Source of the DNA: Dysidea avara
Taxonomy: Eukaryota; Porifera; Demospongiae; Dictyoceratida; Dysideidae
DNA: 64,000 nucleotides
Direction of reading: 5' to 3'
Assembly (NCBI RefSeq): GCF_963678975.1
Contig: NC_089280.1
Location: forward strand, 34,118,603-34,182,602
A program made the position numbers and the translations under genes. Position 1 is the first letter of the stretch, and each line of letters opens with the position of its first letter. The notes below the pieces were generated by a model. That model ran no database searches. It was not told the origin of the DNA and saw only the letters and a list, made by a program, of their open reading frames with translations. Positions 1 to 64,000 of the stretch are shown here, one piece after another.

Positions 1-675
1 GTATGACTCCCATTTGTAGAATCCAGATGAGTGGGTGTGGCTCCAGTATGTCTAAACAGTTAACAAACATTCCTGTTATAAATACATGCTAAAGTTGCAA
101 TATAATAGTATAGTATTTAAATGCAACAATACATAGTCTCCATTGCATCACTATCAAACAACACTAAGTGGAGGATATTGTTGCATCTCTAGTATGTACA
201 CTCTATCAGTACAACCTGTCTTAATGGCCACCAGTATAAAAAGACAACCTCTCTTGAAAAGCCAATTCCAATTGAGAATTTATACACTGTTACCTGTTTA
301 TTGAGTGAAGGTGACAATAAACAAATTCCACCGTAATTTATACACATGATCTGATCTGTATATTCTGTCAGTGGATGAGATCCACTGGCCAAGACAAAAT
401 GTGACTCAAATGTCCTGGATGATCCATACTCAACCCACTTATGACCCAGTGGCACAATGGAACTGAGTATTTATATAGAATACAATTATATTTATTTCTA
501 AGATGTGTGGATGTGTGGACACATTACAACACATTACATGTACATACAAGACATGCTAAGTACTGTTTTAGCATTTCAAGTCACCACATTATGTACGGAC
601 CAGTCAACAATGCTTCATAGTGCCCATCAGTAAACCTGAAGAAAAGTTACGAAAAATAAAAATTCACATACAGTA
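1..675. other. No gene seen
   Basis: AT-rich sequence without a convincing exon. The 88-codon minus-strand reading frame at 189-455 has no recognisable domain and no flanking splice pattern, and it looks like a chance ORF in repeat-derived sequence. Confidence 0.5.
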
Positions 676-895
676 GGTTGCAAAATAAAGTTTACGTTTC
701 GTAATTGTAATTACAGTGTGATTACTAAGTAATTACCATGTTTGTACTGTAATTACGTTTTGACCGTAATCTGTAATTATGCAAAAAAGTAGTTTTTCAC
801 CAGCCATATATACAATATACTCATAGTTACCAATAGAGCATAATTCGTAATTACGTTTTGTAATTACGCTACTACAGCGTAATTAAAATTACAAA
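676..895. repeat. GTAATTAC-rich palindromic repeat
   Basis: Many copies of GTAATTAC, CGTAATTACG and close variants on both strands fill this stretch. The style resembles the GTAACTAGTTAC-rich sequence at 63524-64000, so it may be a decayed relative. No coding potential. Confidence 0.5.
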
Positions 896-926
896 ATGTT
901 AACTTTTTTCTGCAGTCTACTGTAAG

Positions 927-1101
927 TACAATGAAACCTGGCCAGCTGTGGAGCCAAAAAATTTGGCCTGAATAACAAAGTGGCCTTATTAATGAGGTCA
1001 TAAAGTACTGCTTAGCTATATTTGGGATCTACTAGAGGTGACCAATATAATGAGGTGGTCTTATTAAAGAAGTGACCGCTAAATGAGGTTTCACTGTACA
1101 T
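927..1101. repeat. Short MITE with pogo/Tigger-like ends
   Basis: The left end GTACAATGAAACCTGG is matched in inverted orientation by GAGGTTTCACTGTAC on the right, giving a ~175-bp element. Such ends are typical of pogo/Tigger-derived MITEs. Related single ends are at about 1955, 33996 and 42821, and a better copy is at 53075-53300. The family assignment is inference from the end sequence. Confidence 0.5.
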
Positions 1102-1287
1102 ACGTTCACAATGGTGAACAATATTAATGGTTAACAATATACACTGAAACCTGCAGGTCACTTGTTGTGGAAGATTGCTCTCTACACAAAATGACACATT
1201 CAGAGATTGTATTTAGATGGATGATACAGTAACGCATTGTGACTTCAGTACTCATGATGTGTCACTGCTAGGTAGCAACCATATACA

Positions 1288-1415
1288 CGGCACTGCCGAT
1301 GCACAGCATCGCACTTGCTCACACACACAATTTTGCTCAAGATTTTACAAATTGATAATTAATGGAGTGTGGCAACTAGCTGTTCGCTCGCAAGACTGTG
1401 TGGCAGCTGTTTCCC
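1288..1415. repeat. Partial copy of the R5 foldback MITE
   Basis: It matches one arm of the element at 30034-30272 (GCACTGCC, then CATCGCACTTGCTCACACAC, then GTGTGGCAACTAGCTGTTCGCTCGC). The other arm is missing, so this is a truncated copy. Confidence 0.55.
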
Positions 1416-2426
1416 TTCTGTACAAGTGGCAACCAAGACAGGTCCACTGTGGATGAAAGCCAGGCATTAGATATTTGGTATTTCAGTGTTGAAGGCATTC
1501 CAGGGCTTCCGGTAGTCTCAAATCTCACCACAGTTTTACTCAGGCAGTGTTGTGGTCACCACTAAACCACTGGAATGCTGTGTTATGTTCATCTTATGCT
1601 TGGCTACTATATAGTAGAACTGAAATGAATACTCTGAAAAATATATCCTGTGGATAATGGCTTCATCACTTTCTTCAGCAGGAGCTTATAAGGACCAATA
1701 GTGAAACTTTGTACACTTGGGCTGACAGCCAACTGCCTATGTCTGAAGCAGTGCCTTTGGTGCTCTAACAGATTGGCTGCCCCCTTGCTGCCAGCACTCA
1801 CTGTCTCATATGCTGTCACACACTAACATCTCTATAGCCAGTTAGAACACTATGCTTCTTACCTTTTTTTTTAAGGCCGCAAAATGCAGCCACCTCTTTA
1901 AAAGGCTAGGTCAGAAAATTTTGTCCCTACCGCCTCAATAATGACCAGTTTTCACTGTACTATTAGTGATTAGTGATCATGGAGGATTATTTATTACGAT
2001 ACTAAGATATACAAATGCTAAAACCTCTAAATATAGCAGTACATTTTTTACCTTGGTCCAATGTGTCTAATAATCGTGAGAGACTCTACTGTGACAAATA
2101 CATGTTTATCATGGTATGTGCTAATCGCCTTTTTACAATTAAGTTTTACAACACAAATACATGTATAGTTAAACTCACCAATTGTGACTAAATCCCTTCA
2201 ACACGAAAAGACAAGTAATGAGACAACAGCCTCACAAGCCTATTCTGGTGCGCTTATTTACTAGTAATATAAATTTTAAAGGCATTTATTTACAACAGGA
2301 CATAATTACGCGCCCCTCTATTGTCTCTGTACATACTTGCCTTTTCTTTACTATTCTCATTTCATTTCACAAGATCTCTTGGCAGGAGCATAGCTTCTTC
2401 GCTTGAATTAGTCAATGCTTGAAGTA
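1416..2426. other. No gene seen
   Basis: No supported exon or RNA gene. A degraded pogo-like end (TTTTCACTGTAC) lies near 1950. The rest is AT-rich and unrecognised. Confidence 0.5.
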
Positions 2427-2803
2427 GATCGAGATACTCTAATAGAACAGTACATTTCTACATGTGCCATATTTTTATATTGTAAAGTCTGTAAGTAGCT
2501 AGTAATTTAAACTATACAATCCGATGCTAAGCAGAAGTTGTAACTATGCTAAATATTGATTGCTGTGTTACAGCTGTTTTGTGACTGCTCTAATAGAGTA
2601 TCTTGATCGTTTTAATGCAGTACAAGATGAAAGGCAAAGTGTTATTAAGGGTTTACTAGTTAAAATGGGTGTTAGTTGACTGCAATTGCATGCCACTAAC
2701 AGGGCCACCCAGAGAAATTAGGGGGCCCAGGGAAAAGAGTTAAAGAGGGGCCCAGAGGCAAGGAAGGGTCTAGATTCTGACTACTCTATTAGAGTATATC
2801 GAT
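2427..2803. repeat. Three copies of motif M in 380 bp
   Basis: Motif M (core CTATTAGAGTATCTCGATC) occurs reversed at about 2427-2450 and forward at about 2581-2609 and 2777-2803, with small changes (TCTTGATC, TATATCGATC). None is followed by the R module here, so these are isolated or decayed copies. A short stretch at 2700-2770 (GGGCCACCCAGAGAAATTAG) may be another repeat end. Confidence 0.6.
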
Positions 2804-2955
2804 CTTTCTTTAAACAGGTATTCAATCAGCCCCTTTCAGGCTGAGGCCGGGGAAAATTTCTGTCACTGTAATCTGGGGTTTCTGTCTAAACCATGGAAAC
2901 TCACCTACTGTTATCAACAGTGCATTGCTTATTCTAACAAAAAGTATTGAAATCC

Positions 2956-3499
2956 CATCCAAAAACAGCTTATAGCTGTAAAAAAAAGTGCGCGTCCAAG
3001 TAAAGCAGAGTCAACTGCGACAAAAAGTAATGATATCATAATGCGGCCATGTGCGAGGTGTGCAAGTTGTAAAATTAATATTAGCTAATCAGATAATACA
3101 ATGTTATTGTTAAAGTGTTAATGAGAACTATGTGATGCTGCTAGTTTTTAAGTGTGTGAGCATCTTCATAAATGCCACACAAATTTAATTCTCAATAAAG
3201 CAATGTGTATAGATTCTCTGATAGCAATAAATAGTTTGAGTTTGGCCACCTTTCCTTTGTTCGTAGCATTGCCGTATACAGGAAAGGTGGCCAAACTCAA
3301 ACTATTTATTGCTAGCAGCATCACATAGTTCTCATTAACACTTTAACAATAACATTGTATTATCTGATTAGCTAATATTAATTTTACAACTTGCACACCT
3401 CGCACATGGCCGCATTATGATATCATTACTTTTTGTCGCAGTTGACTCTGCTTTACTTGGACATGCACTTTTTTTACAGCTATAAGCTGTTTTTGGAAG
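2956..3499. repeat. Long inverted repeat with nested inner palindrome
   Basis: Outer arms at about 2956-3147 and 3312-3499 are near-perfect reverse complements. A second palindrome (3222-3258 with 3280-3314, GTTTGAGTTTGGCCACCTTT) lies in the loop. The outer ends, AAAAACAGCTTATAGCTGTA followed by an A-run and GTGCG, resemble the ends of FB1 (AAAACAGCCAAGCTGTA, A-run, GTGCGG) immediately downstream, so the two are probably related foldback MITEs. The small ORFs inside are palindrome artefacts. Confidence 0.85.
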
Positions 3500-3526
3500 G
3501 GATTGTTATGTAGATGGAGTAACTAT

Positions 3527-3854
3527 CTAATCAAAAACAGCCAAGCTGTAAAAAAAGGAGTGCGGCCCTTGAAAAGACTATGGTGAAAAAAGATGTGAAA
3601 TCCAAGGTGGCGGCCAAGAAATGGCTGTGATGGTAGGCTAATGGTAAAAATTTTAATAACGACAATTCAGGTGAATTTGGTGCCGCTTGGTCAATTGGCA
3701 CAAAATTCACCTGAATTGTCATTATTAAAATTTTTACCATTAACCTACCATCACAGCCATTTCTTGGCCGCCACCTTGGATTTCACATCTTTTTTCACCA
3801 TAGCCTTTTCAAGGGCCGCACTCCTTTTCTTACAGCTTGGCTGTTTTTGATTAG
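3527..3854. repeat. FB1 foldback element, copy A
   Basis: A ~328-bp almost perfect palindrome: CTAATCAAAAACAGCCAAGC at the left is mirrored by GCTTGGCTGTTTTTGATTAG at the right. The arms contain GTGGCGGCCAAGAAATGGCT and ACAATTCAGGTGAATTT around a ~25-bp loop. Because it is self-complementary, near-identical 69-residue peptides can be read from both strands; these are not genes. Other copies: 9507, 21749, 30366 (variant), 46214, 54367, 60019. Confidence 0.9.
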
Positions 3855-4089
3855 ATTTCACTTCTTTTTGTATTTGTATACCCCAAAGCCGGCCTATAGC
3901 CAGCTTTGGGGCTTTTTAACCTATATATTTTTCTTTACCACAGGAAAAAGAAAAAGATGAAGCAGATTTTATAAACACTTTAACTCATTCTGATTTTATC
4001 AGTAAATGTACACATTATATATATATATATAATGCATATATCAAGAGTTCATAATATAAAAAGAGAGTATATATTTATTACATGTCAAT
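3855..4089 (+). other. CE1 linker with hairpin
   Basis: The linker follows FB1 in every well-kept CE1 copy (ATTTCACTTCTTTTTGTATT, then CCCCAAAGC, then a poly-pyrimidine/CACAGGAA stretch). It has a hairpin at 3881-3911 whose stem is CCCCAAAGC/GCTTTGGGG, and it ends in a (TA)n run near 4017-4034. No coding potential. Confidence 0.75.
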
Positions 4090-7000
4090 TAATCCCCACA
4101 GGATAATTTGCAGCTGATCTCTCTACTGGGTGACTTGAAATGTAGCTGAAATCTCTACAGGGTGATCTGCTTGTACGTAGATGAACTCTTTACAGGATTC
4201 TCCCTACAGGGTGACTTGACTCTAGCTGAACTCTCTGCAAGGTTATCTGTTTGTAGTTGAATTCTCTACAGGGTGGTTTGTTTGCAGCTGAACTCTCTAC
4301 AAGGTAACTTCTTCTAGCTGATCTGTCTACAGGGTGACTTGTTTCTAGCTGGTCTCTCTACAGGACGATTTGTTTGTAGCTGAATTCTCTACAGGGTGAT
4401 GTGTTTGCTGCTGAACTCTCTAAAAGGTGACTTCTTCTAGCTAAACTCTCTACAGTGTGATCTTTTCATAGCTGAACTCTCTACAGGATGATTTGTTTGC
4501 AGCTGAACTCTCTGCATGGTGGTTTCTTTATAGCTGAACTCTCTACAAGGTTACTTCTTCTAGCTGATCTCTCTACAGGGCGATTTGTTTGTAGCTGAAC
4601 TCTCTACAAGGTGATACTTCTAGGTGATCTCTCTACAGGATGACTTGTTTCTAACTGAACTCTCAGCAGGGTGATCTGTTCATAGCTGAACTTTCTACTG
4701 GGTGATTTGTTTGCAGCTAAACTCTCTACATGGTGGTTTCTTTGTAGCTGAACTCTCTACAAGGTAACTTATACTACCTGATCTCTCTACAGTGTGACTT
4801 GTTTCCAGCTGATCTGTGATTTGTTTGTATCTGAACTCTGTACAGGCTGATTTGTTTACAGCTGAACTCTCTACATGGTGGTTTCTTTGTAGCTGAACTC
4901 TCTACATGGTGACTTCTTCTAGATGATCTCTCTACAGGGTGACTTGTTTCTAGCTGAACTCTCTACAGGTGATTTGTTTGCAGCTGAACTCTCTACATGG
5001 TGGTTTCTTTGTAGCTGAACTCTCTACAAGGTAACTTCTTCTAGCTGATCTGTCTACAGGGTGACTTGTTTCTAGCTGGTCTCTCTACAGGACGATTTGT
5101 TTGTAGCTGAATTCTCTACAGGGTGATGTGTTTGCAGCTGAACTCTCTACATGGTGGTTGCTTTGTAGCTGAACTCTCTAAAAGGTGACTTCTTCTAGCT
5201 AAACTCTCTACAGTGTGATCTTTTCATAGCTGAACTCTCTACAGGATGATTTGTTTGCAGCTGAACTCTCTACATGGTAGTTTCTTTATAGCTGAACTCT
5301 CTACAAAGTGACTTCTTCTAGCTGATCTCTCTACAGGGTGATTTGTTTGTAGCTGAACTCTCTACAAGGTGATACTTCTAGGTGATCTCTCTACAGAATG
5401 ACTTGTTTCTAACTGAACTCTCAACAGGGTGATCTGCTCATAGCTGAACTTTCTACTGGGTGATTTGTTTGCAGCTAAACTCTCTACATGGTGGTTTCTT
5501 TGTAGCTGAACTCTCTACAAGGTAACTTATACTACCTGATCTCTCTACAGTGTGACTTGTTTCCAGCTGATCTGTGATTTGTTTGTATCTGAACTCTGTA
5601 CAGGCTGATTTGTTTGCAGCTGAACTCTCTACATGGTGGTTTCTTTGTAGCTGAACTCTCTACATGGTGACTTCTTCTAGATGATCTCTCTACAGGGTGA
5701 CTTGTTTCTAGCTGAACTCTCTACAGGTGATTTGTTTGCAGCTGAACTCTCTACATGGTGGTTTCTTTGTAGCTGAACTCTCTACAAGGTAACTTCTTCT
5801 AGCTGATCTGTCTACAGGGTGACTTGTTTCTAGCTGGTCTCTCTACAGGACGATTTGTTTGTAGCTGAATTCTCTACAGGGTGATGTGTTTGCAGTTGAA
5901 CTCTCTACATGGTGGTTGCTTTGTAGCTGAACTCTCTAAAAGGTGACTTCTTCTAGCTAAACTCTCTACAGTGTGATCTTTTCATAGCTGAACTCTCTAC
6001 AGGATGATTTGTTTGCAGCTGAACTCTCTACATGGTGGTTTCTTTATAGCTGAACTCTCTACAAAGGGACTTCTTCTAGCTGATCTCTCTACAGGGTGAT
6101 TTGTTTGTAGCTGAACTCTCTACAAGGTGATACTTCTAGCTGATCTCTCTACAGAATGACTTGTTTCTAACTGAACTCTCAACAGGGTGATCTGCTCATA
6201 GCTGAACTTTCTACTGGGTGATTTGTTTGCAGCTAAACTCTCTACATGGTGGTTTCTTTGTAGCTGAACTCTCTACAAGGTAACTTATACTACCTGATCT
6301 CTCTACAGTGTGACTTGTTTCCAGCTGATCTGTGATTTGTTTGTATCTGAACTCTGTACAGGCTGATTTGTTTGCAGCTGAACTCTCTACATGGTGGTTT
6401 CTTTGTAGCTGAACTCTCTACATGGTGACTTCTTCTAGATGATCTCTCTACAGGGTGACTTGTTTCTAGCTGAACTCTCTACAGGTGATTTGTTTGCAGC
6501 TGAACTCTCTACATGGTGGTTTCTTTGTAGCTGAACTCTCTACAAGGTAACTTCTTCTAGCTGATCTGTCTACAGGGTGACTTGTTTCTAGCTGGTCTCT
6601 CTACAGGACGATTTGTTTGTAGCTGAATTCTCTACAGGGTGATGTGTTTGCAGCTGAACTCTCTACATGGTGGTTGCTTTGTAGCTGAACTCTCTAAAAG
6701 GTGACTTCTTCTAGCTAAACTCTCTACAGTGTGATCTTTTCATAGCTGAACTCTCTACAGGATGATTTGTTTGCAGCTGAACTCTCTACATGGTAGTTTC
6801 TTTATAGCTGAACTCTCTACAAAGTGACTTCTTCTAGCTGATCTCTCTACAGGGTGATTTGTTTGTAGCTGAACTCTCTACAAGGTGATACTTCTAGGTG
6901 ATCTCTCTACAGAATGACTTGTTTCTAACTGAACTCTCAACAGGGTGATCTGCTCATAGCTGAACTTTCTACTGGGTGATTTGTTTGCAGCTAAACTCTC

Positions 7001-8935
7001 TACATGGTGGTTTCTTTGTAGCTGAACTCTCTACAAGGTAACTTATACTACCTGATCTCTCTACAGTGTGACTTGTTTCCAGCTGATCTGTGATTTGTTT
7101 GTATCTGAACTCTGTACAGGCTGATTTGTTTGCAGCTGAACTCTCTACATGGTGGTTTCTTTGTAGCTGAACTCTCTACATGGTGACTTCTTCTAGATGA
7201 TCTCTCTACAGGGTGACTTGTTTCTAGCTGAACTCTCTACAGGTGATTTGTTTGCAGCTGAACTCTCTACATGGTGGTTTCTTTGTAGCTGAACTCTCTA
7301 CAAGGTAACTTCTTCTAGCTGATCTGTCTACAGGGTGACTTGTTTCTAGCTGGTCTCTCTACAGGACGATTTGTTTGTAGCTGAATTCTCTACAGGGTGA
7401 TGTGTTTGCAGCTGAACTCTCTACATGGTGGTTGCTTTGTAGCTGAACTCTCTCTAAGGTGACTTCTTCTAGCTGAACTCTCTACAGGGTGATCTTTTCA
7501 TAGCTGAACTCTCTACAGGATGATTTGTTTGTAGCTGAACTCCCTACAAGGTAACTTCTTCTAGCTGATCTATCTACAGGGTGACTTGTTTCTAGCTGAT
7601 CTCTCTACAGGTGATTTGTTTGCAGCTGAACTCTCTACAGGGTGATTTGTTTGTAGCAGAACTCCCTACAAGGTAACTTCTTTTAACTGATCTATCTACA
7701 GGACGATTTGTTTGTAGCTGAGTTCTCTACAGGGTGATTTGTTTGCAGCTGAACTCTCTACATGGTGGTTTCTTTGTAGCTGAACTCTCTACAATGTGAC
7801 TTCTTCTAGCTGAACCCTCTACAGGGTGACTTGATTCTAGCTGATCTCTCTACAGGGTGACTTGTTTCTAGCTGAGCTCTCTACAGGTGATTTGTTTGCA
7901 GCTGAACTCTCTACATGGTGGTTTCTTTGTAGCTGAACTCTCTACAAGTTAACTTCTTCTAGCTGATCTTTCTACATGGAGATTTTTTTGTAGCTGAATT
8001 CTCTACAGAGTGATTTATTTGCAGCTGAACTCTCTACAAGGTGACTTCTTCTAGCTGAACTCTCTACAGAGTGATTGATTTTTGTTGCAGTTGAACTCTC
8101 TACATGGTGGTTTCTTTGTAACTGAGCTCTCTACAGGGCGATTTGTTTGTAGCTAAACTCTCTACAGGGTGATCTGTTCGTAGCTGAACTCCCTACAAGG
8201 TAACTTCTTCTAGCTGATCTTTCTACAGGGCGATTTGTTCGTAGCTGAGTTCTCTTCAGGGTGATTTGTTTGCAGCTGAACTCTCTACATGGTAGTTTCT
8301 TTGTAGCTGAACTCTCTACAATGTGACTTCTTCTAGCTGAACTCTCTACAGGATGACTTGTTTCTAGCTGATCTCTCTACAGGGTGACTTGTTTCTAGCT
8401 GAACTCTCTACAGGGGATTTGTTTACAGCTGAACTCTCTACATGGTGGTTTCTTTATAGCTGAACTCTCTACAAGTTAACTTCTTCTAGCTGATCTCTCT
8501 GCAGGGTGATTTGTTTGTAGCTGAACTCTCTACAATGTGATACTTCTAGCTGATCTCTCTACAGGATTTGTTCCTATCTGAACTCTCAACAGGGTGATCT
8601 GTTCATAGCTGAACTTTCTACTGGGTGATTTGTTTGCAGCTTAACTCTCTACATGGTGATTTCTTTGTAGCTGAACTCTCTACAAGGTAACTTCTTCTAG
8701 CTGATCTTTTTACAGGGCATGTTTGTTTGTAGCTGAGTTGTGATTGGTTTGCAGCTGAACTCTCTACATGATGGTTTCTTTGTAGCTGAACTCTCTACAA
8801 GGTGACTTCTTCTAGCTGATACAGGGTGACTTGTTTCTAGATAAACTCTCTACAGGGTGACTTGCATGTAGCTGAATTGTCTATCAGATTAACTGTTTGT
8901 AGCTGAATTCCGTACAGAATATCCTGTAATGTAAT
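4090..8935 (+). repeat. SAT satellite array, ~31-bp monomer
   Basis: About 4.8 kb of tandem monomers of ~28-31 bp built on TAGCTGAACTCTCTACAGGG followed by TGACTTGTTT or GGTTTCTTTG variants. Several monomer subtypes alternate. The middle part has a higher-order period (separate entry), while the flanks are less ordered. The same monomer recurs at 9738-10140, 17455-18299 and 21283-21530 (both reversed), 46690-47590, 53960-54150 (reversed) and 61960-62486, always beside FB1/linker and/or M-R modules. No long reading frame. Confidence 0.95.
4270..7480 (+). repeat. 758-bp higher-order repeat inside SAT
   Basis: The landmark CTTTCTACTGGGTGA starts at 4691, 5449, 6207 and 6965, exactly 758 bp apart each time. 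A second landmark, GGTCTCTCTACAGGACGATT, starts at 4351, 5078, 5836, 6594 and 7352: 727, then 758 three times. The first unit therefore lacks 31 bp, one monomer, between the two landmarks. About 4.2 units are present with very few differences, indicating recent amplification of a ~24-monomer block. Confidence 0.95.
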
Positions 8936-8975
8936 ATAATTCTGTAATGGAGTAAGTTATAAACGTAGCTGAATG

Positions 8976-9506
8976 CTCTATTAGGGTGACTGTTCTATTA
9001 GTGTATCTCGATCTCGCATTTGCTACACGTAGTTGCCTTTCGAATCATGACTCAGTGGTTTGTAAACCGATTCTTCTGTACTACTGCAAGAACTTTCTAT
9101 GATGATTATTCCAGCTACACACTGATTTTCAGCTCATTGCTCTAAGCGGTTTGCCTGGTAGATGTGAAAACTAATAGTTTTTTTATTCATAAAAATCGAT
9201 CGCGTAATTTTGACACAGGTTGGGTTTTGTGTCATATCTCCATGGTCTTTATCTCAATCCCTTTCAAACCACAAAAAGGCACTCCTACGATGGTTACTCC
9301 ATCTACATATAAATTTTCAACTGATTCCTCCAAGGGGTTTACCCTGTAGGCGTGACAGACCTTCGACCTTATTTTACGCACATAATCGGTCATAACTCCG
9401 TGTATGTTCATCGGATTCCTACCAAAGTTGGTACTGAGATCCGCCTTAATGAGCCCTTCAAGTGTGCCAAATTTCAGCCCTATCCGAGTATGCATTCGTG
9501 TTTTAT
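8976..9506 (+). repeat. Motif M plus R module, copy A (truncated)
   Basis: Motif M at 8976-9017 occurs as a doubled form (CTCTATTAGGGTGACTG then TTCTATTAGTGTATCTCGAT). R follows: GCATTTGCTACACGTAGTTG, then ACACAGGTTGGGTTTTGTGT, then GGCACTCCTACGATGGTTAC. It stops abruptly after GTGTTTTATG, where full copies continue for another ~250 bp to the terminal hairpin. The break joins directly to a half FB1. An antisense frame of ~90 residues is kept in copies A and B, probably by shared ancestry rather than coding. Confidence 0.85.
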
Positions 9507-9701
9507 GTAAATATTTTAATAACAACAATTCAGGTGAATTTGGTGCTGCTTGGTCTTGGCACAAAATTCACCTGAATTGTCATTATTAAAATTTTTACCA
9601 TTAACCTACCATCACAGCCATTTCTTGGCCGCCACCTTGGATTTCACATCTTTTTTCACCATAGGCCGCACTTTTTTTACAGCTTGGCTGTTTTGGATTA
9701 G
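9507..9701. repeat. FB1 copy B, left arm mostly missing
   Basis: It begins inside the FB1 left arm at TTTTAATAACAACAATTCAGG, has the full loop and right arm, and ends GCTTGGCTGTTTTGGATTAG. The missing part of the arm coincides with the truncated end of R copy A, so one deletion or recombination may have removed both. Confidence 0.85.
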
Positions 9702-9737
9702 ATTTCACTTCTTTTTGTATTTGTATACCCCAAAGCC

Positions 9738-10193
9738 GGCCTGCAGCTGAACTCTCTACATGGTAGTTTCTTTGTAGCTGAACTCTCTACAAGGTGACTT
9801 CTTCTAGCTGATCTCTCTACAAGATGACTTGTTTCTAACTGAACTCTCTACAGTGTGATCTGTTCATAGCGGAACTTTCTACTGGGTGATTTGTTTGCAG
9901 CTGAACTCTTTGCATGATTGTTTCTTTGTAACTGAACTCTCTACAAGGTACCTTCTTCTAGCTGATCTCTCTACAGGGCAATTTGTTTAAGCTGAACTCT
10001 CTACATGATGGTTTCTTTGTAGCTGAACTCTCTATTAGGTACCTTCTTCTGGCTGATCTGACTACAGGGTGACTTGTTTGTAGCTGAATTCCCTACAGAA
10101 TAACTTACAATGTAATATAATTGAGTAAATTATAAATGCAGCTGAATGCTTTATTAGGGTGACTGTTCTATTAGAGTATCTCGATCTCTCATT
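9738..10193 (+). repeat. SAT and motif M of CE1 copy B
   Basis: About 400 bp of SAT monomers run straight on from a shortened linker. The usual tail (GCTGAATGCT, TTATTAGGGTGACTG) and motif M (TTCTATTAGAGTATCTCGAT at about 10168) follow. The module is cut at 10193 by the MULE; its continuation, R copy B, resumes at 16314. Confidence 0.85.
10186..10193. repeat. Left 8-bp target site duplication of the MULE
   Basis: CTCTCATT directly precedes the terminal GGGGTGGGG and is repeated exactly at 16314-16321 after the terminal CCCCACCCC. Confidence 0.9.
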
Positions 10194-10271
10194 GGGGTGG
10201 GGTAAAAGCGGGACGGGGACCGGGACCGGGACGGGGACGAAAGGGGGTAAAAGCGGGACGGGGACGGGGAC
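10194..10271 (+). repeat. MULE left terminal inverted repeat
   Basis: 78 bp of strongly G-rich sequence containing two direct copies of TAAAAGCGGGACGGGGAC. It is identical in plan to the right end except for 18 extra bp of (CGGGAC)-type units. The many runs of three or four G would allow G-quadruplex folding. Confidence 0.9.
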
Positions 10272-11143
10272 CAAAGTGACTTTAGAGTTAGATCACTGTA
10301 CGGGGTTACCTAAATCTAGTTCTGCCTCCATAGCTATAAATAGCTAGTTCATTATGGATGCTGTATTCCCTCTCTTATATACTGAGAGTATAGTTGTGCT
10401 AGCACTATGCCTGATTGCACTTCAGTCACTGAACTAGCTATTCCCCTCCCACAATTATAGTGATTTCTACTGTATAATATTTGCATACAATCAATAATAA
10501 ATAGGATGGCCAGAGCCTCAATATCTGCTTCTCAGCAAATATTCTTCTGTTGCTATTTTAATGAGTGGACAGCTAACCTGTTTCAAGTTGAAGTTAATAA
10601 ACCTGTTTTGTAAGTTTAGTTTTTGTAAATACTCTTTGCCGTGCCTGTGTGCTGTCCTCATTTTCGGTCAGTTGTGCGGTCGCATGTTGTCCGAGGATTG
10701 ACTTGCATTTACTTTGTAGTTGTTTCATCATAATTTGATGGTGTTTAATAAAAGTATCCTATAATACTATTCATTGAAGTCTTGATACGATATAACTTTT
10801 TTTATAGTCAAACAAATTACCAGACCACATTGTAAACTCCCCATCTCTTGATCAGTTTTACTTGTACTTATTAAATACTGTATGATTTTATGTAGCTAAT
10901 GTATTTTTGATCTATATATATGTATTGTATCCTTCAAAGTGAAGTTGTATTGCAGTAATGGTAAATAATAATGACCCTCATATAGCTAGAGGGGAGCCTA
11001 TGTGATTTTGATCCTGATTATAACCTTTTCTCCATACATTAATGATACTGCCTAGAAATTAATACCAGTTTTCCACCATGTATACAGGTTATACATACCG
11101 CAAAATACAGCTATACATGGATAAAACAACAATAATAAACAGA

Positions 11144-14100
11144 TTACTTGCTAAACAGAAAATAATATGCATATGATCCTGTGCAGTTTTCTAAGTTTAA
11201 AACCATTTCATGGTTATATTTAATGAAACGCTGTTGGTTGGTTGATTTCATGCCATCATAAAAGTATGGTCGTCCATGCCACAACACAATTGAAACAAAG
11301 TGGCCTCCAGTGTTGATCGTGCAACCACCAAGTTGGTAACAATAATTGTAAACAGTGATGGACAGTGGCATCCAGTTGATCTGATGAAGGCTGAGAGATT
11401 CGATGCTAATAGGAAGCAGCCATGGATGCTTGTTCATGAAACCAGATGAAAGGACTCTTGGTTTTCCATTGCAGGAATAGAATTTCTCTCTACTGTTTTG
11501 TGTTTTGATAGTTTCTGTGGTATTAATCCTGTCACTGAGAATATAAGGAGCTTTCCGAGGTGGTTTCTTAGGGAACTCGGATCCACAGTATCCCATGTCA
11601 TCTCCTGGAACTGGAAAGATTCTCTGAACATTGGATGGACACAGAGTCGGAGGCAATGAGAATGTTGTTTGGTAGCCTGTTTTCACTGGGTTGTTGGCTG
11701 GACAGTATTGAGATTTGCATTGCTGCGACACCTGCAGTTTCCATACATGTGAGATTAAACACAGAAAAGCATTCTCTTCCGTTCCAAAGCAATCGATCTT
11801 TTCATTATCAGCTTTGGTGAAATTGAGTCTACTGTGTGCTGCTTTCAGAGCAAGTGACTTTGCTTCTTCGATGTTTTTTCTTTTCATCAATGTGATACAA
11901 GCCTTCAAGGTGTTTTCCATGTCATCAGTGCCAAGGTTTTCTGTGAAGTTTGGGTATTGTAGGCAGTACAACATAAAGATGGTCAGAAAGTTGTCTGATG
12001 TACATGTGTTGGTGAATTCTCGATGGTGCCATTGAATAGTTGCTGGTATGATACATCTACTGCAAATAAAATCACTTTTGCGTGTAGGTATTGGTATGCC
12101 AAGAGCATTCAGGCAGGCTTTATGAAACCAGTCTTCGCATCTGCTGCATTGATACGCTTTATACTCCTTTTGGTGATCTCCATAAATTACTCTTGATGTA
12201 GACCCATCAATCCAAGGAGTCTGGCAGAAACAGTAGAGATTAACATGATCTATTGTAGTCTGGCAGAACTGTTTTTGTTGCATAGATAGGTGTACTGTGC
12301 CAACATCTGGAGCTTTCAAGCTTAGGAAGCTGTGGAGGTATTGTGATGTGTCTTGAAGATTCACATAAGCTCTAGCTAGGTCCAAATTCTCATCCAGGCA
12401 TGTCGCAATGAGAAGCACTGCTGTAACTGCATCGGCATCATTTGGTTTACAGCATTTCACTCCAGTGTAGACAGTTAAAACTGCATGAGCAAGTGAACGA
12501 CAAGCTGTCCCAGCATGATAATTCAATTCCATGATGTCTGGTTTATCATATGTACAAATCACCTGTGCATGAAATGTACTTTTGACTAATTTCATTTGAC
12601 CATTTAGCTATTATATGTGTAATATGTATAATAATCACCTGAACTGCTGGTACATTATTCTCATCAGGAAGCCGTCTAAGAAATGCAACTTGGTTATTTC
12701 TCATAGTCTGGACAACTACTATCTTTCCCACCACTAAATCAGCAATTTGCTACAAACAAATGCAAAATCATCTACGTACATGTCTTTTAACTGTTGTACA
12801 TACCTCTTTCAAGCTTATTCTACAGACATGTGGACAAAGAAGTGTTTTAGGATACATCTTCTGCAACTTTTTCAGAATACTAGACCACTTAAACTTGGTA
12901 GAATCGCAACAGGCAAAGTCTCTGGAAGCTGAAACATTGCTCATCCTTTCCCGTAATATTCTTGAAGTATAAGGTGACTCACTCACTCTGGTAAATCTTT
13001 TAAGATCTATTGTTAACAAATTAAAATCAAAGTACACTCATCAGATCAGAGCAATAAGTATGCATGTTATAATCATTTTAGAGTGTAAGTATACCTTCAG
13101 ATGCCAAACAAGTGTGTGAAACATAGTCACTAAGCCGTCTGCTTATGTTGTGATTGCTGCCTATTATGTAGTGTGAAATTATGACAGTATTAGGATAAGT
13201 GTACTATGCATGTGAACTCACGTACCATTAGAATTATTCAAGATACAGTTCCGATCTTCATGATCTTCCACATTTGAGTTGGTGTTGACATCTACAATCA
13301 TAATGAAGATAAGAAATACATCATTCAGCATTATCATTTTAGCTACTGCATAGCATGTGAACATTAAAGTATGGGTCTATGTACCTTCATTCTCCACATT
13401 TTCAGTAATACTTTCATCAAGATCAGGAGTTGCCTCAGTGCAGGTGGTTGGTTGACTTGGTTCTAATTTCACAATTAAATTATATATTAACATTATGTAT
13501 GTAGTCCATATTCTAATAATAAACTGACCTGCTATGGAAGCACATCGGTGTTTCTTAGAAGGTTGGCTAACAACGTGATTGGTTTTTCCAGCTGCAGTAT
13601 TGTCTGTGCCTGTGTTGAATGGTAGTACCTATACATGTATATATGACAAAACAATTGATGTACTACCTATATTGCGGCCATCCTTTTGTTCCATTGATTG
13701 ATGGCTATTGTGAACTGTTTCACCTTCACCTTCACTGTCATTGACATCTGTAATATGGAAATACAAGAATATGTACACATCTATTGGAAATACTATAAAC
13801 TTACTATTAGCAGCAACCTGGTCAAAATCTCTTTTTCTTGGAGGTTTTCTACCAGAAGGTCTTTCTTTGTTCTTCTGTCTCACCCTCTGAGTAAACAGTG
13901 TCATATTAGGCTTGGTGTGGTCACTGATGTCCTGCCCTATCATTAGCTTGCAGGCAATTATGTGGTAACATTTTTTCACTGAAGGACAGGAGCAAGTCTC
14001 TTTTGGAAACAGTCGGACAGCATACGGTGTCTCATTATCTGCACCTCTTACAATCCAACATCCCATTTCAGTCAAACCAACTCGCTTGTCATGAACTGCT

Positions 14101-16080
14101 TCTCGTGCCAATGCTAGCTGACTGTTTAGCTTACAAGTGGCTTTGTCACTGGATACTGAAGCAGTAGTGTCATCACGAAAAGAGCAAGGGCTGGCTTCTT
14201 CATAAGATGGTAAAATTCTATCCCTGGCTTTGGCCACAATTTCTTTGGGGTCTATTGCTTTTGGCAAGAATGGCATTAGACTGGCATCTCGCTGCAAGTA
14301 AGAGAGTTCTTCTTTCAATTGCCATGAACCACAAAGATGGTAAGCCCTAATAATTTCTCGCTGGTAATAGCTTGAAAGATGAAATAGAGATACACAGATA
14401 ACATCAAGGGGAACTTGTTTCCATTGCTGCAGATTGTGGAGAACAGCATTCATGGATTCAGATGGATTATTTGTTAGCCCATTCTCTGGATCAGAAACCC
14501 CCATTTCTCTAAGTTTCCAAATGGATGAATGCTCCTTAAACGCTGGCAAAAGCTTTTGTTCAAAATATCTCAGAACAGTTGGATTCATAAAGGAAGCCTT
14601 GGTGATGCTCCAGGAACTGTCGAAATCATCTTCATTTTCTTCAATCATCAAAGCTTTGAAACTGTTGGCATAATAACTAATCTCAGATGGCTTACAATTG
14701 GCTGAATTCTTCAAGTAAAAATGCAAATCACGTTCTAGATGGTTCCAACAAAAAACATTCAGACACATTGGAAACACATCAGAAAAATCAAATTCTCGAT
14801 CAGTAACCATTAGAATCTTCTTTGAAGCAAGCAGAGGTAGTGACTTTCTTATGGTTTTCATAAACAGCATGTGGTCTTCCTGAAACCTCCTGGAATGGAT
14901 AAAGAAAGCCACTGGTGTGATAGGATCTTTCTTGAAAATAGCATTTTGGAAAACTAGAGTAGACAGATAGAAATCTCCCATGTTGAAAACAGTGTCATAA
15001 TGCAGGGTTACAGGGGTCGTGGAAACTTTCAGAAGCATCTCTAAATTCTCCAAGAGAGGATGTGGTACCATGTGAACACAGACTGTTGGGTACACTTGAA
15101 AATTTCGAAGAAAATTTTGGGGCTCTCCCTTACGATCTTTCAGTTGCAGCTGGAAACATAGTTGGTATGTGTTGTAAATACCATCATGTGAAATCCAGAA
15201 CTGGCGATTCTCATCTTTCTGGAAGTTTTTGATTTGATTCTGGTCTCTAGGTGTGTTGATGACATGTCTAGGCCCACCTTCATCTTCATTGACTAACTGT
15301 TGATAAACTTTCTGTGCTGACATCATTGGTCCTTTATTAGTAACCTGCAAAATTTTGAACATAATAGGCAGGTCCCTAACTATTTCATGCTTAACTATTA
15401 CACTATACCTTTTCCTTAATGTGAGGTGCTGACCGTACAAATGGTTTGGTACTTTTCTTGCTGTTCCGGTGTGCACATGGTACAAATGCATTGTGATCTC
15501 CCAGATAGTGAATTAAATAGCTTGAGCCAATACCCCAATATTCCAACCGCTTGAAGGAGTTATCACCAGTTTGCTTTTCTATCCCTGCTACATCAATAGC
15601 TCCAGTCTTCTTCTTCACAGAATAATTCCCACGGTCAAAAGTCCTAGTGCCTTTATGGACCCATCTATATTGGTCACATCTGTGTAGATAAAGAGGTAAT
15701 TTTAGCACAGTATAATATACACAAACAATATAGGTATAGGTAAGAGTTAATAATAACTCTTGATATAATTCTATGTGTTCATGATTGCATAGCTCACTAT
15801 ACCTTAGCTTCTTTTTGTTGCTCTCCCATTGAGATTCATCTGGGCCTAAATCAAACAATATCAGTGTTCCTCCTCGGGGTTGCACGGGTGGCTTGACAGA
15901 TGTGGTCAAAAAATCTTTGTAGTTGGTTCCAGCTCCTTCTAAATAGGATACAATCTCCTCCATTTCGAGGGCACCATTGGCATCATTTGAAATCACTGTG
16001 CAGTCATCTGTGTCGTGATTCGAGCCATCTTCTGAGTCATCCATAAAGAGATTAGTCTCAGCAGATACTAAGTAGCTCAA
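11144..16080 (-). CDS. MULE transposase with SWIM, PHD and USP-like domains (multi-exon)
   Basis: Minus-strand transposon gene of about 1,380 codons. The first exons are firm: 16080-15803, 15679-15409, 15344-13805 and 13747-13667, with GT-AG introns of 123, 64 and 57 bp joining in frame. Smaller exons are likely near 13640-13540, 13463-13384, 13291-13226, 12992-12804 and 12750-12639. The last exon runs from about 12560 to 11144. The large third exon holds a MULE-like DDE core (VTDRE, NVFCWNHLERD, NNPSESMN) followed by a SWIM zinc finger (CSCPSVKKCYHIIAC). The last exon has a PHD finger (CFCQTPW, CSRCEDWFHKAC, FICSRC) and a C terminus like ubiquitin-specific proteases (GGHFVSIVLWHG, YFYDGM, AYYFLFSK); its catalytic Cys was not located. 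The start is the Met at 16080. The middle exons are the least certain. Confidence 0.8.
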
Positions 16081-16253
16081 ACTGATTTAAGTCACCGTTA
16101 CAATAAGTCTGTGTAAGTTTGAGTATAATGTAGCTAAATTTCTCAAGCTTTATTATAAATAGCACCTCTGAAGTAAAGAATGCTGCTCTCAGCTATGGCT
16201 TATTGCAGAAATCTCTCAGTGACACGTGAGCACAGCTACGTCAACATGGCTTC

Positions 16254-16313
16254 GTCCCCGTCCCCGTCCCGCTTTTACCCCCTTTCGTCCCCGTCCCGCT
16301 TTTACCCCACCCC
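16254..16313 (-). repeat. MULE right terminal inverted repeat
   Basis: 60 bp; its reverse complement starts GGGGTGGGGTAAAAGCGGGA and matches the left end throughout except for the 18-bp insertion there. It ends CCCCACCCC at 16313. Confidence 0.9.
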
Positions 16314-16321
16314 CTCTCATT
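16314..16321. repeat. Right 8-bp target site duplication of the MULE
   Basis: CTCTCATT follows the terminal CCCCACCCC and equals the 8 bases before the left end. Confidence 0.9.
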
Positions 16322-17069
16322 TGCTACACGTAGTTGCATTTCGAATCATAGCTCAGTGGTTTGTAATCCGATTCTTCTGTACTACTGCAAGGACTTTCTA
16401 TGATGGTTATTCCAGCTACATACTGATTTTCAGCTCATTGCTCTAAGCGGTTTGCCTGATAGACACGAAAACTAATACTGTAATAGTATTTTTATTCATA
16501 AAAATCGATCGCGTAATTTTGACACAGGTTGGGTTTTGTGTCATATCTCCGTGGTCTTTATCCCGATTCCTTTCAAACCACACAAAGGTACTCCTACGAT
16601 GGTTGCTCCATCTACATAGCAATTTTCAACTGATTTCTCAAAGGAGTTTACCCTGTAGGCGTGACAGACCTTCGACCTTATTTTTCGCAAATAATCGGTC
16701 ATAACTCCGTGAATGTTCATCGGATTCCTACCAAAGTTGGTACAGAGATCCGCCTTAATGAGTCCTTTAAGTGTGCCAAATTTCAGCCCGATCCGAGCAT
16801 GCATTCGTGTTTTATGGTGGATTTGCGAAGTGTGCAAAATGAAGAAGTAGAAGAAGAAAAAAACTCGGAAATGGCTGGAGCGATTTTCTTCACATTTGGT
16901 GTGTAGACTCCCCTTGCTGGCCGGCACTTCTCTAGCAAATTTGGTTCCAATCGGATAAGGGATCACAGAGCTACATAGGTGTGAAAATTGCGTTTTCTTT
17001 CTTCCTTTTAATATACTCACGGGTGGCACGCCGGCTTCTTGGGCCGCACGACACACTACCGTGTGTCTT
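16314..17069 (+). repeat. R module, copy B (full right end)
   Basis: This is the continuation of CE1 copy B beyond the MULE. It runs from GCTACACGTAGTTGCATTTC through ACACAGGTTGGGTTTTGTGT and GGTACTCCTACGATGGTTGC to the terminal hairpin GACACACTACCGTGTGTC at 17050-17067. A 171-codon antisense frame covers most of it, but it matches no protein I recognise and decays differently in each copy. Confidence 0.85.
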
Positions 17070-17373
17070 GATCATAAAAGTGCCTTTTTGTGGTTTGAAA
17101 GGAATCCAGTTAAAGGCCATCGAGATATGACACAAAACCCAACCTGTGTCACGATTACGTGATCGATTTTTTTATGAATACAAAAACTATTAGTTTTCAC
17201 ACCTACCAGGAAAATCGCTTAGAGCAGTGAGCTGAAAATCGGTGTGTAGCTGGAATAATTATCATAGAAAGTTATTGCATTAGTACAGAAGAATCGGACT
17301 ACAAACCACTGGGTTATGATTCCAAAGCCAACTAAATGTAGCAAATGCGAGATCGAGATACTCTAATAGAACA
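17070..17373 (-). repeat. Reversed partial R module and motif M, copy E
   Basis: Inverted copy of the first ~280 bp of R, from GTGCCTTTTTGTGGTTTGAA back to CTAAATGTAGCAAATGCGAG, then motif M reversed (GATCGAGATACTCTAATAGA at about 17350). It abuts the hairpin end of copy B, so copy B may have inserted into copy E or the two recombined. Confidence 0.8.
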
Positions 17374-17454
17374 GTCACCATAATAGAGCATTCAGCTACG
17401 TTTATAACTTACTCCATTATAGAATTATATTACATTGCAAGTTATTTTGTACGG

Positions 17455-18299
17455 AGTTCAGCTATAAACAGTTAATTTTATGGATAATTCAGCTACAAGC
17501 AAGTCACCCTGTAGAGAGTTCAACTACAAATATGTTGCTGTAGAGATTCAGAACATTATAAGTCACACTGAAGCGAGTTCAGCTATAAACAAGTCACCTT
17601 GTAGAGAGTTCAACTACAACAAGTCACTCTGTAGAGAATTCAGCTACAAACAAGCCACTGCGTAGAGGGTTCAGCTACAAAAAAGCTACCCAGTAGAGAG
17701 TTCATCTAGATCAGCTACAAACAAGTTGCTTTATGCAATGTTCAGCTACAAGTAAGTCACTCTGTAGAGAGTTCAGCTACAAACAAGTCACTCTGTAGTA
17801 CAAACAAGTCACCGTATAGCTGGAGAGTTCTGCAACCAATCAAAAAAACCACTCTGTAAAGAATTCAGCTATACAAACATGTTATAACTCTATAGAGAAA
17901 TTTATAACTCTATAGAGAGATCAGCAAGAAACAAGTCATCCAGTAGAGAGATCGGCTACAAGACATCACCTTATAGAGAGTTCAGTTACAAAGAAACCAC
18001 CATGTAGAGAGTCCAGTTGCAAACAAATCACCCTGTATAGAGTTCAGCTATGAACAGATCACCCTGTAGAGAGTTCAGCTAGAAAAAGTCATCCTGTAGA
18101 GAGATCAGCTAAAAGAAGTTACCCTGTACAGAGTTCAGCTACAAAGAATCCATCATATAAACCGTTCAGCTATTAACAGATCACCCTGTAGAAAGATCAG
18201 CTAGAAGAAATCACCTTGTAGAGAGTTCAGCTACAAAGAAACCACCATGTAGAGAGTTCAGCTACAAACAAATCATCTGTAGAGAGTTCAGCCAGAAAC
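17455..18299 (-). repeat. SAT array, reversed (left part)
   Basis: About 845 bp of reversed, fairly divergent monomers (TGTAGAGAGTTCAGCTACAAA). The array is interrupted at about 18299 by the CR1-like element and resumes at 21283. Confidence 0.9.
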
Positions 18300-21282
18300 T
18301 TACCCCTTTTCCAGAGTTTTGTATATGCATCTGATTTTCAAATTATTGGCCTGTCTGAAACTTGGTTGCACAAAGCCATTGCAGATCTTGAAATCTTACC
18401 TCAGGGTTACACAACGTTTAGAAAGGACAGAGGCTCACGTGGTGGGGGCGTTATGCTGGCAATCAGCGACAATCTACCTAGTAAACAAATTCCAAGTCCC
18501 AGAAACCTTGAAGTGGTAAACGTTTATGTCTCTTTTAATGATTCTGATGTCATTTTTTGCATGGTATATGCACCTCCAAATGCCACTGCTGACTATCACA
18601 AGGCCTATCCGACTACCTAGCCACCACTACCACCCTGTCCAACCCTGTATTTATTCTTGGCGATTTCAATCTACTGGACATAAACTGGGCAACTTTCACT
18701 GGCAGAACACCGATCTCCAACAACTTCTGTGATAGTATATTTGAATCTAACTTCACGCAACTTGTGGAATCCCCAACCCATACATGTGGTAACATACTAG
18801 ACCTTGTGTTAACAAATAGTCCTGAACACGTTTTACATTTATCTGTTCATTCTCCAGAATACCAATGTATTACATCTGACCATTATTTAATCACATTTTC
18901 AATCAATTTTAAGTTCTCAACACATTCTACATCTACTAAGGAGTTCTTCAATTTTTCTAAAGGTGACTACAATGGATTAACAGAGTACCTATCAAACTGC
19001 GACCTCTCTATAATCTACAATTCTTCTGATGTTGAAGAAATTTGGTACATTTTAAGAAGTAACATACTGGCTGGCATTGAACTGTTTATCCCAAAGGTCA
19101 AACTGCACTGTAGACAATTCCCTAACTGGTTCACTCCCCAACTACGTCATTCCCACAAGTGTCTTCGTACACTTCAGCGTAAATACAACAGGAATCCTAC
19201 ACCAAACAATTCCAACGACTAACCAAAGCTCAAGTCTCTTTTCAAGCTTCTAGTATTGCAGCAAAGTCTGCATTTGAGCAGACCTTAATATATAACTTCA
19301 CTACAAATAAGGACACAAAAATCTTCCGATACATTAAAGAGTTCTCGAAATCTCACAACCTACCGCCTGAGCTACACAATGACTCCATCACAGCAAACAC
19401 AGACCTCGATAAGGCTGAGTTATTCAACCAGTACTTCCATTCAATATTCTCTCAGAGTAACTTTAATCTACCCGACACTTCGAATCTACCAGTCCCTGGT
19501 AAATGCTTGGACTCGATCCACTTCACAGTACAAGAAGTCCTAGAGGCCTTAAATAACCTGGATCCCAACAAGGCCAGTGATATAGACAACATTCCTCTAA
19601 CTGTTTTAAAACATTGTGCCTTTGCTCTTGCCATACCTATTCACCACCTTTTCATGACTAGCATTACCAGTGGAACCATACCATCTGAATGGAAGTTGCA
19701 CAAAATTACAGCTGTACCAAAGTCTGGTGACAAAACCTCAGTTAAAAACTATCGTCCCATTTCACTTCTTTGCATTACATCCAAAGTTTTAGAAAGACTA
19801 ATTTATGATAAGATAATTAACTCAGTTTCTAATTGTATCACACAATATCAATTTGGGTTCCAAAAGAATTCTTCAACCTTGCACCAACTACTTATCTATT
19901 TTAACCAGCTAATAACATCAAAAGATGAAATAGATACTATATACATTGATTTTCAAAAAGCTTTCGATAGTGTGCCGCATAATGAACTCCTAGTTAAACT
20001 TTGGAACATGGGAATCACTGGCACCCTATGGAATTGGTTTAGTTTCTATCTACACAACAGAACCCAATGTGTTTCTGTGGGCAACCACCTATCCGGCACT
20101 TTACTTGTTATCTCCGGCGTGCCACAGGGGAGTATTCTGGGTCCTTTGCTCTTTTTAATATTTATCAATGACCTCCCATCAATTGTCACATCAGATCTAT
20201 TTGAGTTTGCTGATGATACAAAATTATTCAGACAAATCACATCAACATTAGACATTGAGCATCTCCAAGAAGACATCAATTCATTATTCAACTGGTCCAT
20301 CAACAACTTTCTCTCATTTAACCTTTCAAAGTTTGTGTTTATGAGCTACCATCGCAAATTCAACTCTACATATCATGTCAACGGTCATTTAATTGATGAA
20401 TCCTCCAGCTGTAAAGACCTTGGGATTATTTTTACTAATTCGCTAACATGGCAAGCACACTATGAAATGATTTCTTCTAATGCCTATAAATCTCTCGGCT
20501 TATTACGTAGGGTCTTCAAGGACTCCAATTGTCCCCAGGCCAGAAAATCTTTGTATATCACTCTAGTTAGATAAAAACTACTGTATTGTTCCCCACTGTG
20601 GAGGTCATACCTGTTAAAAGACATTGAATCACTTGAGAAAGTCCAACGAAGAGCCACCAAATTCATATTATCAAACTATCAATCAGACTATAAAACAAGG
20701 CTAATACAAACTGGTATGTTGCCACTAATGTACATTTACGAAATTGCCGACATATTATTCTTCATCAAATCCATCAAAAATCCATCAGACAAATTTGACA
20801 TCTTGAACTATACCAACTTTACTACAGGTTCAACAAGATCTGCTGGCACAAAGTTATACCCCAAGACAGCTCATATCAACCCTATCATGAACTCATATTT
20901 TTATCGTTTACCAAGATTATGGAACTCTTTACCAATAATTGACCTATCTCAATCACTAGATGTAATCAAACCAAAGTTGAAAGCATTTTTATGGAATCAT
21001 TTTTAGCTAACTTTGATAATATCCCCTGTACTTTTCATTACCTGTGTCCTTGTACCCGCTGCTCCAAGACTCCTGCACCAACCAATTATAATTATTTGTA
21101 ATTATTATATATGTATGCATGTATAGTTTTTGTAGTTAAGTAATTAGTGCTCTAGGCTACCAGTGCAGAACACTGGTAGTCCTTCAGAATTGTATGTCTC
21201 TGTAATCACTATAGCCTCTACTGTATGTAATTCCAATTCTGTAAAGCAATTATTAAATTAAATTAAATTAAATTAAATTAAA
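18300..21282 (+). mobile_element. CR1-like non-LTR retrotransposon, 5'-truncated
   Basis: A ~2.98-kb insertion splits the reversed SAT array. It starts inside the endonuclease domain, so it is 5'-truncated, and ends in an (ATTAA)n tail at about 21250-21280 rather than poly(A), as CR1/L2-type LINEs do. AGAAAC on both sides (about 18294-18299 and 21282-21287) is a likely short target duplication, and joining the flanks restores a normal satellite monomer. The clade is inferred from the reverse transcriptase style and tail. Confidence 0.85.
18311..21006 (+). pseudogene. LINE ORF2: endonuclease and reverse transcriptase, broken
   Basis: Endonuclease pieces: IIGLSETWL, then DRGSRGGGVMLAI, then after a frameshift near 18600 ILGDFNLLDINW and ITSDHYLITF. 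A second frameshift near 19205 leads into the reverse transcriptase (about 19213-20574): VPKSGDKTSVKNYRPISLL, IDFQKAFDSVPH, SGVPQGSILGPLLF and the catalytic box FEFADDTKLF. An in-frame stop at 20572-20574 (LVR then stop) interrupts the C-terminal part, which continues open to 21006 (KVQRRATKFIL, LPRLWNSLP). With two frameshifts, one stop and a missing N terminus, it cannot make the full protein. Confidence 0.88.
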
Positions 21283-21530
21283 GAAACAAGTACACCCTGT
21301 AGAGAGATCAGTTACAAAGAAACCATCCTGTAGAGAGTTCAATTGCAAACAGAAAACCCTATAGAGAGTTCAGCTAGAAACAAGTCACCGTGTAGAGAGA
21401 TCAGCTAGAAACAAGTCACCCTGTAGAGAGATCAGCTGCAAACAAATCACCCTATAGAGAGTTCAGCTAGAAAAAAATCACCCTGAAAAGAGTTCAGCTA
21501 CAAACAATGAGAGTTTCAGCTACAGTTTCA
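21283..21530 (-). repeat. SAT array, reversed (right part)
   Basis: Continuation of the array broken by the CR1-like element: reversed monomers such as CTGTAGAGAGATCAGCTAGAAA. It leads into the reversed linker. Confidence 0.9.
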
Positions 21531-21748
21531 GTTACGTATGTAAGAAGTCACCTTATTAACTACAGTATGTGATAATCATCATTCAATGTTAAAATAATAT
21601 AGAAATATTTCATCAGACAAAAGCTATACACACAATTACTTCCTTTGTTCCACAATTCCTGCAGTAAAGAAAAAAAAAAACAAATTAAAAGGGAGCATCA
21701 AAGCCATATGGCCAGCTTTGTGGCTTGCAATACAAAAAGAAGTGATAT
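21531..21748 (-). other. CE1 linker, reversed, copy E
   Basis: Reverse-orientation equivalent of the linker after FB1 copy A: TTCCTGCAGTAAAG, an A-run, CATATGGCCAGCTTTG and CAATACAAAAAGAAGTGATA. A very similar stretch is at 54152-54366. Confidence 0.75.
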
Positions 21749-22079
21749 CTAAACCAAAACAGCCAAGCTGTAAAAAAGAGTGCGGCCCCCAAAATGGCCA
21801 AGGTGAAAAAAGATGTGAAATCCAAAGTGGCGGCCAATAAATGGCTGTGATGTTAGGTTAATGGCAAAAATTTTAATTACGACAATTCAGGTGAATTTGG
21901 TGCCAAATCCTAGTGGAGGAGGCAACACAAATTCACCTGAATTGTCGTAATTAAAAATTTTGCCATTAACCTACGATCACAGCCATTTCTTGGCCGCGGC
22001 TTTGGATTTCACATCTTTTTTCACCTTGGCCATTTTGAGGGCCGTACTCTTTTTTTACAGCTTGGCTGTTTTGGTTTAG
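21749..22079. repeat. FB1 foldback element, copy E
   Basis: Palindrome with ends CTAAACCAAAACAGCCAAGC and GCTTGGCTGTTTTGGTTTAG; the loop contains CCTAGTGGAGGAGGCAACAC. It is the distal end of reversed CE1 copy E and lies ~95 bp before the first recognisable RPTP exon, in that gene's upstream intron. Confidence 0.9.
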
Positions 22080-22173
22080 ATATTAATTAACATTTGAATG
22101 TAAAAGAAAGTCTTTGCCTCAATCCTGTGACGTAGTACTGAAGTCTATATACCTTAATTTTGTCTACGTATAG

Positions 22174-33278
<11,105 letters not shown>

Positions 33279-35224
33279 GGACTATGAAAACCCAGCATCA
33301 TTTTTGGATTTCATTGTACATAGTAATAATCTTAGGATTATTTTCACTGCTATTTAATCATGTAGCCTTGTAGTTTTGTAACTGACAGTTTTGTAGCCTT
33401 GTAACTGACAGTTTTGTAGCCACCAGGCACACTGTATTTACACTAATCCCACTGCTATACACATTTACTCATTGTTGCGAAGTCAGTATATACCTATTTA
33501 AAGAACACAGCAAGCTGCTATTTTCCTCAGTTAAAAAGATACATACAATTCATTTTTAGAACTGAATTATCTAGTTATAAAATTATATGGGACTATACAG
33601 TTCAGTTCACATAAAAAAAAATTTACGTGGACACCATTTTGACCCTACGTCAAAATTGATCATGACTTAATTCTATTAATGGTGTGTTGTGGAAATTTGA
33701 AATCACCATGACTAAACTGGTGCCTTTAATAATATCTTATTCCAATACAGCATTCATGTACATGTCAGTGTCACATGACATGACGCAAAAATTTTAAATG
33801 TGCATAGTTAGCAGTAAATCCTTTATAACCTTGAAACTAAACTTCTCCTGTTGATTAGATAATTTGAAAAGGTGTTGTCATAGTTGGAGTAACAGCAGCC
33901 ACTAAATTTGACATGTGCCATTTTTTCCACAGTCCACAAACAAATACATGTGTGAACTTTTTGAACAGGACAACAGACTTGAAAACCAGTGTACAGTAGA
34001 ACCTCGCCCTGAGTTAAGGACAATAAAAAAAACCTAAAGTATTATGACTAAACTGGTATACTGCTAAATGATACTGGGACACTATGTCCAATAGACAATA
34101 AACTCAGATTATTTGCTAAGGCCTATAGGATAGTCATGTGCCGCACTGATTCCATTTTATTGAAACCTCTTAGTAGGGGCAGATCATATTAAATTCTTTG
34201 CAATGGCTTACATTTGTATATAAAATTCAAGTATATATACTAAGTGTATGTGTAGTCCCACTCCACATCTCTATAGAATACTACGTGTTATTCACAGATA
34301 TTGCTTAAATATAACCTTGCAAATCATAGGGAGAGGAGCATTAGAGATCACTACACTATATACTTAGCTCAGATGGGTGGTGGCAACAACAATTTTGCCT
34401 TATATATAGCATTTGATTTCAAACAGTTTAATTTAAATCCTGACTCCATAACCACTAATTTTTGTTGATTCTTAGAAGAGCTAGCCTTCTTTCCATCAGA
34501 TCAATCGCATGAAGCTATACCTAATAATAAATTTTGGGAGGAACCCATTAAATTTGGTTTGTGAGATGCACAATTAATATTATCAGATCTAGCAATGTAT
34601 ATGCAATTTTTACACAGTATAAAAAGCATTGAAGGCTACTATACTACTAATTTCTGTCACAATACTCACTATTGGTAATTTATAAGTAGTGGCATGGTCT
34701 CCTTTCTTTTATTACCTAAGTCTAGCTGGTAGCTAATATACTTTATACCCGTTATTGAGGTCTTGTACATTACACAATATAATAATTACCTGCATATATG
34801 GTTAGTAATGAATGAGGAGTTGTAGCTGTACCAGGGTTATAAGCCCTGCATAGGATTTAGGGGTATAGCCAGACTTTGTAAGCTGAAGACAAAAAAAAAG
34901 TACCTGCTGACAATAGCTGCCCTCCACCAACTAATTATTGTATCTACTTAATTATACGTAGCTTGCTACATGCACTGCTTCTATGAATACTATGACTGCT
35001 TTATTAAAGTATCTTGAATTGCAATTGATGCCCGGGTTCTGGCTACTATGCCTCTGATAGGATCTAAGTGAAGTTCAATCTGTCAGCCCTAAGTTCAGGT
35101 AGCATGCACCAGAGACAGCTAGCTAAATACTAAAAGCCTTTACATGAAAGGCTAGTACTAGTTAGCTTATTAAAAGTGTCAAAAAATTGTTACTAGCTAG
35201 TGAATTCAAACTTAAGCTTCCCAC
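33279..35224. other. RPTP 3' flank, no gene seen
   Basis: Contains the presumed RPTP 3' UTR after the stop at 33278, with a short direct repeat (CAGTTTTGTAGCC at about 33387-33420), a single pogo-like end near 33996, and otherwise unrecognised AT-rich sequence. No clear polyadenylation signal could be singled out. Confidence 0.5.
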
Positions 35225-38200
35225 TAGTAAATTGCAACATTAATAAAAGGAGGTATTAGTGGAATATATACATACACCATTAGGACACTGGCTATGTGAT
35301 ATTACAATTATTTCTTAGTAATTCAGAACTAATCAGAAGTAAAATCTGTCAACCTTGAAGTTCAACATTTTCACTTTATCCCTTATTCTTATTCTCCCAT
35401 ACATGCATTTTTTGCATCTAATTAAAACAATTTTTGTAGCTGGATGAAAAGTACTTTGTCTAAAACACCCATTTTTATCAGTTCAGTAACTTCTTAGCAA
35501 AAGCTAGAAATATGAATTTCCATATAAGGATTAATTTGTTTATACAAGATGACAATACATTGCCATTTATATTCCTATTCTTTCATGCACCAATAAATAA
35601 TTTTATTCCTGTCATAAAATCATTATAGAATCAATGTCCTTTTCTGTTCCAATATTTCTGCTTGTACAGTGTGCCAAGGCATAAACTTCCAAAATATTTA
35701 TAAATTTTTTTTTTTCAACTTTAAAACTGCAACACTGCAACTTCTTACCACCTCTCACACTTTTTGTGCTGCTTTTGATTGAAATTTATAGGCCAATTAA
35801 CTTAAATTATCAAATATTTTAAATCAATTTTACAAACTTTTAAAGTGAAAATTTCTACACGCTTGCAAAGATTGAGCAATATTTACCCAACCAAATAAGC
35901 TATGCTAAAATGGTTCTGTAACTTTTGTACATATATAATATATATTCTATTCTGTGAAAAGAATTTGGATCCCTGCAAGCATGCAGTAGTTGATGCGTTG
36001 TTAAGTTTTTCAGATATTCGCTTGTATAACTTATTCTAAAACAGCAATCAAGAAAATGCTCTGTAACTTTTTCACAGTACCATAGGTGAACACATTAAAT
36101 GCCGTAAATCTAGTTTATCTTAAACTGTTACTGATTTGATGCGTTTCATGAAAAATCAGGATTTTTAAGAAGTGATAGATCTATAACTTAGGAATACAAC
36201 TTTGAAACAACCTGAAAATTGGCTCCAATTGTAGGTGAATAATTTTGTATAACTGTTCCAAAGTTTGTGGTAATAGCACTTTCCATTACAGAGTTACAGA
36301 ATTTTAAAAATCGGTACTAAATTTTGGAAGTTTATGCCTTGGTGCACTGTAGCTGAACGCGAATATTGTGGCTATCCCATAAAACACCAAAGATTTCAAT
36401 ATATATACCTCACCGCTTTTAATAAAAATTATTGCTAGGAAAATATTTTTACATTTAAAAAATTTATCACAATCCTAAGTAGGTTATTCTATGATCACAC
36501 CAATGTTCTCAGCTGGTTGAGAACTATACCCTGAAAATTTCATCATGATCACTTAATGCATGTAGGAAATATAAAACAGTAATGTGGAATAGATTGTACA
36601 ACACTTGGGAGATCAAGGGTTAAAATCAGGCCAGATCATAGTGTGCATGCCCATCTATCATTTCAGACAACGGTTAATAAAAATCACAAGTGTAAACATG
36701 GTATTCCCCTCACTGTTTCACTGCAGGTTACAGTACCTGTGATCATCTCTGTATATCATGATACTGTAGGACATTTATTCTGGAGCTGCAATTAAATTAA
36801 ACATGAGGGAATTATGAATGTGTAGGACACTAATACTGTACACAAGCTGAGGTTTAGGAGGAATTTCACTGTTCAGACACTGGTAATATCATTCTAATAT
36901 GCTGTGAATTACTCTACTCTCACAGGCTCAATATAATTATTTTATATGTAATGGAGTTTATCTGCCCAACTCTATCATGTGTGGAGATAACTCTAGATCT
37001 ATATTGCAACTCCTGCTAAGAGTGTGATATTGAGGGTGGAGAGTTGAACCCTGCCACAAGCTATCAGGATATTAGGCTCAGTTCAGGGTACTCTAATAGA
37101 ACAATCAGCAATCTTTACTAGTACTCTTTTATATAGAAACTACAAGCAACCAGTCCTAATGAGTCAGACCTCTAATACATCAGTGCTAATCTTCCTGAGA
37201 ATAGACATAGAATTAGTTTATGAAGTATTTGTCATGTAGATAGTGTCAGAATATTTATGGCATTTCAAGTATCTTTATTTAATTCACGAGTTCTTATCAA
37301 CACTTCTGGATACATCTCTGATTATATCTGCACTAGCTAGAAGTATGCATCTCGTAGCCATACTGTTATATGTACTAGGAATGTTGTCATCATAAGGCAT
37401 TTTGGCTGCTGACGAACCACTGAATTCAACCATGATTGATTTTTGGACTATGGTGGGTTCTTATGCAATTGTCATGCTGAGTTTATTGGAAGCAAATGGA
37501 AAGGTATGATTCTATCAAATTGCTAGTTTAATAAATTGTGTCCTAAGAGTTACAATTGTGTAATGTAATGCACAACTGTAACATTTTACTTTAACAAGTG
37601 TAACTTGCATGATGTTTTGTACAGAATATCAGCTTTGGACTCAGTGGCCGTTTCAAAAACTTAAAGACTGATTTCCACTGTTCTCCTTAGACCATGCATG
37701 TAACCAATTCCAGTATTTGTGCTGGTCAAACCACTCCAGAGACCTCCTCCATAATGGATATAGTTGAGATAGTGGAGACTGTGTAATGCAGAAGTAAAAT
37801 AAGTCGGTTACAGTTTGCCACAGGTAAGTATGGACACATAATTGCAGCACATAACTACTTTATAACATGGTAGAGAACAGTTATTAAAATTCCTGATAGC
37901 TACTGATAATAGGATTCATATCACTGAGAGTATGTGTAAAAATTTAGCCTGTTGTCTTTACACTAAACGTATGCTTATCAACAACTCTACATTCTTGTAC
38001 TGCTCTGTCAGAGAACTTTTCTGGCAGTTTGTTGAAACAATTTGGATTACATGGTGTTTATTGTACCATGGGTGTAATGTCATCTAATTGATAAATTGAC
38101 TACTAAATAAGGTAGCTGTCTTTTATGAAAAATGATTTGTACATACACTGCTAGTGATGGTTTAAAAATTTCTGTGCTCTTACGTTGTGCCATGAAACGT

Positions 38201-38428
38201 TCTAGGCTGAACACATGGCTGATGTGTTCTATGTCATCAAGATCATGCATATACCCGCCATCGACAAGGAATTGTAGAGAATACAGTAAGATCTCACCAT
38301 GTATTATGTGCAAAACTCTTATTCACAATTATTCTTTTCTGTAGGCTCCGTATGAGTTCATTAACTCCATCCACAAAACCCTCAAGGAGACCATTGATTG
38401 TGTGGAAACGTATTCCAATCAAAGTTAA
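35225..38428 (+). pseudogene. Decayed partial duplicate of the RPTP phosphatase domains
   Basis: Sequence collinear with RPTP exons from late D1 to the stop. Matches lie at about 35225-35300, 35330-35378 plus 36626-36726 (WPD exon), 36745-36885, 36925-37090, 37135-37230, 37268-37335, 37372-37503, 37690-37823, 38152-38287 and 38344-38428. The reading is destroyed: stops in several exons, the D1 P-loop GVGRTG segment lost, and the D2 catalytic His-Cys codons replaced. The WPD exon is split by a 1.25-kb insertion. No start, Ig or membrane exons are seen, so the duplicate was partial or its 5' part is gone. Confidence 0.85.
35379..36625. repeat. Insertion splitting the pseudogene WPD exon
   Basis: Dispersed repeat between the two halves of the exon (TTCACTTTAT on the left, GGCCAGATCATAGTGTG on the right). 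Parts recur at 39800-40130 (GCTGGATG, TCTTAGCAAAAGCTA, ACAATACATTGCCATT, GAATATTGTGGCTAT) with an internal deletion there. No coding potential or clear terminal repeats seen. Confidence 0.7.
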
Positions 38429-39340
38429 TATTAGTTTTGGATGAATCTTTTTCATTTTTGTAGAGACTTTAGCTAGGTGTGTGTGTGTGCAATATATTGA
38501 GTATGACAGTGTTTGTGACAGATAACATGGAAACTATATTCAGTAATAACATGGCCAAACATATTTGTACACTTCATTTTATTTATCATAGTATAGTAAA
38601 TATTAGTCCCTAAGTCTGTTCATACATTTAATAGCTAATACCATAATAGCTCATTCATAGCCAAACAATGACTGCACCAGTTTCCATTGTTTACCATGCT
38701 ACTCCATATACGGTATATACATTGCTGTTTGTAGCCCTCTAGTGCTTGCATACTGTTTTCAAAGACATAACATATCAGAGTATAATTCCATGCATTTACA
38801 CAAAATACACTGTTTTATTGGTTATGAGTATACCAGTCACTAGAGCATACCACTTAGTTGTGGAACATGTTGTAAATTCCTTGTACTATATAGGTTGCAG
38901 AACACATAATTTACAATGGAAGTCTCTATTTGCTCCCCATGTTATAGAATGTTGATCATTTTGTCATAATAATGTATAACAACTAACTAAACACATTATA
39001 TTGGGTATGTGCTGTTCCATGTAGCTAGATCCTATTTGGATTAGAAGTCTTGATGTTGTATCATGAACATTTTATGTCACAAGTTGCAATGTGCAAGTGC
39101 TACAAACCATTATTATAATTACTTCAATCTTTAGGTTGTAGCTACTTTGTGCTATTACAAAAATTAGATGTGTTTCTCATTACTTTTGAAGAGGCTAGCT
39201 TTTTTGTTCCTATGCATGTGATGTTCAATATTGTACCATATAAATGTATACCTTTAAAGGACAAAGGTTAGCAATCGATGGAAATTTGTCCTAAAAATGT
39301 CATAAGTAGAGCGGTACTGTGCAAAAATGCATCATTTTTG
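38429..39340. other. No gene seen
   Basis: AT-rich sequence beyond the pseudogene; no exon, RNA gene or recognised repeat. Confidence 0.5.
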
Positions 39341-39795
39341 ATACAATTCTGAACTTTCCAACAAATTGCACTCCCTGTGACATTTATCATAGTTTTTTGA
39401 TATAGTGCCATCACATATTTGACCTTTGGTGACCTCTACAGCCATATTTACATTGGAAATTCATCCTTTTTCTCCCTAAGGCATTATTTTACATGGTTAG
39501 AACTGGTTTCAAATTAATGGACTTACTTAAAGTAACAGCTTAGTTTTCATATGAAGTCAATCAGTAATTTTATTCAAAGTTATGACCATTTATATTAGCC
39601 ATGAAATTATATATGGTTACCTGCTCATTGGTAATCTATACCCCAAGAGGATAAATAAATTCCAAGTTTAATTTGAAAACAACATAAAATAATGCCCCAG
39701 GGAAATAAATAAATTGTAAATTCTCAATATAAATGGCTGTAAAGGTCAAATCTGCAGTGGTACTATATCAAAAAAATGCAATTGCTTGAAACGTG
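39340..39795. repeat. Foldback element, ~450 bp, imperfect arms
   Basis: Left arm about 39356-39495 (TTTTTTGATATAGTGCCATC, ATTTGACCTTTGG, GGCATTATTTTACATG) is reverse-complementary to about 39680-39790 (CATAAAATAATGCCCC, GGTCAAATCTGC, TACTATATCAAAAAAATGC). The middle is unique. A decayed DNA transposon derivative is likely. Confidence 0.65.
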
Positions 39796-39799
39796 TTAA

Positions 39800-40130
39800 T
39801 TTGTAGCTAGCTGGATGGAAATTAAGTGCTTTAAAAATCTAAGCTAGCCATTTTTATTGGATTAGTAACCTCTTAGCAAAAGCTATATAGAAACATAAAG
39901 GTCTTGTTTATACAAGACAACAATACATTGCCATTCATAGCAGTCCTATTCTTTCATGTGTTGACGAATAATCATATTCCTGCATGTCATAAAATCATCA
40001 TAAATTATGTAGATTATCCATTTCTGCTTCACACCTTTTCTGCTTGTGGTCTATAGCTGAATATTGTGGCTATGTATTCTAAGAAACACCAAAGATTGCC
40101 AATTAATCTATAATAGTTTATGGAAAATAT
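39800..40130. repeat. Second copy of the 35379-36625 repeat, internally deleted
   Basis: Starts GTAGCTAGCTGGATGGAAAT and shares several blocks with 35430-35650 and 36350-36400, in the same order and orientation. Confidence 0.65.
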
Positions 40131-40435
40131 GTTTTACATCACAATCCTAATCAATTATTTTCTATGAACGCCTCTGCGTGTGTTTTTAATTGGTTACTGA
40201 ACTAGCATATAGTCCATGATTATTGTATCCCCTACTTCCTCCTGTCTGAGCCTCTACTTGCCTGAAGTATAGTTTGATACTTAATTATAGAGCTATTGTG
40301 CTTGTCATACTTTTGTTAAAAGAAACTGGATGCAACAGGTAAGGGCAAGGATAATAATATAGACAGGGTGATCAATTATATTCTATCAGCTGAAGTATTT
40401 GGACCACCTTTGAATGCGTGGAAATGAAAAAAAAT

Positions 40436-40525
40436 GGTGTAGCCTATAAGCCTTGGTGAAAAAAGTTGTGAAATCAAAGATGGCGGCCAAGAAATGGCTG
40501 CAATGATGTTAATGCTAATAAATTT
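40436..40525. repeat. FB1-variant fragment
   Basis: One arm only: TTGGTGAAAAAAGTTGTGAA, GATGGCGGCCAAGAAATGGC, TGCAATGATGTTAATGCTAA, as in the variant at 30366-30661. Confidence 0.75.
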
Positions 40526-41168
40526 TAACAATGCATACAGAATCTATATGATGAAAGCATCAGAAATATCACCAGCAGTAGCTATGCATGCACTTCACAC
40601 TCCTGTGAATTTTTTCTGCAGAAACAATCCATGCATGGAGTGCAATTGTTAGTCCAGTAGCAGCTATATAACTATTGTGACATATAGACTATAGGCCCTA
40701 GATTCACAATTATCCATTGTTCTAACTCTTTAGCATGTATAAAATTCTGTCCCGTCCTGTAATATAGTAGTGTGACAATTTCCGGAATTGTTCCGTCCCG
40801 TTCCCATCCTGTTCTGACCAGGAAAGTAAATGTTAGTGATGACAATCTTCGGCATTTAAACACAGTAGACAGCTATGTTTCAACTGAAATTTTTATATAC
40901 AAATTGGGTTAATTATAACATGTCAGCATCCATATATAGTATGTCTCATCACTACGACAGTGTACAGCTGTGACTGTACATAAGCACATCGTACAGTCAG
41001 AATAGCTAGACTAAGTACTGAGGTATATATAACTTTCCCTTAATTATCGTAAAGTCAATGCCGGAATCATGAATTATGTTTTCAAACGATGTACAGAAGA
41101 CCAAGAAATGCAATTGAGAAATCATAGGCCACTCACGTGAGGTTCACGATTAAAGATCGACCGTGAAG

Positions 41169-49366
<8,198 letters not shown>

Positions 49367-49495
49367 GTAAGTGTTCTTAGTGGATATGCAATAATTTCCT
49401 AAACAAAAAATGCAAAATAACTATTTTGTAAAACATATTACACATGTTGGTCCATAATTGTAATTGGTTTAGTTATACCTAACTGTTAAATTATG

Positions 49496-50140
49496 AAGAC
49501 ACAGGGCCAAGAAGCCAGCACACCACATTATGGGTATATTGACAGGAAGAAAGAAAACAGATTTTTGCACATACATAGCTCCATGGTCCCTTTTCCAAAT
49601 GGAATAATTTTTAAACTATAAATGCTCTCCACCTTCTGCACCCCACATGCCAAATTTGAGCAAGGCCACTGTATGCTTTTGTGAAGTACAAGCCCTCTAA
49701 TTTGACTTAATTTCAAACCATTATAAATGCTTAGCTTGATTCCTTGAAATTTGTTTTACTTCAAGGATGTATTAAAGCTAATTCACTAACTAAATTTGAT
49801 GCAAATCTGATAGATGTGTGCTGAGTTATGAATGACATTAAAAAGACAAATATTTTGTCATGCCTGCAGGGTAAACCTCTTATGGGAATAGTTTGTCTGT
49901 GTATAGGTTTATCACCAAAATTCAACTCTTTTATAGTTTAAAGTAAATCGCATTGACAGCTGCTACAGAGAAACCAACCTGGGTCAAATACTCTAATAAA
50001 ACAGTCACCAAGATATTTTTAAAAGGCACAAAATCAAAAAAACTTTTCCAGGTTTGACCTCCATACCTATTTCCCAAACCCTTCACCATTGAACCACTGT
50101 TATCAGCTGGTCAACTTACTTAACCCACTCACCACCACAA
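49496..50140 (-). repeat. tRNA-headed element, copy J (reversed, decayed)
   Basis: Read on the minus strand: head at 50135-50035 (AGTGGTTCAATGG, B-box-like GGTTTGACC complement at 50051-50059), motif M at about 50006-49987, then a decayed R module whose end (GGGCCAAGAAGCCAGCACAC on the plus strand) is at 49503. Same order as at 31094-31860. Confidence 0.65.
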
Positions 50141-50559
50141 CCACCATATGGCAGAAGCGATAATATAAAAGCCTGTAGCATCACTTTCTAAGCACTCTAT
50201 AGTGACAGTCAAATGTTTTAGTAGCCCTTGTGCTTATCCTGTAATGCTACTTACTTTCATAGAGTAGCAAACACCTCATGGTTGGGAGGAGAGTTAAAGG
50301 TAAGATGCAAGCTGAGCATGCAAAACATAGTGAATTTTTGGCAGTCAAACATGCTTAAATCATGCCATTGAAATGCAACAATTTTTTTACTCACATGGCT
50401 TACCTCTACGTCAGTGGCATAACATTTCTAAATGATATGAAAATTAATTGTAGATATACGTATACACTTATCATGATCACTGAAAAGTCAGGTGTACAAG
50501 CAGATAATTTTATAAATGCATTATGTATTGTTGATTGATTTAAAAGGTGAATTATCATA
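50141..50559. other. No gene seen
   Basis: Unrecognised AT-rich sequence between two dispersed repeats. Confidence 0.5.
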
Positions 50560-50920
50560 CAGTACAATAGTGCTGTATATGATCATGAAGGTTGGCCAAA
50601 TATATCACCCTAAAACCAGCCTCACAATACCTTCATGGCACAACCAAGCCCAAAAGTGCCTTCAGTATAACAATGCTTCCAATAGGTTGTTGTAATTTTT
50701 TTTGAATGTTTGTTCAGTGGAATTTTCTACTAAGTGACTGATGCCTTCAGGCAAGATTAACTCATAACAGCTAAGACTATGGGCTTGATTCTTTTCACTG
50801 TCTGATGTTGCTTCAGCCCAAAAGGTGCCTTTTGGCATACCATAGTACATACAATGCTTGTTTCATGGACTTACCTGTGTCCTCCTTTGTGTCTTTTCTG
50901 ATAGCTCAATGTGTTGACTC
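50560..50920 (+). repeat. R4 dispersed repeat, copy 2
   Basis: Matches copy 1 block by block (AATATATCACCCTAAAACCAG region, CAACCAAGCCCAAAAGTGCC, TTTTGGCATACCATAGTA) without the microsatellite expansion. Confidence 0.75.
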
Positions 50921-51150
50921 GCAGCAGAGCCACGTAATGGCTTTCATACATTTGTAACAAGAACAAGCACAATAGGGATATAACACTTCTTATTGTTTTA
51001 CTGTGATTTAATATCATGGACTACTCCAACTTGTTTCAGTACTTTTTATCGATGTGCTATGGTCCCTACTCTAATTGAAAATTCCTAATTTTTTCGTGTA
51101 CTTGTTTGTTAACTTTTTTTTGTAAATAATTTTATTATGACTGGTGGACC

Positions 51151-51970
51151 CACGCATACCGCACCTGAAATGGTGCCGCGCTCCCCAGCTATATCAATTA
51201 TCGTCTGAAAAGTGAAGTATCCATTACGCTTCATTGTCAGCTATGTTCAACCCGTTACACAGCATTTCGAATCAAGAAGTTTTCCGGAAGTACCTCTACA
51301 ATCTACCATAGATTCTCGAATCTACGCATACCAAAAGAAATGGTGCCGCGCCCCAATTTTATTAATTATCATCTGAAAAGTGAAGTATCCATTATGCTTT
51401 GCTATAGGCTATGTTCAACCCGTTACACAGCAATATGAATCAAGAACTGTTTGAAAAGCACCTCTACAATCAAAGTAGCCACTATGAAAAATACGGACGA
51501 TTTCCGTTTCGAAGGGAAGCCATCATGTGCTTGTGCCAAATCGACACCTTGCCCTGTCAGCAAAGATAAATGGGACACAAAGGAGGACACTGGTAAGTCC
51601 ATGAAGAATGCATTGTACATACTGCGGTATGCCAAAAGGCACCTGTCAGGCCGAAGCGACGTCGAGCAGTGAAAAAATCAAGCCCATAGCCTTTGCCATT
51701 ATCGAGTTATGCTTGTCTGAAGGCATCAGTCAGTCAGTAGAAAATTCCGTCGGATGAAAAAATTTTAAAGTTCCATAGCAACTTGTTGAAAGCATTTCGG
51801 GTCGATCTGAAAGCTTGTTTGGGCTTAGTTTTATCTCAACAATACTGCCTCATCGTCGTCAGGAAAAATTGAGGCTGGTTTTTTGGGTGATATTATTTTG
51901 TGGGCCATGCCTACCCCTTTGTGGTCCCTACTATACAGTTACTATCGTACTGTATGATCATCCAAGTTTT
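51151..51970 (-). repeat. R4 repeat, copy 3 (reversed) with 168-bp tandem duplication
   Basis: Reverse copy ending near GTCCCTACTATACAGTTACT. At its left, about 51151-51310 and 51319-51478 are direct repeats: TGAAAAGTGAAGTATCCATTA starts at 51206 and 51374, 168 bp apart, each followed by GCTATGTTCAACCCGTTACA. A small extra R4 fragment is at 52000-52110. Confidence 0.75.
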
Positions 51971-52143
51971 CAATTCTGACTGGATTGATTGCAGAGGTCC
52001 TTCTTGTAGTTATCTCCACTTGTAACACTGTGTAATGGACTGAACATAGCTGAAAATGAAGCGCAATGGCCACTTCGCTATTGTGCATGTTCAGATGAAA
52101 ACAATATTTCTTTCTTAATCTGGTGTATGAGTGTGTTCATAGT

Positions 52144-52275
52144 AAACTAGTGGACGTTTAATACCTTTTTCAGTCATGGATATATAGATTGAAGTAGGGA
52201 TTTAATGTCTACCAGGAGTAGGAAGCCTCCCCTGTTTCCCTACTTTTTATTTCTTTTGATCCCTAATCAATTTTT
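52144..52275. repeat. FB2 foldback, partial copy
   Basis: AACTAGTGGACGTTTAATAC, TGAAGTAGGGATTTAATGTC and CCCCTGTTTCCCTACTTTTT as in FB2; the far left arm is missing. Confidence 0.7.
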
Positions 52276-53072
52276 CCTTGTACTTGCAAAGTAATCTGAA
52301 AAATATTATAAGAAGACAGTTGTGTCTTATGAAAGAGATGACTTGAATTGGCTAGCTAAATTATTGGGAGGTCCATGGCCCCCTATGCCTACAACTTTTT
52401 CTTTCATGAATGCTTCTTTGTGCAGCCAAGCTGTTTTTGCATGACTCGTTTTGTCAGATAATACCTAAAAAGTTAAGGTAGCTACTAAAAAAGCTTAAAA
52501 TTATATAATTTTATATAAAAGTACTGGTCAAACTTGATTACTTTTGTGAATCAAATAATTATGTATTCTAGTTAAGTGGATTACTTGGATCCCCTCATTC
52601 GCACTTGATCCTTGTGTCTTCTTTTCATGAGTTTATCAAAATGGATCGGGTGTTATATGCTTGGTAACCATTTACACATAAGTACAATAGAAATGGTAAA
52701 GGTTTTGTTTACATGTTGTGACACGTCAATATTACAACTATACAAATGGCAATAATATGTATTGCAGGCTACCTACATGAAACAGGTTGTCAAAAGCTGT
52801 GAGTGGTAAATAAATGTGTTACAGGGTTAGCCAGTGTATGATTGAAAAATTGATGAAAGCCCCCAAAATTTCAATAGACTCAACAGATTGGTTTACCTCA
52901 CGTGCATATTCAACAACTTCTACTAGTCCTTGAGTTAAAAGGATTGTTGTTTTTCTCTGTTTTATCCTGTATGTCTCACTTTATTGTATGTACCATGTGA
53001 TAAAGCGTGGTCAGTGTGGATCCCTTCTGCAGTGACCAGGGTTTGTTGTCGCCACTGTCCTCTCCTACATGG
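52276..53072. other. No gene seen
   Basis: No exon, RNA gene or recognised repeat in this stretch. Confidence 0.5.
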
Positions 53073-53074
53073 TA

Positions 53075-53300
53075 CAGTAGAACCTCAGCTATTCGGACTG
53101 CACTTATCTGGATTCTCAGTTAACCGAACTACGGAAATGAATGCTCTGTTAGAGTAGTGACTGTTCCATTAGGTAGTTGATAATATTTTTAAATAATTTA
53201 TGTTATTTTAAGGTTATTTACACAGTTTCAGAGATACGGACTTATCAGACCTATGGACCACCCCTGGTCCCAAGGGGTTCGGATAACTGAGGTTCCACTG
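53075..53300. mobile_element. Pogo/Tigger-like MITE
   Basis: Ends CAGTAGAACCTCAGCTATTC and its complement GATAACTGAGGTTCCACTG, flanked by TA on both sides (target duplication). 226 bp, no coding sequence. A motif M-like stretch (GCTCTGTTAGAGTAGTGACTG) lies inside at about 53143. Superfamily inferred from ends and TA site. Confidence 0.75.
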
Positions 53301-53302
53301 TA

Positions 53303-53955
53303 GTAGGAAGACATGAAGATCAAAGGTGACTTGATAATCCAACAACCTCCATAATCCAGCAAACTTTATGGCTCCCAATGAGCATTGGATTGACCGTAAC
53401 CTCGAAGTGCTATGGTTAACAGCAGCCCTGGAATTTGTACGCATTTCAGCTGGTAGAAGCCATGGAAGGCATGTAATGAATGCTAGGACACAGATTATAG
53501 TTGAAAAATTACAATAAAAGTAAAATTTTCAGTTTAAAATAGGGGGTTTTACCGAATCCCCTTGGGTACGGGCCTGGATATATGTTCATATCGTGACATA
53601 AACCTTAGTGATATATGATATAGACTTTTTCTATATCGTGGCAGCACTAATTATGTTCCCTTCCTGACAGTTTACCCCTACTTGCCTGATTCAATAGGCC
53701 CCCTGCAGCTGGAACCTCCTGTACACCTACCAAACCCCCACCCAATCATTTAACAACATCATCCAGAATCTACGTATACCCTGTGTCCAGGCACAATAAA
53801 CAAGAAATAAAGAAAGTTAATAAGCCTTTAAAACAGTATTTTTGTGCACTTTTGTATCATAGCATGAAACTTCTTCCTCCTTTGCATTGTTTGAAACCTG
53901 CAAACCTGGTGTCAAATTAGTGCCTTTTTCTTAAAGAATAAGTTGATTTTTATAG
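53303..53955. other. No gene seen
   Basis: Unrecognised sequence up to the reversed CE1 fragment. Confidence 0.5.
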
Positions 53956-53959
53956 AAAA

Positions 53960-54697
53960 TATGTTCAGCTATGAAAAGATTACTGTGTAGATAGTTTAGC
54001 TATAAGAAGTCACCTTGTAGAGAGTTCAGCTACAAAGAAGTCACCATGTAGAGAGTTCAGCTACAAACAAATCACCATGTAGAGAGTTCAGCTAGAAACA
54101 AGTCACTCTGAAAAGAGATCAGCTACAAACAATGGGAGTTTCAGCTAAAGTTCAGTTATGTATAAGAAGTCACCTTATTACCTACAGTATGATTATTTTT
54201 TATTGTTAAATATACAAATATTTTTAATCAGACAAAAAAACTGTACACAAATGTTTCTTCCTTTGTTCCACAATTCCTGCAGAAAAGAAAAAAAACTAGT
54301 TAGAAGAAAGCACCAAAGCCAGTTAATGGCCGGCTTTGTGGCTTGCAATACAAAAAGAAGTGATATCTAAACCAAAACAGCCAAGCTGTAAAAAAGGAGT
54401 ACAGCCCCCAAAAAGGCCAGGATGAAAAAAGATGTGAAATCCAAGGTGGCGGCCAAGAAATGGCTGTGATGGTAGGTTAATGGCAAAAATTTTAATTACG
54501 ACAATTCAGGTGAATTTGGTGCCGAATCCTAATGGAGGAGGCAACGCAAATTCACCTGAATTGTCATAATTAAAATTTTTGCCATTAACCTACCATCACA
54601 GCCATTTCTTGGCCGCCACCTTGGATTTCACCTTTTTTCATCCTGGCCTTTTTGGGGGCCACACTCCTTTTTTACAGCTTGGCTGTTTTGGTTTAGA
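53960..54697 (-). repeat. CE1 composite, copy F (reversed, SAT-linker-FB1 only)
   Basis: Reversed SAT (53960-54150, few monomers), reversed linker (54152-54366), and a near-perfect FB1 palindrome (54367-54697; loop CCTAATGGAGGAGGCAACGC). Very close to copy E at 21283-22079. M and R are missing. Confidence 0.85.
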
Positions 54698-55662
54698 TTA
54701 TATATCACTCTAGGCACATTCACCTGATAGGTGAAAACTCATCCTGTTCCTTTTATACATCAAGATAGTGGTTTTAATAACATGGGCTAATAGCTGTAAG
54801 AACATTATTCATATGTCATTATGCTTTACACACGCACCAGAAAAATTGCAATTGTAGGGTCGGATTTTTATTTAAAACCATTTTGTACTACATTAAGCCT
54901 ACTAACCTTGCTATTGGGACAATAAGTAAATTAATACATTAAGTTAAGTAGTTTGGACTATAGTTACTCACCTATTTAAATCTAGTTGTCTTCTTTGTGT
55001 TGTTCCATGGTCTGCTCAATGGCTGGCACGTGGTAGGTAGAAACACGCATCCATGCATTGCTCAAACGATTATTTTACTCGTCATTTGTCATTTAGTACC
55101 CGCCAACTAATCGAAACTTAGCAACTATTGGCCTAACCTGACCCATAATTATATACGCTCCGTGTCACTCAATATAACAAGTCAAAGTGTATCATATCTT
55201 TGAACTGGTTGGGCATCAAAACCATGAGCAAACCATGTTCCCATGATATTGCCCAGGCAATATCAAGATAATTTGCAAGTTAAACCCCAAGCAGCGCCTT
55301 TGAATGCCCACGCCATAGTGGTATACTTTCCTCTCATCATTGAATATGTTTAGAATATATAGTTTGCTTGCACTCCTTGGGATAGAATTTCCAATCGGCT
55401 TCCCATTCGCACGTCAGTTAGTTTATTGTCTCACGATGGATTTGGCCAAATAATTTGATATACGTGGTAACCTCTGCTACTGGAGTTCACTGAAAAAGTA
55501 AATACGGCGGTAGCTCTCGGCATCGCAGGAGATAGAGAAGCATGCCTTTACTTGGATCAGTAGCTACAGTACAAAACTACTGGTACAACAACAACGCTAG
55601 CTACCTATACACTTACTGCACTACTTAACTGATGAGTTGAAACCTTGTTGTTTATCCTTATG
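54698..55662. other. No gene seen
   Basis: No exon or repeat recognised. Confidence 0.45.
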
Positions 55663-55797
55663 TACCGTACAGTAAAAACTTTGGCAGAAAAAACTTTGGC
55701 TAATATTATTTCAATTGCCAAAGTTTTTTCTGCCAATTTTATCAACAGATGGGTTTTGTCACACTTTTTTACTGCCAAAGTTTTTTACTATACGGTA
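55663..55797. repeat. 135-bp foldback MITE
   Basis: Ends TACCGTACAGTAAAAACTTT and the complement form TTTTTTACTATACGGTA; the phrase CTTTGGCAGAAAA recurs in alternate orientation four times. No coding sequence. Confidence 0.8.
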
Positions 55798-55905
55798 GAT
55801 CCATTAATGAAAATTATAGGACATTCTATGTGCATTATATTATAAATGCTCAAAAAATGTTTGCTCTATTCGAGTACTGCTAAATATTAACAAAATTGAA
55901 AGCCA

Positions 55906-56590
55906 AATCAAGACACACAATAGTATGCTGTGTGGCCAAGTACAATCAGTGCAAGTGTACTACAGCTCAATATTGCCTGAAGAGAAAGTAACCATTTTGC
56001 TGTGAAAATTTCCTCAGGGTAAGGCACTTCCTGTTTTAAATTTGAGTTGAATCCACCCAGCCATCATTGAAATATACGCTTTTAAAGTTTGTCTTATTTT
56101 CTTCATATTTTCTGCTTGATTGTCTTACTTTTTTTGCACACTTTAGACAAATTGCAATAGCCCACATGTGCTTTAGTCAATTTAGTTCAACTTTGGAGGG
56201 CAGAAATAACATAAAGCAGCATATTTGCAGCCCAAGTTTCATATTTAGATCAGATAAAGAACAAGGGAGGTATATATGCGCAATGTTTGAAATATTCTAA
56301 AACAATTTGTTGTCACACCTACAGGATAATCCGCTTGACTAAACAATTTGAAAGTCGGTTTGTAAATGAATTAACTAATCCTTTGAAAGTACTGAGAGTA
56401 TTAGCTAAGGATATATAAAGTAAAAACCAGACATGTGAAACAAGCACTATTGAGATTCTCTAACAGAACAGTCACCAAGAAGTAAAAAATATATATTGGG
56501 TATCCAATGTTCAAATTAGGGATCTCCACACCTATATACCTAAAAACCTTTACCACTTTGCCAATGTTGTCAGTTACTCACCTAAATTAA
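55906..56590 (-). repeat. tRNA-headed element, copy K (reversed, decayed)
   Basis: Minus strand: decayed head at about 56585-56512, motif M at 56472-56453 (TTCTCTAACAGAACAGTCAC on the plus strand), decayed R, and a hairpin-region remnant AAGACACACAATAGTATGCT at about 55911. The B box is no longer intact. Confidence 0.55.
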
Positions 56591-56935
56591 TTACAAATGA
56601 AAATTCTGATTTCTACACCAGAATAATGGAGTTATATAATTCCATAGATCTATCGGTGGAAATTCTAGAAAATTTTATGTGTGTTGTATTTAAAGTGCTC
56701 AGAAGAAAGTGTAGAGTGCTACAAAAGTATTAACAATTAGTAAAAAGGTATACACAACAATTATGCGATAGAGGTGCTCTAGTAGAGCAGTTGTTAGATA
56801 GTGGGATTTGTTGTCACGCCTACCAGCTAAACCACTTATGCAAACTAGTTGAATTTAATTTTCTTGCACATGTCAGGTAACTATCAAGGTACAAACCTTC
56901 AGTAATGTAATGGAAATCTGTTTAAATATCAATTG
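56591..56935. other. Decayed repeat pieces, no gene
   Basis: Contains a degraded motif M (GTGCTCTAGTAGAGCAGTTG at about 56773) and an R-like phrase (TTGTCACGCCTACCAG) but no ordered element. Confidence 0.4.
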
Positions 56936-56939
56936 ATGC

Positions 56940-57130
56940 AAAAGCCAACCATATATACATATTTATATTATATATAACTTTCACTCCTCAGATTAAAGGA
57001 AAAATATCACATTGCACTGGTTCAATAATGTTAATGAGATATATGCACTGTAAACAGTGCATATATCTTGTTAACTCAAGATATTGCAGTTAGGTGTGCG
57101 TATATCACATTAACTCATTCCAAGAAATCC
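56940..57130. repeat. Palindromic repeat with AACGAGATATATGCACTG-type core, copy 1
   Basis: GAGATATATGCACTGT is followed by ACAGTGCATATATCTTG, and the outer phrase CACTCCTCAGATTAAAGGAA lies on the left. The inverse arrangement is at 61790-61945. Confidence 0.65.
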
Positions 57131-57309
57131 TCAGATTTCTTTGATGTCTTTTGTTGCCATCCTTTTGTGCCATTACATAGTCACACATTTTGAGATTAAT
57201 TGTGGGATTAAGTTTCTTTTTACTCTTGTGAAAGAGCACCCCTTTGACTGAAATGGAGCTGTTCTAATACAGGCGAACTCTATAATCAAACAGTACGCTA
57301 GTACAGTAC

Positions 57310-58075
57310 GGTAGTACTGTTTAAGTAAGGATCCCCCCAAAGTGATACACACCACCTATAATGCCACTTTTAACAATTATTTGACATCTTACGTGATGAA
57401 AATCACCTTTGCAGAATAATATTAGTCCATCTAACATCAAATACAGCATTGATAACAAGAAAACACTCAAGGTGGCCTGATATACCTTCCTGTCTGCCTG
57501 CTTGACCACAGTCACAAGGCTAGAAGCCAAATGAATCAGTGCACGGCGAGGCGCACGGCCACCATTTTACACCACAGCAACAAATCCACTGGTGGTATGT
57601 ACCTTTTGTTTGTATTTCCAATAATTTCCTGCCTTCTGCACTTTGCCATTACTTTATCTTCAATTAAATGGTTTTCTTCTTCATGGAAACTATACTAAGG
57701 CATTAATTTTTTGTATTGACGCTTTCCTTGAAGAAGTATATTTATACGCCACAAAACTATTTGAGGCACTAAATGGACTGTAGCAGCTAAAATATGCTTT
57801 TAAAATAATTACCATGCCCTCAGAACACGCCATGACGATGATCTAGCCCCATAGGAAACAAGGCATTGTACCATGCCCATTAGCCTGATCTGCTGCATAG
57901 CAGAATGGTGAGATCAAGGTACTCTAGTACAGCAGTCACAGCCACACATGTATGATTGTTATAACATGGCAATGTAGGGGTTTTCCCACTAAGCTATGCT
58001 ATAATACCATTATTCGTCTCTTGTTTTACTGTGTTTTATTGCTTTGATCTCTACTTCATTTTTAAATTAACATGT
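57310..58075 (+). repeat. CE2 composite repeat, copy iii (R3-M-half FB3)
   Basis: R3 from GGATCCCCCCAAAGTGATAC (57330) to about 57740, reversed degraded motif M (CAAGGTACTCTAGTACAGCA at about 57916), then one FB3 arm (about 57951-58075, ending CTACTTCATTTTTAAATTAA). Same order as copy i. Confidence 0.7.
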
Positions 58076-58145
58076 AATGTGTGCTAAATAGATGAAGCCA
58101 TTAGTTTTAAAGTGGTGGTATTTATGCGTGATTGTACTTTTTATA

Positions 58146-58630
58146 CATGGCTATAATTTATGACCAGATCTGCAAAAAACTGAGCATAATGGCACATTTT
58201 TCAAACTCTTTATCATTGAAAATTTATAATCTACTTAGCCAAGTGTATGCTCTGGCCAAAATTCCACCTTGTATGCCAACACATTTTGAAATTACAGCCC
58301 TATAAAGTAGTAACAACAGGATCGATGTGTACAGCAAGTATTGAGAAAATAAATTACAGGTGCTTACAAAAACAGCTGTATCTTACGAATGCAATGAAGT
58401 ATAGAGTTGCAACTTACACCATTGTGTTCACCTTGAATAAGGGAGTCCATTACTGGTTAAGTTATCACCTTTCGTCACTACATACAGAAACGAAATCAGT
58501 GAAGAAAGATAGAACATGTACAGTCGCTTTGACGTGATGTAAATAAATTCCCATAACTTGTGTATTCTTTAGTCTACTGCAACGAAAAACAAAGATTCTC
58601 AAACTCCCCTTGAGTAGGCGAATAAGATGA
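58146..58630 (-). mobile_element. TATGTGAC-ended element, copy 3 (partial)
   Basis: Left end TTATGACCAGATCTGCAAAA matches the terminal repeat of 43906-44554 and the interior matches it in reverse (GTACAGCAAGTATTGAGAAA, CAGCTGTATCTTACG). The far end is unclear. Confidence 0.6.
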
Positions 58631-58639
58631 TAATCAGCT

Positions 58640-59540
58640 TAAACCGATATATATCATAGCGGTGGCCGATATAGCAATTTTATACAATATCGAAAAAACC
58701 GATAAAATATTATAACACCAATTTGATATACCGATATATGCATGAGTGCATTTGGAAAAAATTTATTCGTATAATTTGAAATATAATTTTGTAAGGTCAT
58801 GGCAAAAAAACATGTCAAAAAAGAGGAGTGTGATTTGGGACTACTTTTTTATTTGCCCAGAAGATGAAAGAAGCACTATATTAACACTTGTGAAGAACCT
58901 GTAAGCCAAGGTGGAGTGAACGTGAAAAATTTTAATACAAGTAATCTACGATGCCATTTGAAACAAGAACACTGTGTAAAGCTTGACACACTGGAAGTAA
59001 AAGAAGCTGAGAGAAATGACCAGAGGGAGGCAGAAAAGGACACGAAACAGAGAAAGGCTGATGTGCGGCAGCTCACGCTGGCCGAAGTGAATGAAAACAA
59101 AGACTCATATGAGGACATACGACCATCCACAACTTACACAAGAAAATAACGAATTGGATTGCATAAATGATGGCCCTCGACTCGCAGCCCTTTTCTATTG
59201 TTGAGGATGCTGGCCTTCTTCGATTATTAGCGAATGTATACCCTAGATATGTCATGCCATCTAGAAAGTACTTTTCAGAAAAATTATACCTAACATTTTT
59301 TCTACTATAAAAACAAAGTTTCACGAAGAGATTCATTCTTATGTAATTCTGATTGTTGTTTAAATTGTACAACTAGTTGTCTCCAGCTCAGCAGTACCTA
59401 TAACAAAAAAATATGATACTGTTAAACACAACATAAGTTTATATCGGTGTATTGTATCAGTATCATGTCAGTTTTAAATTATACATATATTGAATCGGTA
59501 TCGAATCGGTTTAATTTTCTTGTATCGGTACAGCTCTAGT
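58640..59540 (+). pseudogene. hAT element relic with BED finger and transposase start
   Basis: The flanks carry CCGATATA/TATCGG-type sequence common near hAT ends (TTGAATCGGTATCGAATCGG on the right). Around 58820-59150 a broken frame reads KRSVIWDYFF then NTSNLRCHLKQEHC, a BED-type zinc finger missing its clear Cys pair. At about 59168-59290 another frame reads ALDSQPFSIVEDAGLLRLLA and MPSRKYFSE, the start of a ZBED/hAT transposase. Stops and the absence of the catalytic region show an internally deleted, dead copy. Confidence 0.7.
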
Positions 59541-59930
59541 TTGCTTCATCAAAGTGAAGCTGCAGTATTTCAAGTATACACAGGTGGTCACTAAGACAAG
59601 CTCCAATAGTGTACTATATATAATATAACTTGGTGTGTAATTTCAAAACTTTATGATGTAGTGAAAATAATGAACTTTTAGCTCTTATAGTGATTGTAAC
59701 TTTAGACTGTAGACTTTCTTAAAGCATCAATGTGCTCTGCAGAGCCAAAGCATTAATTTGGTACCATGGCTGTGGATTTTGAATCATTTATAAATGAGAT
59801 GGAGAAAAAGACTGACAATTTTGAGTATAGTGTGTGAAGGTAAAGGGAATTTACACAATGAAAAATCTTGTTTCAAAAAGGTAGCACAGAGCTACATATG
59901 TGTGAAAATCATGTTCCCTGTACATGGTGA
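59541..59930. other. No gene seen
   Basis: No supported exon or repeat. Confidence 0.5.
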
Positions 59931-59973
59931 ATACTCTAATAGGGTGACTGCACTATTAGAGTATCTCGATCAC
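59931..59973 (+). repeat. Doubled motif M
   Basis: ACTCTAATAGGGTGACTG then CACTATTAGAGTATCTCGAT, followed by CACACTTGCT as at the start of R, but R is absent and FB1 copy D begins 45 bp later. Confidence 0.75.
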
Positions 59974-60018
59974 ACACTTGCTTCAAAGTTTGAGATGCAC
60001 CATTGCCCCCCTCCCCTA

Positions 60019-60500
60019 CCCAAAACAGCCAAGCTGTAAAAAAGAGTGCGGCCCTCAAAAAGGCTATGGTGAAAAAAGATGTGAAATCCAAGGTGGCGGC
60101 CAAGAAACAGCTGTGATGGTAGGTTAATGGTAAAAATTTTAATAACGACAATTCAGGTGAATTTTGTGCCCAAGCGGCACCAAAATTCACCTGAATTGTT
60201 GTTATTAAAAGTTTTACCATTAACCTACCATCACAGCCGTTTCTTGGCTGCCACCTTGGATTTCACATCTTTTTTCACCATAGCCTTTTTGAGGGCCACA
60301 CCCTTTTTTTACAGCTTGGCTGTTTTGGATTAGATTTCACTTCTTTTTGTATTTATATACCCCAAAGCTGGCCTATGGCCAGCTTTGGGGCTTTTTTAAC
60401 CTATCTTTTTTTTTCTTTTCCACAGGAAGAAGAAAAGATGAAACAGATGAATACTTTCAATATTTCTGATTTTATCAATAAATGTACAAATTATATATAT
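60019..60500 (+). repeat. CE1 copy D, left part: FB1 and linker
   Basis: FB1 palindrome 60019-60333, then linker with hairpin CCCCAAAGCTGGCC/GGCCAGCTTTGGGG (60360-60390) and a (TA)n run. At the (TA)n run the element is interrupted by three repeats (60508-61945) and resumes with SAT at about 61960. Confidence 0.85.
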
Positions 60501-60507
60501 ATATGTA

Positions 60508-60610
60508 ATAGTTATACCATGGGCAAGAGTACTTTGCCTGATATATACACACAAGCCCGAGGGTGAGTGCGTATATACAGGCAAAGCACGAGCGCCCATG
60601 GTATAACTAA
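60508..60610. repeat. 103-bp inverted-repeat MITE
   Basis: Ends TAGTTATACCATGGGC and GCCCATGGTATAACTA; the inside has TTTGCCTG with TATATACA mirrored. Flanked by TA-rich sequence. Confidence 0.75.
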
Positions 60611-60660
60611 TATGTTCTACTTTAGCATGTAGACTCACCTAATTGGCAAAATCTTTAGTT

Positions 60661-61755
60661 GCTATACCCTTCTCTTATATAGGGAACCAAGTAAGCTGTG
60701 ATTGTGGGATTACATTTTGCCAAACAAACTGGGATTGTGGGGTTCAATTTTAATACATCAAACCAAGAGTTAATAATAGTAGGGAGGGAGAGTGTCTAAC
60801 ACTCAATAGGCCTGTATAAAATGAGCGCGTAGAGCACCCCGCTTATTATCGTATACCTTTGTAATTTCCTATAGTGTTGATGACTGCAATAAACACGTTA
60901 TGTCACATTTTGTATGGCCTTGCAAAATCGATAGTTGGTGAGAAAGCAGTGATGCGAAGGTGGCTAATCCAGTGAGTGATGGGAGAACCAGAGAGAAATC
61001 GTTCATAACTTTCATCTGGCGCTTTTTCTTAGGTTGGGATTCTCCAGGCTGTGTTTCATCGGCGCCGCTTCTTTTCCTTGCCATTGCTTTCGTTTGACAC
61101 TTCTTGGTTACTTCCGGCTCATCACTCCTTGACTGACGCCTCTTCTTGGGCGTTACCTCGGGACGTGGCTGAACGGTAGATTCGTGATGCAATTCTACCT
61201 GTGCTTCCGAGCGTGCTTCATCTCCGCTTTTCCTCATTGATCTTCTCTGACGCTTCTTCTTGCTAGGCTGAACTGTTTCTGCTTCAATTTCGGCCAGTAC
61301 CGAGGGCTGTTCATCACAAATCGACATGTTTGATTGCACACGCTACCTCGCACGTTGCTCACGAGACTGATTCGTGAACAGCTAGTAGTATCGATAACTT
61401 CCTTCTGCGGCGTGCCTCATTTCACATCTCCCTTCATGCAATCAACATGTCTGGCCAAGAAGCCAGATTGTCTTACGCGCTCATTTTATACAGGCCTATT
61501 GAGCGTTAGACACTCTCCCTCCCTACTATTATTAACTCTTGATCAAACTGTAGTTTGATTTTATTATTGCTAATACAGCAATTTTAAGAGACTAGTGTTA
61601 ATAATGTTACTTTAATTGCTACATTTACAAAAGTAAAAAACAAACTACTGCTAATGTATTAAAATTGAATCCAACAATCACAGGTTGTTTGGCAGAATTC
61701 AATCCCACAATCACAGCTTGCTCGATTACTTATATAAGAGAAGAGGATAACAGTA
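60661..61755 (-). mobile_element. 1.1-kb long-inverted-repeat element with ORF
   Basis: Left arm 60661-60824 (CTCTTATATAGGGAACCAAG, GCTGTGATTGTGGGATTACA, TTGCCAAACAAACTGGGATT, CCAAGAGTTAATAATAGTAG, TGTCTAACACTCAATAGGCC, AAAATGAGCGCG) is the reverse complement of 61473-61755, apart from an extra ~95 bp in the right arm (about 61560-61655). The arms flank a visibly more GC-rich interior holding a minus-strand ORF. Superfamily unknown. Confidence 0.75.
60869..61339 (-). CDS. Lys/Arg-rich hypothetical protein, 156 codons
   Basis: Not recognised. The ORF starts MQSNMSICDEQPSVLAEIEA and is very basic in its first two thirds, with three related cores (PSKKKRQRRS, TPKKRRQSRS, QPKKKRQMK) spaced by acidic/Glu-Gln stretches, like nuclear-localisation or DNA-binding tails. 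The last ~45 residues are hydrophobic/neutral (LVLPSLTGLATFASLLSH). The base composition is clearly richer in G and C than the surroundings. It lies exactly in the interior of the inverted-repeat element, so it may be element-encoded or captured host exon(s); a donor site within the 3' part could make it a first exon. A chance ORF is possible but less likely given length and composition. Confidence 0.5.
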   Translation of the reverse strand: MQSNMSICDEQPSVLAEIEAETVQPSKKKRQRRSMRKSGDEARSEAQVELHHESTVQPRPEVTPKKRRQSRSDEPEVTKKCQTKAMARKRSGADETQPGESQPKKKRQMKVMNDFSLVLPSLTGLATFASLLSHQLSILQGHTKCDITCLLQSSTL

Positions 61756-61789
61756 AAACATCAAAGAAAACTGATGATTTCTGGATATA

Positions 61790-61945
61790 GTGTGCACACC
61801 TATTAGGTATGCAATGTCTCGAGTTAACGAGATATATGCAGTGCGTATATCTCGTTAACATTTTGAGTCAGTGCAATATGTGATATATATGCACTGGCTT
61901 TCCTTTGATCTGAGGTGTGAAAGTGGTACATATATATATATATAT
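61790..61945. repeat. Palindromic repeat, copy 2
   Basis: GTTAACGAGATATATGCAGT with GCGTATATCTCGTTAAC, then CCTTTGATCTGAGGTGTGAA and a (TA)n run: the inverse of the repeat at 56940-57130. Confidence 0.65.
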
Positions 61946-61959
61946 ATAATGCATATATT

Positions 61960-62486
61960 TATTACAGAACTCTACATGGTGGTTTCTTTGTAACTGAACA
62001 CTCCACAAGGTGAGTCCTTCTAGCTGATCTCTCTACAGGGTGAATTGTTTGTAACTGAACTATCTACAAGGTAACTTCTTCTAGCTGATCTCTCTACAGG
62101 ATGATTTGTTTGTAACTGAACTCTCTACAAGGTAACTTCTTCTAGCTAATGTCTCTACAGGGTCACTAGTTAGTAGCTGAACTCTCTACAGGTGATTTTT
62201 TTACAGCTGAACTCTCTACATGATGGTTTATTTGTAGCTGAACTCTGTACATGGTAATTTCTTCTAGCTGATTCCTCTACAGGGTGATTTGTTTGTAGCT
62301 GAACTCTCTACATGGTGGTTTCTTTGTAGCTGAACTCTCTACAAGGTGAGTTCTTCTAGCTGAACTACGTAGTTGAACTCCCTACAAGGTAGCTTCTTCT
62401 AGATGATCTCTCTACAGGGTGAATTGTTTGTAGCTTATCTCTATACAGGTTACTAGTTTCTAGCTGATCTGTTGAATTCTTTTCAG
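61960..62486 (+). repeat. SAT array of CE1 copy D
   Basis: ~17 forward monomers (GTAGCTGAACTCTCTACATGG, CTAGCTGATCTCTCTACAGGG), starting after the (TA)n run that matches the one before SAT in copy A. Confidence 0.9.
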
Positions 62487-63305
62487 GGTGACTGCTCTAT
62501 TAGAGTATCTCGATCTTACACTTGCTACACCAAGTTTGATTTCATGTTATAACTCCGTGGCTTCAAGTCTGATTCTTCTACACCATTGAAGATCCTTTCT
62601 AAGATGATTACTCCATCTGTACAGCGAATTTCAAAGCATTATCCCAAGCGGTTTTTCTGGAACGTAGTGGTTTTTTTTATTAGTTAATCTCGATTGTGTA
62701 ATTGTTACACACTGTTGGTTTTTTCGTTGTATCTTCCTGGTTTTTAGCTCATTTCTTTCAAACCACAAAAGGTTTAAGGTTCAGTAGTTAACCTATTCAC
62801 CCACCGATTTTCAGCTTCTTCCCATATGCAGTTTATCCTGTAGGCATGACAACATATTGGTGTTATTTTTTTGTGAATAATCGCTAATAACCCTTTGCCT
62901 GTTTACCGTATTCCAGCCAAAGTTGGTACAGAGATGTGCCTTTATACCCCCCTTCTGTGTGCCAAATATCAAGGCAATCGGATATTGCGTTTGCGTTTTA
63001 TAGCGGTTATTGTAAGTGTGCGAAAAGAGGAAGAAAAATAAGAAGAGGAAGAAGAAAAAAAAACGAAGAAACTAAGCCAATTTTTGAAGTCACATATCTC
63101 GGGAACGCTTGAAGCAGTTTCACTCAAATTGGAATGTGGAGTACTGAAGTTGGAGGGAGTGTCCACAACAAAAATAGTCTTGTTTCATCAAGGCAGCACA
63201 GAGCTACGGAGGTGCGAAAATTGCGTTTTCTTTCTTCCTGTCAATATACTCACGGGTGTTGCGCGCTAGCTTCTTGGGCCGCACGACACACTACCGTGTG
63301 TCTTT
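62487..63305 (+). repeat. Motif M plus R module, copy D
   Basis: M (GTGACTG, CTCTATTAGAGTATCTCGAT) at 62487-62516, then a diverged but full-length R ending with the hairpin GACACACTACCGTGTGTC at 63285-63302 followed by TTTAT. Completes CE1 copy D. Confidence 0.85.
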
Positions 63306-63523
63306 ATTTTGTCCCCTCTTAAGTCATTTCCTAAATACAGGCCTGCACATAGTTGGTTTTTGCATCATAACTCAGTGATTTTAAATCTGATTCATCTAAA
63401 TCAGTGAAGGACTTTTCTACAATGATCATTCTACCCCCACACTAGTTTTGACTAACTCATTTAAGTGCCTGGTAGGCATGGAAGTGATTGTTGTTTTTTT
63501 TACCAGCAAAAACTCTGTCACGT
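63306..63523. other. R-like remnant, no gene
   Basis: Phrases such as TTTTTGCATCATAACTCAGTG and GCCTGGTAGGCATGGAAG resemble the first part of R, so a decayed second R copy may follow directly. Confidence 0.4.
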
Positions 63524-64000
63524 ACAGAGTTGGGGGTAACTAGTTACTTTTGTAACTAAGTTACATAACTGATTACTTTTAAAGTAACTAGTAATATAAC
63601 TAGTTATTTACTTTGTAACTAGTAACTTGGAACTAGGAGTAATTGTCTGAAAAGTAATTAAGTTGCAATAGTGACTAATTACAATAGTTACATTGTAACT
63701 ATAACTAATTGTGCTTTAAAAACAAGAGCACTTCAATTTTTGTGCCATAAATGCTACAGCCACATTAAGTAGACAGATTCTGTGTACTGTTCTCTATGAT
63801 TCAGCTTGAGTAACAGATGTAGCAATAATTAAAACTGCCTTGAAATAGCAACAGAATTGTTATTTTAAGTGCACGTATGTATTGCATCCCTTAGTGATGC
63901 ATTTCTGAGCAGAATTCATTTTACAAAAGCAAAAAACAAGTAATAATTTATACTACGAAAGTAACTAGTAACTAGAGTACTTAGTTACCTTTTGAAAAGT
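63524..64000 (+). repeat. GTAACTAGTTAC-rich element, probable hAT end, runs off the window
   Basis: Starts CAGAGTTGGGGGTAACTAGT, a hAT-style terminus (CAG...TGGG), followed by many TAACTAGTTAC/AGTTAC units; similar sequence returns at 63960-64000. The far end is outside the window, so target duplication and length cannot be checked. Confidence 0.5.

Follow-up and report, generated by a model that had tools for sequence, protein, structure and literature searches.

Peptidases for ubiquitin-like modifiers occur in several unrelated transposons (PMC2836005). Ulp1 is found in plant and animal MULEs, including the Kaonashi genes of Arabidopsis and Mutator elements of melon, rice, hydra and lancelet (PMC2836005, PMC13317346), and Ulp1 and PHD are mentioned for Mutator transposases in a figure legend (PMC2836005). 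In hydra, Ginger1-9_HM carries Ulp1 plus PHD, and the authors of the Ginger paper suggested a role for Ulp1 and OTU domains in transposition, for instance via repair factors (PMC2836005). The parts of PMC6446971 covered list PHD (Rehavkus), OTU (MuDR-6_HM) and SET (some Phytophthora elements) and no C19, and the words peptidase, protease and ubiquitin are absent from its main text. Judged by titles and the beginnings of abstracts, the open-licence literature searched has no MULE for which a USP or C19 domain is described.

We analyzed a 64,000-nt stretch of the Dysidea avara genome (the window; C9:34118603-34182602 of 550.8 Mb in 108 contigs) that contains an element joining a MULE transposase, a PHD finger and a predicted USP-fold peptidase. 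As in the MULEs with Ulp1 (PMC2836005, PMC13317346), a MULE is combined with a cysteine peptidase, here a putative one, for ubiquitin-like modifiers, but the peptidase has a predicted USP-like fold instead of being Ulp1, and the PHD finger precedes it in the same exon. In Ginger1 of hydra, too, a DDE enzyme is followed by a PHD finger and, at the C terminus, a peptidase of the deconjugating kind; its transposase is of the integrase type and its peptidase is Ulp1 or OTU (PMC2836005), whereas the window element has a MULE transposase and a predicted USP fold. The Trichomonas protein XP_001314237.1 likewise joins a transposase to a peptidase, one of family C19, but it has a transposase_11 domain, and the passage on it does not mention PHD (PMC2836005), whereas the window element is of the MULE type and has a PHD finger. 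Rehavkus is MULE-related and likewise carries a PHD finger in its transposase protein (PMC6446971). Its target-site duplication (TSD) is 9 bp long, a minisatellite precedes its 3′ terminal inverted repeat (TIR), and no peptidase is listed for it in the parts of PMC6446971 covered, whereas the window element has a predicted USP-fold peptidase, TSDs of mostly 8 bp and no tandem array between 10194 and 16313 in the tandem-repeat listing of the window. The earlier note, made from the letters of the window alone, had called the fusion unusual. PHD beside Ulp1 is known in other transposons (PMC2836005), and thus the fusion is less isolated than was supposed.

The element spans 10194-16313 (6120 bp) and is flanked by identical copies of the TSD CTCTCATT (10186..10193 and 16314..16321). 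The left TIR (10194..10271, plus strand) is 78 bp long with an 18-bp internal duplication and contains two copies of the 22-mer GGGGTAAAAGCGGGACGGGGAC; the right TIR (16254..16313, minus strand) is approximately 60 bp long and also contains the 22-mer twice, with approximately 60 bp common to both TIRs. Allowing up to three mismatches, the 22-mer occurred four times in the window, each time at an element end, and not once in 100 shuffles. Thus, the complete element with both TIRs and an exact 8-bp TSD that had been described before was confirmed by the ends, the TSD and the shuffle control. As to the unoccupied target proposed at 8976-9120, the joined flanks match a paralogue at 8930-9095 in 147 of 158 aligned positions, with an ungapped junction and an 8-base gap elsewhere. 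In place of the CTCTCATT of the element, this sequence has CTCGCATT; it therefore represents a paralogous empty site of the target type and not the allele. Weaker paralogues of the joined flanks were found at 62473-62591 and 47717-47792. The repeat that received the element adjoins a minisatellite array with a period of approximately 31 bp. Such arrays lie at 4200-8907, 9745-10097, 17488-18299, 21282-21507, 46718-47263, 53986-54132 and 61970-62470 of the window, which also holds near-perfect tetranucleotide arrays, (TGCC)58 at 27439-27670 and (CTGC)44 at 44850-45027.

The 315-base left end of the element had at least 57 matches in the genome (both ends counted; 40 of 83 candidates scored). Fourteen genome stretches were compared (L012 and L013 overlap), and exons were projected onto eight of them. 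Among the 12 copies with both exact ends (window included; L014 and L023, without an exact end, and L012, which overlaps L013, were left out), 10 had an 8-bp TSD, one had a 9-bp TSD and one had none. The TIRs and TSDs therefore fall in the MULE range, which is 8–11 bp for TSDs in Table 1 of PMC6446971. Long alignments to the copies showed mostly 97–99% identity, which indicates recent movement. Copy L015 kept the complete frame (1384 aa) and the splice sites. Frameshifts, stops, an insertion or deletions had broken L013, L016, L017, L018, L020, L022 and L023, and L072 was also broken, with one acceptor lost; thus, the frame was intact in 2 of the 10 copies tested (window included) and broken in 8. 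A 20-mer of the TIR had no match in a prokaryote genome collection, and protein scans of viral contigs gave no relative.

The gene lies on the minus strand and was modelled with 11 exons and GT-AG introns of 54–123 bp, giving 1385 codons and a stop; splice sites were picked by eye, and phases agree throughout. The mostly open minus-strand gene seen previously is thus a continuous frame over the modelled exons. Exons 1 and 2 (15409..16044; 16044-15803 and 15679-15409) encode an N-terminal part. Exon 3 (13805..15344) encodes the DDE transposase and a SWIM finger. Exons 4–10 (12639..13747) follow at 13747-13667, 13609-13529, 13462-13385, 13291-13226, 13160-13095, 13006-12804 and 12749-12639, and exon 11 (11144..12562, stop codon 11144-11146) encodes the PHD finger and the predicted USP-fold peptidase. 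Exons 4–8, a linker left unaligned in the family with a 54%-identical transposase, measure 81, 81, 78, 66 and 66 bp and all start and end in phase 1, so that any one could be skipped without a frameshift. An N-terminal DNA-binding domain of the WRKY-GCM1/FLYWCH type is common, although not universal, in MULEs. Pfam searches with the frame of exons 1 and 2, with exon 2 alone and with the N terminus of L068 gave no match; a segment related to the N-terminal part (37% identity) is present in the 54% family.

Pfam searches with exon 3 returned only a weak SWIM row below the cut-off and a chance row, with no MULE match, and the nearer relatives L069 and L070 had no match. The same genome contains two more distant relatives, the loci L067 (E 2.8e-62) and L068 (E 3.8e-57), which are 29–30% identical to the window transposase over approximately 450–480 residues. 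The PF10551 MULE profile scored 37.1 bits in L067 (over the cut-off) and 27.0 bits in L068 (just under it), PF00872 Transposase_mut was over the cut-off in both, and SWIM was over the cut-off in L067 and just under it in L068. Because these loci match MULE profiles and are related to the window protein, the window transposase is, judged by sequence comparison, homologous to MULE transposases, although it has no Pfam MULE match itself; the MULE assignment of the earlier note holds by this route. The catalytic pattern of MULEs is D-D-(CxxH)-E. This pattern is present in the element: the two Asp (14994-14996 and 14799-14801) and the Glu (14457-14459; all within 14457..14996, minus strand), as well as CWNH after the second Asp (14739-14750), were invariant in 5/5 rows of alignment A3. 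The SWIM ligands, CxC...CxH (13962..13994, minus strand), were likewise invariant in 5/5 rows, so the SWIM finger named earlier has its ligands and a Pfam match in a relative, but remains below the cut-off in the window. KDZ/Zisupton was considered for the 8-bp TSD and was set aside in view of the relatives that match Pfam MULE.

PHD fingers read histone H3 tails. The PHD finger named in the earlier note (12053..12235, minus strand; CxC, CxxC, HxxC, CxxC) matches PF00628 with 28 bits against a cut-off of 24, and its C4HC3 ligands are present; the first ligand pair is CxC and lies outside the stretch matched. PF00628 is matched (E up to 1) by 10 of the 21 members of alignment A2, several others not covering the PHD finger. 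This finger lies in a region of the predicted model with pLDDT < 50.

The C terminus is predicted to have a USP cysteine-peptidase fold with a conserved triad, Cys, His and Asp occurring in USP order; in the model, a helix begins with the Cys. The Cys box NTCTSDNF (11987..12010, minus strand; Cys codon 12002-12004), missing from the earlier list of motifs, completes the GGHF...YDG signature formed by the His and Asp boxes GGHFVS...YFYDGM (11249..11308, minus strand; His codon 11300-11302, Asp codon 11255-11257). Among the rows covering each position, Cys was invariant in 15/15, His in 15/15 and Asp in 14/14, spanning about six families grouped by eye (rows of alignments A1, A2 and A4 were chosen and trimmed by hand). 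USPL1 and USP peptidases, which are MEROPS C98 and C19, respectively, share the predicted fold and the order of the three residues with the window domain and have a similar spacing of them, but their structural matches showed 9–15% identity in the rows listed and they gave no profile match; PAN2 was also among the structural matches listed. USP folds cleave behind ubiquitin and USPL1 cleaves behind SUMO. With VIA-align, USPL1 was not favoured over the USPs, rows within 1 Z being tied.

Sequence profiles did not place the domain in C19 or C98. The Pfam UCH, UCH_1 and C98 profiles detected no members (0/21 and 0/18), and hhalign against seven UCH domains of the same genome gave a probability of 0.2% (0.1% for an unrelated control), the profiles being shallow. 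Sequence and profile searches of the PDB returned PHD chains and chance rows, or chance rows only, and no peptidase; NCBIfam gave no match. A C98 search of the sponge genome was uninformative, its controls being silent too, and a degenerate Cys-box pattern found three stretches with chance matches only (best E 0.13). A single-sequence AlphaFold2 model (pLDDT 32) was of no use. Thus, among the profiles that the earlier note had proposed to search, PHD exceeded its cut-off and MULE and SWIM were reached through relatives, but C19 was not matched; the USP-like C terminus it described is upheld by the predicted fold and the invariant triad and not by the UCH and C98 profiles or hhalign. By its predicted model, the putative peptidase is an added branch of the USP fold missed by the profiles searched.

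Other peptidase sequences were observed in the genome. Approximately 20 peptidase fragments start at residue 313–322 of exon 11, are mostly 41–52% identical and have stops that look shared, 13 of them carrying exactly two TGA and one TAA. Five fragments (C2:11135961, C9:13874947, C6:21584687, C3:13842256 and C1:3758126) lie approximately 2 kb from TIR matches (86–90%), and the fragments probably represent a non-autonomous family whose amplification carried along a peptidase fossil. In L053 and L054, no more than approximately 600 bp separate the N-terminal part from an open peptidase frame of 306 aa, a gap too small for the DDE part. ORFs without introns, up to 2798 aa long and with UCH domains, were found at C8:31226900-31230815 (L088, L081), C2:10604980, C8:9715401, C14:283196 and C4:21417603. 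In one of them, a PIF1 helicase precedes two UCH domains (E 8.1e-4, below the cut-off, and 3.6e-20), an arrangement resembling that of a Helitron with canonical USPs, which would be a second class of USP-bearing transposon in this genome.

Among the matches listed, an exon-11 match lay within 8 kb in 32 of 39 transposase loci with at least 45% identity and in 1 of 20 loci with 27–44% identity, against a chance expectation of 0.2%; the count of 1 of 20 is a lower bound because distant peptidases may be missed near distant transposases. Each locus was counted once, which retained 59 of the 86 rows for the transposase and 77 of the 95 for exon 11, the rows dropped being further pieces of loci already listed. 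Since 90 of 266 and 84 of 204 candidates were scored, the matches are themselves lower bounds. One pair, C1:36446161 and C1:36454425, is 8.3 kb apart, just beyond the limit. Of the 77 exon-11 loci listed, 44 had no transposase match within 8 kb, and many of these were fragments. The copy with the 54%-identical transposase has the same order of N-terminal part, transposase, linker and PHD-peptidase, with TIRs of approximately 75 bp and a 9-bp duplication. In the L038 family, the match continues through intron 9, which therefore seems to be absent there. We infer that a single MULE sub-lineage of the genome gave rise to the fusion or retained it. Between families (19 pairs, seven rows), synonymous differences were 0.66–0.81 per site and non-synonymous differences were 0.24–0.44 per site, which points to selection on the peptidase at the protein level. 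Two within-family pairs of this comparison had dN/dS of 1.32 and 0.42. Within the young family, ten pairs among five copies gave dN/dS of 0.65–0.91, the changes being too few to reveal selection.

Taken as a whole, these observations are probably best explained by a young, complete and probably autonomous cut-and-paste MULE in which transposase, PHD finger and predicted USP-fold peptidase are fused, the fusion presumably aiding transposition and being under selection. The linker exons 4–8 are short and in phase 1, the fused frame is a modelled one, and matches in the 54% family end at residue 677 and restart at 864; this would suit a transposase and a PHD-peptidase made as two separate proteins, either from alternative transcripts or from two genes, comparable to MULEs whose second gene stands apart. 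We regard this as rather unlikely because the joined frame is stop-free in two independently inserted copies with all phases in agreement, and matches to other families are interrupted at identical residues where introns 2 and 10 fall.

The domain could also be a binding module or pseudo-peptidase with a USP fold that ties the transposase to ubiquitin-marked or SUMO-marked chromatin. PAN2, itself a USP-fold pseudo-peptidase, is among the structural matches, and profile methods reach no known peptidase family, but invariance of the triad across about six families argues against this reading, which we consider quite improbable. MULEs are prone to capturing pieces of host genes (PMC6446971, PMC13317346), and a fragment captured by transduplication in one family would be functionless for the element. 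The domain, however, lies beside related transposases in other families, whose versions of it are mostly 43–61% identical to the window domain, and its protein sequence was held while synonymous sites came near saturation, making such a capture highly implausible.

A DDE transposase cleaves the DNA at the TIRs, and insertion proceeds via a staggered cut. In the preferred reading of a fused, selected protein, the N-terminal part would bind the repeated 22-mers in the TIRs, and the DDE core would cut and join with an 8-bp stagger. The PHD finger would tie the protein to histone tails, bringing the complex to marked nucleosomes, where the peptidase might strip ubiquitin or SUMO from the transposase, silencing factors or repair factors at donor and target sites; removal of the modifier would raise the yield of transposition. 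The predicted fold and the fusion hint that such elements may tamper with host protein tagging. A bolder version, which we offer tentatively and with considerable doubt, is that animal MULEs carry USP-fold peptidases for SUMO or ubiquitin that form a family not yet catalogued and that, guided to marked chromatin by PHD fingers, strip the modifier from silencing or repair factors and so allow escape from repression. If true, a transposon would encode a counter-silencing enzyme fused to its own transposase.

Thus, a recently mobile element keeps, within a single predicted protein, a transposase together with a chromatin reader and a peptidase of predicted USP fold. The same genome holds an intact second copy and related transposases without a detectable peptidase, which makes a direct comparison possible.
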